From: Halorubrum tebenquichense DSM 14210
Lineage (GTDB): Archaea; Halobacteriota; Halobacteria; Halobacteriales; Haloferacaceae
Reading direction: 5' to 3'
Length of the DNA stretch: 52,737 nucleotides
Assembly (NCBI RefSeq): GCF_000337415.1
Contig: NZ_AOJD01000075.1
Coordinates: 29,691 to 82,427, forward strand
The notes under the pieces are model-generated. The model searched no databases, had not been told where the DNA came from, and was given only the letters and a program-made list of their open reading frames with translations. Positions 1 through 52,737 of the stretch are shown here, piece after piece (within the stretch, counting starts at the first letter, position 1; each line of letters opens with the position of its first letter). Position numbers and translations under genes: made by a program.

Positions 1-95
1 GCCGCAGGCGACGGAAGCACCGCAGGAACGAGCGCAGCGAGTGACGAGGAGCGCAACGAGCGTGCGGCGTCCTCGCGGCTGGGGCTTCGGCGGTG
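1..95 (-). repeat. Copy 1 of a GC-rich dispersed repeat (partial, runs off the window edge)
   Basis: Read on the minus strand this stretch matches 11367-11455. Bases 69-89 are the exact reverse complement of 11367-11387 (21 of 21), and bases 15-27 are the exact reverse complement of 11429-11441 (13 of 13). The sequence between them is similar but not identical. No gene fits either copy. Composition is rich in gcgctcgctgcg-like alternations. The function is unknown; it behaves like a non-coding repeat family. The left boundary is cut by the window. Confidence 0.7.
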
Positions 96-110
96 TCCGT
101 CACCGATTTC

Positions 111-121
111 GACTTATAATA
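111..121. promoter_or_regulatory. TATA-like element next to the repeat
   Basis: The bases acttataatac are AT-rich in a GC-rich context and read as a TATA-like box on both strands. No convincing start codon lies 20-40 bases away on the plus strand. On the minus strand the downstream sequence is the repeat. It may be a promoter for a transcript leaving the window or a relic. Confidence 0.3.
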
Positions 122-199
122 CGGAACCCTCTCGTCCGACCGATCGATTCACCTCCCGGTAATCGCTACGAGGCGTCCGCAAAACCGTGACGCAACGGC

Positions 200-1135
200 C
201 TATCGGTCCGTCGGGGGCGGCGAGGGGTTCTCGACGTCCGGCGGCTTCAGGTCCCGGCCGAACTCGTCGAACTGATCGAGGTCGTCGGGGAGTTCGTACT
301 CGATCTCGCGTTCGTCCTGGTTGTCGGGGAGCCGCCCGTCCTCCAACTCCTCGGCGGCGGACTCCCAGCCGGGCTTCACGCGGACCGACCGAGCCGGCGA
401 CCCCACGACGACGTGGTGATCGGGCACGTCACCCTGAACGACCGACCGCGCGCCGACGACGCTGTTCTCGCCGATCCGGCAGCCGGCCCGGACCATCGCG
501 TCGTAGGTGACGCGGGCGTCGTCCTCGATGATCGTGTGGAAGTTCCGGACCGTGGTCTGGTCGACGATGTCGTGGTCGTGGCTGTAGAGGTGGACGCCGT
601 CGGAGATAGACGCGCGGTCGCCGATCGTCAGCTTCCCGCGGTCGTCGAGGTGGACGCCGTCGTGAATCACGACGTTGTCGCCGACCTCGATGTTGTGGCC
701 GTAGGTGACGGAGATGCCCTTGAAAAAGCGGCAGTTGTCCCCGCACTCGGCGAAGAGGTGGTTGCCGAGCATCTGCCGGAAGCGGAGCGCGAACTCGACG
801 TTGTCGGCCATCGGCGTGGCGTCGAACTGCCGCCAGAGCCACTGGAGGTGTTTCGAGCGCTGGAAGCGGTCCTCGTCTTTCTCGGCGTAGTACTCCGACT
901 CCAGCGTCGCGTTACACGGGTCGTACCCCTGAAGGCGAACGCGCTCGGCCCGCGAGACGGACTCGCCGTCCTGCCACGCCTCCCACGCCTCCCGGTCGCC
1001 GTGGAGGTCGACCAGCACGTCGCGGACGACCTCGCAGGTGTCCTCGTCCGAGGAGAGCCGCTCGTCCACCTCGTCGATGAACCCTCGGACCCCGGCCTCG
1101 GCACCGTCGGGCAGGGACACGTGTCGCTTTGTCAT
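200..1135 (-). CDS. Hexapeptide-repeat (left-handed beta-helix) O-acyltransferase
   Basis: A 311-residue protein. The middle (about residues 115-255) carries imperfect hexapeptide repeats rich in I/V-G-x4 (for example IGDRAS, IGENSV), typical of the maltose/galactoside O-acetyltransferase superfamily, with a catalytic-type His in HLYSHDHD. The 110-residue N-terminal extension contains NATLESEYYAEKDEDR, resembling the substrate-side helical part of sugar acetyltransferases; the acidic C-tail is haloarchaeal. The acceptor is unknown. The ATG at 1135 is preferred because GGTGG lies just upstream; a TTG at 1162 would add nine residues. A second family member sits at 45000. Confidence 0.8.
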   Translation of the reverse strand: MTKRHVSLPDGAEAGVRGFIDEVDERLSSDEDTCEVVRDVLVDLHGDREAWEAWQDGESVSRAERVRLQGYDPCNATLESEYYAEKDEDRFQRSKHLQWLWRQFDATPMADNVEFALRFRQMLGNHLFAECGDNCRFFKGISVTYGHNIEVGDNVVIHDGVHLDDRGKLTIGDRASISDGVHLYSHDHDIVDQTTVRNFHTIIEDDARVTYDAMVRAGCRIGENSVVGARSVVQGDVPDHHVVVGSPARSVRVKPGWESAAEELEDGRLPDNQDEREIEYELPDDLDQFDEFGRDLKPPDVENPSPPPTDR

Positions 1136-1188
1136 CGGCCCACCTTCGTCGCCGTGGTTCAAAGGGATTCGGTTGTGCGAACGCGGCG

Positions 1189-1410
1189 TCAGGGAGCGTC
1201 GCCGCCCGCACCTCCCGGCTCGCCGCCGACGCGCCGGTCCCGGTCCGGACCGAGCGCGACGCCGACGACGCTCAGCAGAATCAGGAACAACACCGCGAGC
1301 ATGAGACCGGTGGGGCCGTACCGAACGGTGAGGTCCGTGAGCCCGACCGCGGCGATCACCGCGAGCAGGAAGGCGATCACGTTGAGCGCGTCGTGGAGGG
1401 ACTCGTCCAT
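1189..1410 (-). CDS. Small two-helix membrane protein
   Basis: A 73-residue protein with two predicted membrane segments, about residues 10-30 (NVIAFLLAVIAAVGL) and 32-52 (GPTGLMLAVLFLILL), then a short Arg/Gly-rich soluble tail. The start is the only ATG; the longer open frame upstream is antisense to the aldo/keto reductase. It lies about 50 bases upstream of the acetyltransferase on the same strand, so co-transcription is possible. I do not recognise a family and propose no function. Confidence 0.65.
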   Translation of the reverse strand: MDESLHDALNVIAFLLAVIAAVGLTDLTVRYGPTGLMLAVLFLILLSVVGVALGPDRDRRVGGEPGGAGGDAP

Positions 1411-1545
1411 ACGCGGTGGAACTCGCCGGTGACGCTTATAATCTGTGAGGCCGGTGTCGCCGGACCCGGCGTCTCGGCGAACCGGCGCTACCGCGTCCCG
1501 AGAGCGACCGCGCCCGATAAGTGTCCCGACCGCCAACCGGTGGGT

Positions 1546-2619
1546 ATGCAACACCGCGAACTGGGGAACTCCGGCGTGGAGGTCTCCGAGATCGGCTTCG
1601 GCGCGTGGGTCGTCGGCACCGACTGGTGGGGCGACCGCTCGGACGAACAGGCGGTCGGAATGGTCGAGGACGCGCTCGATTCGGGCGTCACCTACGTCGA
1701 CACCGGCGACGTGTACGGCCACGGCGACAGCGAGGAGATCATCGGGAAAGCGATCGACGGCCGCCGCGACGAGGTGACGCTGTCGACGAAGATCGGCTAC
1801 GACTTCTACGACAACCCGCAGGCCGGCCACGGCGAACTGCCGAAGGAGCTGAACCGCGAGTACCTCACGGAGGCGTTCGAGGCCTCGCTCGACCGGCTCG
1901 ACACCGACTACGTCGACGTGCTCCAGCTACACAACGCCAACGTCGACGAGGTCACCCCCGAGGTGCGCGACCTCCTCGCGGAGTGGAAGGCCGATGGCCG
2001 CGTCCGCGCGCTCGGCTGGGCGCTCGGCCCCTCGATCGGCTGGCTCGCCGAGGGCGACGCCGCCGTCGAGTACGAGGAGTTCGACGCGGTCCAGACCGTC
2101 TTCAACCTCTTCGAACAGGAGCCGGGACGGCACTTCGTGGACAGTATCCGTGAGAGCGGCTCGGACACCTCCGTCATCGCCCGCGTCCCGCACTCCTCGG
2201 GGCTGCTCAACGAGCAGGTGACGCCCGACACCGTCCTCGAAGACGGGGACCACCGCTCGCACCGCCCGAAGGAGTGGTACGAGACCGGCTGGGAGAAGGT
2301 CGAGGCGATCCGGTTCCTCGAGGAGCCGGACCACGCCGAGGGGACCCGCACGATGGCGCAGGCCGCGATCCGCTGGCTGCTCGCGCACGACGAGGTCGCC
2401 TCCGTCACGCCGACGTTCCGCGACGGCGACGACATCGCCGAGTGGAGCGCGGCGAGCGACGTGCCGCCCCTCTCCGAGGCCGAGTACGAGCGGCTCGACG
2501 ACCTGTACGCCCGCAACTTCGATGTCGACCGCGACGACGGGATGGACGTGCTCCGAACCTCCGTCGACGGCGACGACATCGAGGCCGCCGGGCTCGACAA
2601 GCGCGCCGCGTCGTACTGA
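1546..2619 (+). CDS. Aldo/keto reductase
   Basis: A 357-residue NAD(P)H-dependent oxidoreductase with a TIM-barrel fold. The catalytic tetrad of the family is visible: Asp52 and Tyr57 in DTGDVYGHGD, Lys82 in LSTKIGYD and His129 in VLQLHN. The N-terminal LGNSGVEVSEIGFGAW is the usual signature. Length is slightly above the family norm (about 320-340) because of an acidic C-terminal extension. The start at 1546 opens this motif directly; upstream in-frame codons are antisense to the small membrane gene. The substrate cannot be told from sequence. Confidence 0.9.
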   Translation: MQHRELGNSGVEVSEIGFGAWVVGTDWWGDRSDEQAVGMVEDALDSGVTYVDTGDVYGHGDSEEIIGKAIDGRRDEVTLSTKIGYDFYDNPQAGHGELPKELNREYLTEAFEASLDRLDTDYVDVLQLHNANVDEVTPEVRDLLAEWKADGRVRALGWALGPSIGWLAEGDAAVEYEEFDAVQTVFNLFEQEPGRHFVDSIRESGSDTSVIARVPHSSGLLNEQVTPDTVLEDGDHRSHRPKEWYETGWEKVEAIRFLEEPDHAEGTRTMAQAAIRWLLAHDEVASVTPTFRDGDDIAEWSAASDVPPLSEAEYERLDDLYARNFDVDRDDGMDVLRTSVDGDDIEAAGLDKRAASY

Positions 2620-3001
2620 ACGCTGGGCCGACCGCCGGTCGACTCCCAGTCTCGCCGCTCCGACCGACCCATCTCTTTCGCGTCGAAACCGCCGGACAGC
2701 GCGGCGTAGTCCGCGTCCCAGAACACTTTCACTCCGCACCGCGTCAGCGCCGCCGCTCCGCGATCGGTCGGGGGTGTTCGGGCCGCAGACGGACGGCGAT
2801 CGGACCGCGAGCGAACCGTGAGCTAGCCGCGTCGCTGGCGGTCGTGGGAACGGTGGCTCGGTCGAAACCCGTCGTCACAGGGGGCTCGGTGGGGGTAACC
2901 GACTCGTCATCGCCACCACACCGACGGTTGCGCGGTCGCGGATATAAATGGCTCGCGACCGGTCCGGAACCCGTTTGAACCCCGGCGACCTCGGAGTCCC
3001 C
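2620..3001. other. Intergenic region, no supported gene
   Basis: No open frame here shows convincing coding character. A minus-strand stretch ending near 2732 reads MKVFWDADYAALSGG and could be the start of a decayed gene, but it runs into the antisense of the aldo/keto reductase. The right end holds the TATA-like box for the regulator at 3002. Confidence 0.5.
2941..2949 (+). promoter_or_regulatory. TATA-like box for the bat-type regulator
   Basis: gatataaat stands out in GC-rich DNA about 53-61 bases before the ATG at 3002, placing a start site near 2970 and a short leader. It overlaps the alternative in-frame ATG at 2948, which argues against that longer start. Confidence 0.5.
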
Positions 3002-3742
3002 ATGCGGGAAGTGACGTTCCGGATCTACCACGCGGGGGAGCCGGAGTGCGAGGTGAGCGCGCGCCACCCGGAGGTCCGGTACCGGTCCGTCTCGTCGATG
3101 ACCGGGAACGGTCCGGAGCGGAAGCGGATCGCCGAACTCACCGGTCCGTCGGCCGAGATCGAGGCGTTCGTCGAGGAGTTCCGCGAGTTCGACCTGATCG
3201 TCTCCGCGGAGCCCCTCGCGCCGATCGAGGGCGGCCACGCGTACGTCGCCCTGACGATCGACGCCGAGGCGGCCGACTGGGAGGGGATCGGCGACCGCTT
3301 CTCGCGGATGGGGATCCACTACCGGACGGGGACGACGATCTCCGGCGGCGTCGAGCGCTGGACGGCGTACTTAGAGGGCGACGACGACCTCTCCGCGGTG
3401 ATGCGCGAGCTCGAACGCGGCGGCAACGAGGTGGAACTGGCGCGGAACGTGGAGCTCGCCTCGATCGAGCGCTCCCCGCAGCTCCCGGCGTCCGGGCTCC
3501 TCGACGACCTCACCGACAGGCAGCGGGAGGTGCTCGCGACCGCTATCGCCGCGGGCTACTACGACCACGGCGGCGGCGTGGGCGTCGAGGAGGTCGCGGC
3601 CGAACTCGGGCTCGGCTCGACGACGGTGTGGGAACACCTCTCGCTCGCCGAGTCGACGGTGATGAACGCACTGTTCGACCGGTTCGCGGAGGGCGAGCCG
3701 GTCACCGCCGCCCGCGAGACGGACCGGTCGGACCTCTCGTAG
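3002..3742 (+). CDS. Bat/bacterioopsin-activator-type helix-turn-helix regulator
   Basis: A 246-residue protein. The C-terminal region (about 175-235) has the HTH_10 signature of haloarchaeal bacterioopsin-activator proteins: LTDRQREVLATAIAAGYY, then VEEVAAELGLGSTTVWEHL, the recognition helix. The N-terminal 170 residues are a sensory-type domain without a recognised ligand motif. It probably acts as a cytoplasmic DNA-binding regulator; the target is unknown. The gene stands alone, and its 3' end is followed after 8 bases by the left end of an IS6-family remnant. Confidence 0.85.
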   Translation: MREVTFRIYHAGEPECEVSARHPEVRYRSVSSMTGNGPERKRIAELTGPSAEIEAFVEEFREFDLIVSAEPLAPIEGGHAYVALTIDAEAADWEGIGDRFSRMGIHYRTGTTISGGVERWTAYLEGDDDLSAVMRELERGGNEVELARNVELASIERSPQLPASGLLDDLTDRQREVLATAIAAGYYDHGGGVGVEEVAAELGLGSTTVWEHLSLAESTVMNALFDRFAEGEPVTAARETDRSDLS

Positions 3743-3750
3743 GTCCGGTC

Positions 3751-4446
3751 GGTAGTGTTCAGCTAAGCTGATTCAACGCGAAGGTGAAGGATCTGAGCCA
3801 CTCGTTTGCTGTTTCCGCTTCGGCGTTGCTGAAACAGCTTGAGAAACTGGCAGTTCTGCGTTTTCCCTCACGGAAGATACGTTCGACGCTGTTCCGATAT
3901 CCATGCCGCTCGTATCTGAAATCGACGCCATGTTTTTCACAAGCTCGGTGAAGTGGGACTGCGCCACCGACGAGAAAGATCGCGTCATCCACGTCGTGTT
4001 TGTCGCGGAGTTCTGCGAAAAACAGATCTGCGATCACGTTCGTTCTTGTCGTCTCAAGCGTTGTATGTGGGAAATCGCTTAATTGAGATCGACGGCAGCG
4101 GACAGCCAATACGGTTCATCGTTGCGCTGAATCACAGTCTCGTCAACGGCAACGTGATTCGGGCTCCGATCCGATTCCGGCTGCAGATCGCCTTTGTGAA
4201 CCCAGTTATGAACGGTCGATCGAACTCGATCAACACCGAATACCTCAAGAACCGAAACAGTATCCGAGAGCGGTAATCCTGCCAAATGGAGCTGAATACT
4301 GAGCTTCATCGACGGCCGCGGTGTCGCCTCTCGCTTCACAAACTCTGCGTTTATCTCGTCCAAACAGCCGCTGAAGCGCTCGTTTTCGGGCATAGGTCAC
4401 TTTGAAAACGCACCGCCTCACTTTCGATCCGTATCTGAACACCGCC
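3751..4446 (-). mobile_element. Decayed IS6-family insertion sequence
   Basis: About 696 bp. The ends are imperfect inverted repeats: ggtagtgttcag at 3751-3762 against the reverse complement of 4435-4446 (ggcggtgttcag), 10 of 12 matching, and continuing weakly inward. Between them lies a frameshifted transposase on the minus strand. The element is more AT-rich than its neighbours. No 8-bp target duplication is visible, so the flanks may have been rearranged. It lies between the regulator stop and the stop codon of the nickel permease. Confidence 0.8.
3759..4393 (-). pseudogene. IS6-family transposase, inactivated
   Basis: Two frames together make one transposase. Residues from 4393 down to about 4080 give the helix-turn-helix part (VEVFGVDRVRSTVHNWVHK) and the first catalytic Asp (HVAVDETVIQ). 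After AAVDLN comes a stop, and the protein resumes in another frame (TTLETTRTNVIADLF) to the end at 3759. One missing base near 4080-4090 explains the shift. The second catalytic position, normally LVDGA in this family, reads LVGGA, so Asp has become Gly. The final Glu is kept (NSVERIFRE). Both lesions make it non-functional. Confidence 0.85.
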
Positions 4447-4448
4447 TC

Positions 4449-5306
4449 TCAGAACACCCCGGCGATGAACCCGACGCCCATGACGACGAGGACCGCCGCG
4501 GAGAAGGCGGGGAGGTAGGGCGCGTACCGCTCGACGCGTTCCTGCGACCGGTGATACCCCGCGACCAGGAGCATCGTCAGGCCGACGATGCCGGCGATCA
4601 CGGTGAGCGCGTATGCGCTCATCAGTTCGAGACAGCGGTTCGACCCGGCACAGAGCGCGATGATCTCGAACTCCTCCTCGTGGGCGAACCCGAGGACGAA
4701 CGCGAACCACGCGATGCCGAGGAGCCCCCTGTCGGCGCTCTCCTCGAAGCCGTCGTGCGAGTGCGAGTGACCGCCACCGACGGACGGGAGATAACCCCAC
4801 AAGCGGGAACCGAGTCCGGGGTCGTGGCCGTGGTCGGCGGACTCACCGTGGTCGTGGCTGTGGTCGTGACCGTGGTCATGATCGCCACCGGACGCGTTGT
4901 CGTGTCGATCCGGCGAGCCGTGGTCGCGGTGGTCGTGTACGTCGTCGGAAGCGCCGTGAGAGTGGCCGTGGACGTACTCGCGGACCCCGAGGCCGACGAG
5001 CAGGACGCCGGCGACGAGGCTGACCGGGCCGCCGATCCGGACGCCGCCGAGCACCGTGATCGGCTCGTTGACTTGCGTGAGATCGAAATACCCCTTCGCG
5101 TAGAAGAAGACGCCCACCATCGCGACGCTGCTGACGAGGTGTCCGACGCCGATGATGAGACTCGCCGCGAACCCGTAGACCCACTTGTTGGTCTGGTCGA
5201 GCGCGTACGAGGCGGCGACCGGCCAGCCGTGGCCCGGTTCGACGCCGTGGACCGCGCCGAGCAGAATCGCGCCCGCGAGCGGCCCGAGCAGTTCGCCCGA
5301 GAGCAT
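4449..5306 (-). CDS. NicO/RcnA-type nickel (cobalt) permease with His-rich loop
   Basis: A 285-residue membrane protein with about six hydrophobic segments. HGVEPGHGW at residues 20-28 is the metal-binding signature of the nickel/cobalt HoxN-NicO-RcnA-UreH group. A central cytoplasmic loop (about 115-180) is packed with His and Asp, as in RcnA-like proteins, and probably binds metal. The family moves Ni2+ or Co2+ in or out; direction is not decidable from sequence. It is divergent from a NikR homologue 105 bases away, which supports nickel. Its stop codon almost touches the IS6-family remnant. Confidence 0.85.
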   Translation of the reverse strand: MLSGELLGPLAGAILLGAVHGVEPGHGWPVAASYALDQTNKWVYGFAASLIIGVGHLVSSVAMVGVFFYAKGYFDLTQVNEPITVLGGVRIGGPVSLVAGVLLVGLGVREYVHGHSHGASDDVHDHRDHGSPDRHDNASGGDHDHGHDHSHDHGESADHGHDPGLGSRLWGYLPSVGGGHSHSHDGFEESADRGLLGIAWFAFVLGFAHEEEFEIIALCAGSNRCLELMSAYALTVIAGIVGLTMLLVAGYHRSQERVERYAPYLPAFSAAVLVVMGVGFIAGVF

Positions 5307-5410
5307 CGTTCGGGTGAGACTCGAGGGCGACCGCGTTTAGCGGTTGTTACTACCGGATCGGGGGGATCGTCATAACGGGGTTCTTGTGGCCCGGCGCTCA
5401 CCACGAGAGC

Positions 5411-5806
5411 GTGCGCACGAGCTTCAACATCCCGGACGAGACCGTCGCGGAGTTCGACCGGGTGTGGCGCGACGAGGGAATCGAGAACCGGTCGCGGGCG
5501 GTCCGGGAGGCGATGTCGGAGTACATCGAGGCGCATTCCCGGCTCGAATCGACGACGGGCGAGGTCGTCGCGCTCGTGGGCTTCGACTACCGCCACCACG
5601 ACGTCATCCGGGAGCTCCACGGCGTCCAACACGCGTACCAGGACGTGATCCTCAACACGAGCCACACCCATCAGGGCGAGTGGTGTCTCGAATCGCTGTT
5701 CTGCCGCGGAGACGCCGAACGCGTCCGCGAACTGACCTACCGCCTCCGCGACTTCGACGGCGTCCGGCGGGTGAAGGTGATGGTGATCCGGGACGGCGTC
5801 GAGTAG
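5411..5806 (+). CDS. nikR: NikR-like nickel-responsive regulator
   Basis: A 131-residue protein from the GTG at 5411; an ATG at 5384 would add nine residues. Residues 1-45 form a ribbon-helix-helix DNA-binding domain (RTSFNIPDETVAEFD, SRAVREAMSEYI), and 55-131 an ACT-like ligand domain. The presumed nickel ligands are visible as a HxH pair followed by Cys in SHTHQGEWC, plus His in HGVQHAY. The second His to Cys spacing is four residues, which I believe is one shorter than in the well-studied bacterial proteins. Divergent from the nickel permease, so it likely represses or activates that gene. I saw no clear palindromic operator in 5307-5410. Confidence 0.85.
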   Translation: MRTSFNIPDETVAEFDRVWRDEGIENRSRAVREAMSEYIEAHSRLESTTGEVVALVGFDYRHHDVIRELHGVQHAYQDVILNTSHTHQGEWCLESLFCRGDAERVRELTYRLRDFDGVRRVKVMVIRDGVE

Positions 5807-5828
5807 GCGACCACGCCCTCGGCGTCGG

Positions 5829-6122
5829 CTACCGGCTCTCCCGCTGCTCGACCTTGTTCAACTCGATCAGCAGCCGGAAGATCGCCTTCACGAGGTTCGC
5901 GTCCACGTCGAACTGCTCGGCGTTCTCGCCCGCGCGCTCCATCACGCGCTCCTCTTGGCCCTCGTCGGTCGTCGGGAGGTCCCGGTCCTCCTTCACGGCC
6001 GCGACCGTGTCGGCGACGTAGGTCCGGCGGGCGATCAGTTCCACGATCTCGCGGTCGATGTCCTCGATCTCGCGGCGCAGTTCCTCCAGGCTCATCTCTT
6101 CGGGGTTTGGTGTCTCGCTCAT
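5829..6122 (-). CDS. aroQ: Chorismate mutase, AroQ type
   Basis: A 97-residue all-helical enzyme that converts chorismate to prephenate for Phe and Tyr synthesis. The first helix has the usual LEELRREIEDIDREIVELIARR pattern in which the two Arg and the Asp-Arg region bind chorismate (key positions within residues 11-33). The acidic tail is typical of halophiles. It begins 7 bases after the stop of the shikimate kinase gene upstream on the same strand, so the two form an aromatic amino-acid operon. Confidence 0.93.
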   Translation of the reverse strand: MSETPNPEEMSLEELRREIEDIDREIVELIARRTYVADTVAAVKEDRDLPTTDEGQEERVMERAGENAEQFDVDANLVKAIFRLLIELNKVEQRESR

Positions 6123-6129
6123 TGGTGGG

Positions 6130-7023
6130 TCACTCGACGGCCGCGCCGTCGTTTCTCGTCGTCGTTCGCCGCAGCGTTCCGGGCCGGTCGCGCCACGCGT
6201 CGGCGACCGCGTCGAGGTCGGTCTCGGGGTCGTCGGGGGCCGCGACGGCGACGACGCTCGGCCCGGTTCCCGACAGCGACACCGCCGTCGCGTGGGGCAT
6301 CGCCTCGACCGCGGGGTCGGCGTCGAAGCCGAGCGCGGCCGAGAAGGCCAGCCCGTTCACCGTCATCGCCTCGCCGTACCGGCCGTCGAGCGCGAGGTCG
6401 GCGACGAGGTCGGCCATCGGGGCCACCGCCTCGCAGCGCGCCACGTCGGCGTCCGCGCTGTAGGCCCGCTCCGGCGGGGTCCAGACCAGCGCGTCCCAGT
6501 CGACCGGCTCGCGGACGCGCAGTTCGTCCGCGTCGTTGTCGGTGACGGTGACGCCGCCGAGCATCGACGCGGTCGCGTCGTCGAACGCGCCGGTGACCGT
6601 GACGCCGGCCTCGCGGGCCGCCCGCACGCCGAGCCGGCACGCCTCCAGTCGGGTCACGTCGATCTCGGGGTCGTCCGGGTCGTCGCCGACCGCGAGCCCG
6701 AGCGCGTCGCAGGTCGCGAGGGCGGTCGCGTTGGCGGCCGCGCTGGAGCTCTTGAGGCCGGCCGCGAGGGGCACGTCGCTGTCGGTCCGGACCGTCCCGC
6801 CCTCGCCGTCGCCCCAGCGCTCGGTCGCGAGCGCGACGCAGCGCTCGATCAGGTCGGTGTCGGCGTCGGCGTCCTCGGCGATCGTCCCCTCGACGCGGTC
6901 GGCCGCGGGGTCGAGTTCGACGGTCGCGCGCGTCTCGACGTCGATCCCGAACGCCGCGCCCGTGCCGGTCGCGAGCGCGTTCAACACGGTCCCGGCACCG
7001 AGTGCCGCCGCCCGTCCCTCCAT
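6130..7023 (-). CDS. aroK: Archaeal shikimate kinase (GHMP family)
   Basis: A 297-residue enzyme that phosphorylates shikimate in the chorismate pathway. Archaea use a GHMP-kinase fold instead of the bacterial NMP-kinase-like AroK. The ATP-binding GHMP motif is at about residues 85-97 (PLAAGLKSSSAAA), and a C-terminal glycine-rich segment (SLSGTGPSVVAV) matches the third GHMP motif. The ATG at 7023 is chosen over an upstream in-frame start because MEGRAAALGAGTVLNA fits the family N-terminus. Followed at 7 bases by chorismate mutase. Confidence 0.92.
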   Translation of the reverse strand: MEGRAAALGAGTVLNALATGTGAAFGIDVETRATVELDPAADRVEGTIAEDADADTDLIERCVALATERWGDGEGGTVRTDSDVPLAAGLKSSSAAANATALATCDALGLAVGDDPDDPEIDVTRLEACRLGVRAAREAGVTVTGAFDDATASMLGGVTVTDNDADELRVREPVDWDALVWTPPERAYSADADVARCEAVAPMADLVADLALDGRYGEAMTVNGLAFSAALGFDADPAVEAMPHATAVSLSGTGPSVVAVAAPDDPETDLDAVADAWRDRPGTLRRTTTRNDGAAVE

Positions 7024-7113
7024 GGATCCACGGCTCGCGAGCGCGGACAAAGAGGTAGCGATCACGGCGAGACTCTCGGCCGGGGATCGCGGAGGGTACC
7101 GGAACCCGGCCGG

Positions 7114-7758
7114 TCAGAGCGGTTCGGCGCGCCGCACCGCCGCGTCGACCGCGTAGCTGCCGGGGTCCGCGCGGGCGTTGCTCCGGCGACTCGGGAACGT
7201 GATCTCGGCCGTGAACCGCCTGGATCGAGAGCCGTCGAACCGGTTGTCGGGCGAAAACCGCTCGGTGACGTACTCGAACCCGACGGCCTCGCGCTCGTCC
7301 GACCCGGCCGGCGTCGCGTACGCGTCAATCCGGAACTCGACCGTCCCGTACTCGAAGCGACCCGCGTTCTCGACGGTCAGGCGCGCCTCGACCGTCGTCC
7401 GGCCGCCGCTCTTCGTCACGTCGAGGACGGTCGCCTCCGTGACGAGCAGTCCCGAGCCGTCGGGACCGACTTCGTCCGGCGCGTCGTCGGCACCATCCTC
7501 GCCGCTTCCGGCGTTACTGCCCGAGTCCCCGCCGTCCGCGTCCGAGCCGCCCCCGCCGTCCTCGTCGTCCGTCTGCCCGGCGGCGTCGCCGTCGACGCTC
7601 TCCTCCTCGGAAGTCACGAGACAACCGGCGAGCAGTCCGGTCGCGCCGACGGCGAGGACGCCCCGCCGCGACGCGTGCCGGAGGGAAGGGTCCTCGTCGG
7701 GAGCGGCCGGGCCCGCGTCGCGGTGACCGTCCGGCTCCGCGTCGGCGTCGCGGGTCAT
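7114..7758 (-). CDS. Tat-exported lipoprotein of unknown function
   Basis: A 214-residue protein. SRRGVLAVGATGLLAGC around residues 30-46 is a twin-arginine signal ending in a lipobox Cys, followed by a long Asp/Gly/Ser-rich linker (about 50-100) typical of haloarchaeal surface lipoproteins. The last 110 residues look beta-rich (LLVTEATVLDVTKSG, VEARLTVENAGR), similar in style to FxLYD-like or immunoglobulin-like domains. Its ATG overlaps the stop of the upstream membrane protein gene (ATGA), so it is the third gene of a translationally coupled operon. Confidence 0.75.
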   Translation of the reverse strand: MTRDADAEPDGHRDAGPAAPDEDPSLRHASRRGVLAVGATGLLAGCLVTSEEESVDGDAAGQTDDEDGGGGSDADGGDSGSNAGSGEDGADDAPDEVGPDGSGLLVTEATVLDVTKSGGRTTVEARLTVENAGRFEYGTVEFRIDAYATPAGSDEREAVGFEYVTERFSPDNRFDGSRSRRFTAEITFPSRRSNARADPGSYAVDAAVRRAEPL

Positions 7759-8216
7759 CGCATCACCGTCCCCAGGACGCCGGTCGACGCGCCGACGGCC
7801 CCGGACACGAACGCGGTCGCGAGCGTCGGCAGGAGCGCGTCGGCGATCCCGTGCGCCTGCGTCGCGGCGTCGCCCTGCGAGACGACGATCACCGTGACCG
7901 CCACCAGCCCGTACGCCAGCGCGCCGAGACCGGTTCCCAACCCGCAGGTCGACGCCGCAGAGACGACGCCCCGAGCGCGCGACCCGACGAGGACGCCGAT
8001 GACGCCGGCCAGCGGGACCGCGGCCACGAGGACCGTCGCGGTCGCGGCGAGGTACGACTGCGCGACGAACACCGGCCCGAACCGCGCCGTCTCGCCGGTC
8101 GCGGCGGTCGCCAGCGCGGCCTCGGCCCAGCCGGTCGCGGCCGCGCCGACGATGCCGACGCCGGCTCCGACGAGCGCGAACACCGCGGCCACCAACCCGA
8201 TCTCGTTCGCGTTCAC
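7755..8216 (-). CDS. Small four-helix membrane protein of lipoprotein operon
   Basis: A 153-residue protein made almost entirely of Ala/Val/Gly-rich membrane segments, about four (residues 5-30, 48-75, 85-112, 125-150). The GTG start at 8216 overlaps the TGA of the upstream lipoprotein gene (GTGA), and its own stop overlaps the next ATG. I do not recognise a family. It may anchor or act with the two lipoproteins that flank it; that is inference from gene coupling only. Confidence 0.7.
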   Translation of the reverse strand: MNANEIGLVAAVFALVGAGVGIVGAAATGWAEAALATAATGETARFGPVFVAQSYLAATATVLVAAVPLAGVIGVLVGSRARGVVSAASTCGLGTGLGALAYGLVAVTVIVVSQGDAATQAHGIADALLPTLATAFVSGAVGASTGVLGTVMR

Positions 8217-9580
8217 GCGCCGGTCACCCACCCGTCCCGCAGTCTGCCGCGCCAGCCGGTCCGCTCCTCCCACGCGTCGCCGGAGAAGCCGGTCGCGAGC
8301 AGGAACTCGCCGGCCCGGACGACGTAGCCGTACTGGACGCCGGCGTGTTCGTCGAAGCCGTACCGCTCGCCCTCCGCCTCGCGGTGGTAGAAGCGGTACC
8401 AGGCGGTCGGTCCGGGGTCGACCGCGTCCCCCGCTTCGCCCGTCGCGTTGGCGGCCGTGTCGTTCGTCGGCTCGGAACCGTTCCCGCCGAAGTCGGAGCC
8501 GGCGAGCGTCGCCTCGGGGTCGATTGCGGCGCGGCCCTCGGTCGCCCCTTCGTCGAGTGCCGTCGAGAGCCGGGCCGCGGCGGTCTCGGCGTCGGGATAC
8601 CGTTGGACGTGGACCGGGACGCCGTCGAGTTCGCGGGCCCAGCCGCGGAACGGGTCTCGCCGTCGGTTCCCGACGGCAGGCCGGTCCGCGAACGAGACGA
8701 ACAGCTCCTCGACGCGGTCCGCCGGCTGCGGGATCGGCCCGAGCCGGGCGCGGAGTTCGCGCCGGCGCTCGGAGCCGAACGCGTCGCCGTAGATCCGCGG
8801 AACGCGCTCGGGGGCGAGCTCGTCGTCGTACGGGCGGTGCGCGAACGCCGAGAAGCCGCGGCTCGCGACGGCGAGTTCGACGAGCGCTCCGCCCGTGACC
8901 CGGCCGCGTTCGGGGTCCTTCGGCGGGAGGGGTGCCAGCAGCCGGCGGAACAGCCGGTTGTGGATCGGGTCCCGGGAGAACGCCGACTCGACGTAGATGT
9001 CGGTCCCGATGCTCGAGAGGCCGTCGCGCATCCGGTCCAGCTCTTCGAGGGCCCGGTCGACGTCGCCGCGGGGGGCGAACTCCCGCAGGACCTCGACGTG
9101 GGGGTCGACCCGCTCGCGGATCCGCGGGCCGGGCGAGAAGTGGGGTTCGAGCGCCTCGGCCGCGCGGGCGACGGCCTCCTCGCCGGCGGCCGCGACCGCG
9201 TCCACCTGGTCGCCCGTGATCGCCGCCTCCTCGTCGACGGTCGCGCGGACCGATTCGACGGTCGAGACCGCCGCGGCGACCGCGTCTTGATAGGTCGCGA
9301 CCGCCTCCGGGTACTCGGTCGCGAACCACACCGCGTCGTCGACGACCGCGCGCGTCGCCGACGCCAGCGCGGCGTTGAGCGTCGGCGGCTCGCCGTCGGC
9401 GTCCGCCGGCTCGTCGGGAGGGCCGTCTTCGGACGGGCCGTCGCCGGGATCGCCGGCGTCGCCCGGGGCGTCGGCGTCCGCGGGAGCGTCGGGGTACTCG
9501 ACGCCCTCGACGCCGAGACACCCGGCGGTCCCGACGAGGGCGGCACCGACGCCCAGAAGCGTCCGTCGCGTCCGTTCCAT
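8213..9580 (-). CDS. Large Tat-type lipoprotein of unknown function
   Basis: A 455-residue protein. The N-terminus MERTRRTLLGVGAAL ends in a lipobox (LVGTAGC, Cys at about 21), followed by a Pro/Asp/Ala-rich spacer to about residue 65. The remainder contains a helical segment with repeated Ala/Val/Glu heptads (about 70-190) and a mixed C-terminal domain with WYRFYHREAEGERYGF near 405. It is first in the three-gene overlapping operon. A TATA-like box 24 bases upstream fits leaderless transcription. I know no function for it. Confidence 0.75.
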   Translation of the reverse strand: MERTRRTLLGVGAALVGTAGCLGVEGVEYPDAPADADAPGDAGDPGDGPSEDGPPDEPADADGEPPTLNAALASATRAVVDDAVWFATEYPEAVATYQDAVAAAVSTVESVRATVDEEAAITGDQVDAVAAAGEEAVARAAEALEPHFSPGPRIRERVDPHVEVLREFAPRGDVDRALEELDRMRDGLSSIGTDIYVESAFSRDPIHNRLFRRLLAPLPPKDPERGRVTGGALVELAVASRGFSAFAHRPYDDELAPERVPRIYGDAFGSERRRELRARLGPIPQPADRVEELFVSFADRPAVGNRRRDPFRGWARELDGVPVHVQRYPDAETAAARLSTALDEGATEGRAAIDPEATLAGSDFGGNGSEPTNDTAANATGEAGDAVDPGPTAWYRFYHREAEGERYGFDEHAGVQYGYVVRAGEFLLATGFSGDAWEERTGWRGRLRDGWVTGA

Positions 9581-9603
9581 GCCACGCACTCCCCGCGGCA
9601 GGA

Positions 9604-9611
9604 ACTTAAAT
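9604..9611 (-). promoter_or_regulatory. TATA-like box for the lipoprotein operon
   Basis: Minus-strand ATTTAAGT lies 24-31 bases before the ATG at 9580, consistent with a leaderless transcript. It is the only AT-rich element between the divergent genes. Confidence 0.6.
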
Positions 9612-9736
9612 GTGGCACGCCGATTCTCGCGGCTGACAGCGCCCGGACGCGCGGCCGTCCGACCGTAGTCCCTCGGAACGACCCGGCGCGAGCCCCGAGC
9701 GCGGCCCTTTTGAGGCCGGCACCCCGAGCGACGCGT

Positions 9737-10195
9737 ATGTCCGCGCCAACACGCAGCGACGTGCCGCCCACGTCGATCGGCGTCGACCTCCGCGAGGAGG
9801 GCGTCGTCGTCGAGTACCTCGACGGGCGGACGACCCTCTACCGGGGCGTCCCCGAGTCCGCCGAGGGGTCGGTGACCGCGGGTCCCGGCAAGGAGACCCA
9901 CGTCCTCGTCACCGACCCCACGGAGACCGAGGGCGTGATGACGTACGTGAACGACTACAAGACCGACGACGAGATCCTCGAAGACTCCGGCGTCGGCCGC
10001 GTCATCGTCGAGGACGGCGAGCGCGACGAGGTGTTCCCGGGCGTGATCGTCGGCCGCGACGGACAGCGCAACGAGGTCGTGGCCGACCCCGAGATCGCCG
10101 GCGGGCGGGTGTTCGTCTTCGTCGAGGACGGCTGGACCGAGGGGAGCTACGAGATCGTCGAGGGGCCGGAGGACGGCCTCGACGCGCATCGCTGA
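9737..10195 (+). CDS. DUF5796-type haloarchaeal protein
   Basis: A 152-residue soluble protein, acidic, beta-rich. The pattern VDLREEGVVVEYLDGR, then VLVTDPTETEGVMTYVND, then DEILEDSGVGRVI matches what I remember of the haloarchaea-specific DUF5796 family; this is a recollection and not a search result. No catalytic motif is evident. Two further short conserved genes follow on the same strand (10220 and 10554), possibly co-transcribed. Confidence 0.75.
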   Translation: MSAPTRSDVPPTSIGVDLREEGVVVEYLDGRTTLYRGVPESAEGSVTAGPGKETHVLVTDPTETEGVMTYVNDYKTDDEILEDSGVGRVIVEDGERDEVFPGVIVGRDGQRNEVVADPEIAGGRVFVFVEDGWTEGSYEIVEGPEDGLDAHR

Positions 10196-10219
10196 GGCCC
10201 CGATATCAGATCGCATCCG

Positions 10220-10459
10220 ATGAGCCTCGCGAAACCGTGGCGCGACCTCGACCGCTCGACGGTCGGGAGCGCGCCGGACCGCTACGCGCTGTACGAACTC
10301 GGCGACCCCGACGGCGACACGGTCGGGTTCGGGACCGGGATCCTCCGCGACGAGCTGAAGGAGGCGCTCGCGTACGGCGACGCCGCGAAGGTCCGCTGGG
10401 AGTCGGCGGAGTCGGCCGATCACGCCGAACGACTGCTCGCGGAACACGTCGAGGGGTAG
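10220..10459 (+). CDS. Short conserved haloarchaeal protein
   Basis: A 79-residue protein with YALYELGDPDGD near the N-terminus and LRDELKEALAYGDAAKVRWE after it, a strand-strand-helix arrangement loosely reminiscent of a minimal GIY-YIG fold but without its catalytic residues. It starts 24 bases after the preceding stop, so it likely shares a transcript with it. Function unknown. Confidence 0.7.
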   Translation: MSLAKPWRDLDRSTVGSAPDRYALYELGDPDGDTVGFGTGILRDELKEALAYGDAAKVRWESAESADHAERLLAEHVEG

Positions 10460-10553
10460 TTCACGGGCCACGCGGACGAGCGAGCGACCCCCTCCTTGCG
10501 AGAGCGCGGGAACGACCGACAGACGAAAGTCCCGCGGCCGCCGAGGGACGGAC

Positions 10554-10955
10554 ATGAGCGACGAGGCCGAGACCGGCGACGACGAGGCCGCGATCGACAG
10601 CGGCGAGGAGGCCGCGACCGACGGCGGTGAGGAGGTACTTCGCGCGAGCGACCTCGGCGGCGAGGGGCCGCCGGTGGAGGAGAAGCCCTACAAGATCGTC
10701 TTCGAGGCGAACAAGTGCTTCGGAGCGGGGAAGTGCGCCGAGGTCGCGGACAACTGGGTGATGGACGTGGTGAGCGGGATGGCGAAGCCGGAGACGTACT
10801 ACATCGGCGAGGAGGACTTAGCCGAGAACGTCCGCGCGGCGGAGGCGTGTCCCGCGAAGAAGGAGGCGGGCGTGATCCACGTCGTCGACCGCCGGACGGA
10901 CGAGGAGATCGCCCCGGACCCGCACGGCGACGGGACGCTCTCGGTCGACTGGTAG
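10554..10955 (+). CDS. Single-cluster ferredoxin-like protein
   Basis: A 133-residue protein. After an acidic N-terminal tail of about 40 residues comes YKIVFEANKCFGAGKC, and later AAEACPAKK. Three cysteines in a C-x5-C...CP arrangement match ferredoxins that bind one [3Fe-4S] cluster (the position of a fourth Cys is occupied by other residues). It probably acts as a cytoplasmic electron carrier; the partner is unknown. It is the last protein gene before tRNA-Leu. Confidence 0.8.
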   Translation: MSDEAETGDDEAAIDSGEEAATDGGEEVLRASDLGGEGPPVEEKPYKIVFEANKCFGAGKCAEVADNWVMDVVSGMAKPETYYIGEEDLAENVRAAEACPAKKEAGVIHVVDRRTDEEIAPDPHGDGTLSVDW

Positions 10956-11012
10956 GGCGTCCGGCCGGGGTTCCGAAAGGTGTTTCACCCCGCCGCGGGT
11001 AGCCGAATCCGC

Positions 11013-11097
11013 GCGGGGGTGGCTGAGCCTGGCCAAAAGCGGCGGACTTAAGATCCGCTCCTGTAGAGGTTCGAGGGTTCGAATCCCTTCCCCCGCA
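11013..11097 (+). tRNA. tRNA-Leu (anticodon UAA)
   Basis: The acceptor arms GCGGGGG (11013-11019) and CCCCCGC (11090-11096) pair fully, with discriminator A at 11097. The anticodon stem-loop is CGGA-CTTAAGA-TCCG, giving anticodon TAA. A long variable arm (ctcctgtagaggt) and the T-arm GAGGGTTCGAATCCC identify a class II tRNA for leucine. No intron and no encoded CCA. Confidence 0.97.
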
Positions 11098-11211
11098 TCG
11101 CTGTCGCGAGCACACCGCGAGCGACAGCGCTGAGAATAGAAGGGATTCGAAGTAGGGAGGTCGCGCGCAGCGAAGCGAGCACGTCCGACCGTGGTTCGAA
11201 TCCCTTCCCCC
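11076..11211 (+). repeat. 19-bp duplication of the tRNA-Leu 3' end (att-like scar)
   Basis: Bases 11076-11094, within the T-arm and acceptor of tRNA-Leu, recur exactly at 11193-11211 (19 of 19). The reverse complement of ten of these bases also occurs at 11141-11150. This is the pattern left by tRNA-directed integration, but only about 100 bp separate the copies and no integrase is present, so any element has been lost. Confidence 0.6.
11100..11128 (+). terminator. Possible terminator hairpin after tRNA-Leu
   Basis: GCTGTCGC at 11100-11107 and GCGACAGC at 11121-11128 can form an 8-bp stem with a 13-base loop immediately after the tRNA. No T-tract follows, so it may instead be a structural repeat. 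Confidence 0.35.
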
Positions 11212-11214
11212 ATA

Positions 11215-11366
11215 CGGAGATCTTACTGGAATTGGGTGTCATGGGATGTTGTTTTCACGTATCTCTTACTGAGTCACCCAATAGGACGAACCTGCTTACA
11301 GGACAGGTATTTCGTGTGTGATGTTGGTGATGAGAATGGGATTGCTTCTGGTGCGGTGAATACTCC
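11215..11366. other. Intergenic segment of lower GC with hairpins
   Basis: No gene is supported. TTGGGTG (11232-11238) and CACCCAA (11275-11281) are inverted copies that could pair, and tcttact occurs on both sides of the intervening sequence. It lies between the tRNA-end duplication and the GC-rich repeat, so it may be a leftover of an integrated element. Confidence 0.4.
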
Positions 11367-11615
11367 CGAAGCCCCAGCCGCGAGGACTCGGTGCGCTCGC
11401 TGTGCTCCTCGTCGCTCACTCCGTTCGCTCCTGCGGTGCTTACGTCCCGCGCCTTCGCCCTCGCGGCTGCCCCTTCGAGTCCCACCCGCCCCGCACCGCA
11501 TCGCACCTCGCACCTCCCCAGCCTCGTCGGCGGTCCTCAGCTTCGCTCCGGACCGCCGACTCCCTCGCGCGGCGCTGCTCGGCCGCAAGGCGGCCTCGCA
11601 GGCGCGCGCCGCCTC
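11367..11615 (+). repeat. Copy 2 of the GC-rich dispersed repeat
   Basis: Bases 11367-11455 match the reverse complement of 1-95 (see that entry). The remainder to about 11615 is of the same style, with alternating gcgctcg motifs, no open frame of coding character and many imperfect palindromes. The right edge is placed where an oxidase-like reading frame begins, so it is approximate. It may have truncated that gene. Confidence 0.6.
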
Positions 11616-11617
11616 GA

Positions 11618-11803
11618 GTTCTGCGACGGCGGCCTCGTCCAGACGCTGTTCTGGGCGCGGCTCCCGGGCGACACGCTGATCATCGCCGGGACGGCGATTA
11701 CATGGCCGACCCGATCCGCAAGCGGTTCGTCCTCCGCGCGTCCGAGGACGATCCCTCGGTCGACGACATGGCTGTCACCGAGGGGATCGCGGGGGACGAC
11801 TGA
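11618..11803 (+). pseudogene. C-terminal remnant of a heme-copper oxidase/NO reductase-like subunit
   Basis: One frame reads LEFCDGGLVQTLFWAR then LPGDTLIIAGTAI; a second frame, entered near 11698, continues YMADPIRKRFVLR and ends EGIAGDD at 11803. Restoring one base in gcgattacatgg joins them into a single coherent tail. The W-x-R-x-P-G-D-T-hydrophobic helix followed by a basic turn resembles the last transmembrane helix of haloarchaeal NO-reductase/oxidase large subunits. The family call is tentative; that it is a truncated, frameshifted gene end is more secure. A start at 11702 would give a 33-residue peptide. Confidence 0.4.
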
Positions 11804-11832
11804 GGGGTCGACGCGCCGGCCGCCCGGATCAC

Positions 11833-12276
11833 TCAGTCGCCGAAGCCGTCGGAGCGTTCCGACCACCCCGTCGCGTCCGTCGCGAGGTCGTGTACCTCGC
11901 GTCGGATCCCGGCGTAGTTGTCGACGACGTCCTGCGTGGTGACGATCCCCGCCGGGGTCACCCCGTCGACGACGACGAGCTTCTTGACGCCCTCCGATCG
12001 CATGCGTTCCGTCGCGGTCCTGAGTGTGGCGTCGGGTCCGACGGTGACGAGCGGGGCGCTCGCCGCCTTCTGTACCGGAATCGTCGACAGCGGGTCGTCG
12101 GTGGCGTAGGCGGCGTGGAGGACGTCGCTCTCGGTGAGGATCCCGGCGGGCGTCCCGCCGTCCGTGACGACGACGCTCCCGACCCGGTTGCGGAGCATCC
12201 GCTCCGCCGCGTCTCGGACCGCGGCGTCGGCGTCGCAGGTCACGAGGTCCGTCGTCATCACTTCCTCGACGCGCAT
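11833..12276 (-). CDS. Two-CBS-domain protein
   Basis: A 147-residue protein consisting of a tandem CBS pair, about residues 1-60 (VEEVMTTDLVTCDADA, GSVVVTDGGTPAGILTESDVL) and 68-125 (LVTVGPDATLRTA, KLVVVDGVTPAGIVTTQDVV). CBS pairs bind adenine nucleotides and usually regulate partners; no catalytic domain is attached. The ATG at 12276 is preferred over a GTG at 12291 because the CBS motif begins at once. Confidence 0.9.
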   Translation of the reverse strand: MRVEEVMTTDLVTCDADAAVRDAAERMLRNRVGSVVVTDGGTPAGILTESDVLHAAYATDDPLSTIPVQKAASAPLVTVGPDATLRTATERMRSEGVKKLVVVDGVTPAGIVTTQDVVDNYAGIRREVHDLATDATGWSERSDGFGD

Positions 12277-12369
12277 GGGGTGAGATAGCACGGCGGAGTA
12301 CTTGTAGGTGACCTCGGCGACGTCGGCGAGGGACGCCGAATCCGCCTCACCCGTGGCGGTCTCCGGCGC

Positions 12370-13281
12370 TCAGTAGTGCCAGGGGTAGTCCCGGAAGTTC
12401 GGCTCGCGCCCTTCCAGGAACGCGTCGCGGCCCTCGGCCGCTTCGTCGGTCATGTACGCCAGCCGGGTCGCCTCGCCGGCGAACACCTGCTGGCCGACCA
12501 TCCCGTCGTCGGCCATGTTGAACGCGTACTTCAGCATCCGCATCGCGGTCGGCGACTTCCGGGTCATCTCGTCGGCCCACTCCAGGGCCACCTCCTCCAG
12601 TTCCTCGTGCGGGATCACCTCGTTGACCATCCCCATGTCTTCGGCCTCCTCGGCGGAGTAGGTCTTCCCGCGGAAGAACACTTCGCGGGCCTTCTTCTGG
12701 CCGATCTGCTTCGCGAGGTAGGCGGAGCCGAACCCGCCGTCGAAGGAGGCCACGTCCGGGTCGGTCTGGAGGAACTTCCCGTGTTCCTCGCTGGCGAGCG
12801 TCATGTCGCAGATCACGTGTAGCGAGTGGCCGCCGCCGACCGCCCAGCCCGGGACGACCGCGACGACCGGCTTCGGCATGAACCGGATCAGGCGCTGGAC
12901 TTCGAGAATGTGTAGCCGACCGGCGCGGGCCTCCTTGACGAGCGGGTCGTCCTCGTCGGCCGCCTCGTCGTCGTCGCGGTACTCGTAGCCGGAGCCGCCG
13001 CGGACCGACTGGTCGCCGCCCGAGCAGAACGCCCACCCGCCGTCCTTCTCCGAGGGCCCGTTGCCGGTGAGGAGGACGCAGCCCACGTCGGCCTGCTTGC
13101 GGGCGTGGTCGAGCGCGGCGTACAGCTCGTCGACCGTGCCCGGCCGGAAGGCGTTGCGGACCGCGGGGCGGTCGAACGCGATCCGGACCGCGGGGACGTC
13201 GACGGCGCGGTGGTAGGTGATGTCGTCGAACTCGTCGGTGACGGGCTCCCACGCGTCGGGATCGAAGATCTCCGAGACCAT
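12370..13281 (-). CDS. menB: 1,4-Dihydroxy-2-naphthoyl-CoA synthase
   Basis: A 303-residue crotonase-family enzyme that closes the naphthoate ring in menaquinone synthesis. Features that separate MenB from other crotonases are present: FCSGGDQSVRG, VVAVVPGWAVGGGHSLH (oxyanion-hole Gly) and TDPDVASFDGGFGSAYLA with the Asp/Tyr pattern, ending in the family-typical REPNFRDYPWHY. The ATG at 13281 (MVSEIFDPDAWEPV) fits homologues; an ATG at 13307 adds nine residues. It stands alone here, without other men genes. Confidence 0.93.
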   Translation of the reverse strand: MVSEIFDPDAWEPVTDEFDDITYHRAVDVPAVRIAFDRPAVRNAFRPGTVDELYAALDHARKQADVGCVLLTGNGPSEKDGGWAFCSGGDQSVRGGSGYEYRDDDEAADEDDPLVKEARAGRLHILEVQRLIRFMPKPVVAVVPGWAVGGGHSLHVICDMTLASEEHGKFLQTDPDVASFDGGFGSAYLAKQIGQKKAREVFFRGKTYSAEEAEDMGMVNEVIPHEELEEVALEWADEMTRKSPTAMRMLKYAFNMADDGMVGQQVFAGEATRLAYMTDEAAEGRDAFLEGREPNFRDYPWHY

Positions 13282-13445
13282 GCCCGGACGTACGCCCGGG
13301 CCGCTCATAAACGCCGCCGGATCGGGCGAACGGGGAGGGCTACCGGTTCGAGCGCGGTCCCCCGCGCCGGCGCGCGACGAGGACCGGGAGCCGGGACCAG
13401 CGGCGGGGGCGGACGCCGGGGGCGCGGTCCGTCCGCCGAGACGTG

Positions 13446-13685
13446 TCAGTCGTTCTGCGCGTGCGCACCCTTCGGATGCCCCTTGTGCTGGAGGTTCCGA
13501 TTGTCGCGTTCCCGCGTCGCGGTCGCGGGGATGACCTCGCGGCTCGGGTCGATCTCCGACCGCGGCATCCCGGTGTAGCCGTGGTCGGGGTGTTCGGAGC
13601 AGTGCGCCATCGCGTCGTGCGAGCCCTCCCACGGGCCCTCGTCACAGCCGTCCGCCGTACAGACGAACACTATATCCTCTGACAT
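13446..13685 (-). CDS. Small Cys/His-containing haloarchaeal protein
   Basis: A 79-residue acidic protein. FVCTADGCDEGPW followed by HDAMAHCSEHPDHGY places three Cys and several His in the first 35 residues, which could bind zinc. The C-terminal half is polar and probably flexible (ERDNRNLQHKGHPK). A clear TATA box about 26 bases upstream implies a leaderless mRNA. I do not recognise the family. Confidence 0.75.
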   Translation of the reverse strand: MSEDIVFVCTADGCDEGPWEGSHDAMAHCSEHPDHGYTGMPRSEIDPSREVIPATATRERDNRNLQHKGHPKGAHAQND

Positions 13686-13710
13686 GCTGATCGGGGGTTC
13701 CCGACCGGTG

Positions 13711-13719
13711 TATAAAAAT
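13711..13719 (-). promoter_or_regulatory. TATA-like box for the Cys/His small protein
   Basis: Minus-strand ATTTTTATA lies 26-34 bases before the ATG at 13685. It is one of the clearest promoter-like elements in the window. Confidence 0.65.
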
Positions 13720-13789
13720 CTCGCACCGAAATTATCAGAGTTGATTTCGGTTGGTGCCCCTCGCCCCCGATCCGCAGCGCGTCCCGCGG

Positions 13790-14572
13790 TCAGTCGCTGA
13801 CGGCGGGCGCGCCGAACAGTTCGACGCTCGTCCCGGCGTGGCGGCAGTCTTCGAGGGCGTGTTTGGCCGCGAACCCGGCCTCGTGCGCGGAGGCCCCCTG
13901 CCCGACCCCGACCTGTAGCTCGATGTCGACGTCCTCCTGGACGTGGTCGACCGCCGCCGAGAACGCCGTCTCGGGCAGGTCCGGGCAGACCGCCACGACG
14001 TTGTCGCCGCCGACGAAGAAGGAGAGGGCCCCGTGCGCCTCGCGGAGGTGGCGCATCAGCGAGCCGTACGCCCGTTCGATGTTGATGAACGTGTCGAACT
14101 CGTTGAGTCGGTCGGTGTACTTCCCGGTCGCGTTGACCACGTCGAAGTGCGCCACCTGGAGGTCCGACCGGTTCGTCTCCGAGAGGTACTCCCCGGCGAG
14201 CACCTCCGTGCGACTCTCGTCTTGGGCGCTGCCCGCGGTCTGGAGCCGCCGGTTCGCGGCCTCCAGCGCGTCGACGGGACGCTCGGCGACGGCGGTCCCG
14301 AGGCTGACGCTGACCGGATAGCGGTTGCCGATCGACTCCTGAAGGGTCGCGTGGGCCGCGCCGTCGACGCCGTTCGTCACCGCGATCATGTTGTCGAATC
14401 TGGTGAAGAAGACGTAGGCGTCGCGGTGGCCGAGGAACTGCGCCACGTCGGCGAAGAGGCGCGACTGGAGCGTCTGGAGGTCCATCTCGCGGCGCGGCTC
14501 CGGCGTCGTCGTCCACGGCCCGTAGTTGTCGATCTGGACGAGGGTCACCTGGGTCGTCGTCACAGTGGACAC
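13790..14572 (-). CDS. gch3: GTP cyclohydrolase III
   Basis: A 260-residue archaeal enzyme that opens GTP to a formamidopyrimidine (FAPy) nucleotide at the start of archaeal flavin/deazaflavin synthesis. The N-terminal QIDNYGPWT signature is present near residue 13, and the fold is a tandem of two cyclase-like halves; FVGGDNVVAVCP near residue 188 holds the GGDN that corresponds to the metal/GTP-binding loop of the second half, and FFTRFDNMIAVTNG the first. Length matches the family. It is a single gene, divergent from the HAD phosphatase. Confidence 0.92.
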   Translation of the reverse strand: MSTVTTTQVTLVQIDNYGPWTTTPEPRREMDLQTLQSRLFADVAQFLGHRDAYVFFTRFDNMIAVTNGVDGAAHATLQESIGNRYPVSVSLGTAVAERPVDALEAANRRLQTAGSAQDESRTEVLAGEYLSETNRSDLQVAHFDVVNATGKYTDRLNEFDTFINIERAYGSLMRHLREAHGALSFFVGGDNVVAVCPDLPETAFSAAVDHVQEDVDIELQVGVGQGASAHEAGFAAKHALEDCRHAGTSVELFGAPAVSD

Positions 14573-14748
14573 CGGTACGGAACGCTGCCGCTTTACCCTT
14601 CCGTTATCCCGAAGATGGAACTGGTACCGAGTTCGTGATTCGGTTCGGGTCGGCGATCGTCGCCCGCGGCGGTCGTCCGGCGGGAGCCCGAGTCGTCCGA
14701 CGCGGATCCGGGCGCAACCCCTACGGCCGTGGCGCGCGCAGTCCCGGC

Positions 14749-15528
14749 ATGGAATTCAGCGGTGCCGTCCTCGACGTCGACGGTACGGTCGTGCGCGGCG
14801 ACGAGCCGATCCCGGGCGCTCCCGCGGGGTACCGCCGGCTCCGGGAGGCCGGGATCGAGACGCTGTTCGTCTCGAACAACCCGACGAAGGCACCGCCCGC
14901 GTACGTCGACCGCCTCGGGGCGGCGGGGTACGACGTCGACGCCGACCGCGTCTTCACCGCGGGCAGCGTGACGACGCGGTACCTCCGGCGACACCACGCC
15001 GACGACGATCTGCTCTGTGTCGCCGATCCCGGACTGCTCGACCAGTTCGAGGCGGCGGGGCTGTCGACGACCGACGACGTCGACGCCGCCGACGCGCTGG
15101 TCGCCTCGATCGACCGCGAGTTCGACTACGAGGACCTCTGTACGGCGCTGTGGGCCTTGGAGCGCGACATCCCCTTCATCGGCACCGACCCCGACGTGGT
15201 GATCCCGGCTCCCGAGCGCGACGTGCCCGGGTCCGGCGCTGTGATCCACGCGATCGCCGGCGTCGCCGAGCGCGACCCCGACGCCGTCCTCGGGAAGCCG
15301 TCGGACACCGCGATCGAGATGGTCCGCGAGCGGCTCCCGTACCCGCCGGAGGAGTGTCTCGTCGTGGGCGACCGCCTCGACACGGACATCGCGCTCGGCG
15401 AGCGCGCCGGGATGACGAGCGTCCTCGTCCGCTCCGGCGTCACCGACGCGGACGACCTCGCGGCGTCCGCGGTCTCGCCCGACTACGTCCTCGACCATCT
15501 CGGCGAGATCGACCGCGTCATCGGGTGA
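14749..15528 (+). CDS. HAD-superfamily phosphatase, NagD type
   Basis: A 259-residue hydrolase. The nucleophile/acid pair is Asp9 and Asp11 in AVLDVDGTV; motif II is FVSNN near 43; LGKPSDTAIEM supplies the motif III Lys; motif IV is VVGDRLDTDI. A C2-type cap lies between motifs II and III, as in NagD/p-nitrophenylphosphatase-like enzymes. The natural substrate (a phosphorylated sugar, glycerol or similar) cannot be assigned. Confidence 0.9.
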   Translation: MEFSGAVLDVDGTVVRGDEPIPGAPAGYRRLREAGIETLFVSNNPTKAPPAYVDRLGAAGYDVDADRVFTAGSVTTRYLRRHHADDDLLCVADPGLLDQFEAAGLSTTDDVDAADALVASIDREFDYEDLCTALWALERDIPFIGTDPDVVIPAPERDVPGSGAVIHAIAGVAERDPDAVLGKPSDTAIEMVRERLPYPPEECLVVGDRLDTDIALGERAGMTSVLVRSGVTDADDLAASAVSPDYVLDHLGEIDRVIG

Positions 15529-15572
15529 ACGCTGGATTCGCTGAGCGTTTCACCTCCGCCGCGTGGACAACA

Positions 15573-15580
15573 GTTATATG
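15573..15580 (+). promoter_or_regulatory. TATA-like box for the 37-residue protein
   Basis: gttatatg lies 23-30 bases before the ATG at 15603, the spacing of a leaderless haloarchaeal promoter. It supports the short frame that follows as a gene. Confidence 0.6.
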
Positions 15581-15602
15581 CCAGCGACCGCTTCGCTCAC
15601 AC

Positions 15603-15716
15603 ATGAGTGTGGTTGACTCACACGAAGACGGGACCGGGGACGACGAGGAAGATCCGGAGGCGTCCGTCCGCGTGCTGGAGGGACACGCGGTCCAGTTCAA
15701 CGAGTACCGGTACTGA
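15603..15716 (+). CDS. Very small acidic protein (37 residues)
   Basis: The frame starts MSVVDSHEDGTGDDEE and ends VQFNEYRY. It is strongly acidic, free of hydrophobic stretches, with a distinct aromatic C-terminus. It has its own TATA-like box at leaderless spacing and stands between two unrelated genes. No family is known to me. Its composition and promoter argue that it is real; homologues have not been checked. Confidence 0.55.
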   Translation: MSVVDSHEDGTGDDEEDPEASVRVLEGHAVQFNEYRY

Positions 15717-15823
15717 CGGCATCCTGACGGCGTCTGTTCGGCATCCGCCGGGCGGAGTCCGCCCGGCTCGACCGCCCGACGGCTGTCGGGACCGTTAAGT
15801 GGTCGTCGCGGGTAGCCGGGGGT

Positions 15824-17170
15824 GTGATACGGAGGGTCCGACGCGAGAGTGTCTTCGCCGCGGTGGCCGCCCTCGCGGCCCTCGCACCGACGCTCGGCGA
15901 CGCCGCCGCGGTGCCCTTCTTCGCCGTCGCCGGGGCCGCCTTCTTCGGCGTCCGCGACGGCGAACTGTTCGAGACGCTCGCCCTCCCGGGCGACCGCGAG
16001 GAAGAACGCCTCTACGGGCTCGTCTCCTTCGCGCTCGCCGGCGGAGGGCTCGCCCTCTTCGCGTCGCTGCCGCGCGCGTTCGGGCGCGTCCCGCTTCCGT
16101 ACGAGGCGTTCGCGGCCGCGACGCTCGCAGTCGCCGCCGGCCGCCTCGGCCGGACGCTCCTCTCCCGCGAGACGAGCGACGAGTTCACGCTCGTCGCCGG
16201 CTACGTCGCCGCCGGGACGGCCGCCGCCCTCGCTGGGCAGGTCGCGGTCCGCCTCCAGACCGGCGCGCCGGTCGACGGCGCGACGGTCCCGCTCTTGACG
16301 TTCCTCGCGGCGGCGGCCGCGCTGACGGCCGCGCTCGTCCGCTCGTTGGTGTTCTCGCGGGACGCCCACATCACCAGCGTCCTCGTCGCGTTCGCGACGT
16401 GGGGGTTCCTCGCCTTAGAGCCGACCGTGGGCGCGCCGCTCATCGCCGTCGGCCTCGCGGTGACGGGCGCGCTCGGCTACGTCTCGTTCGCCATCGGCAC
16501 CGCCTCGGTGGCCGGGATGCTCACGGGCGTCGTCTCGGCGCTGCTCGCGGTCGTCCTCGGCGGCGTCGGCTGGTTCCTCACGCTCATGTCCTTCTACGCG
16601 ATCGGCGGGCTGGCCTCGAAGTACCGGTTCGACGAGAAGGCGGAGCGCGGGGTCGCACAGGAGAACGAGGGCGCGCGCGGCACCGGCAACGTGCTGGCGA
16701 ACTCCGCGGTCGCGCTCGCGGCGGTCGTCGGCTACGCGGCCGCGCCCCACCTCGCGCTCCCGGCCGCGCCGCTCGGCTTCCTGTTCGCCGGCGCGACGGC
16801 GACCGCGATGGCCGACACCCTCTCGTCTGAGATCGGCGGCCTCTTCGACGGGCCGCGGCTGGTGACGACGCTCCGGCGCGTCGAGCCCGGCACCGACGGC
16901 GCGATCACCTGGCAGGGCGAACTGGCCGGGCTCGTCGGCGCGCTGCTCGTCGGCGCGCTCGCCGCCGTCGGGGCTCCCCTCTTCGACCCGGTCGTCTCGG
17001 GGGGCGTCGCCGCAGCCGGGGCCGTCGTCGCCGCGGGCGTCGCCGGGATGACCGTCGACAGCCTCCTCGGGGCCCTGATCGAGGGCGACCGGGTCGGCAA
17101 CCAGGCCGTGAACTTCCTCGCGACGCTCGCCGGCGGGGCCGTCGCCGTCGCGCTCTGGGCGGTGGTGTGA
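15824..17170 (+). CDS. DUF92-family integral membrane protein
   Basis: A 448-residue polytopic membrane protein with about ten or more segments. The conserved C-terminal core of DUF92 is visible: KYRFDEKAERGVAQ, GNVLANSAVALAA, ATATAMADTLSSEIG and GNQAVNFLATL. Plant relatives act in phytyl-phosphate salvage (VTE6); an archaeal role in prenyl-phosphate metabolism would be inference. The N-terminal 200 residues are extra membrane helices. The start is a GTG. The next gene begins 1 base after its stop, indicating an operon. Confidence 0.85.
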   Translation: MIRRVRRESVFAAVAALAALAPTLGDAAAVPFFAVAGAAFFGVRDGELFETLALPGDREEERLYGLVSFALAGGGLALFASLPRAFGRVPLPYEAFAAATLAVAAGRLGRTLLSRETSDEFTLVAGYVAAGTAAALAGQVAVRLQTGAPVDGATVPLLTFLAAAAALTAALVRSLVFSRDAHITSVLVAFATWGFLALEPTVGAPLIAVGLAVTGALGYVSFAIGTASVAGMLTGVVSALLAVVLGGVGWFLTLMSFYAIGGLASKYRFDEKAERGVAQENEGARGTGNVLANSAVALAAVVGYAAAPHLALPAAPLGFLFAGATATAMADTLSSEIGGLFDGPRLVTTLRRVEPGTDGAITWQGELAGLVGALLVGALAAVGAPLFDPVVSGGVAAAGAVVAAGVAGMTVDSLLGALIEGDRVGNQAVNFLATLAGGAVAVALWAVV

Positions 17171-17171
17171 G

Positions 17172-17636
17172 ATGGCGGGCGACGACGCAGACCCCGACTC
17201 CGGACCCGACGAGCCCGACCCCCGAGTCCGCCCCGGTCGTCCCGGCGACGCCGACCGGATCCGCGAGCTCCAGTCGTACCTCCGGCAGCCGAGCCCGGAC
17301 CTCTTGGAGTACGGGCTCGCGGTGGGGGCCGCCCGCGTGAGCGTCGCGGACCGCCGCGTCGTCGGCTACCTGCTCCCGGTCGACGGGCCGAACCGCCGCG
17401 GCGTCCACCTCGCGGAACTCGTCGTCGCGCCCGCGTTCAGGCGCGAGGGGCGGGGGCGCGCGCTGCTCCGCGCGGCGATCGCCGACGCCGACGGCCCGGT
17501 GACGCTCCAGGCCCACCCCGACAACGACGCCGCGCTCGCGCTGTACGAGTCGCTCGGCTTCGAGGTCGTCGAGCGGCGACCGGACGCGTACGCCGACGGC
17601 GACGCGCTCGTGTTACGACGGGACCCGGACACGTAG
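17172..17636 (+). CDS. GNAT-family N-acetyltransferase
   Basis: A 154-residue protein. The acetyl-CoA binding motif appears as LVVAPAFRREGRGRALLRAAI (key R-x-x-G-x-G/A at about 89-94), and ALYESLGFEVVERR is the characteristic C-terminal motif B. The N-terminal 20 residues are an acidic tail. Coupled with the DUF92 gene; substrate unknown. Confidence 0.88.
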   Translation: MAGDDADPDSGPDEPDPRVRPGRPGDADRIRELQSYLRQPSPDLLEYGLAVGAARVSVADRRVVGYLLPVDGPNRRGVHLAELVVAPAFRREGRGRALLRAAIADADGPVTLQAHPDNDAALALYESLGFEVVERRPDAYADGDALVLRRDPDT

Positions 17637-17723
17637 CGGTCGCGGGGCGGCCCGCCGTCGATGCGTTCCCGACCGGTGGCCGCAGACACAAGGACTATTC
17701 GAGCGCCACGCCTCCGGACAGCC

Positions 17724-18107
17724 ATGAGTGACGCCGACGCGGAGGCCGAGCCGATCGACGTCGACTTCGGCGAGGACGGGCTGGTGCCGGCGGTCGCGCA
17801 GGACGCCGACTCCGGCGAAGTGCTAATGTTGGCGTACGTCTCGCCCGAGGCGCTCGAACGCACCCGCGAGACCGGCGAGGCCCACTACTACTCCCGGTCC
17901 CGCGAGGAGCTGTGGCACAAGGGCGGCTCGTCTGGCCACACCCAGTCGGTCCGGGAGGTCCGGGTGGACTGCGACGCCGACACCCTGCTGTACCTCGTCG
18001 AGCAGGAAGGCGGGGCCTGCCACACCGGCCACCGCTCGTGTTTCCACCGGACGATAGACGGCGAGAACGTCGGTGAGCGCGTCTTCGACCCGGACGAGGT
18101 GTACTGA
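17724..18107 (+). CDS. hisI: Phosphoribosyl-AMP cyclohydrolase
   Basis: A 127-residue histidine-biosynthesis enzyme that opens the adenine ring of phosphoribosyl-AMP. [13 protein letters not shown] and the zinc/magnesium-site motifs VDCDADTLL and [11 protein letters not shown] are all present, so three Cys and the Asp cluster are intact. It is the stand-alone form without a HisE domain. The ATG at 17724 is preceded by a short spacer; an upstream in-frame ATG would only add arginine-rich residues unlike the family. The next gene starts three bases after the stop. Confidence 0.95.
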
Positions 18108-18110
18108 CCG

Positions 18111-19304
18111 ATGGCGGACGGGGACGGCGGGACGGGGAGCGCCCGGGCCGCCCGCGGCGACGCCGAGAGCGACGCCGACGACCCCGTCGCCGAGGCGGGG
18201 GAGGCGGCCGCGCGGCTCCGCGAGCGCTACGACGAGCTCCGGCGGGTCGAATCGCGGATCGACGGGTACGGCCGAGACCGGGTCGAGGCCGCCGCGGACG
18301 CCTACCGGCTGGCGCACCGCGTCCTCGACCGCTACGAGGAGGACGCGGTCGGCTCCGGCGACTTCGAGTCGTACGTCCGGTTCCGCGGCGAGTTCGGCGA
18401 GGCGGTCGACGTCGGCGACGAGGTCCCCGCCGGCGACGCCTTCGAGGCGGCCGACGAGGCGGTGGACAAGCGCCGGCTCTCCGAGGGGGACATCGCCGCC
18501 GCCCGCGAGGCGCTGGAGCCGGCCGGCGAGTTCGTCGACCTCCTGGAGGCGTACGACGACGCGGTCGACGACTACCGGGCGGCCCGGAAGGCGGCCCGCG
18601 AGGCCCGCAAGCGACTGGAGGCGCGGCTCGACGGGCTCCGCGAGGTGGCCGAGATGGCCGACGCCGACCTCGACGCCGACCTCTCTCGCCTCCGCGGCCC
18701 GATCGAGGCGTACGACGAGGCGGTCCGGGAGGCGTTCCGCGAGTTCTTCAAGTCGGCGTCCGCCCGGGAGGTGTTCGAGTTCCTCGACCGCGCCGACGGG
18801 ACGCCGTTCGTCGACGTCGACGTGCCGCCGACGGACCTCGCGGAGTACGTCGAGACGCACGCGGCCGGCGAGGAGCCGCCGGCGACCCTGCTGGAGTACG
18901 CCGACTACACGAACTCGAAGCTCGAACACTACGTCGACGACCCGGGCGCGCTGCGGACCGCGGTCGCGGTCCACCGGACCTACCTCGAACGGCTCGACGG
19001 CGAGCCGCTGACGCTCGACTGGCCGCCGAAGCCGGGCGACGAGCTCGCCTACGAGATCGATGAGCTGGTCCCGCTCGTCGGGCGGATCGCCGACGACGAG
19101 GTCGTCGCGACGCTGCGCGAGGTGCGGGAACTCGCGCGGAGCGACGGGTACGAGCGGCTCCGGCGCGCGGCCGAGGTCCGCCACGCGCTCGACGACCCCG
19201 ATCTGGCCCTGATCGAGCGCGGCGAGGCCGACGAGCGGGTCGTGACCGCCGAGGAGACGCGCTCCGTCGTCGACGACGTGCTGGCGGAGACGGAGCGGGA
19301 CTGA
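18111..19304 (+). CDS. Conserved helical/coiled-coil haloarchaeal protein
   Basis: A 397-residue, highly charged soluble protein. Residues 25-75 (AAARLRERYDELRRVE) and 135-215 (REARKRLEARLDGLR) are long predicted helices with heptad character. The C-terminal third contains LDWPPKPGDELAYEIDELVP. I find no catalytic motif. It follows hisI after three bases, so it is probably co-transcribed, but a metabolic link to histidine is not implied by its sequence. Confidence 0.75.
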   Translation: MADGDGGTGSARAARGDAESDADDPVAEAGEAAARLRERYDELRRVESRIDGYGRDRVEAAADAYRLAHRVLDRYEEDAVGSGDFESYVRFRGEFGEAVDVGDEVPAGDAFEAADEAVDKRRLSEGDIAAAREALEPAGEFVDLLEAYDDAVDDYRAARKAAREARKRLEARLDGLREVAEMADADLDADLSRLRGPIEAYDEAVREAFREFFKSASAREVFEFLDRADGTPFVDVDVPPTDLAEYVETHAAGEEPPATLLEYADYTNSKLEHYVDDPGALRTAVAVHRTYLERLDGEPLTLDWPPKPGDELAYEIDELVPLVGRIADDEVVATLREVRELARSDGYERLRRAAEVRHALDDPDLALIERGEADERVVTAEETRSVVDDVLAETERD

Positions 19305-19378
19305 GCCGGACGGGACCCGTCGCCCGGGGCAGAGCGGGGCGGGGCCGGCCGGCGCGGCCTCGCCGGGGCAGAGTGCGG

Positions 19379-19387
19379 ATTTTTAAG
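19379..19387 (+). promoter_or_regulatory. TATA-like box for the 132-residue protein
   Basis: atttttaag lies about 24-32 bases before the ATG at 19411, suggesting a leaderless transcript separate from the upstream operon. Confidence 0.55.
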
Positions 19388-19410
19388 CCCCGTCGCGGCC
19401 GAGCGGAGGT

Positions 19411-19809
19411 ATGACCCGATTCGACGCCGCGACCGAGGACGAGCGGCTGAAGCTGTTCGCCGACGCCGCGGCCGCGCACCGCGCGCGCTCCGGCGACGTG
19501 ATGACCGTCGACGTCGACCCCGACAGCGACGACACCGAGGGCGGCGAGGTCCCCCCGTGGATCCAGCTCGCGGGCACGGAGCTGATACTTGACTGTACCG
19601 ACGAGGAGCTCGAACGCCTGAAGGACCTGCTCGGGGAGTTCCCCGAGTTCCGAATCGACGAACTGGTCAGCCCCGAGGAGGCCGAGGGGACCAACGCCGT
19701 CGTCACCGCGCGGTCGGACGCGAACCGCGTCGCGGGGTTCATGGAGCGCGCCTTCCGCGAGGTGTACGAGCTCGACGAGGCGTACAAGGCGTGGGTGACC
19801 GCGGTCTGA
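19411..19809 (+). CDS. Conserved haloarchaeal protein, unknown function
   Basis: A 132-residue acidic protein. It starts with a helix (DERLKLFADAAAAHRAR), has a central segment WIQLAGTELILDCTDEELERL, and ends with MERAFREVYELDEAYKAWV. The alternating helix/strand pattern suggests a compact single domain. It has its own promoter-like element. No motif points to activity. Confidence 0.7.
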   Translation: MTRFDAATEDERLKLFADAAAAHRARSGDVMTVDVDPDSDDTEGGEVPPWIQLAGTELILDCTDEELERLKDLLGEFPEFRIDELVSPEEAEGTNAVVTARSDANRVAGFMERAFREVYELDEAYKAWVTAV

Positions 19810-19840
19810 GAGCGGTCCCGACGACCGCCCCGCCCGACGG

Positions 19841-20008
19841 TCACTTCGCGAAGTAGCTGGTGAAAAAGCCCGAGAGGAAGGAGCTGACGGCGACCGCGAC
19901 GAGGAGGTCTGTCGTGTCGTGGTCCCCGTCGCCGGCCGCGAGCCAGGTGACTGCGACGCCGATGCCGAGCGATATCACGCCGTTCGCGGTGTCTGCTTTG
20001 AGACCCAT
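19841..20008 (-). CDS. Small membrane protein (55 residues)
   Basis: The protein reads MGLKADTANGVISLG, then a membrane segment to residue 24 (VAVTWLAAG), a polar Asp/His turn (GDHDTTD) and a second membrane segment LLVAVAVSSFLSGFF, ending in YFAK. A TATA-like ATTTTATCC-type element sits at 20029-20037 on the minus strand, at leaderless spacing. Its family is unknown to me; tail-to-tail with the gene ending at 19809. Confidence 0.65.
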   Translation of the reverse strand: MGLKADTANGVISLGIGVAVTWLAAGDGDHDTTDLLVAVAVSSFLSGFFTSYFAK

Positions 20009-20100
20009 GCGTTCCGTTGGCGGCGGACGGATAAAACCGATGTGGCGCTCTCGACCCCGGTCCGGTCGGCGGTCGGCCGCGGCGGCCGCGCTCGCCGGAG

Positions 20101-20652
20101 TCAGTGGAAGCCGCGGTCGACGTCGTCCTCGTCGATCAGGTCGTCGAGCTCCGAGGTGAGCAGCTCCTCGGCCGCCTCGAAGGTGTCCGACAGCTCGTCG
20201 AGCTCGTCGGGCCGGTCGTCGAACTCGTACTCCATCGGGCCGAAGGCGGGCGACTCGACCGCCTCCATCACGTCCTCGAAGAGGTGGTCGGGGTCTGTCG
20301 GCGCTTCGGCGTGGACCCGCAGCGTCTCCGTGAGCCGCGTCGCCATCTCCTCGGCGTGCTCCTCGTCCTCGGGGGCCGACCGAACGGCGAACCGGCCGTC
20401 GCTGTCGGCGTCCGGCAGGAGCGGGTCGAGCTCGTCGTCGACCTTGCGGGCGACGCGCGTCCCGACGCCGCGGAGGTCGCGGGGGTTCTTCGCGTACGTC
20501 TTCAGGTGGTAGAGTCCGACACTCGGGTGGCCGAAGTAGAGGTCCTCGCCGAGCCCCTCGCGGCGGGAGCCGGCGACGGCGCGCCAGCCGTCGGGGTCGG
20601 TCGAGTCGCTCGCGACGTCCGCGAGGATGTCGTCCCAGTCTCGTACGCGCAT
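20101..20652 (-). CDS. Conserved haloarchaeal protein, unknown function
   Basis: A 183-residue soluble acidic protein. The N-terminus MRVRDWDDILADVASD is followed by GLGEDLYFGHPSVGLYHLKTYAKNP (key aromatic-rich stretch at about 35-58) and a helical acidic second half ending in DDVDRGFH. No known motif is evident. It follows the acyl-CoA dehydrogenase gene by about 50 bases on the same strand and could share its transcript. Confidence 0.7.
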   Translation of the reverse strand: MRVRDWDDILADVASDSTDPDGWRAVAGSRREGLGEDLYFGHPSVGLYHLKTYAKNPRDLRGVGTRVARKVDDELDPLLPDADSDGRFAVRSAPEDEEHAEEMATRLTETLRVHAEAPTDPDHLFEDVMEAVESPAFGPMEYEFDDRPDELDELSDTFEAAEELLTSELDDLIDEDDVDRGFH

Positions 20653-20704
20653 GTCGGTCGACGTGTCGGCCGCGCGAGCGCAAGAGCGTGTCGGTGGCGG
20701 CCGC

Positions 20705-21865
20705 TTACTGGTACGCCTGCATCCCGGTGAGGTCCTCGCCGAGGATCAGCGTGTGGATGTCGTGGGTGCCCTCGTAGGTGTACACCGTCTCCATGTTCGC
20801 CATGTGGCGCATCGGCGAGTAGTCGGCGGTGATCCCGTTGCCGCCGAGCATCTCGCGGGCGATCCGCGACTGGTCGCGGGCGGTCCGGACGTTGTTCCGC
20901 TTGGCCATCGAGACGTGCTGCGGCCGCATCTCGCCCGCCTCCTTCAGGTCGGCGAGCCGGTGGGCGAGCAGCTGCGCGAGCGTGATCTGCGTCGCCATCT
21001 CCGCGAGCTTCTCCTGTTGCAGCTGGAAGCCGCCGATCGGCTTGCCGAACTGCTCGCGGTCGGTGGCGTACTCGCGGGCGACCTCGAAGCAGTCCGCGGC
21101 CGCGCCGACCGCGCCCCACGCGATGCCGTAGCGGGCCTGCGTGAGACACGACAGCGGCCCCTTCATCCCGGAGACTCCGGGGAGGCGGTTCTCGGCCGGG
21201 ACGCGGACGTTCTGGAGGCTGATCTCGCCCGTGATCGACGCCCGGAGGCTGAGCTTCTCGTCGATCTTGTTCGTCGTGACGCCGTCGCGGTCGGTCTCGA
21301 CGAGGAACCCGCGGACGGGCGTCCCCTCCTCGCCGTGGTCTTTCGCCCACACGACCGCGACGTCGGCGATGGGGGAGTTCGTGATCCACGTCTTCGAGCC
21401 GTTCAGGACGTACTTGTCGCCGTCCGGCTCGGCCATCGTCTCCATCGCCGAGGGGTTCGACCCGTGTTCCGGCTCGGTGAGCCCGAAGCAGCCGACCGCC
21501 TCGCCCGCGCCGAGCCGCGGCAGCCACTCCTCCTTCTGCTCGTCGCTACCGAACGCGTGGATCGGGTACATCACCAGCGCGCCCTGGACGCTCGCCATCG
21601 AGCGGAGCCCGGAGTCGCACGCCTCCAGTTCCCGCATCAACAGGCCGTACGCCCGCTCGCTCACGTCAGGCAGGCCGTAGCCGTCGAGGTTCGGCGCGTA
21701 GAATCCCATCTCGCCCATCTTCGGGACGAGCTCCGTCGGGAACGTGCCGTCGATCCAGTGGTCCCCCATGTCCGGCACCTCGCCGTCGATGAACGAGCGG
21801 GCGGAGTCGACGAGGAGGCGCTCCTCCTCGGACAGGGTCGACTCCATGTCGAAGTAATCTAGCAT
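20705..21865 (-). CDS. Acyl-CoA dehydrogenase, glutaryl-CoA dehydrogenase-like
   Basis: A 386-residue flavoenzyme of normal family length. CFGLTEPEHGSNPSAM and the FAD-binding segments are present, and the catalytic base is Glu365 in TYEGTHDIHTLILG, the position and motif used by glutaryl-CoA dehydrogenases (isovaleryl-type enzymes differ). The decarboxylase-associated substrate Arg cannot be verified here. A TATA-like box 22-31 bases upstream suggests a leaderless mRNA. It is head-to-tail with the sugar-acid dehydratase gene upstream, but has its own promoter. Confidence 0.9.
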   Translation of the reverse strand: MLDYFDMESTLSEEERLLVDSARSFIDGEVPDMGDHWIDGTFPTELVPKMGEMGFYAPNLDGYGLPDVSERAYGLLMRELEACDSGLRSMASVQGALVMYPIHAFGSDEQKEEWLPRLGAGEAVGCFGLTEPEHGSNPSAMETMAEPDGDKYVLNGSKTWITNSPIADVAVVWAKDHGEEGTPVRGFLVETDRDGVTTNKIDEKLSLRASITGEISLQNVRVPAENRLPGVSGMKGPLSCLTQARYGIAWGAVGAAADCFEVAREYATDREQFGKPIGGFQLQQEKLAEMATQITLAQLLAHRLADLKEAGEMRPQHVSMAKRNNVRTARDQSRIAREMLGGNGITADYSPMRHMANMETVYTYEGTHDIHTLILGEDLTGMQAYQ

Positions 21866-21886
21866 ACCAACGCTTGCGTTGCCAAG

Positions 21887-21896
21887 GATAAATAAG
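21887..21896 (-). promoter_or_regulatory. TATA-like box for the acyl-CoA dehydrogenase
   Basis: Minus-strand TTATTTATCC lies 22-31 bases before the ATG at 21865, with further AT-rich sequence just upstream. Confidence 0.6.
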
Positions 21897-21915
21897 TATA
21901 TTCCCGCCTGAGCGC

Positions 21916-23133
21916 TCAGAACCCGTCGGTCCCGCCGAGGCGGTGCTCTTCGACGACATCCATGTCAAGTTCGATGCCGAGGCCGGGCGTCTCCGGCACG
22001 GCGATGCGACCGTCCTCGATCAGGGGCTCGTCGCGCGCCAGCAGGTCATCCCACCAGTCGACCTCCAGCGCGTGGTACTCCAGCAGGTCGAAGTTCGGCG
22101 TGGCGGCACCGAGGTGGACGCAGGCCATCGTCCCGACGGGGCTACAGACGTTGTGCGGGGACATCGGGATGTAGTTCTCCTCGGCGCGGTCGGCGATCCG
22201 CATCGTCTCCGTGAGCCCGCCGACGGTCGCCGGGTCGGGGGTGACCACGTCGACGCCGTGGTCGTAGATCAGGTCCGACAGCTCGAACACGCGGAAGCGG
22301 TTCTCTCCGGTGGCGACCGGGGTCCGCGTCGCGCTCGTCACCTCCTTTTGCGCCGCCATGTTCTCCGGCGGGATCAGGTCCTCCAGCCACATCAGGTCGA
22401 ACTCCTCAAGTTGGTGTGCGAGCCGCTTCGCGCTCTCGACGGAGTAGTCCCAGTGGCAGTCGAAGGCGAGGTCGACGTCGGAGCCGATCTCGTCGCGCAC
22501 GGCCGCGACGATCTCGCGTTTCTCTCGGATCGCGGCGTTCGTCAGCCGCCCGTTGTACGGGTCGTTCTCGTTGTCGGCCGGGAGGTCGAGGTCGAACTTC
22601 AGCGCCGAAAAGCCCATGTCGGTGACCCGAGCCGCCTCCGCGGCGTACGCCTCCGGGGAGTACGCCTCGGCGTCGGCGTAGGCGGTCGCGCCGTCCTCGA
22701 CCGCGTACGCCTCGCCGGCGTGGCAGTCGCAGTAGAGCCGGACCTCGTCGCGGTACTTCGAGCCGAGCAGCTGGTAGACGGGGAGTCCGAGGATCTTCCC
22801 GGCCGCGTCCAGCAGCGCGATCTCGATGCCGGAGGCCGCGGTGACGACCTTCCCGGTCGTGCCGCCGTGGCCCGACATCTCTTGGAGGACGTAGCGGACC
22901 AGCCGCTCGACGTCGAGCGGGTTCTCGCCGACGAGGAACCGGTTCGTGTACTCGACGAGCTCCGGGACGCCGCCGCCGCGGTACGCCTCGCCGATCCCGG
23001 TGACGCCCGCGTCCGTCTCCACCCTGATCAGGTTCCACTCGAAGTTCCCCTCGACGACGCAGGCGTCGAGGCCGGTGATCCGCACGTCTCGGTCCGGGTC
23101 GCGAGTGTCGATCTGGCCCGAGTAGTCTCTCAT
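21916..23133 (-). CDS. Sugar-acid dehydratase of the mandelate racemase/MLE enolase subfamily
   Basis: A 405-residue protein with an N-terminal capping domain and a TIM barrel. Catalytic residues are visible: Lys179 (ALKFDLD), metal ligands Asp225 (FDCHW), Glu251 (WLEDLIPPEN) and Glu277 (ATGENRF), and His327 (SPHNVCSPVG). From memory the overall pattern is close to the xylonate/arabinonate dehydratase of Haloferax pentose breakdown, so removal of water from an aldonic acid to a 2-keto-3-deoxy acid is the likely reaction; the exact sugar is open. Its ATG overlaps the stop of a 48-codon frame upstream. Confidence 0.88.
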   Translation of the reverse strand: MRDYSGQIDTRDPDRDVRITGLDACVVEGNFEWNLIRVETDAGVTGIGEAYRGGGVPELVEYTNRFLVGENPLDVERLVRYVLQEMSGHGGTTGKVVTAASGIEIALLDAAGKILGLPVYQLLGSKYRDEVRLYCDCHAGEAYAVEDGATAYADAEAYSPEAYAAEAARVTDMGFSALKFDLDLPADNENDPYNGRLTNAAIREKREIVAAVRDEIGSDVDLAFDCHWDYSVESAKRLAHQLEEFDLMWLEDLIPPENMAAQKEVTSATRTPVATGENRFRVFELSDLIYDHGVDVVTPDPATVGGLTETMRIADRAEENYIPMSPHNVCSPVGTMACVHLGAATPNFDLLEYHALEVDWWDDLLARDEPLIEDGRIAVPETPGLGIELDMDVVEEHRLGGTDGF

Positions 23134-23276
23134 GGGTGCCTCGATCCCGTGTCGGCGGTCGGTCGGCCGCGAACGTCGGCGGCGCGTCTCTGGTCGGTGA
23201 GCGTCCGGTCGGAGAGGCGGGCGAGCGACCCCGGCGGCGGCTCGGTCGAGGCCGACTCGGTTTCGGTGATCCGCAT
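23130..23276 (-). CDS. Possible 48-residue leader ORF coupled to the dehydratase
   Basis: The frame begins MRITETESASTEPPP and its TGA overlaps the ATG of the dehydratase (ATGA). A TATA-like box at 23302-23312 lies at leaderless spacing before this ATG and not before the dehydratase ATG. So translation may begin here and reach the dehydratase by coupling. The peptide is polar and Arg/Thr-rich, less acidic than its neighbours, and of unknown function. It could simply be an untranslated leader. Confidence 0.4.
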   Translation of the reverse strand: MRITETESASTEPPPGSLARLSDRTLTDQRRAADVRGRPTADTGSRHP

Positions 23277-23301
23277 GCGTGGTGCGGTGTCACACGGATA
23301 C

Positions 23302-23312
23302 AAGTAAACCGC
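23302..23312 (-). promoter_or_regulatory. TATA-like box for the dehydratase transcript
   Basis: Minus-strand TTTACTTGTAT lies 26-36 bases before the ATG at 23276 and about 170 bases before the dehydratase start. It is the only such element on this strand in the divergent intergenic region. Confidence 0.45.
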
Positions 23313-23365
23313 TGTATCGGCAATGCTCCCGGGGGTTCCGTCGGGCCGGGTGGAGCGACCCGCAG

Positions 23366-23374
23366 TTTTTGTAT
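23366..23374 (+). promoter_or_regulatory. TATA-like box for the LarA-like gene
   Basis: tttttgtat lies 21-29 bases before the ATG at 23395, giving a leaderless arrangement divergent from the dehydratase promoter about 55 bases away. Confidence 0.55.
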
Positions 23375-23394
23375 CGTCGCCGCGAGGGGCCCGC

Positions 23395-24714
23395 ATGGAG
23401 TTCCCCGATCGCTCCGCGGTCGACGACCTCATCGATCCGCAGCCGCTCCCCGAGTTCGCACGGGTCCGGTACGAGCCGGAGACGCAGCGGCTCGACGACC
23501 CCGTCGGAGCGGCGCGCGAGGCGGTGGACGCGCTGGATCTGGACGGGCTCGACTCGGGCGCGACCGTCGCCGTCGGCGTCGGCAGCCGCGGGATCGACCG
23601 CGTCGACGAGGTCGCGGCGGCGGTCGTCGAGCGGGTCGCCGAGCGCGGCCTCGACCCGGTGGTGGTGCCCGCGATGGGCAGTCACGGCGGCGCGACCGCC
23701 GAGGGACAGCGGGAGGTGCTGGCGTCGCTCGGGATCACCGAGGCGTCCGTCGGCGCGCCGATCGACGCGCGCATGGCGGCCGCGGAGCTGGCGGCTGTCT
23801 CGGTCGGCGACGCCGACCTCCCGGTGTACTTCTCGGAGGCGGCGCTCGCGGCCGACGCGGTCCTCGTCGTGAACCGCGTGAAGGCCCACACAAACTTCAC
23901 CGGGGCGATAGAGAGCGGGCTCGCGAAGATGACCGTCGTCGGGCTCGGCAAGCAGCGCGGCGCGAAGTCGTTCCACTCGACGGCGATCGCCGAGGGGTAC
24001 GTCGAGGCGCTGACGGCCGCGCTCGACGTCATCGAGCGCGAGACCCCGATCGTCGGCGGGATCGCGCTCGTCGAGAACTTCGAGGAGGAGATCGGACACC
24101 TTGAGGCGGTCCCCGCCGGCTCGTTCCTCGACCGCGAGCCGGAGCTGCTGGAGCGGGCGTACGACGAGATGCCGACGCTGCCCGTCGACGACGTCGACCT
24201 GCTCGTCGTCGACGAGATCGGCAAGGAGATCTCGGGCGCGGGCATGGACACGAACGTCATCGGCCGCTACCGCGTGCTCAACGCGCCCGACCCGGAGACA
24301 CCCGACGTCGACATCATCTACGTGCGGGGGCTCACGGACGCCACGAAGGGGAACGGGAACGGGATCGGGCTCGCAGACCTCACCCGGCGGGCGGCCGTCG
24401 GCGACCTCGACCTGACGAAGACATACGCGAACGCGCTCACCAGCGGGTCGCTCGCGAAGTCGAAGCTCCCCGTCGTGGCACCCGACGACGAGTTCGCGCT
24501 CCGGACGGCGCTGGCCGCGCTCGGGGGGTACGACCCCGAGACGGTGCGGGTCGTCTGGATCTGCAACACGCAGGACCTCGGGGAGTTCCTGGTCTCGGAC
24601 GCCGTGGTCGAGGACCTCCCGGCGGCGGCGAGGGTGGTCGGCCGCGAGGCGGTGACGTTCGAGGGCGGGACCGCGGCGCTCGACGAGCCGATCGGCGGCG
24701 GACCGGAGCCCTGA
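23395..24714 (+). CDS. LarA-like protein (nickel-dependent 2-hydroxyacid racemase/epimerase superfamily)
   Basis: A 439-residue protein. PAMGSHGGATAEGQ at about 92-105, NRVKAHTNFTGAIESG near 158-173 and VGLGKQRGAKSFHS near 180-194 supply the His and Lys positions of the LarA/DUF2088 family, whose studied members use a nickel pincer cofactor to invert 2-hydroxy acids. Family members include lactate and malate racemases and a gluconate 2-epimerase. Set between a sugar-acid dehydratase and an SDR/FAH pair, a sugar-acid epimerase is a reasonable guess. The cofactor-making larBCE genes are not in the window. Longer upstream starts are excluded by the promoter. Confidence 0.75.
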   Translation: MEFPDRSAVDDLIDPQPLPEFARVRYEPETQRLDDPVGAAREAVDALDLDGLDSGATVAVGVGSRGIDRVDEVAAAVVERVAERGLDPVVVPAMGSHGGATAEGQREVLASLGITEASVGAPIDARMAAAELAAVSVGDADLPVYFSEAALAADAVLVVNRVKAHTNFTGAIESGLAKMTVVGLGKQRGAKSFHSTAIAEGYVEALTAALDVIERETPIVGGIALVENFEEEIGHLEAVPAGSFLDREPELLERAYDEMPTLPVDDVDLLVVDEIGKEISGAGMDTNVIGRYRVLNAPDPETPDVDIIYVRGLTDATKGNGNGIGLADLTRRAAVGDLDLTKTYANALTSGSLAKSKLPVVAPDDEFALRTALAALGGYDPETVRVVWICNTQDLGEFLVSDAVVEDLPAAARVVGREAVTFEGGTAALDEPIGGGPEP

Positions 24715-24816
24715 GACGCTCGGGGGACCGGTTTCGGACCCCGAACCGGGCTCCACCGGCTCCCGCCGGTTGCCTGCAGGAAAACGTTTTCACGCCGGCC
24801 TCGGGACGGGAGAAAC

Positions 24817-25605
24817 ATGGACCTAGGGATCGACGGGAACGCGGCCCTCGTCACGGCGTCGTCCAGCGGACTCGGCAAGGCATCGGCGAAGGCGCTCGCG
24901 CGGGAGGGCGTGAACGTCGTCATCAACGGCCGCGACGAGGAGCGGCTGGCGGACGCGAAAGCGGAGGTCGAGGCGGTCGCGACGGGCGAGGTCGTCGCCC
25001 ACTCCGCCGACCTGACGGACGCGGACGAGATCGCGGCGCTCGTCGAGGCGACCGTCGACGAGTTCGGCACGATCGACCACCTCGTGACGAGCGCCGGCGG
25101 CCCGCCGTCGGGCGCGTTCCTCGACACCGACGACGAGGACTGGCAGCACGCCTACGACCTGCTCGTGATGAGCGTCGTCCGGCTGGCGCGGGCGTCGTAT
25201 CCCCACCTCAAGGAGGGCGACGGCGGGACCATCGTCAACATCACGTCTCGCAGCGTGAAGGAGGCCCTCGACAGCCTCGTCCTCTCGAACGCGGTCCGGA
25301 TGGGCGTCATCGGACTGGAGAAGACGCTCTCGAAGGAGTTCGCCCCGGAGGTCCGCGCCAACGCCGTCCTGCCGGGCCCCCACGAGACGAGCCGGATCCG
25401 CGACCTCGTCGAGGCCGCCGTCGAGCGCGGCGAGTACGACTCCTACGAGGAGGGGCTCGGCGACTGGGCGGGCAACCCGCTCGACCGGATCGGCGACCCG
25501 ATGGAGCTCGGCGACACCGTCGCGTTCCTCTCGTCGCCGAAGTCGGGCTTCGTCAACGGCACCGCGCTACCGATCGACGGGGGGGCGACCGGAGCGAACC
25601 TATGA
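24817..25605 (+). CDS. Atypical short-chain dehydrogenase/reductase-like protein
   Basis: A 262-residue Rossmann-fold protein. The nucleotide loop reads TASSSGLGKA where TGxxxGIG is usual, and NNAG is replaced by TSAGG. The catalytic YxxxK is absent: the aligned residues are SNAVR (Ser and Arg) in LVLSNAVRMGVIG. This matches a known BKR-like SDR subgroup lacking a perfect tetrad. A role as a dehydrogenase of a 2-keto-3-deoxy sugar acid fits the gene order but conflicts with the missing Tyr/Lys, so function is open. Its stop overlaps the cupin start. Confidence 0.8.
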   Translation: MDLGIDGNAALVTASSSGLGKASAKALAREGVNVVINGRDEERLADAKAEVEAVATGEVVAHSADLTDADEIAALVEATVDEFGTIDHLVTSAGGPPSGAFLDTDDEDWQHAYDLLVMSVVRLARASYPHLKEGDGGTIVNITSRSVKEALDSLVLSNAVRMGVIGLEKTLSKEFAPEVRANAVLPGPHETSRIRDLVEAAVERGEYDSYEEGLGDWAGNPLDRIGDPMELGDTVAFLSSPKSGFVNGTALPIDGGATGANL

Positions 25606-25949
25606 GGCCGGTCGCGTTCGACGAGGCGGAGAGCTACGAGCCCGACGAGGGGTGGCGGCGCGTCTCGATGGCCGGCAGCGACCGGTTCTCCTTCGAGTGG
25701 TTCGAGAAGCCGCCGGGACACAGCTCGCCGACGCACGACCACGAGAACGAGCAGGTGTGCCTCTGTCTGGAGGGCGAACTCACGGTCGCGACCGAGGGCG
25801 ACTCGGTCACGCTCGAAAAGAACGACTCGGTCCTCCTGGAGTCGAACGAGCCCCACCGCGTCGAGAACACCGGCGACGAGCGCGCGGTCGGCCTCGACGT
25901 GTTCGCGCCCGGCCGCTCGTTCGACTTCTGGACGGACCGCGAGGAGTGA
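25602..25949 (+). CDS. Small cupin-domain protein
   Basis: A 115-residue single cupin. Motif 1 is HDHENEQVCLCLEGE with the metal-type His/His/Glu; motif 2 is VLLESNEPHRVENTG with the fourth His. A metal site is therefore likely. Small cupins of this kind in sugar clusters act as isomerases, lactonases or sensors; none can be chosen here. It overlaps the SDR gene by four bases (ATGA), which makes the two translationally coupled. Confidence 0.88.
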   Translation: MRPVAFDEAESYEPDEGWRRVSMAGSDRFSFEWFEKPPGHSSPTHDHENEQVCLCLEGELTVATEGDSVTLEKNDSVLLESNEPHRVENTGDERAVGLDVFAPGRSFDFWTDREE

Positions 25950-25970
25950 GATGAACGGAGGGAGCCAGCG

Positions 25971-26792
25971 ATGAAGTACCTCGCACGCACGGCGACCGGC
26001 GACCCGCTGCTCGGCGACGAGGAGGGGTACGTCCCCCTCGGCGCGGTCGAACCGGACGCGGAGCGCGTCCGCGACGCGCTTCCCCGAGCGGCCGCGGGGA
26101 CGCTCGGCGACGCCGCCGACGCGACCGCCGACCCGGTCCCCGCAGAAGACCTGTCGTTCGGCGCGCCGCTCGCGTCGTTCGGGAAGCTGTGGGGGATCGG
26201 CCTGAACTACGAGGAGCACGCCGGCGACCTCGACGAGCAGCGCCCCGCGGAGCCGGCGAGTTTCATGAAGCCGTCCTCGGTCCTGACGGGACCGGGCGGG
26301 CCGATCCGGCTGCCGCCGGAGTCGCAGAGCGAGCGGGTGACCGCCGAGGCGGAGCTCGCGGTCGTGATGGGGCGGACGTGTCGGAACGTCGCCGAGGACG
26401 GGGTCGAGGACGTGATCGCGGGCTTCCTCCCCGTGATCGACATGACCGCGGAGGACGTGCTCCAGCGGAACCCGCGGTTCCTCACGCGGGCGAAGAGCTA
26501 CGACACGTTCCTCGTGCCCGGTCCCGCGATCGCGGTGCCGGAGGGGCCGCTCGACTTGGCGGGGCTCTCGGTGCGGACCGAGGTCAACGGGGAGGTGCGG
26601 GCCGAAAACGAGATCCGGAACATGCTGTTCCCGCCGGCTGAGATCGTCTCGTTCCACTCCGACGTGATGACGCTGGAGCCGGGCGACCTGTTCAGCACGG
26701 GGACGCCCGGCGCGGCCCCGATCGACCCCGGCGACGAGGTGCGGGCGGTCGTCGAGTCGGTCGGGTCCGTCGGCGCGCCGGTGACGCGGTAG
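25971..26792 (+). CDS. Fumarylacetoacetate hydrolase-family protein
   Basis: A 273-residue protein. LWGIGLNYEEHAGD, FMKPSSVLTGPGGPIRLP and TAEAELAVVMG (metal-binding Glu pair) are the standard FAH signatures, followed by FSTGTPGAAPIDPGDEV near the C-terminus. The family cleaves C-C bonds of diketo acids or decarboxylates/hydrates similar compounds. In haloarchaeal deoxy-sugar breakdown an FAH enzyme cleaves 2,4-diketo-3-deoxy acids, which suits this cluster. It starts 21 bases after the cupin, so it belongs to the same operon. Confidence 0.9.
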   Translation: MKYLARTATGDPLLGDEEGYVPLGAVEPDAERVRDALPRAAAGTLGDAADATADPVPAEDLSFGAPLASFGKLWGIGLNYEEHAGDLDEQRPAEPASFMKPSSVLTGPGGPIRLPPESQSERVTAEAELAVVMGRTCRNVAEDGVEDVIAGFLPVIDMTAEDVLQRNPRFLTRAKSYDTFLVPGPAIAVPEGPLDLAGLSVRTEVNGEVRAENEIRNMLFPPAEIVSFHSDVMTLEPGDLFSTGTPGAAPIDPGDEVRAVVESVGSVGAPVTR

Positions 26793-26845
26793 GCCGTCGA
26801 CGCACCCACCGACAGCGTTTTTCGCCGCGGCCGCCGAGCGGGAGC

Positions 26846-29566
26846 GTGAACCTTCGGGGGCCGATCGTCTCCGTCGGGGAGGCGCGGACGGTGTCGACGT
26901 CGTACGGCGAGCGCGACTGCCGCGAGGTGCGCGTTCGGCCCGACCGCGGCGCGGGCGAGCCGGTCGACGTGACGCTGTGGGGGAAGTGGACGGAGACGGC
27001 GGAACACGCCGAGACCGGGATGGAACTGCTCGTCACGGAGACCGAGGAGGACGAGTACCGCGGCGAGGTCGGGTACGCGACGACCGACGAGTCGTGGGTC
27101 GTCCTCGAACCCGACTTCCTCGTCGACGTGACCGGGATCCGGTCGTGGGTGCAGTGCCCGCGGATGTACTACCTGAACAAGCTCTCCGGGATCCCGCTCA
27201 ACTACCCGGTGGTCAAGGGGACCATCGTCCACGAGGTGTTCGGCGACCTGCTGCGCGGGGTGGACCTCGAAGCGTCCATCGCCGACCGCGTGGACGAGGC
27301 CGGGCTGGAGCTCGGCCTGCTCGGGTACGAGCGCGAGGAGGTCGAAGACGAGGTGCGCCGCAACGCCGCGGCCGTCGAGGGGTGGCTCGCCCAGGGGACG
27401 CTCTCCGACGAGGACACGTGGCGCTCGGAGTTCACCCTCATCTCGCCCACCTTCGGCCTGAAGGGCCGGGCGGACGCCTTGCGGCGCGGCACCCCGGTCG
27501 AGCTGAAGACCGGGAAGAACACCAAGCGGGAGCCGCGCTTCCACGACAAGGTACAGGCCGCCTGCTACGCCCTAATGCTCGACGAGCGCGGCGTCGACCC
27601 GGACATCGGCACGCTGCTGTACACGAAAAACACCGCCTTGGACCGCAACGAGGAGTCGGGCGACCTCGCGCCCGCCAAGGAGTTCACCGTCGGCCGCGGG
27701 TTCTTAGAGTTCGTCGTGCGCGAGCGCAACGCCCTCGCCGCGATGGAGTGGCGCGCGCTCAACGACCCCGGCGAGCGCCCGACCGTGCCGACGGGGTACG
27801 AGGCGGACGCGACGTGTAGCTACTGCTTCGAGCAGGACGCCTGTATGGTCGTTTCCGGGCGGCTCGACCAGGAGTCGAAGGCGGGGCAGATCGGGACGCC
27901 GGTCCCCGACGAGGAGCGCGACTACTTCGACCGCTTCTACACCGCGATCGAGGAGGAGCGCCGCGAGACCCACGCCGAGTACCGGAAGCTGTGGGAGCAG
28001 ACGCCCGAGGAGCGCGCCGCGGACGACCGCGCGCTAATCGGGCTGGAGCCGGCCGGACAGACGGAGATCGACGACGCCCGCTGGGAGCTCCGCGCCCGCA
28101 AGCCCGGCGACGCCGTCTCGAAGCTCCGCGAGGGCGACGTGGCGCTCGCGAGCGACGGCGACCCCGTCTCGGGCCACGCCGAGCTCGGCCGGATCGTCGA
28201 ACTCGGGGGCGACGAGGTCGTCGTCGAGGCGGACGAGCCGGTCGAACTGCGCCGCCTCGACGTGTACCCCTCCGAGATCTCCGTCGACCGCTCGCTCACC
28301 GCGCTCCACGACGCGGTCCTGAAGGGGAACGAGGCGCGCAAGGACGTGCTGTTCGGGCGTCGAGAGCCGGCGTTCAGGGATCCCGCGGACCGGTCGACCG
28401 GGAGTCCCGGACCCGCCGACCCGGACGCCCCCGAGGCGTACATCGACAACAACGACGCCCAGAACGAGGCGGTCGAACTCGCGGTCGACGCCGAGGACTG
28501 CGCGCTGATCCACGGGCCGCCGGGGACCGGGAAGACGTACACCATCGCGCGGACGATCCGCGCCCTGGTCGCGGAGGGGAACCGGGTGCTGCTGTCGGCG
28601 TTCACGAACCGCGCGGTCGACAACGCCCTCGAAGCGCTGCGCGACCAGGGCTTCGACGACGTGTTACGAGTCGGGACCGAGACCGGCGTCCGCGACGACA
28701 TGCGCGACGTGCGGCTCGTCCAGCGCGGCGACCCGAACGCGAAGGCCGCAGAGCTGCGCGACGCGCCGGTCGTGGCCGCCACCACCGCGGCCTGCGGCTC
28801 CCGGGTGCTGCGCGAGTGCGAGTTCGACGTGGCCCTCGTCGACGAGGCCTCGCAGCTCACGGAGCCGGGCACCCACGCCGCGATCAACCGCGCCGACCGG
28901 TTCGTCCTCGTCGGCGACCACGAGCAGCTCCCGCCAGTCGTCCGCGCCGAGAACGACCTGAGCACCTCGCTGTTCGAGCGGCTCATCGACGCGTACCCGG
29001 AGGCGAGCGTCATGCTCGACCGCCAGTACCGCATGAGCCAGCGCATTCAGGCGTTCGCCTCCGCGGAGTTCTACGACGGCGCGCTCCGGCCCGCGACGCC
29101 CGAGGTGGCCGGGCAGACGCTCGCCGACCTCGGCGTCGACCCGGACGCGCTCGCTCCCGAACTGACCGGCGGGGTCGGGTTCGTCGACCCCGCCGGCGAG
29201 CGCGACGGGAACCGCAACGTCCGCGAGGCGGAGCGCGTCGCCGCGGTCGTCGACGCCTACGTCGCGGCCGGCGTCGACCCGGACGACATCGGCGTGATCG
29301 CGCCCTTCCGGGCGCAGGTCGCGGAGATCGGCCGCCGGACCGACGTGACCGTCGACACCGTCGACCGCTTCCAGGGCTCCTCGAAGGAGGTGATCGTCGT
29401 CTCGCTGGTGGCGACCGGCGACCTCGACGGGCCCATCTTCGAGGACCACCGCCGCGTGAACGTGGCGCTCACGCGGGCGAAAAAGCAGCTGACGATCGTC
29501 GGCGACGCCGACGCCCTCGGCTTCGACCCCTTCTACGCGCGGCTGCTGGAGTGGGCGCGACGGTGA
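26846..29566 (+). CDS. Dna2-like nuclease-helicase (PD-D/ExK nuclease plus SF1 helicase, Fe-S)
   Basis: A 906-residue protein from a GTG start. Residues 1-95 resemble an OB-type strand-rich domain. The RecB/Cas4-like nuclease follows: Cys104 (WVQCPRMYY), KGTIVHEVF, GRADAL and VELKTGK, with the remaining cysteines in CSYCFEQDAC near 324, so a four-Cys Fe-S site is intact. The helicase has Walker A IHGPPGTGKT near 555, VDEASQLTE near 668, and motifs DRQYRMS and NVALTRAKKQL. It likely processes flaps or DNA ends in replication and repair. Not related to the sugar cluster. Confidence 0.9.
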   Translation: MNLRGPIVSVGEARTVSTSYGERDCREVRVRPDRGAGEPVDVTLWGKWTETAEHAETGMELLVTETEEDEYRGEVGYATTDESWVVLEPDFLVDVTGIRSWVQCPRMYYLNKLSGIPLNYPVVKGTIVHEVFGDLLRGVDLEASIADRVDEAGLELGLLGYEREEVEDEVRRNAAAVEGWLAQGTLSDEDTWRSEFTLISPTFGLKGRADALRRGTPVELKTGKNTKREPRFHDKVQAACYALMLDERGVDPDIGTLLYTKNTALDRNEESGDLAPAKEFTVGRGFLEFVVRERNALAAMEWRALNDPGERPTVPTGYEADATCSYCFEQDACMVVSGRLDQESKAGQIGTPVPDEERDYFDRFYTAIEEERRETHAEYRKLWEQTPEERAADDRALIGLEPAGQTEIDDARWELRARKPGDAVSKLREGDVALASDGDPVSGHAELGRIVELGGDEVVVEADEPVELRRLDVYPSEISVDRSLTALHDAVLKGNEARKDVLFGRREPAFRDPADRSTGSPGPADPDAPEAYIDNNDAQNEAVELAVDAEDCALIHGPPGTGKTYTIARTIRALVAEGNRVLLSAFTNRAVDNALEALRDQGFDDVLRVGTETGVRDDMRDVRLVQRGDPNAKAAELRDAPVVAATTAACGSRVLRECEFDVALVDEASQLTEPGTHAAINRADRFVLVGDHEQLPPVVRAENDLSTSLFERLIDAYPEASVMLDRQYRMSQRIQAFASAEFYDGALRPATPEVAGQTLADLGVDPDALAPELTGGVGFVDPAGERDGNRNVREAERVAAVVDAYVAAGVDPDDIGVIAPFRAQVAEIGRRTDVTVDTVDRFQGSSKEVIVVSLVATGDLDGPIFEDHRRVNVALTRAKKQLTIVGDADALGFDPFYARLLEWARR

Positions 29567-29604
29567 CGGGGCGGTGACGCGACGGTGACGCGGGACCGAG
29601 ACGG

Positions 29605-30321
29605 TCAGTTCTCGTCCGCGTCGGACGGCGACTCGGTCACGATCCCCGGTTCCTTGCTCGCGATCACGACGATCCGGTCGGTGAGGTCCTCGACTGCGTT
29701 GGCGAGCTCGTCCAGCAGGATCGCGAGCTCCCGGTAGACGAGGGGCTGGTCGACCGCATCGTCGGCGAACACGGTCGCTATCGCGTCGTTGCGGAGGTCG
29801 TCGCACTCGCTCTCCAGTTCGCGGATCGCCTCGATCCCCTCGGTCAGCGTCTCCGTGGCGTCGGCGCGCGCCAGCCCCCTGACGAACCCCCCGACGACGC
29901 CGTCGAGGACCGCGACCATCTCGGCGATCCGGGCGGCCATCTCGCGCATGTCGTCGAAGGCGTCGACGCCTGCGTCGGGTCGCATCATCGCCACTTCCTG
30001 TGCGATCCGCTCGGTGTGATTCGCGACCACGTCCAGTTCGTTGTAGAAGTCGAGCAGGGCGGACTCGTTGAAGTTGATCCGGGTGTTCAACAGTCCGATG
30101 TCGTCCGGGCCCGCGTCCGTGATGAGCGCCCTGAGGTCGCGGACGAGGTCGTCGCACTCGCTCTCGACGGCCCCTATCTCGTCGACCGTGTCGCGGTACG
30201 GCCCGTCCGCCGCGTACTCGTCGAGGACCCGCGGCAGGAGGGCGACGCAGTCGTCGATCCGGTCGAGGTACGCCGCGGTCTGCGTCTCCAGCCGCTCCCC
30301 GAAATCGGCCTCGGTGGTCAT
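29605..30321 (-). CDS. PhoU-like DUF47-family protein
   Basis: A 238-residue all-helical protein. Two repeats each contain the acidic metal-binding pattern: ESECDDLVRDLR near 60 and ELESECDDLRNDA near 180, with NELDVVANHTERIA and LANAVEDLTDRIVV as the partner helices. DUF47 proteins resemble PhoU and often accompany PiT-type phosphate permeases as regulators; no permease is adjacent here. The ATG at 30321 is used because the upstream extension is Pro/Gly-rich and unlike the family. Confidence 0.88.
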   Translation of the reverse strand: MTTEADFGERLETQTAAYLDRIDDCVALLPRVLDEYAADGPYRDTVDEIGAVESECDDLVRDLRALITDAGPDDIGLLNTRINFNESALLDFYNELDVVANHTERIAQEVAMMRPDAGVDAFDDMREMAARIAEMVAVLDGVVGGFVRGLARADATETLTEGIEAIRELESECDDLRNDAIATVFADDAVDQPLVYRELAILLDELANAVEDLTDRIVVIASKEPGIVTESPSDADEN

Positions 30322-30438
30322 GCCTTCATCCACGCGCGTCGCCGGTAAAGAGGTTCCCTCGCGTCCGATCGATGGTGAGGGTCCGGGCGGTCCGGTGACC
30401 GCCGGCGACCCCGCCGGCACCCGCGATCCCCGACGGCG

Positions 30439-31524
30439 TTACAGGTCGTCGACCGCGTCGAGCGCCGCCTCGACGTCGGGGACGTCGAACCAGTCGCGGT
30501 CGGTGTAGGCGTTCGTCCCGGCCGCGTACAGGTCCGAGACCGCGTCGACGACCTCGGCGGGGAGGGGAACGGGGTCAGGCTCGCAGAGCTCGCGCCAGTC
30601 GTCGATGTCGCGGCCCGCGACCGACTCCTTCGCCTCCTTCACGGCCGCGACCCAGTCGGGGTCGTTCGCCTTGTACCACTGGCGGACGACCTCTTTCGAG
30701 ACGCCGCGGCCGCCGTAGGAGAACCGGTTCTCGTCGAAGGTGCCGACCACGTCGGCGACGCGGAGCTCGCCGTCGGCGTAGAGGCACTCGATCTTCCCGT
30801 CCTCGTGGACGAACCCCGCCGCGTCGGCGCGCTCGGTGACGACGCGGTTCACGTCGCGCGCGAGCGACTCCAGCGCGTCGACGTCGGCCGCGCCCGCGAT
30901 CTCGTCCGCCTCCGCCCGGGTGAGGTAGCGGTCCTGCTGTTCGTACTTCGTCGAGAACTCCACGACCGGCTCGGGGAGGTCGACCGGCCCGTCCGGCCAC
31001 TCGTCGGGGTCGAGGCCGGCGCGGCCGTCGAGACCGAACTCCGCCGGGGTCGCGCGTCGCCGCAGACTGGAGCCGACCGGGACCCGGTTGCGGAAGACGA
31101 CCTCAAGCGGGACGAGGTAGTTGTCGCCGCCCGCGGCGTGGAAGGCGTCGTAGTCGTAGCCCGCGTGGGGCCCCTCGTACGGCAGGTCCGGCACCTGCGT
31201 CAGGTCGATGGCCATCTCGGTCGGCGGGGCGCTCGCCTCGTCGAGCGGGACGGCCACCGGCGCGTCGCTCCCGTCGTCGCCGCCGGCACTCTCTCCCGCA
31301 CCCGGGTCGGTGACGCCCCGGTAGTGGGTCGGGATCCCCTCGCGTTCCAGCAGTTCGAAGTTGAACGCGCCCATCGCGCAGAGGCTCGCCCCCTTGTTCG
31401 GGACCGCGTCGGGCATCTGTCCCCAGTCGAACACGGAGTAGGCGTCGGTGAAGACGAACCGCCCCCGGCCGAGTCCGTCGGCGGTCGCCGGCTCGTCGAC
31501 GCGGAACTCCTTGACGCTCGTCAT
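30439..31524 (-). CDS. purC: Phosphoribosylaminoimidazole-succinocarboxamide synthase
   Basis: A 361-residue purine biosynthesis enzyme (SAICAR synthase) that adds aspartate to CAIR with [16 protein letters not shown] and [18 protein letters not shown] represent the ATP-binding N-domain; [16 protein letters not shown] is the central signature; [28 protein letters not shown] covers the substrate-binding C-domain (key residues at about 240-280). Longer than bacterial PurC because of haloarchaeal acidic inserts, for example at about 70-95. A single gene, divergent from Trm56. Confidence 0.92.
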
Positions 31525-31711
31525 GGGTCACACCGCGGCCGCCTCCCACATGAAACTTCCAGTTACGTGGTCACCTCAATGCGTCTCGCCCTCATTCGAT
31601 CCACATATGCGGATCAGAACGGGCGCGGCGGCAGGCCGCGACGGCGGCGACGCTGGCGGGCCGCGCGGTCGCATCGAAAGCGACACCCGGATCGGTCTCC
31701 CACCGCGTGGC

Positions 31712-32344
31712 ATGAACGACGCGCGCGAGGTCGTCGTCCTCCGCTACGGCCACCGGCCGGGACGCGACGACCGCATGACGACGCACGTGGGACTCACGGC
31801 GCGGGCGCTCGGCGCGGACCGGGTGATCTTCCCCGACAACGCCGGCCAGTCTGCGGAGACCGTCCGCGACATCACCGACCGGTTCGGCGGCCCCTTCGCC
31901 GTCGAACTGCGCGACGACCAGAAGGCGATCGTCCGCGAGTTCGACGGGGTCGTCGTCCACCTCACGATGTACGGCGAGCGCATCCAGGACGTGGAAGGCG
32001 AGATACGCGAGGCGGCCGGTATCGACGACGCGACCGCGGGCGGGTCACCGCCCGTGCCCCGCGACGTCCTCGTCGTCGTCGGCGGCGAGAAGGTGCCGTG
32101 GGCGCTGTACGAGCGCGCCGACTTCAACGTGGGCGTGACGAACCAGCCGCACTCCGAGGTCGCCGGACTCGCGGTGTTCCTCGACCGGCTGTTCGACGGG
32201 ACCGAACTGGACCGCGAGTGGGCGGACGCCGACCGCCGAGTCGTCCCGGAGGCGACCGGAAAGACGGTCATCGACGCGGACGGGGAAGCGAACGGAGAGG
32301 GCGGCGAGGGCGCGGACGGGGAGGCGACAGACTCGGAGAACTGA
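31712..32344 (+). CDS. trm56: tRNA (cytidine(56)-2'-O)-methyltransferase
   Basis: A 210-residue SPOUT-class enzyme that methylates C56 in the T-loop of archaeal tRNAs. The family N-terminus VVVLRYGHRPGRDDR followed by MTTHVGLTARALGA is unmistakable; VLVVVGGEKVPWALYERAD and NVGVTNQPHSEVAGLAVFLDRL make up the SAM-binding knot region. The C-terminal 40 residues are a variable acidic tail. The ATG at 31712 begins right before the signature. Confidence 0.93.
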   Translation: MNDAREVVVLRYGHRPGRDDRMTTHVGLTARALGADRVIFPDNAGQSAETVRDITDRFGGPFAVELRDDQKAIVREFDGVVVHLTMYGERIQDVEGEIREAAGIDDATAGGSPPVPRDVLVVVGGEKVPWALYERADFNVGVTNQPHSEVAGLAVFLDRLFDGTELDREWADADRRVVPEATGKTVIDADGEANGEGGEGADGEATDSEN

Positions 32345-32366
32345 TCCGGGGCAACCGTCCGGTCGC

Positions 32367-33857
32367 TCAGCGCTCGTCGCCCGCGCCGCGCCGCGGGCGA
32401 CCGTCGCCGTCGTCGATCGCCTCCGGCGTCCCGCTCAGGATTCCGCGCAGTTCGGACATCGGCTCGCCGACCTCGATCCCCCGGTCGGTGATCCGAAACT
32501 CGCGGATCGTCCGCTCGAAGTCGGTCGTCCGCTTTTTCAACACGCCGATCGCCTTCCGGAGTTCGCCGTCCAGTTCGAGGTGGCGCAGGAAGATGATGTT
32601 GTCCGCGAGGTAGCTGATGTTCTCCATCGTCGCCCGGAACTCCCCCGTGATGTTGCGCGTCTCGTCGACGAGGATCGTCGTCACCCCCATGTTCTTGAGG
32701 TACCGGCCCAGCGCGTGCATCTGCTGGAGCATCGTTCCGTCGGTGCCGCGGAGCGTCAGCCGGTACCCGGCGATGCCGTCGACCATCACGATCTTCGCGT
32801 CCCGCGCTTCGACCTCCTCGCGGACCATCCGCGCGAACTCCTGTGGCGACCGCTCCAACGCCTCCACCTCGGTCACCTGTAGGGTCCCCTGTTCGATCAT
32901 CTCGTCGACCGGGACGCCGATCGCCCGCGACCGGCTGAGGAACGTCTCCTCGCTCTCTTCGAACAGGTAGATGACGGAGCGCTCGCCGTGTTCGGCGGCC
33001 TCCCGCATGAACTGCGTGGCGAGAGTGGTCTTGCCGACGCCCGTCGGCCCGCTCACGATGCTGACGGTGCCCCGTTCGATCCCGCCGTTGAGCAGCGCGT
33101 CGACCTCGGGGACGCCCGAGGAGATCTGCTCGAAGTCGAACTCGGCCTCGTGTTCGCCGGGCTGTAAGGCGGGGTAGACCTCGACGCCCGCGTCGGTGAC
33201 CCGATAGGCGTGTTCCCCGCTCCGGGTCGACGACCCGCGGAACTTCGGAACGGCGATCGTCTTGCCGTACCCCGCCTTGTCCAGCCGGATCGTGCCGTCG
33301 GTGACGAACTCGAGGTCGTCCGTCGGCAGCGCCTCGGTGTCCTGAACCGTGAACAGCACCGTCGCGTCCCGGTCTTTCAGGAAGCGCATGAAGCCGACGA
33401 CCTGCTTGCGGAACTGGTAGTCGTCGGACATGAGAAACCGGAGCTGCGTCAGCGGGTCGACGACGACGCGGTCGGGGTCGACCGCGGTCACGCCCTCGAC
33501 GATCCGCTCCGTGATCGGCTCCTGTTCGACCTCCTCGGGCGCAAAGACCTCGTACGACTGATCTTCGGTGAACACGTCCGCGCCGGGACTCAAATCGAGG
33601 AACTCGATCGCGTCGGTGTCGAACCCGAGCGCCTCGGCGTTCGCCTTCAGGTCGCCCACGTCCTCTTCGAGGTTGATGAACAGGGCGGTCTCGCCGCGCT
33701 CGGCCCCGGCGGCGAGGAAGTGGAGACTGAGGATCGTCTTCCCGCTCCCCGCCTGTCCGCGGATCATGTAACTTCGCTCTCGGATGAGTCCCCCGGACAG
33801 GACCTCGTCGAGGCCGGAGATACCGGTCGAGAGCCGAGTGGGTGACGACTGAGTCAT
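32367..33857 (-). CDS. KaiC-like double-domain RecA-type ATPase
   Basis: A 496-residue protein with two RecA-like domains. Walker A motifs are GQAGSGKT (about 34-41) and GPTGVGKT (about 268-275); hydrophobic-Asp Walker B segments are DRVVVDPLTQL and KIVMVDGIAGY. The first half ends around 230 with VTDGTIRLDK, as in KaiC-type proteins. The cyanobacterial Ser/Thr autophosphorylation pair and KaiA/KaiB genes are not seen, so this is a KaiC-like signalling ATPase rather than a clock. It is divergent from a LOV-type histidine kinase 146 bases away. Confidence 0.88.
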   Translation of the reverse strand: MTQSSPTRLSTGISGLDEVLSGGLIRERSYMIRGQAGSGKTILSLHFLAAGAERGETALFINLEEDVGDLKANAEALGFDTDAIEFLDLSPGADVFTEDQSYEVFAPEEVEQEPITERIVEGVTAVDPDRVVVDPLTQLRFLMSDDYQFRKQVVGFMRFLKDRDATVLFTVQDTEALPTDDLEFVTDGTIRLDKAGYGKTIAVPKFRGSSTRSGEHAYRVTDAGVEVYPALQPGEHEAEFDFEQISSGVPEVDALLNGGIERGTVSIVSGPTGVGKTTLATQFMREAAEHGERSVIYLFEESEETFLSRSRAIGVPVDEMIEQGTLQVTEVEALERSPQEFARMVREEVEARDAKIVMVDGIAGYRLTLRGTDGTMLQQMHALGRYLKNMGVTTILVDETRNITGEFRATMENISYLADNIIFLRHLELDGELRKAIGVLKKRTTDFERTIREFRITDRGIEVGEPMSELRGILSGTPEAIDDGDGRPRRGAGDER

Positions 33858-33879
33858 GTTCGCTGCGTACTCGGCGACC

Positions 33880-33891
33880 GGGCATAAGCGT
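33880..33891 (-). promoter_or_regulatory. TATA-like box for the KaiC-like gene
   Basis: Minus-strand sequence around CGCTTATGCC lies about 24-33 bases before the ATG at 33857. It is weaker than other boxes in this window. Confidence 0.35.
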
Positions 33892-34003
33892 GTGTGGCGG
33901 CCGGGGGAGGATCGTCGGCGGCGAGCCTCGCCGTCGATGGTCGCGGCCGTCGACTCGAATTTTCCGTACCTCTTAGTGGATGTGGGTCGTAATTCTAACA
34001 GAG

Positions 34004-35464
34004 ATGGGCTCGAATTCGGATGACATCTTCGGAGGGGCGCAGTCCACAGCGCCGCCCGAGCCCAACGACGGCGTTCGCGTGCTGCTGTTGGTACACCGAC
34101 GGCGCGACCGCGAGCTGCTCGTCGACGCCCTGAGCGACCGGTACGCGGTCGACACGGCCACCGAGGCGGCGGCGATCGACGAGGCGTTCGACTGCTGCGT
34201 CCTCGACGAGGCGGGGTTCGAGCGCGTCCGCGAGCGCATCGAGCCGCGGCGGGAGCGCGCGGACCCGGCCTTCCTCCCGTTCGCGCTGCTGGCGAGCGGG
34301 GACACGCGATCGGCGGCGAAGGAGCGCGCGTGGGACCGCGTCGACGACGTGATCGAACTGCCGACGAGCCGCCGGGGGCTCGTCTCGCGGGTCGAGAACT
34401 TAGTCGAACGCCGGTCGACATCGGTCCGGCTCTCCGAGACCGTCGACGAACTCCGGCTCAAGGAGCGGGCGATGGACGAGTCGCCGGTCGGTATCTCCCT
34501 CGCGGAGGCGACCGACGGCGACGACAACCCGCTCGTCTACCTCAACGGCGGGTTCGAGGAGACAACCGGCCACGGCGAGGAGAAGCTCGGCGAGGACTGC
34601 CGGTTCCTTCAAGGGGAAGACACGAGTGCGGAGCCGCGGGCGGCGATCCGCGAGGCGATAGCCGAGGAGCGCCCGGTGTCCGTCGACATCCTCAACTACC
34701 GGGCGAACGGCCAGAAGTTCTGGAACCAGGTGACGATATCGCCGATCCGCGACGACGGGGAAGAGGTCGCCCACTACGTCGGCTTCCAGACCGACATCAC
34801 CGACCGGAAGATCCGGGAGCGCCGCCTGGAGGTGATGACGCGGGTGCTCAAACACAACCTGCGGAACAAGATGAACCTGATCGAGGGGTACGCCGACCTC
34901 CTGCGCGGCGAGATCGACGACGAGTCACAGCGGGAGTCGCTGGAAGTGATCTCGGAGACCGCCGATGACCTGATCGGCATCGCGGCCGCGGTCCGCAAGA
35001 TCAACGAGACGCTCGACGGGACCGAATCGGACGCCCCGATCGACCTCGCCGAGCGGCTGGTCGACCTGCGGGACCGGACCCAACGCCGTTACCCGGACGC
35101 GACGGTGACGCTGTCGCTGCCGGACGGCGACCCGATCCACGTGACGGTCGTCGGGTTGATGGTCGCGGTCGAAGAGGCGGTCGAGAACGCGGTGAAACAC
35201 AACGACGCGGCGAACCCCTCAGTTCACGTGCGCGTCGAACGGCGCTCCGACGGCTGGATCGCCGTCGAGGTTGCGGACGACGGCCCGGGGATCCCGGACC
35301 ACGAGATGCGGGTGCTGGAGGTGGGCGAGACGTCGCTGACCCACGCCGACCGGCTCGGCATCTGGCTCATGTACTGGGTCGTCGGACGGGCGGGCGGCGA
35401 GTTCGACGTCGACACGGGCGACGACGGGACGACCGTTCGGCTGGAGGTCCCGGCGCACCCCTGA
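34004..35464 (+). CDS. LOV/PAS-domain sensor histidine kinase
   Basis: A 486-residue soluble protein with no membrane segment. Residues 20-140 resemble a response-receiver fold with a possible phospho-Asp in CCVLDE. Residues 150-270 form a PAS domain whose helix reads GEDCRFLQG; Cys199 is the flavin-adduct cysteine of LOV photosensors (usual form GRNCRFLQ). A kinase core follows with phospho-His284 (LKHNLRNK), N-box EEAVENAVKHND and G-box EVADDGPGIPD. The ATG at 34004 is preferred; one at 33980 adds eight residues. Blue-light or redox sensing is likely but unproven. Confidence 0.88.
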   Translation: MGSNSDDIFGGAQSTAPPEPNDGVRVLLLVHRRRDRELLVDALSDRYAVDTATEAAAIDEAFDCCVLDEAGFERVRERIEPRRERADPAFLPFALLASGDTRSAAKERAWDRVDDVIELPTSRRGLVSRVENLVERRSTSVRLSETVDELRLKERAMDESPVGISLAEATDGDDNPLVYLNGGFEETTGHGEEKLGEDCRFLQGEDTSAEPRAAIREAIAEERPVSVDILNYRANGQKFWNQVTISPIRDDGEEVAHYVGFQTDITDRKIRERRLEVMTRVLKHNLRNKMNLIEGYADLLRGEIDDESQRESLEVISETADDLIGIAAAVRKINETLDGTESDAPIDLAERLVDLRDRTQRRYPDATVTLSLPDGDPIHVTVVGLMVAVEEAVENAVKHNDAANPSVHVRVERRSDGWIAVEVADDGPGIPDHEMRVLEVGETSLTHADRLGIWLMYWVVGRAGGEFDVDTGDDGTTVRLEVPAHP

Positions 35465-35510
35465 TCCGGGATGCCCTGACCCGGCGAGCGGAGCGCAGGG
35501 CGACGGCGGC

Positions 35511-36476
35511 CTACAGCGCGCGCTTCGACCGGAGCCGAGCGAGCCGCCTCCGCGCCTCCTGCCGACTCGTCCCGCGGACGCGACCCGTCTCCGCGTCGGC
35601 CATCGAGACGAGCGAGAGGCGGTCCAAGAGCGGCGGCCAGTCGCCAGCGCCCGCGGCGTCGCTGGCGAACGCGACCGCGTTCCCGAGTCCCTCGCGCTCC
35701 TCGGTCCCGGTCCGCGCGACGAGCGCGTCCGCGGCGCTGCGCCCGCCGGCGACGGAGAGCCGGTCGCCGACCGTCGCGGGGATCCACGCCGGGAGCAGCG
35801 CCAGCCAGAGCAGGACGCCGGCGGCCACGTACGCCGGCGACGGGACGCGCTCGCGGTCCGGCTCGTACCCGTGGATCCGGTTGACGCGCCGGTCGGCGGC
35901 GGTGCGGTCCCCGCGGCGGCCGACGAGGAGCGTCGCGAGCAGCGCCGCGGTCTCGACCGCCGCCACCGCCGGGAGCGTCGCGGTCGTGAGCAGCGCCTGC
36001 CGGGTCCGGAGCCTGACCAGGGCGTGCCGCAGCGCGGCGTCGCGGTCGGCCTCGGGGAGCCCGAGCAGCCGCGTCGAGACCACCAGCCGCGAGCCGCGGT
36101 AGCCGTCCGCGACGGCGACGTTCGCGGCGTCGGCGCGGACCGCGGTCACCTCGGGGGCGTCGACGCCGACGTCGGCCGCGAGCCGCTCGACGCGGTCCGC
36201 GACGAAGCCGGCGCGGCGGTCGTCGAGGTCGGCGTCGGGGAGCCGTGCGATCCGGCGGTCGACGAGGACCGGTCCGAGGAGCGCGGAGCCGGCGGGCCCG
36301 ACGACGGCGGCCGCGAGCAGTCCGCCGAGCGCGCCGACCGGGAGGATCCCGATCCCGCCCGGACCGAGCAGCGCGGCGAGCGGGACGAGCGGCACCGCCG
36401 CCAAGACGACGGGGACCGCGAGGAGCGCGACGGCACCGAGCGCGCGACGCCCGCCGCCGTCGACCGACTGGGTCAT
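35511..36476 (-). CDS. M48 (HtpX-like) peptidase homologue lacking the catalytic motif
   Basis: A 321-residue membrane protein. Two N-terminal membrane segments (about 10-75) are followed by a soluble part and further hydrophobic stretches near 170-190 and 215-240, the HtpX layout. Where HELAHVRTRDAL would stand, the sequence reads HALVRLRTRQAL: the first His remains but Glu is Ala and the second His is Arg. The distal glutamate motif (EFAAD) is GRSAAD. It is therefore probably an inactive pseudopeptidase, or has another role. The start at 36476 has a plain upstream region. Confidence 0.7.
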   Translation of the reverse strand: MTQSVDGGGRRALGAVALLAVPVVLAAVPLVPLAALLGPGGIGILPVGALGGLLAAAVVGPAGSALLGPVLVDRRIARLPDADLDDRRAGFVADRVERLAADVGVDAPEVTAVRADAANVAVADGYRGSRLVVSTRLLGLPEADRDAALRHALVRLRTRQALLTTATLPAVAAVETAALLATLLVGRRGDRTAADRRVNRIHGYEPDRERVPSPAYVAAGVLLWLALLPAWIPATVGDRLSVAGGRSAADALVARTGTEEREGLGNAVAFASDAAGAGDWPPLLDRLSLVSMADAETGRVRGTSRQEARRRLARLRSKRAL

Positions 36477-36660
36477 ATCACCGTGTGTGAGCCACGGACG
36501 GTAAAGCTCTGCCGAACCCGCGGGTCGGTCGCCGCCGATTCGGGAGCGCGGAGCGACCGGTACGACCCGGGGACCAGGAGCGCTCGGTGCGGTCCGAGAA
36601 TCCGGTTTCGCGCGGCGAGCCGTCCGGCGCGTCGGGGGGTTGCGACCGCGCCTTTCGGAG

Positions 36661-36668
36661 CTTTTAAC
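36661..36668 (+). promoter_or_regulatory. TATA-like box for tfe
   Basis: cttttaac lies 26-33 bases before the ATG at 36694, consistent with a leaderless tfe mRNA. Confidence 0.6.
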
Positions 36669-36693
36669 CGGGTTCCGCCACCAGATTCCCGTA

Positions 36694-37218
36694 ATGGCTT
36701 TTGAGGATCTACTGAACGACCCCGTCATCCAGAAGTACCTCCACGAGCTGGTGGGGCCGACGGGGATGCCGGTCGCGGCCGCGCCGCCGGACGGCGAGGT
36801 CACCGACGAGGAGTTGGCCGAGGAGTTGGGCCTGGAGCTCAACGACGTGCGACGCGCGCTGTTCATCCTGTACGAGAACGACCTGGCGACGTACCGCCGC
36901 GTCCGCGACGAGGACTCCGGGTGGCTCACGTACCTGTGGACGTTCCACTACGACAACATCCCGGAGAACCTCCAAGAGGAGATGTACCGGCTGCTCGACG
37001 CCTTAGAGGAGCGCGAGGAGTACGAGCGCACCCACGAGTTCTACCTCTGTGAGGTGTGTTCCATCCGCTTCGAGTTCGGCGAGGCGATGGACTTCGGCTT
37101 CGAGTGCCCCGAGTGCGGCTCGCCCCTTGACGCGATGGACAACGACCGGCTCCGCGACGCGATGGACGAGCGGATCGGGAAGCTCCGCGACGAACTCAAC
37201 GTGGACGTGACCGGCTGA
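36694..37218 (+). CDS. tfe: Transcription initiation factor E, alpha subunit
   Basis: A 174-residue archaeal TFE. The N-terminal winged helix (residues 1-85) has DEELAEELGLELNDVRRALFILYENDL, where key helix positions lie at about 40-65, and the C-terminal zinc ribbon has two Cys pairs, CEVC and CPECG. TFE helps open the promoter with TBP, TFB and RNA polymerase. Its stop TGA overlaps the ATG of the next gene (TGATG), an arrangement I remember as common in haloarchaea. Confidence 0.96.
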   Translation: MAFEDLLNDPVIQKYLHELVGPTGMPVAAAPPDGEVTDEELAEELGLELNDVRRALFILYENDLATYRRVRDEDSGWLTYLWTFHYDNIPENLQEEMYRLLDALEEREEYERTHEFYLCEVCSIRFEFGEAMDFGFECPECGSPLDAMDNDRLRDAMDERIGKLRDELNVDVTG

Positions 37219-37913
37219 TGGTCGTCCTCGCAACCAAGTGCTACGTCGAGGGCGACGCCCGAGACCGCGCGCTCGACGGCATGAACTCGCTCGTCGCCAA
37301 CGACGTCGGCGACCTCGACGTCGACTGGCAGGTGGGCGTCCGCGACGACGACTTCGTCCAGGTGGACGTGACGGGCGAGGACGCCACGGTCGCGCGCAAC
37401 GTCCTCGCGGAGACGTGGGGCGAGGTCGTCGCCCACGACGGCGGCCTCGAAGCGGGCGAAGAGTACGTCGGCACGCTCGAGTCGTGGGACGACGTGGGAT
37501 TCACCCTCGACGCGGGCGTCGACGTGTTCGTCCCCGCCGACGAACTCGGCCTCGGTGTCGGCTCGCCGGAGCAGGTCGTCGAGCGGTTCGGGCTCGTCCA
37601 GCACCTCCCGATGCGGTTCGTCTACGGCGGCGACGCCGGCGACCCGGACGCGGAACCCTCCCGGCTCGCGGACGCCGAGCGCGACCGCCTGTACGACTGG
37701 CAGCGCGGCGACGGGCGGGTGAACGTCAACTCCGCGACCCGCGGCGAGACGCGGGCGACGGTGAACCGCGCGGGGCACGCGCAGGACATCGTCACCGTCG
37801 AGCGGCTCGGCCTGTTAGAACAGAGCATCGTCTGCGCGGAGGGGACCGACCCGCCGGGGCTGCTCGCGGCGATCGGCTCGTACCTCCCGGCCGAGATGCG
37901 CTGTGTCGTCTGA
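37218..37913 (+). CDS. DUF2110-family protein, coupled to tfe
   Basis: A 231-residue protein. It starts VVLATKCYVEGDARDRALD and includes GEEYVGTLESWDDVGFTLDAG, which resembles an S1/OB-like strand pattern, and ends GSYLPAEMRCVV. DUF2110 proteins regularly follow tfe in archaea, suggesting a role in transcription or RNA handling; that is inference from gene order. One-base overlap with tfe indicates coupled translation. Confidence 0.85.
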   Translation: MVVLATKCYVEGDARDRALDGMNSLVANDVGDLDVDWQVGVRDDDFVQVDVTGEDATVARNVLAETWGEVVAHDGGLEAGEEYVGTLESWDDVGFTLDAGVDVFVPADELGLGVGSPEQVVERFGLVQHLPMRFVYGGDAGDPDAEPSRLADAERDRLYDWQRGDGRVNVNSATRGETRATVNRAGHAQDIVTVERLGLLEQSIVCAEGTDPPGLLAAIGSYLPAEMRCVV

Positions 37914-37927
37914 GGTGATCTGAACAC

Positions 37928-38707
37928 GTGAACCGACGCTTCGCGCTCGCGCTGGCGGCGATCGCGCTCCTCGCGGTCAGCGCCGGCTGTCTCGGCTACG
38001 CGACGGGCGGCGGCGAGGTGACGAACGAGACCCTCGACGCCGAGCCGCCGCGCGAGTACGACTTCGACACGGACCGGGACGCCGCGTTCGACCTCTCGAC
38101 CGACGCGACGTACACCGTCGTGTACGCGATCGGCGACCGCGAGGAACTGCGCCTCTACGAGCCGACGCCGTACTCGGGCGACGAGCCGATGGCGTTCGAG
38201 GCGCTCCGGTATCAGTACCCCGACGGCGAGGTGGTGAACGGGAGCGAGTTCCGCGCCCGCGGCGGCGAAATCGAACGGACGACCGACGAGACGTGGATCC
38301 GCTTCGCCGACGACATGGCGGGCGGCAGGCTCGCGTTCGCCGGCGACGGCTCGCCGCGCCGCTTCACTATGCGCGCGTACGTCGAGGGGTCGTACGCGGT
38401 GACGCTGCCGCCGGGCTTCAGCACGGACGCGCCGGTCGTCGGCCACGTGTCGCCGCGCGACCACGCGGTCGAGACGGTCGGCGACCGCGACCGGATCGTC
38501 TGGGACGAGGTGACGAGCGGGTCGGTCGTCGTCCAGTCGTACCGCGAGGGCGACCTGCTGGTGTTCGGCGTCATCCTCGTCGTCGCGGTCGTCGCCGCGG
38601 TCGCGGGGACGCTCTACTTCCGGCGGCAGCTGGAGGCGCTCCGTGACCGCCGCCGCGACCTCGGACTGCGGGTCAACGAGGACGACGATGACGACGGCTG
38701 GCTCTGA
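37928..38707 (+). CDS. DUF5803-type membrane-anchored lipoprotein
   Basis: A 259-residue protein from a GTG start. A signal with lipobox (LLAVSAGC, Cys about 20) leads to a beta-rich extracytoplasmic domain, and a single C-terminal membrane helix (LLVFGVILVVAVVAAVAG, about 212-230) ends in a basic/acidic cytoplasmic tail (RRQLEALRDRRRD). Lipid anchor plus C-terminal helix matches what I recall of the haloarchaeal DUF5803 family. Function unknown. It follows the tfe-DUF2110 pair after 14 bases and is probably in that operon. Confidence 0.8.
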   Translation: MNRRFALALAAIALLAVSAGCLGYATGGGEVTNETLDAEPPREYDFDTDRDAAFDLSTDATYTVVYAIGDREELRLYEPTPYSGDEPMAFEALRYQYPDGEVVNGSEFRARGGEIERTTDETWIRFADDMAGGRLAFAGDGSPRRFTMRAYVEGSYAVTLPPGFSTDAPVVGHVSPRDHAVETVGDRDRIVWDEVTSGSVVVQSYREGDLLVFGVILVVAVVAAVAGTLYFRRQLEALRDRRRDLGLRVNEDDDDDGWL

Positions 38708-38774
38708 CGAGCGCGGCCGCACCGGAGCGCGCCCGCGCCGCGGTCCTTTTCTACCGCGCGCCGCTTGAGTCGGT

Positions 38775-39485
38775 ATGAACGCCGCCGTCGTCACCGTCGG
38801 GGACGAACTCCTCGTCGGCGACACCGAGAACACGAACGCGACCTGGCTCTGCGACCGCCTCGACGCCCGAGGCGTCGGGGTCCGACGGGTGACCGTCGTG
38901 CCGGACGAGGTGGCCGAAATCGCGCGGGTAGTCAACGAGTATCACGCCGAGTACGACGCGGTGATCGTCACCGGTGGACTCGGACCGACGCACGACGACG
39001 TGACGATGGAGGCGGTCGCGGCCGCGTTCGGGCGCGGCGTCGAGGAGAACGAGGAGGCGACCGCGTGGCTCGCCGAGCGGGGGTACAGCGGCGGCGACCT
39101 CGCGGCGGAGACGACGCATCTCCCCGTCGACTGCCGGCCGCTCCGGAACGAGGCGGGCGTGGCTCCCGGGGCCGTCGTCGAGTCCGTCTACGTCCTCCCG
39201 GGAGTCCCGGGCGAGATGAAGGCGATGTTCGAGTCGGTCGAGGGGGAGTTCGCCGGGACGCGGACCCACGTGGCGACCGTCGACGTCGACGAGCCGGAGA
39301 GCGAACTGCTCGACCGGTTCGCGTCGCTCCGCGAGCGGTTCGACGTGCGCGTCGGCTCGTACCCGGGCGAGGTCGTGACGGTGAAGCTCACGGGCGAGAG
39401 CGAGGCGGAGGTGGAGCGCGCGGCCGCGTGGGTCCGCGACCACGCGGACGCGGTGGAGCGGGAGTCGGTCGGCGGAGCGGAGTAA
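38775..39485 (+). CDS. CinA-type molybdopterin-binding (MoCF) domain protein
   Basis: A 236-residue protein with only the N-terminal domain of CinA. AVVTVGDELLVGDTENTNATWL and AVIVTGGLGPTHDDVTMEAVA are the two diagnostic motifs (key Gly/Asp residues at about 8-15 and 63-74). The C-terminal deamidase domain of bacterial CinA is absent, as usual for archaea. Related proteins hydrolyse ADP-ribose or handle pyridine nucleotides. Its stop codon lies inside an 18-bp tandem repeat. Confidence 0.88.
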   Translation: MNAAVVTVGDELLVGDTENTNATWLCDRLDARGVGVRRVTVVPDEVAEIARVVNEYHAEYDAVIVTGGLGPTHDDVTMEAVAAAFGRGVEENEEATAWLAERGYSGGDLAAETTHLPVDCRPLRNEAGVAPGAVVESVYVLPGVPGEMKAMFESVEGEFAGTRTHVATVDVDEPESELLDRFASLRERFDVRVGSYPGEVVTVKLTGESEAEVERAAAWVRDHADAVERESVGGAE

Positions 39486-39531
39486 GCCGGCGGAGCGGAG
39501 TAAGCCGGCAGAGCGGAACAAGCCGGCGGAG
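39465..39531 (+). repeat. 18-bp tandem repeat spanning the end of the CinA-like gene
   Basis: Units of 18 bases (taagccggcggagcggag and variants) occur at 39465-39482, 39483-39500 and 39501-39518, with a partial unit to 39531. The first copy is coding, the second begins with the TAA stop. Because 18 is a multiple of three, each full unit keeps the reading frame, and the third copy repeats the in-frame TAA. Confidence 0.8.
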
Positions 39532-39555
39532 TAGGTCGGCGGCGGCGGACGCCGT

Positions 39556-39669
39556 TCAGCGGTAGAGGTACGCGACCCACACGACGGCGAGCGCGAGGCT
39601 CGCGAGCAGGACCGCGGTCGCGGTCTCGCTTATCGGCAACGGCTCCGTCACGGCGGCTTCGAGGATCAT
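39556..39669 (-). CDS. Small single-helix membrane protein (37 residues)
   Basis: The frame reads MILEAAVTEPLPISET followed by one membrane segment (TAVLLASLALAVVWVAY) and ends LYR. A TATA-like box 25 bases upstream of the ATG supports a leaderless gene. It is convergent with the CinA-like gene. Small one-helix proteins of this kind often associate with larger membrane complexes, but no partner is evident. Confidence 0.6.
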   Translation of the reverse strand: MILEAAVTEPLPISETATAVLLASLALAVVWVAYLYR

Positions 39670-39693
39670 GGTTCGCCGTTGTTCTGGCGGTGT

Positions 39694-39701
39694 CTTAAGT
39701 A
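39694..39701 (-). promoter_or_regulatory. TATA-like box for the 37-residue membrane protein
   Basis: Minus-strand TACTTAAG lies 25-32 bases before the ATG at 39669. Confidence 0.55.
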
Positions 39702-40026
39702 TTGATTCTCGGGCGAGACGGACGTCCGAGCGGGTCGGCCGTCGGGGCGGGGTTCACGGCGTCGCGTCGCGAGAAAACGGAACCGGGCGGCGTGGGCGTG
39801 TGGCAGCTTCCACTGAAGGGATCCGGTCCCGGTGAGACGAGCTGTTCGCGCGCCGATGGCGGGCTCACTCCATCGGCATTTCGACGGAGGAGCGGGAATC
39901 GGTTGGTTCCCGTGTCCGGTTGTTGGGGGACTTTATGAGTCGATCCGGTGAGCCGTCGACGCGCGACGCCGCTCCGCCTCGGTCCGACGCGTCTCGCTTA
40001 AGAGGCCGGCGCGGTGAACGTCGGGC
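39702..40026. other. Intergenic region, no supported gene
   Basis: No frame here has coding character on either strand. The right end holds a TATA-like box (cttaaga, 39997-40003) 24-30 bases before the ATG at 40027, implying leaderless expression of the NAD kinase-like gene. The rest shows nothing I can name. Confidence 0.6.
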
Positions 40027-41148
40027 ATGCACGTGGGGATCGCGGTGAACCCGGTCGCCGGGATGGGGGGTCGCGTCGGACTGAAGGGAACCGACGGGAA
40101 GGTGGCCGAAGCGGTCGAGCGCGGCGCGGAGCCGCGGGCCCCGGACCGGGCGAAGCGGACGCTCGACCGGCTGGCTGCCGTCGCCCCCGAGACGCGCGTC
40201 TCCGTCGCCGCGGACCCGATGGGCGAGTCGATCGCCCGCGAGGCCGGCTTCGACCCGGTCCGCGTGGTCGATCCGTTCGACGGCGCGACGCCGGACCCGA
40301 CCGACACGACCGCGGCCCACACGGCGGCGGTCGTGGGCGCGTTCGCCGGGCTGGACGGGAGCGAGAACGGTCTCGGCGACGCCGACCCCGTCGACCTCGT
40401 CCTGTTCGTCGGCGGCGACGGGACCGCCGCGGACGTGGCCGGCGCGCTGGCGGGGACCGACGTGCCGATGCTCGGCGTCCCCGCCGGCGTGAAGGTGTAC
40501 TCGTCGGTGTTCGCGGTGTCGCCGGAGGACGCCGCCGAGGTCGCGGCGTCGTTCTCGCGGACCGAGCGCCGCGAGGTGATGGACATCGACGAGGACGCCT
40601 ACCGCGAGGGGGAGGTCCACCCGGAGCTTCGGGGGGTCGCGCACGTCCCCGTCGCCGACGACCTCCAGTCGTCGAAACAGACCGCGAGCGGGACCGTCGA
40701 GTCGCTGGCGGAGGGGGTCGCCGCCGACATCCGCGAGCGCGACGGCGAAGGGGTCACATTCGTCCTCGGTCCGGGGTCGACCGTCGGGGCGATCAAGGAC
40801 GAACTCGGCTTCGAGCCGTCGCCGATCGGCGTCGACCTCTGGCGCGACGGCGAGGTGATCGCCCGCGACGCGACGGAGGCGGAGATCCTCGACGCGCTCG
40901 GCGAGGAGAACGCCATCGTCGTCTCGCCGATCGGCGGGCAGGGGTTCGTCTTCGGCCGCGGCAACCCGCAGATCTCGCCGGCCGTGATCCGGCGCTGTGA
41001 CCTCCGCATCGTCGCCTCGCGGGCGAAGCTCGACGACGTGCGCGCGCTCCGCGTCGACACCGACGACCCCGACCTCGACGCCGACCTCGCGGGGTGGGTC
41101 CGGGTCCGCGTCGGGAAGTTCGAGACGCGGATGATGAAGATCGTTTGA
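40027..41148 (+). CDS. ATP-NAD kinase family protein (AcoX-like)
   Basis: A 373-residue protein. NPVAGMGGRVGLKGTDG at the N-terminus and LFVGGDGTAADVA with GGDGT beginning at residue 129 are the nucleotide-binding motifs of the ATP-NAD/diacylglycerol kinase superfamily. SPIGGQGFVFGRGNPQISPAV in the C-terminal part is diagnostic of the branch related to AcoX. True NAD kinase activity is possible but not certain for this branch. Single gene with its own promoter. Confidence 0.85.
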   Translation: MHVGIAVNPVAGMGGRVGLKGTDGKVAEAVERGAEPRAPDRAKRTLDRLAAVAPETRVSVAADPMGESIAREAGFDPVRVVDPFDGATPDPTDTTAAHTAAVVGAFAGLDGSENGLGDADPVDLVLFVGGDGTAADVAGALAGTDVPMLGVPAGVKVYSSVFAVSPEDAAEVAASFSRTERREVMDIDEDAYREGEVHPELRGVAHVPVADDLQSSKQTASGTVESLAEGVAADIRERDGEGVTFVLGPGSTVGAIKDELGFEPSPIGVDLWRDGEVIARDATEAEILDALGEENAIVVSPIGGQGFVFGRGNPQISPAVIRRCDLRIVASRAKLDDVRALRVDTDDPDLDADLAGWVRVRVGKFETRMMKIV

Positions 41149-41793
41149 CGCGGCCGCGGCGTCCGCCGCCGAAGCCACTTCGAGCGGAAAACACACCGGA
41201 GACGGCCGTACGGTGGATCGGCGGACGGAAGGGGGCAGCGATTGCGTCTACATGCCGACGCGGTGGCGTCGCCGGTGGCTCCACCGTCGGCTGTGAGAGG
41301 CGCGCTGCGCCACACTGTCGCCGGCGATGGAGCTCTGACGACCAATTTGCTCCGTGATACCCCTTCAGCGGGCGTCTGACCCTTGCTTCGTCATCCGGTC
41401 GTTCGCGCGTTGCGATCACGCACGGGACGCACGCCCGGACGGGGAGTTATACGGCCGAGGAGGGCGGTCGAGACCACTTTCTGCTATCAGGCGTCGGTTC
41501 GCTCCCGTCGTCCCGCCTCGCGTCCCGTCACCCGAGTTCCGCGATTTCGTGCCGATCACGGCAGTCGACACCCTCGAACAGGCACACAGGTAGTGATCCC
41601 GAGAGAGTCATCGAACTCCACAGAGCGGACCGCTCTCAGCGAACGGGAAACGAGAGGTTGGTTCGTCTCGCACGTGACCGCTGCGAGGACACTCCTGACA
41701 GGGCATCACGGACACTACTGATCGAAGACTTGGATATAAACCGGTTGTTGGAAAGCGGCCAGAAGGCGGAAAAGGGAAACGGGCGATGTCGGT
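41149..41793. other. 645-bp intergenic region, no supported gene
   Basis: Open frames exist but lack acidic haloarchaeal composition, promoters and recognisable motifs. A 7-bp inverted pair around one central base (agagcgg-a-ccgctct, 41622-41636) could form a tight hairpin. GC content begins to fall here and stays lower to about 44.9 kb. The stretch may be the eroded edge of an acquired segment. Confidence 0.5.
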
Positions 41794-43548
41794 TCAGGTA
41801 CCTACCGCCGCGAATGCGAACACGAGCGCGAGGTACGCAGCGACGATGATAACCGCCAGCACCGGGACCAGCGTGAAGTGATCGTGACTCCCGTTGTTGC
41901 CGTCGACCTCACCGCGTTCGACGGCGTCAACGTCGACCTCGCCGGATTCGATGGCGTCGGCAGAAGGCATCACTTCGGGGAGCCCCTTGCGTCTGGCGTC
42001 GAACTTATTCAGCGCGAATACTGCGACCGCCGTCAGAACGAGCGCTAGTGGCAACGCGATGTATGCGGTCTGGAGACCCAGACCGTATAGTATGAGGACG
42101 AACACCGTGACCGCCGCGGCAGTTCCCGCGAACGGTATCTGGGTATTGACGTGGTCGATGTGATCGGAGCCCGAGAAGATCGACGACATGACCGTCGTGT
42201 CGCTGATTGGCGAGCTGTGATCTCCGTAGATGGCACCGCCGAACAGCACTCCAACGAGTACGGGGAGAATTGAGGGACCGACCAGTTCATACCCCAGCGG
42301 GATTGCCAGTGGAGTCAGGATGGCCATGGTTCCCCAAGACGTGCCGGTCGTGAAGGCGACAAACATCGCCGCGAGGAAGATGATCACTGGGAGGAAGCTC
42401 CCCGGGACGCCGCTGCCGACCATCGCGTCGACGATAACCTGGGCGGTGCCGACCTTCTCGGCGGCCAAACCGATCGACCACGCCAACACGATAATCGCGA
42501 TGGCGATGTTCATCGTTTTGAATCCCTGGATGATGGTGTCGCTGGCCGTTTCGAGATCCATCGTCCGGTAGCCGAGCGCACCGATAAAGCCCGACACCAT
42601 GAACGCGAAGGAACCGTACAGAAGACCGAGAGCCACGTCGGTCTCCTGGAACGCTTTCGAGATGCTGACCCCGGGGTCGTGGCCACCACCGAGCCACCAC
42701 ATCGAGATCAGGCTAACAACGAGCAACACCAAGATCGGGCCGAAGAAATTCACGAGCGTCGGATTCTTATCGCTGGGCTCGCCGACGTCCTGCGAGACGT
42801 CAGACAGCGGCGTCGCGTCCTCCCGAATAGTCCGACCGGTGGAACGCGCCCGCCACTCGGCGTCGAGCATCGGGCCGAAGAACCGCTGGGTAATCGCGAT
42901 GAACCCGACCATGAAAAACGCCATGAAACAGTAAATGTTCCAAGGAATGCTCTGAAGGAACAGTCCGAAGGGGGTCATCCCGAGTTCCGAGGCGGTGACC
43001 GTGGCGGCTTCGAAGCCGACGATAATCATCGATACCTGGTAGCCGATCCAGGATGACACCGGCCCGAACGTCGCCACGGGCGAAGTCGTCGAGTCGAGTG
43101 TGTAGGCGTGCATCTCTCGGGAGGAGCGGTTCTCCTGAGCGAGGTCCCGTGTGGCGTTGCCCGTGACAATCGTGCTGGTGTATGAGCTGAAGAAGATGAA
43201 TACCCCGATAAGCCAGGTGAGGATCTGTGACTCGCGAGCGCTGTCGACCCGGTCGCCGATCCACTGCTCTAGCGCAAGGATGCCGCCGGACCGGTGAATG
43301 AACGCCGCTCCCGCTCCCATGAACATGATGAGGATGATAAACTTCGTGTTGAACGGTGTTCGAAACACCTCAACAAGCCAGTCCATGGTGAGCGATGTCG
43401 CGGCGACGGGATTCCAGCCCGCCACAATCATCGCGCCGATCCAGACGCCGGCGAACAGGGACACCAACACCTGCCGTGTCGTCATCGCCAGTACGATCGC
43501 CAGAAGCGGCGGTGCCAATGCCAAGAGACCGTAAGTTGTGGTGGTCAC
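41794..43548 (-). CDS. NhaC-family Na+/H+ (or organic anion) antiporter
   Basis: A polytopic protein of 584 residues from the GTG at 43548 (586 from 43554) with a dozen or so membrane segments. The core VAFTTGTSWGTMAILTPLAIPLG and GGAIYGDHSSPISDTTVMSS are the hallmarks of NhaC transporters. Substrate may be Na+/H+ or, as in MleN/ArcD-like relatives, organic ions. A TATA box (43571-43580) favours the start at 43548. Codon use is less GC-biased than in most neighbours, suggesting later acquisition. Confidence 0.88.
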   Translation of the reverse strand: MTTTTYGLLALAPPLLAIVLAMTTRQVLVSLFAGVWIGAMIVAGWNPVAATSLTMDWLVEVFRTPFNTKFIILIMFMGAGAAFIHRSGGILALEQWIGDRVDSARESQILTWLIGVFIFFSSYTSTIVTGNATRDLAQENRSSREMHAYTLDSTTSPVATFGPVSSWIGYQVSMIIVGFEAATVTASELGMTPFGLFLQSIPWNIYCFMAFFMVGFIAITQRFFGPMLDAEWRARSTGRTIREDATPLSDVSQDVGEPSDKNPTLVNFFGPILVLLVVSLISMWWLGGGHDPGVSISKAFQETDVALGLLYGSFAFMVSGFIGALGYRTMDLETASDTIIQGFKTMNIAIAIIVLAWSIGLAAEKVGTAQVIVDAMVGSGVPGSFLPVIIFLAAMFVAFTTGTSWGTMAILTPLAIPLGYELVGPSILPVLVGVLFGGAIYGDHSSPISDTTVMSSIFSGSDHIDHVNTQIPFAGTAAAVTVFVLILYGLGLQTAYIALPLALVLTAVAVFALNKFDARRKGLPEVMPSADAIESGEVDVDAVERGEVDGNNGSHDHFTLVPVLAVIIVAAYLALVFAFAAVGT

Positions 43549-43570
43549 ACCCACGATTGAATATCGACTC

Positions 43571-43580
43571 GTTATAAATA
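43571..43580 (-). promoter_or_regulatory. TATA-like box for the NhaC-family gene
   Basis: Minus-strand TATTTATAAC lies 23 bases before the GTG at 43548. The surrounding 43560-43690 is unusually AT-rich for this genome. Confidence 0.6.
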
Positions 43581-43834
43581 TTCATATATATACGACAGAT
43601 TCCTCGGCGTTCCGAAGCATCCGAACCCGCACATTATATTCCAATATATAACATTTTCAACGCAATATTTACTCTTGTCCCTTATTTGCGAATCATCTGT
43701 ACGTCTATGTGTGTCAAAACCACTCACGATAGTCTGACCAGTACTTCGGTATCCCTTCGTGGCCTCGCGAGACGCGGAGTGCGGATCTCGCACGCCAGCA
43801 TCGTGCGCGTGAGGTTGTCGAAATTTCGCAGAGA

Positions 43835-44479
43835 TTACGCCCCAGACTGCTTCTCGGTTACAAGCTTTAACCCGAAGCCGATCAGTACGCTACCGCTCGC
43901 GTACTGTATGAGTCTGGAGATCGTCTCGGAGCCAACAATGATGTGTCGGACCCGGCTGGCGAACGCTACCACGATCAGGAGATACAGGACGCTGAGGGTC
44001 GCGTAGGTCACCCCCAGAATCGAGATTTGGAGGGACACGCTTGCCGGTTGAGAGATAAACTGTGGGAAGAACGCGAAGACGAAAACCCCGACCTTTGGAT
44101 TGGAGACGTTGATCGTTACTGCCTGCCGGTATGACCGCCTGAGTGAAGTGGTCCCCTCCGAGAGGTTGTTCCGGATCTCGAACTCCCCGTCGCGTCGGAG
44201 CGTCTGAACACCGAGGTAGACGAGATAGGCGGCACCAAGGTACTTCACGACGGTGTAGGCGAGCGCCGACGTTCGGAGAATCGCAGCTAATCCGAGTACC
44301 GCTGCCATCGTGTGAACGAGGACTCCTGTTGCTGTTCCACACGCGGCGGCCGCACCAGCGTAGCGCCCGTGACGGAGGCTCTCCGTCAAGGTGTATATCG
44401 TATCGGGGCCGGGAGAGATAATGACAACAATCGCCGCCGAAACAAACGCGACCAGGGTTGGAAAATCGAAGAGAAGCAT
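43835..44479 (-). CDS. LysE/RhtB-family amino-acid exporter
   Basis: A 214-residue membrane protein with six hydrophobic segments. The N-terminal VIISPGPDTIYTL is the family signature (S-P-G-P), followed by SLRHGRYAGAAAACGTATG and the NVSNPKVGVFVFAFFPQF motif near 125-142. LysE/RhtB proteins export amino acids or derivatives. The gene lies in the lower-GC block, head-to-tail with the antiporter. Its upstream region has AT-rich TTTAAATATAAT at 44521-44532 on the minus strand, a probable promoter with a short leader. Confidence 0.88.
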   Translation of the reverse strand: MLLFDFPTLVAFVSAAIVVIISPGPDTIYTLTESLRHGRYAGAAAACGTATGVLVHTMAAVLGLAAILRTSALAYTVVKYLGAAYLVYLGVQTLRRDGEFEIRNNLSEGTTSLRRSYRQAVTINVSNPKVGVFVFAFFPQFISQPASVSLQISILGVTYATLSVLYLLIVVAFASRVRHIIVGSETISRLIQYASGSVLIGFGLKLVTEKQSGA

Positions 44480-44637
44480 ATTTAAGACAGTTGTTAGTTA
44501 ACTTGTGTTGACAGTCATGTATTATATTTAAATCGTTCAATTCGTGCTATCTCCCGACGCTCCGCGGATGTTCGGTCAATTACATTAGCCTTCAACAATC
44601 CTGGATAAAAAGAATTTGATCCTGACATTCTCTGTTG
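44480..44637. other. AT-rich promoter region of the LysE-family gene
   Basis: It contains the TATA-like element on the minus strand near 44521-44532 and no supported gene. The right end runs into the putative TnpB tail. Confidence 0.5.
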
Positions 44638-44850
44638 AAAACGGCCAATTCCGTCGAATCCGAGTGTGGTACGGCTGTCACGATCCCTTTCGACGTAGGC
44701 ACGGCGGGGGAGCGTACCGGCTGAGCGACTGAGGGACGCAACGAGTGTACGCCCGGCTCACGACGGGACTCTGGGGGACGTGTCTCCCCGGGTAGGACAA
44801 CTGACTTACACCCGAGCGGGTGGTCGATCAACTAGGCACCGATCTACGGC
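44638..44850 (+). mobile_element. Decayed 3' end of an IS1341-type (TnpB) element
   Basis: A plus-strand frame from 44638 to the stop at 44724 reads NSVESECGTAVTIPFD then GTAGERTG, closely resembling the C-terminal tail of haloarchaeal TnpB proteins as I remember it. Downstream, GGGGGAC-type sequence at 44773-44791 can fold on TCTCCCC, and CACCCG-AG-CGGGTG at 44809-44822 is a compact hairpin, like the right end of such elements where the guide RNA scaffold lies. The body of tnpB is missing. Identification rests on memory of the family, not on a search. Confidence 0.45.
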
Positions 44851-44971
44851 TCCGCACGGGCCAGCAAGCGGTTCTAGGCGGCCATTACGGGAGGCCGATG
44901 GTCATACATAGCCCTCAGTGACCCCGCCTCAGTTTACAAATAACACCCCTCAACGGAGCCGACGGACAGCC
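44851..44971. other. Intergenic, nothing recognised
   Basis: Short stretch between the element remnant and the acetyltransferase promoter; no gene or repeat identified. Confidence 0.5.
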
Positions 44972-44979
44972 CTTTTACC
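44972..44979 (+). promoter_or_regulatory. TATA-like box for the sugar acetyltransferase
   Basis: cttttacc lies 21-28 bases before the ATG at 45000, a leaderless arrangement. Confidence 0.5.
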
Positions 44980-44999
44980 AGCAGCCGCACCGGGTACGT

Positions 45000-45563
45000 A
45001 TGGGACGTGAGAAAGAGCGGATGCTCGCCGGCGAGGCGTACGACCCGACGGACCCGGAGCTCGTCGCCGACCGCCGGCGGGCGAGCGACCGCTGCCGCCG
45101 TTATAACGCCACCGCACCGACGGAGACCGACCGGCGCGAGCGACTCCTCCGTGAGCTGTTCGGCGAGGTCGGCGGCGACGCGGTCGTCGAGCCGCCGGTC
45201 CGCTGCGACTACGGGTACAACGTCGGCGTCGGCGACGCCTTCTTCGCGAACTACGGCTGCGTCTTCCTCGACGCCGCGCCGGTCGCGTTCGGCGAGAACT
45301 GCCTGCTCGGGCCGGGCGTCCACGTCTACACGTCGACGCATCCGATCGACCCCGACGAGCGGGCCGCGGGCCGGGAGTTCGGCGACCCCGTGACCGTCGG
45401 CGACGACGTCTGGATCGGCGGGCGGGCAGTGATCACTCCGAGGGTCGAGGTCGGTGACGGCGCGGTCGTCGCGGCCGGGGCGGTCGTCGTCGACGACGTG
45501 CCGGCGCGGACGGTCGTCGGGGGGAATCCCGCCGAGGTGATCCGGCGGATCGACGAGAAGTGA
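45000..45563 (+). CDS. Maltose/galactoside O-acetyltransferase-type protein
   Basis: A 187-residue enzyme of normal family length. EKERMLAGEAYDPTDPEL and RYNATAPTETDRRERLL form the typical N-terminal Mac domain; the beta-helix contains VRCDYGYNVGVGDAFFANYG, VYTSTHPIDPDERAAGREFG with the catalytic His, and VGDDVWIGGRAVITP. It transfers acetyl from acetyl-CoA to a sugar hydroxyl. Its C-terminus meets the prs gene tail-to-tail with only four bases between. Confidence 0.92.
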   Translation: MGREKERMLAGEAYDPTDPELVADRRRASDRCRRYNATAPTETDRRERLLRELFGEVGGDAVVEPPVRCDYGYNVGVGDAFFANYGCVFLDAAPVAFGENCLLGPGVHVYTSTHPIDPDERAAGREFGDPVTVGDDVWIGGRAVITPRVEVGDGAVVAAGAVVVDDVPARTVVGGNPAEVIRRIDEK

Positions 45564-45567
45564 TCGG

Positions 45568-46428
45568 TTACAGCGAGCCGAGCGCGTCGGCCACGGCGGG
45601 CGCGGCGCTGACGACGCTACAGCCCCGCTCGACGGTGTCGGTGCCGACGATCCGGTCGACGCCGGCGGCGCGGAGCTTCGTCACCGCGTTGGCCGCGAGG
45701 ACCGGGTGGACGCAGGCGGCGAGGACCCGCGCCGCGCCGCGGTCGGTGAGGACGGCGACGGACTCGCTCATCGTCGAGCCGGTGGCGATGATGTCGTCGA
45801 CGACGACCACGTCGCGGTCGGCCGCGGTGGCGTCGGAGGGCGACACCGCGACGGCACCGGTCTCGCGGTCGCGGTGCTTCTCGAAGTAGTCCGTCTCGCC
45901 GGTCCCGTAGGCGTCGCGGACGGTGCCGGCCACGTCGACGGCCCCCTCGTCGGGGGCGAGAAAGAGGGGGTCGTCGAGGTCGGCCGGGAGCGGTTCGGCG
46001 AGGACCGCGGCGGCGTCGGCCGCCTCGACGGGGACCTCGAAGAAGTCGGCGACGGTCGCCTCGTGGGGGTTGACGAGGCGGACGCGGTCGGTGCCGGTCG
46101 ATATCGCCCTCGCCATCGCGCGGGCGGAGACCGGTTCGCCGTCGCCGAACGAGGCGTCCTGCCGCGCGTAGCCCATGTAGGGGATCACGGTCGTCACGTC
46201 CGTCGCGCCCGCCTCGCGGACGGCGTCCTGTAGCTGGAGCAGTTCGACCCACGCCTCGTCGGAGTCGGTCGCGGCGACGATCACGGCCTCCTCGCCGTCG
46301 AAGTCGGGCACCGCGGCGAGCCCCTCCCCGTCCGGGAACCGGTCGTAGGTGGGCGTCGCGAGCGCCCGGCCCGTCTCCTCGGCGAGCGCGGCCGCGAGCT
46401 GCTGGGAGCTGGACCCGGGTACGATCAT
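45568..46428 (-). CDS. prs: Ribose-phosphate pyrophosphokinase (PRPP synthase)
   Basis: A 286-residue enzyme making PRPP from ribose-5-phosphate and ATP. MIVPGSSSQQLAAALA starts in the family way; DRFPDGEG and YMGYARQDASFGDGEP (flexible loop/catalytic region near 85-100) are conserved, and VVVVDDIIATGSTMSES is the PRPP-binding loop. It is slightly short of the bacterial form, as is normal for archaeal class enzymes. Confidence 0.94.
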   Translation of the reverse strand: MIVPGSSSQQLAAALAEETGRALATPTYDRFPDGEGLAAVPDFDGEEAVIVAATDSDEAWVELLQLQDAVREAGATDVTTVIPYMGYARQDASFGDGEPVSARAMARAISTGTDRVRLVNPHEATVADFFEVPVEAADAAAVLAEPLPADLDDPLFLAPDEGAVDVAGTVRDAYGTGETDYFEKHRDRETGAVAVSPSDATAADRDVVVVDDIIATGSTMSESVAVLTDRGAARVLAACVHPVLAANAVTKLRAAGVDRIVGTDTVERGCSVVSAAPAVADALGSL

Positions 46429-46556
46429 GGGCGACCGTTCCGCGGACTCCGGTAAACCAGTTTCCTTACCGCGCGGCGCTCCGCGGGCGGAGCCGGCCGA
46501 GTCGGGCGTCGGCCGCGCGCCACGCGAGCGCGGCCCACACCGAGCTCACAGGGGCG

Positions 46557-46565
46557 GATATTTAC
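46557..46565 (+). promoter_or_regulatory. TATA-like box for the zinc-finger protein
   Basis: gatatttac lies 25-33 bases before the ATG at 46590. Confidence 0.6.
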
Positions 46566-46589
46566 GGGCGCGGCGGGTACGAGCGCCCA

Positions 46590-47246
46590 ATGAGCGACAC
46601 CGAAGCCGGCGCGCGCGTCGGACTCCCCTGTCCGTCGTGTTCGCCCTCCGAGCCGACCGTCCACGAGGTCCTCAGCCCCGGCGGGCAGGCCACCGTGCGC
46701 TGTACCGAGTGCGACCACACGCATAAAACTGAGATACCGGAAGAGGAGACCGTCTCCGTGACGATCGTCGTCTCGCAGGACGGCGACTCGTTCACGACGC
46801 GGATGGACGTGCCCGCCGACGGCGACGTCGCCGCGGGCGAGGAGTTCGTCGTCGACACCGACGACGCGCTGATGCAGGTGCGGATCACGGACGTCGAACT
46901 CGGTCCCGAGGAGCGCGTCGAGGAGGCGGACATCACCGACGTGGAGACGCTGTGGACCCGCGCGGTCGACAACGTCGCGGTTCCCGTCACGCTCCACCCG
47001 AAGGACGGCGACGCCGACCAGACGCGCTCGCTGCGCGTGAACGTCCCCGGCGACTACGAGTTCACCGTCGACGAGACGGTCGAGTTCGGCGAGGAGCAGT
47101 TCACCGTCGAGGGGCTCCAGATCCGCGAGGACGCCCCGGAGTACCGCCACGAGAAGCTCGACCACCCCGGCGACCTCGCCTACGCGAAGGACCTCAAGCG
47201 GGTGTACGCCCGCGACGAGACGCTCACCGCGTGGTCCGCCTGGTAG
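46590..47246 (+). CDS. HVO_0476-type zinc finger protein
   Basis: A 218-residue protein. Two Cys pairs near the N-terminus (PCPSC, RCTEC) make a zinc ribbon, followed by beta-rich domains (VSVTIVVSQDGDSFTTRMD, VAVPVTLHPKDGD) and LDHPGDLAYAKDLKRVYAR at the end. This matches my memory of the haloarchaeal HVO_0476 family. A role in translation or RNA binding has no direct support here. Confidence 0.82.
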   Translation: MSDTEAGARVGLPCPSCSPSEPTVHEVLSPGGQATVRCTECDHTHKTEIPEEETVSVTIVVSQDGDSFTTRMDVPADGDVAAGEEFVVDTDDALMQVRITDVELGPEERVEEADITDVETLWTRAVDNVAVPVTLHPKDGDADQTRSLRVNVPGDYEFTVDETVEFGEEQFTVEGLQIREDAPEYRHEKLDHPGDLAYAKDLKRVYARDETLTAWSAW

Positions 47247-47309
47247 TCACCGCCTAGCCGGCCCGCTGGTCACCGGCCGGTCGGCCCGGTAGCCGACGCG
47301 ACCGACCCC

Positions 47310-47326
47310 GTCCGGTCGATCCGGAC
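47310..47326 (+). terminator. Possible hairpin after the zinc-finger gene
   Basis: GTCCGG (47310-47315) and CCGGAC (47321-47326) can pair around a five-base loop, about 65 bases after the stop codon. No T-tract follows directly. Confidence 0.25.
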
Positions 47327-47436
47327 GGACTCGTTCTCTCGTCAGTTCGCCTGATAACCCCCGCGACCGGCGATCCTCACACCAACATAAACAATTATGA
47401 AGGATACGCACATGGAGTGAGACGTGCCGCCCGTAG

Positions 47437-47703
47437 TACACGACTGACGCACGCTCGACGGCGGGGACGACGGCCGGTCCCGGCGGTCCGAGCACGCGCG
47501 AGGCGACCGAGACTGAGCGGCGTATCGACCGATCGGAACCGTCCGCGTCCGCGGACGGCGACGACGCGAAGGAGGGTCCAGACGACCTGCCGACCGCGGC
47601 CGAGGCGGTCGCGCAGGCGGCGGGGACGTTCGACCCGTCGGACACCCGCCGGATAGCGAACGGGACCGACCGCTGGAACGCGTACGCCGGCTCGTCGCAC
47701 TGA
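47437..47703 (+). pseudogene. 88-codon coding-like frame without a start codon
   Basis: From the TAG at 47434 to the stop at 47701 the frame is open and reads like haloarchaeal protein: ASADGDDAKEGPDDL, TAAEAVAQAAGTFDPS, ending RWNAYAGSSH, with GC-rich third positions. It has no ATG, GTG or TTG. A TATA-like acataaac (47385-47392) lies about 20-27 bases before an ATG at 47412, but that ATG is followed by a stop two codons later in another frame. Most likely the start was lost by frameshift. Confidence 0.45.
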
Positions 47704-47736
47704 GGCGGCGACGGCCGGGACGCGACGCGGTCGGGC

Positions 47737-47744
47737 CTTTTTAG
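47737..47744 (+). promoter_or_regulatory. TATA-like box before the interrupted frame
   Basis: cctttttag lies 30-37 bases before the ATG at 47774, the start of a short frame cut by the islet. Confidence 0.4.
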
Positions 47745-47773
47745 GCGTCTCCGCCGCTACCGACGAGCGGCCG

Positions 47774-47840
47774 ATGACGAACCACCGCTCCGAGCCGGAC
47801 TCGGCACCCGGCGGCGACGAGCCCTATGAGTACCGAGGCC
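47774..47840 (+). pseudogene. N-terminal fragment of a short gene interrupted by the AT-rich islet
   Basis: The frame MTNHRSEPDSAPGGDE then PYEYRG has haloarchaeal composition up to the 14-bp repeat, then enters AT-rich sequence. If the islet and one repeat copy (47841-49603) are removed, the frame continues across the junction as YRGLFQSNYSCVLPGD for about 40 more codons. This suggests the islet interrupted a small gene, though open frames are common in GC-rich DNA. Confidence 0.4.
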
Positions 47841-48008
47841 AGCTTTCTATCCATACATTTGCGAGGAGAGGTGTACGAGATCCCATACAGTTTAAATTCC
47901 CATTCAGGTTAGACTAGTCGCAGAACTGGTCTCGCTCTGGAAACGAGAAAATTCTGATTCTTAGAAACTTGTTCCTAGTATAGAACAATACAATATGCTG
48001 CTCTTCGG

Positions 48009-48185
48009 TTACTGTCCGTCGTGAACAGGCAGGTCAGCAAGCGTCTCAGAGTCACAGTCGAACGGGCCCGGTAGTTGGTCAGCAAAGGCTCGCACAAAGC
48101 CACTACTTCCCGGCTCCACGATCACCTCACCACCCGCGTGAACCGTCTCACGGTCTTCGTTCTCGCACGTCGTGGGCACGAGCAC
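48009..48185 (-). pseudogene. C-terminal fragment of an unidentified protein inside the islet
   Basis: The minus-strand frame reads VLVPTTCENEDRETVH then AGGEVIVEPGSSGFVRAF and ends LADLPVHDGQ. Composition is acidic and coherent, and its local GC is higher than the surrounding islet. The frame stays open upstream to a stop at 48228-48230 without an ATG, so either a GTG at 48185 starts a 58-residue protein or, more likely, this is a gene remnant. Family not recognised. Confidence 0.4.
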
Positions 48186-48298
48186 TAGAACACGCTTCTG
48201 AGAGGGAGTTGGCCCGGGGCTGGACGGTTAAAATTCTTAGTTCCATGTTGGTTATATTTCACCGAAAATTACTATACAGCTCCTGGCTACTTTAGATT

Positions 48299-49351
48299 AT
48301 GACACTCGAAATGGATGATCATCCATTTATCCGTCATGTTGGATTCGTCATCGTGTCTATCGTGCTGTTTTTGATCGTCGCTTGGATCTTTGGGATTGAA
48401 TTTACCGAACAGGTGCGGACGCAGATCTACATTGCGACCGGCGCAGGGTTGGGACTGGCCTTCGCTCGCAATGCTGTCAGGCGATTACTTCGCAGTGCTG
48501 GTCGTGGCTCGGAGTTCGTAGTTCTCTATTCGAGCTACCGGGCGTTGGGTGAGCGATTCGTTGTTCTTTGGATGCTAGGTTTCATCGTGCTAACCGTAAT
48601 CTCCGGTGGATCAGTTGACCTTGTCGGGTTCAAACATGTCGCTATGATCGTGCTCATGTTCGTGCTTGCCATCGCCTCTGCGAGTTTCCCTAACCTGAAC
48701 CGCACGCTGAGAGACATGGTGTGGATACTCACCGCCATAGCTTCGGCAGCCGTTGTCGTTTTCCTACTGTATTCGGTCGTCGAATCGATCGTATCAACAA
48801 GACTGGATCTGTTGTCGTTCTCCACGACGATTGAATTGCTCGAACCGGTAATAGCGTCAGCAGTTGTAATCGGGGCAATACAAGTTATAATTGGGAGAAC
48901 AGTCGGACCAACGACGAGAGAACTTGAGTACGATCGACATCCATCTGCGGTGTCAGTTTCATCTGATAATGACGAGAAATTTTTGGAAGCAGTACAAGAG
49001 TTAGCTGAGATCTGGGAAGAGAATACAAAAAGTGGTCCAAGGCGTCATTCAGCTAACGCTCGTCAAACAAGTGTTACCATTTCAGTCAATGGAAAGCAAA
49101 AAGCGGACTATAATATTGAACTAGGTGCCGACTCTGATCGTTGGGGTTATTCAAGGATTGTATCCGAGATCGGCGACAAGAACGCAAGATGGATCAGTAG
49201 AGAGGGTTCGCCACAATATCCCGATAAGGTTGAGACGGCGAAGTTCCTCCAATTGAAAGTGATAACGGATGTCTCAAGTTTGGGAATTAAAGAGCGAGTG
49301 TACCTCAGGATACAAGCAGTCAAGAGATCGGTTTTTGGATCAAATACGTGA
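48299..49351 (+). CDS. Orphan multi-spanning membrane protein with cytoplasmic C-terminal domain
   Basis: A 350-residue protein. Membrane segments lie at about 14-32 (VGFVIVSIVLFLIVAWIF), 42-55, 88-102, 110-128, 138-160 and 180-198; a soluble domain of about 150 residues follows (from FLEAVQELAEIWEENT), rich in Lys/Ser/Asn and less acidic than typical local proteins. Codon use is AT-leaning. The TATA-like tactatac lies about 22-30 bases before the ATG. I recognise no family. As the only intact gene of a repeat-bounded islet it could be a defence, immunity or other accessory protein; that is speculation. Confidence 0.7.
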   Translation: MTLEMDDHPFIRHVGFVIVSIVLFLIVAWIFGIEFTEQVRTQIYIATGAGLGLAFARNAVRRLLRSAGRGSEFVVLYSSYRALGERFVVLWMLGFIVLTVISGGSVDLVGFKHVAMIVLMFVLAIASASFPNLNRTLRDMVWILTAIASAAVVVFLLYSVVESIVSTRLDLLSFSTTIELLEPVIASAVVIGAIQVIIGRTVGPTTRELEYDRHPSAVSVSSDNDEKFLEAVQELAEIWEENTKSGPRRHSANARQTSVTISVNGKQKADYNIELGADSDRWGYSRIVSEIGDKNARWISREGSPQYPDKVETAKFLQLKVITDVSSLGIKERVYLRIQAVKRSVFGSNT

Positions 49352-49589
49352 CACCGTCATCTTAGGGTTTAGATATAGACACTACCGTGCGGTGTTGTCG
49401 GTCTCTGTTACGTCTTGATTGTTCAATAGAGAGGGACAACATTGTGTATACGAACACTACAGCCTGAACCGAGGCTTGTCATGATCGAGACAGTCGTGGA
49501 CCAATGTATCCAGATACTGGATGAACCGTGACGGAATGAGAGATTCTATAGAATCTCTAATATCTCCTCTATAGATAGATTGTGAGCTG
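49352..49589. other. AT-rich 3' part of the islet, no gene
   Basis: No coding frame is supported. It contains an exact 20-bp palindrome (49539-49558) followed by more short AT-rich inverted motifs (tctatagata) up to the right-hand direct repeat. Confidence 0.5.
49539..49558. repeat. Perfect 20-bp palindrome near the islet right end
   Basis: The ten bases agagattcta are followed directly by their reverse complement. It could be a recombinase or regulator binding site or a terminator-like hairpin for the membrane-protein gene, whose stop is about 190 bases upstream. Confidence 0.6.
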
Positions 49590-49702
49590 TGAGTACCGAG
49601 GCCTCTTTCAATCGAACTACAGCTGCGTGCTGCCCGGCGATCACGACACGCACTCCACGCGGACGCGGGTCGGCACGATCGAGCGACGAGCGAGCGCCCC
49701 GA

Positions 49703-49990
49703 CTACACGTCGACCGGGCAACCGTTGATCTCGCCGCCGGGCATCCCGTCGGCGAGCCAGTAGATAGAGAGGGTCAAGACGACGAGCACGCCCAGCGCGA
49801 ATTCCAGCCCGTCCAGCGGGAGGAATAGCAGCGAGGTCGAGACGCTCAAAAGCGAGAGCAGCCCGAGCAGCACCGCCGACCCGCAGGACGCACAGCCCGC
49901 CCCCAGCATCCCGAGGACGACGCCCGCGTCTCGGCGGGGGACCGCCACCGAGCCAACCGTTTTCAGGTCGGCGCGCGACTCGCCGCCCAT
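49703..49990 (-). CDS. Small membrane protein with GAGCASCG motif, possibly truncated
   Basis: A frame of up to 95 residues. The hydrophobic part begins VVLGMLGAGCASCGSAVLLG, has a second segment LEFALGVLVVLTLSIYWLA, and ends GGEINGCPVDV. I recall longer haloarchaeal proteins with this GAGCASCG helix and extra N-terminal helices, so this may lack its N-terminus. The ATG at 49990 overlaps the start codon of the divergent gene at 49989, and that gene's promoter would lie inside this one; an internal start at 49909 (ATG) or 49921 (GTG) is therefore possible. Confidence 0.55.
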   Translation of the reverse strand: MGGESRADLKTVGSVAVPRRDAGVVLGMLGAGCASCGSAVLLGLLSLLSVSTSLLFLPLDGLEFALGVLVVLTLSIYWLADGMPGGEINGCPVDV

Positions 49991-50192
49991 GGATCACCGC
50001 TGTCCCGACTGCGGCGTCACGATGGAAGAGGTCGAGTTCGGCATGGACGACGCGTGGAACGCCCACGTCAGGACCGGCGAGAAGCGGACGGGGCTGCTCG
50101 GCAAACTCGGGATGAACGAGCGGAAGTCGCTGACGACGGTGATGTGTCCCGAGTGCGGACTCGTCCGCCACTACGCCGAGTTCGAGGAGTGA
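49989..50192 (+). CDS. Small zinc-ribbon protein
   Basis: A 67-residue protein. CPDCGVTMEEVEFG near the start and MCPECGLVRHYAEF near the end supply two CPxC pairs for a zinc ribbon. The middle (HVRTGEKRTGLLGKLG) is basic/glycine-rich, possibly nucleic-acid contacting. Its ATG overlaps, on the opposite strand, the outermost possible start of the preceding membrane gene. Confidence 0.75.
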   Translation: MDHRCPDCGVTMEEVEFGMDDAWNAHVRTGEKRTGLLGKLGMNERKSLTTVMCPECGLVRHYAEFEE

Positions 50193-50256
50193 CGCGGGGG
50201 TAGCGAGGAGCGCCGGGGTGACCCATTCCTCGTTCCCGAATACCCGGTGCCACGGG

Positions 50257-50264
50257 GATTTTAC
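50257..50264 (+). promoter_or_regulatory. TATA-like box for the ABM-domain protein
   Basis: gattttac lies 27-34 bases before the ATG at 50291. Confidence 0.5.
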
Positions 50265-50290
50265 GCGTCACAGCCCACGGATCGACCGGA

Positions 50291-50596
50291 ATGTCCGACT
50301 CCGAGTACGCGCTTCAGGCACGGCTCGAAGCCAAGCCAGAGAAGGCCGACGAGGTGGCCGAGTTCCTCGAGTCCGCCCTCCCGGCGGCCGAGGCCGAGGA
50401 GCAGACGACGACGTGGTTCGCGCTGCGGCTCGACGAGACCACGTTCGGCATCTTCGACACGTTCCCCGACGAGGCGGGCCGACAGGCGCACCTCGACGGC
50501 GAGATCGCCGCGGAGCTGCTGGACCGCGCGGACGAACTGTTCGTGGAAGACCCACAGATCGACGAGATCGAAGTCCTCGCCGCGAAGCACTCCTGA
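50291..50596 (+). CDS. Antibiotic biosynthesis monooxygenase (ABM)-domain protein
   Basis: A 101-residue ferredoxin-like alpha/beta protein. ALQARLEAKPEKADEVAEFLES and TTTWFALRLDETTFGIFDTFPDEAGRQAHLDG (key F-D-x-F-x-D/E...H at about 56-70) match ABM/YgiN-type single domains. Such proteins include quinol monooxygenases and many of unknown role. No redox partner is adjacent, so function is open. Confidence 0.85.
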   Translation: MSDSEYALQARLEAKPEKADEVAEFLESALPAAEAEEQTTTWFALRLDETTFGIFDTFPDEAGRQAHLDGEIAAELLDRADELFVEDPQIDEIEVLAAKHS

Positions 50597-50668
50597 GCGG
50601 CTCCGCGTCGCGGCGGGCGACCTCCGAGCCGGACAACCGCGGGAGACACCGGACACATCCGGTCGGGG

Positions 50669-50676
50669 CTTTATTC
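50669..50676 (+). promoter_or_regulatory. TATA-like box for the gamma-glutamyltransferase
   Basis: ctttattc lies 24-31 bases before the ATG at 50700, fitting a leaderless transcript. Confidence 0.55.
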
Positions 50677-50699
50677 TCCCGGCCGCCGGAGGGGTGTGT

Positions 50700-52358
50700 A
50701 TGGAGCCAGACTTGGACCGGTTCACGTCTCGCCGGTCGACGGTGTACGGCCAGCGCGGCGTGGTGGCGACCAGTCAACCGCTCGCGAGCGAGGCGGGGAT
50801 CGAAGTGCTACGCGAGGGCGGCAACGCGTTCGACGCCGCGGTCGCCACCGCGGCCGCGCTCAACGTCGTCGAGCCGACCTCGACCGGCCTCGGCGGCGAC
50901 GTGTTCGCGCTGTACCGGACCGCCGACGGCGAGGTCGGCGCGATGCGCTCGTGCGGCGGCGCGCCGGCGGACGCGACGATCGAGAACGTCCGGGCCGCGC
51001 TCGCCGAGGACGACGACGCGGACTCGTACTACCCCGACGACGGCGGCTACGCGGTCGACGACGCCGGCGAGGCCGGGATGCCCTTCTACGGCCCGCACGC
51101 GGTCACGGTCCCCGGGACGGCGCGCGGCTGGGAGGCGACCGTCGAGGAACTGGGCCGGCTGAGCCTCGCGGACGCGCTCTCGCCCGCCATCCGCTACGCG
51201 ACCGAGGGCTACCCGGTGTCGGAGGTCATCGCCTCCTACTGGGCGAGCGCCGACGCGCTGTTCACCGACGACCACGCCCGCGAGGCGTTCCTGTTCGACG
51301 ACGAGCCGCCGGCGGTCGGCCAGACGGTGACGATGCCGCGTCTCGGCGAGTCGATGAAGAAGATCGCCGAGGAGGGGGCGGACGTCGTCTACGAGGGCGA
51401 GATCGCCGAGGCGATCGCCGACGAGGTCCAGTCGCAGGGCGGGTTCATGACCGTCGACGACCTCGCCGACTTCGAGGTCGAGTGGCCCGACCCCGTGTCG
51501 ACGACCTACAACGGGGCCGAGGTGTACGAACTGCCGCCGAACAACCAAGGGCTGATCGCCCTGGAGGCGCTCAACGTCGCGTCCGAACTCGGCGCGGGCG
51601 AGTACGACTACGACTCGCCGGAGCGCGTCCACTACTTCGCCGAGGCGTTGAAGCGGGCCTTCCACGACGGCCACCGCTACATCACCGACCCCGACTACGA
51701 GTCGAGTCCGCCGCTGGCGTCGAGCGAGTGGGCGGCCGAGCGCGCGTCCGGCGTCGGCGAGACCGCCTCGCACGACGTCTCCTTCGGCGTGCCGAACGCG
51801 AACGCCGAGGACGCCGACACCGTCCTCCTCACCGTCGCCGACGAGGAAGGCAACGTCGTCTCCTACATCAACTCGCGGTTCGCCGGCTTCGGCTCCGGCC
51901 TCGTCGCGGGCGACACGGGGATCGCCCTCCAGAACCGCGGGGCGTCGTTCTCGCTCGACCCGGACCACCCGAACGCGCTCGAACCCGGCAAGCGCCCCTT
52001 CCACACGCTCATTCCGGGCGTCGTGAAGTTCGACGAGGACGACTGGGCGGCGTTCGGCGTGATGGGCGGCTACATGCAGCCGCAGGGCCACGTACAGGTG
52101 ATCTCGAACCTCGTCGACTACGAGATGCCCCTCCAGCGGGCGCTCGACGAGCCGCGGTGGCGGTACCGCGAGAGCGGCGAACTGGCGCTCGAACCGCACT
52201 TCGACGACGACGCCGCGGCCAAGCTGGTCCGGAAGGACCACGACGTGCGGACGCTCTCGCCGGTCATGTTCGGCGGCGCGCAGATCGCCCGGAACCGGAA
52301 GGGCGTCCTCTCGGCCGCCACCGAACCCCGGAAGGACGGGAACGCACAGGGGTACTGA
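50700..52358 (+). CDS. ggt: Gamma-glutamyltransferase family protein
   Basis: A 552-residue Ntn-hydrolase. GGNAFDAAVATAAALNVVEP with GLGGDVFALY at the N-terminus and the processing-site region DADTVLLTVADEEGN with presumed nucleophile Thr374 are present; LEPGKRPFHTLIPG and MGGYMQPQGHVQVISN follow. The substrate-binding motif differs in detail from bacterial GGT, as in the archaeal/acylase-like branch, so the acyl donor may be other than glutathione, which haloarchaea lack (they use gamma-glutamylcysteine). No signal peptide is seen, so it appears cytoplasmic. Confidence 0.88.
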   Translation: MEPDLDRFTSRRSTVYGQRGVVATSQPLASEAGIEVLREGGNAFDAAVATAAALNVVEPTSTGLGGDVFALYRTADGEVGAMRSCGGAPADATIENVRAALAEDDDADSYYPDDGGYAVDDAGEAGMPFYGPHAVTVPGTARGWEATVEELGRLSLADALSPAIRYATEGYPVSEVIASYWASADALFTDDHAREAFLFDDEPPAVGQTVTMPRLGESMKKIAEEGADVVYEGEIAEAIADEVQSQGGFMTVDDLADFEVEWPDPVSTTYNGAEVYELPPNNQGLIALEALNVASELGAGEYDYDSPERVHYFAEALKRAFHDGHRYITDPDYESSPPLASSEWAAERASGVGETASHDVSFGVPNANAEDADTVLLTVADEEGNVVSYINSRFAGFGSGLVAGDTGIALQNRGASFSLDPDHPNALEPGKRPFHTLIPGVVKFDEDDWAAFGVMGGYMQPQGHVQVISNLVDYEMPLQRALDEPRWRYRESGELALEPHFDDDAAAKLVRKDHDVRTLSPVMFGGAQIARNRKGVLSAATEPRKDGNAQGY

Positions 52359-52588
52359 GACGCGACGAGCAGGGGGCCGGTCGTTGCCGCGAGCGCGGCG
52401 GCGACGACCTCGTTTCTGTCACGGATCCCTCCCAGCCGCGGACTTCCTTCCTGTCACTCCCGTGGAACGAAGCGCGTCCCGCGCCCGATCCTCGCTGAGC
52501 GAACCGGCCGTAAAAACGCGGTAGACCGGAAGCAGCCCGGTCTGATCGTCCGGCGGCCCGCGGTGTCGTATTTGTGGCCGTGGATACA

Positions 52589-52596
52589 CTTATAAC
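52589..52596 (+). promoter_or_regulatory. TATA-like box for the Tat lipoprotein gene
   Basis: cttataac lies 26-33 bases before the ATG at 52622; a second AT-rich ggtatacc follows at 52606-52613. Confidence 0.55.
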
Positions 52597-52621
52597 GGCT
52601 CGCATGGTATACCGTCACAGA

Positions 52622-52737
52622 ATGACGCGAAGAATCCAGCGACGCGACGTACTCAGAGGTGCCGGTGCGGTCGGGATCGCGGGGATCGCCGGCTGCTCGA
52701 CCGAGAGCGGCGACGGCGGGGACGGCGAGGATGGCGG
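52622..52737 (+). CDS. Tat-type lipoprotein, partial (window ends inside the gene)
   Basis: Only the first 38 residues are present. RRDVLRGAGAVGIAG is a twin-arginine signal, and IAGIAGC a lipobox with Cys at about 26; the following Gly/Asp/Glu-rich linker is typical of haloarchaeal substrate-binding proteins of ABC transporters. The product cannot be named further. Confidence 0.75.
   Translation, partial: MTRRIQRRDVLRGAGAVGIAGIAGCSTESGDGGDGEDG

Follow-up and report, generated by a model that had tools for sequence, protein, structure and literature searches.

The question raised by this locus is how an AT-rich islet bounded by direct repeats came to lie in the GC-rich DNA of Halorubrum tebenquichense DSM 14210. 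The window, that is, the whole stretch of 52,737 nt that was analysed, has a G+C content of 69.2%, against 47.7% in the islet interior, and a scan of it located TGAGTACCGAGGCC as two exact copies in the same orientation, spaced 1763 bp apart, at the two ends of the islet (Table 1). Both the AT-rich block and the exact 14-bp repeats that the first-pass annotation had described were thereby recovered. A third site with at most two mismatches to the repeat occurs only at 30307 (2 mismatches). By itself, a repeat of 14 bp is weak evidence and not significant, since exact direct repeats come cheaply in GC-rich DNA of this kind: the window contains 414 pairs of identical 14-mers, of which 73 have their copies no more than 3 kb apart. 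The insertion is judged real because of the comparison with relatives rather than because of the repeat. In a genome of the same genus (G072), the match to the upstream flank (87.5%) ends with the last base ahead of the core, and that to the downstream flank (92.3%) begins with the core's first base, so that the junction reads CCCTATGAGTACCGAGGCC directly followed by TCTTTCAATCGAACTAC. This is, base for base, the single-copy empty site that had been predicted. The site is likewise unoccupied in a second relative (G016), which has lost a short stretch immediately downstream of the core. The islet is thus a precise insertion whose one-copy empty site is found in relatives.

The left repeat corresponds to the end of the gene for sR-tMet, a C/D-box sRNA, which was identified by Rfam with a score of 69.6 bits (gathering threshold 50; E = 5e-13) and has one copy in this genome. 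Because this repeat makes up the final 14 nt of sR-tMet, the islet can be described as an integrative element with an sRNA gene as its attB. According to a passage of PMC4033218 that cites Joardar 2011, sR-tMet directs the 2'-O-methylation of elongator tRNA-Met at C34 in haloarchaea. Of 99 genomes drawn from the whole order, 94 have the gene, almost without exception in a single copy, and within the genus the motif CCCTATGAGTRCCGAGGC (≤1 mismatch) was found in 50 of 52 genomes, being single in all but one. Conservation stops at the core, beyond which the sequence varies from species to species. The short frame starting at 47774, which had been thought to be interrupted by the islet, does become continuous once one repeat copy is removed. 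It is not a gene, however, and its presence is incidental, since the Rfam match stands there and the sequence after the core is unrelated among species. A protein-coding target (this frame, or the zinc-finger peptide also considered) was ruled out on the same grounds, and a tRNA target was rejected, as neither the window nor any of 7 other occupied loci has a tRNA at its att sites. Instead of disrupting a protein frame, the insertion leaves the entire sRNA and its promoter side unharmed; T-rich boxes lie in relatives at the position equivalent to that of the putative TATA box. Beyond the islet, about 40 bp (49610–49651; SNYDCILPGEHDTP...) resemble a stretch of a conserved gene located elsewhere in related genomes, a small gene fragment that is also present in the empty G072.

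Table 1. Features of the islet and of its target in the window (islet element: 47841–49603, i.e. the interior plus one core)
Feature	Position	Strand	Basis or remark
Putative TATA box of sR-tMet, TTTTTA	47738–47743	+	26–31 bp before RNA start; likely promoter role
Intact gene for sR-tMet (C/D-box sRNA), the attachment target	47769–47840	+	Rfam RF02163, full length 1–72/72
Left core, last 14 nt of sR-tMet	47827–47840	+	Exact copy of right core; invariant at most loci on the left side
Left arm of element, with TCTATCCATA at 47846–47855	47841–47878	+	87–95% identity to element ends in G017, G028, G041, G003 and G053
Relic (C-terminal 58 codons) of the 151-aa gene that is whole in the G053 element	48009–48185	-	tblastn, 74% over 61 aa
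ORFan of 350 aa; ~5 hydrophobic segments followed by a soluble C-terminal half	48299–49351	+	Hydropathy; only complete ORF in the islet
VapC-like toxin gene, 3'-terminal relic (LVMIETVVDQCIQILDEP*)	49440–49531	+	69–73% DNA identity to right ends of 920-bp VapBC cassettes
Repeat shared by right ends in the cassette family, including the right arm	49532–49589	+	Alignment of 62 right ends
Right core	49590–49603	+	Exact copy of left core; begins with first base of downstream alignment to empty G072

As had been noted from the ORF list, the islet encodes neither a transposase nor an integrase, and it is non-autonomous because it lacks an integrase gene of its own. The gene taken to be its single orphan is indeed an ORFan: the 350-aa protein has no homologue among 391 other genomes of the order and no Pfam, NCBIfam, PADLOC or PHROG family, and an AlphaFold2 model built without homologues was set aside at a pLDDT of 44.9. 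It is accompanied, though, by two gene relics, which escaped the first-pass annotation along with the sRNA target and the order-wide cassette family presented below. The DNA of the first relic is 78–81% identical to G053 and G017. At the right end, TATAGATAGA (49570–49579) mirrors TCTATCCATA of the left arm with one mismatch, and the right arm has 3 mismatches to the consensus. Judged from these similarities, the islet appears to be a mosaic in decay, composed of the membrane ORFan and two cassettes from which an internal core has been lost; its parts would be the left end of an integrase-type element, the ORFan gene and the right end of a VapBC cassette. Elsewhere in the window, a second AT-rich dip (53–57% G+C, within 44000–45000) with an ORF for a LysE/RhtB-like transporter recognized by eye (43835–44479, minus strand) was possibly also acquired.

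Direct repeats of about 14 bp could have arisen as a target-site duplication, either by an IS/MITE-type insertion, as considered initially, or by a casposon-type insertion. Casposons favour the ends of stable-RNA genes, near which they have direct repeats of about 14 bp. Against such an origin, dozens of species have this conserved repeat in an identical position, with one copy present within sR-tMet before insertion, and no variable target-site duplication is seen at any of the loci. Moreover, a search of 59 relatives detected no islet ends elsewhere in the genome flanked by 14-bp duplications of other sequence. The islet contains no Cas1, no polymerase and no transposase, and its ends have no terminal inverted repeat, let alone a long one, apart from the short arm repeat. 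A duplication by any of these routes is therefore extremely unlikely, and the 14 bp are best seen as an attachment core serving repeatedly at a single site across many species.

The pattern formed by the right arm plus the core, GATAGATNGTGAGTCGTGAGTRCCGAGGCC (≤3 mismatches), was found in 65 of 392 genomes, belonging to 37 of 95 genera, with no match to a reversed control pattern. In stretches of up to 20 kb around these matches, together with the regions downstream of sR-tMet in the genus, about 55 sR-tMet loci have a downstream partner core; they form a family of inserts that spans 29 genera and 7 families, shares the core and mostly has a common right-hand arm. Rfam confirmed sR-tMet at all 7 loci tested. 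The left core is nearly invariant; at 25 of 56 loci (a count that includes G087) it is not identical to the right core, and the changes are mostly on the right, as expected if selection acts on the sRNA copy only. A total of 67 core-to-core units could be delimited, with a median length of 1.64 kb and 29 of them under 1.2 kb. Units also occur in tandem arrays of differing order, e.g. 805+836+921 bp in G408, 806+836 bp in G341 and 921+837 bp in G325. According to the alignment of 62 right ends, a repeat of ~60 bp (TTACGGATTGAGCGGCGTCTATAGCCGCGCTAAACACATTCACTATGGATAGATTGTGAGTCG) directly precedes the core and is often common to cassettes with unrelated cargo. The consensus places TCTATCCATA 5 bp past the left core and an inverted copy of it 10 bp ahead of the right core, a pair that is kept in the window with its one mismatch. 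Hairpin pairing or covariation of the right-end repeat was not significant, 15 of 200 chimera sets being equally stable.

Some units lie away from sR-tMet, at secondary sites in G359, G087 and G043. The 7.5-kb element of G087 was at first counted as anchored at sR-tMet and then rejected, since Rfam places sR-tMet elsewhere in that genome; it is a secondary-site insertion and is not among the ~55 loci. Loci L203 (G359), L178 (G328), L200 (G298) and L170 (G087) have the same right arm off sR-tMet, and there the upstream half of the adjoining core is unrelated. Two further loci, L102 (G013, contig C31) and L115 (G002), carry displaced sR-tMet 3' ends that match the sRNA over a longer stretch (22 and 18 bp, respectively) and lack the usual right arm, and possibly represent other element families using sR-tMet.

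VapBC-like cassettes (n = 16) measure 918–922 bp and occur in four families; all of them carry the same antitoxin (RHH-like) and the same toxin (PIN-like) at equal offsets. Other pair units encode DUF433 and DUF5615 proteins (805/806 bp) or a VapB-like protein and a PIN protein (836/837 bp). Pairs of the PIN toxin–antitoxin type are the commonest cargo and adjoin the RNA involved in methylation of the tRNA-Met anticodon (L112, L110, L078, L080, L090, L103 and others). Heliorhodopsin (NCBIfam HeR, 357 bits), the function of which is still debated, is the lone gene of units from three families, with lengths of 1139, 1162 and 1164 bp; these cassettes (L091 in G064, L193 in G083 and L169 in G076) are 83–86% identical over much of their length. 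A bacteriorhodopsin-family protein (PF01036, 3e-47) is encoded in units of G378 and G058, and the two cassettes, L217 and L199, respectively, come from two families and are 87% identical over 1.3 kb. Further single-gene units carry an apparently split carotenoid oxygenase of the retinal-related RPE65 family (G120), a subtilase (G117), an S66 peptidase (G242) and a ferredoxin-reductase-like protein (G256).

Evidence for movement comes from two integrase-less VapBC cassettes in two species (G020 and G013), which are 98.8% identical over their whole length and have unlike flanks. Identity is 97–100% inside the unit and drops at both cores to 32–60% outside, with ~86% in the sRNA region and non-homologous downstream flanks. 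Because identity ends at both cores, the exact core-to-core unit has been transferred horizontally. No cognate integrase was found in either genome. It could be argued that such cassettes spread by homologous recombination between sR-tMet regions, for which the conserved sRNA gene could serve as a seed, rather than by site-specific recombination. This is highly improbable, given the collapse of identity at both cores, the lack of homology downstream and an empty site that is exact to the base.

Given that constant-size units recur and that one of them has moved horizontally, the small units are mobile in general. Whether this extends to the copy in the window is another matter. It could still be a substrate because both outer cores are exact; on the other hand, this copy may be immobile, a frozen remnant being an alternative to be taken seriously in view of the three mismatches in the arm and of the relics. 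In its strongest form, the alternative would be that a large integrase-bearing element at sR-tMet shrank by internal deletions and never was a cassette. The truncated 151-aa gene and the VapC tail would fit such a history, as would a left arm of the type found in integrase-type elements, and the decayed integrase of G041 indicates that such decay occurs. Nevertheless, we regard it as unlikely, in view of the exactness of both outer cores and of the integrase-less units of constant size (16 at 918–922 bp) in four families, one of which moved horizontally without an integrase.

We therefore favour the explanation that the islet is probably a site-specifically integrated, integrase-less cassette at the 3' end of sR-tMet, mobilized in trans by SNJ2-like integrases. 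The chromosomal 14-bp core would recombine with a matching core on a circular form, inserting the DNA and rebuilding an intact sR-tMet, in parallel with the restoration of tRNA genes by tRNA-targeting elements. Across Halobacteria, this one site accepts interchangeable cassettes of a single gene or an operon, one at a time or several in a row, and the exchange may still be active. No circular form or excision was seen, and attP was absent from IMG/VR, phages and plasmids: two core matches in IMG/VR (L247 and L248) were rejected as attP because they lie in unrelated coding sequence, and the right arm has one partial match of 28 bp on a Halobacterium hubeiense plasmid and none in phages.

As to the enzyme, integrase genes (PF00589) are confined to some of the larger elements. 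Six sR-tMet elements (G275, G028, G391, G308, G053 and G183) encode a tyrosine recombinase of ~310 aa, which in the two cases checked (G053 and G028) consists of the PF00589 catalytic domain and a SAM-like N-domain, and which is adjoined by a co-oriented gene of ~165–177 aa without Pfam or PHROG family. The operon partners in SNJ2-type systems are coiled-coil and MarR-like proteins. In G041 the integrase copy is broken. The type of left arm tracks the type of integrase: G053-like integrases (87–91% identical) go with AGCTTTCTATCCATA-type arms, and those of G028 and G308 (~69%) with TCGACTMTAGGACC arms. The left arm in the window is common to five G053-like elements, including the broken one of G041 and that at the secondary site in G087. 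These common arms support the earlier suggestion of a non-autonomous islet mobilized in trans, and the recombinase would most likely be an SNJ2-like tyrosine integrase borne by the few larger, arm-sharing elements. Against this reading, a search of 47 genomes (45 with cassettes, two empty) found a close relative of the integrase in G041 only, and there it is split; its action from visiting elements is therefore inferred. Outside these genomes, matches in phages are distant (~25%), one match of 64.5% lies on a Natrinema salinisoli plasmid, and no relatives were found in viral contigs. The main rival on this point is that the cassettes are moved by a tyrosine recombinase of the host itself, be it XerA-like or not. 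In its favour, cassette genomes without the G053-type integrase all have other tyrosine recombinase candidates, and G000 has weak matches of 330–400 aa. We consider a resident enzyme improbable nonetheless, since the integrase-bearing elements have the same core and arms, with arm type following integrase type, and since a non-exhaustive check linked no single resident family to the cassettes.

The preferred reading, cassettes served by visiting integrases, has counterparts among known systems. SNJ2 reportedly uses a core of 14 bp at tRNA-Met. The larger elements resemble SNJ2, a betapleolipovirus, and its relatives in integrase architecture, host range and core length, a likeness based on the published description rather than on the IntSNJ2 sequence: SNJ2-type integrases combine PF00589 with a SAM-like N-domain, have a neighbouring gene, occur in Halobacteria only and use a short core located 3'-terminally in a stable-RNA gene (PMC8371274). 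They differ in that the target is the sR-tMet sRNA gene and not a tRNA gene, and most of the inserts here are integrase-less one-gene cassettes. Like genomic islands in tRNA and tmRNA genes, the islet has a core formed by the 3' end of an RNA gene, which is restored, with a displaced fragment marking the other end; unlike them, it sits at a C/D-box guide-RNA gene, and the cargo in the family is often under 1.2 kb and without integrase. Repeats derived from the RNA gene 3' end and an empty site, as in site-specific integrative elements at stable-RNA genes, are thus both observed, whereas an integrase of its own is absent.

The layout also recalls integrons and CALINs, including the archaeal IntI integrons (PMC9668308), in that one receptor site takes up tandem, small, single-gene cassettes in variable order, with a repeat common to the cassette 3' ends and with arrays that lack a resident integrase. 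The integrase is, however, XerA/SNJ2-like (XerA_Arch, 201.9 bits; 66.3 bits for the integron integrase profile TIGR02249, below its cut-off of 265), it travels on some of the elements rather than residing beside the receptor, and the receptor is an sRNA gene. By integrase type, and with attC folding not demonstrated, the system fails to qualify as an integron, its layout being integron-like. We lean slightly towards the broader view that it represents an integron-like cassette exchange of independent origin in haloarchaea, in which sR-tMet would be the receptor, the cassette ends would be attC-like, and a visiting SNJ2/XerA-like integrase would shuffle toxin–antitoxin pairs, rhodopsins and enzymes between genera.

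A search of mainly open-access literature for sRNA-gene attachment sites or haloarchaeal cassettes returned nothing relevant. A review on tyrosine recombinases in archaea names tRNA, intergenic and coding sequences as attachment sites, and the term sRNA occurs nowhere in it; the archaeal integron paper (PMC9668308) deals with IntI-based integrons and mentions neither Halobacteria nor Halorubrum. Integrative elements targeting stable-RNA genes are a known kind; what appears to be new is the sRNA target combined with the integron-like cassette organization, the C/D-box guide-RNA gene being an apparently undescribed class of archaeal attachment site. Its short, defined sites make the system directly testable and potentially a haloarchaeal genetic tool. 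It also accounts for a class of integrase-less ORFan islets that are otherwise seen as unexplained AT-rich patches, and it appears to offer a route by which single genes, such as those for heliorhodopsin, bacteriorhodopsin-family proteins, carotenoid oxygenase, proteases and PIN-type toxin–antitoxin pairs, may pass between haloarchaeal genera as small units.
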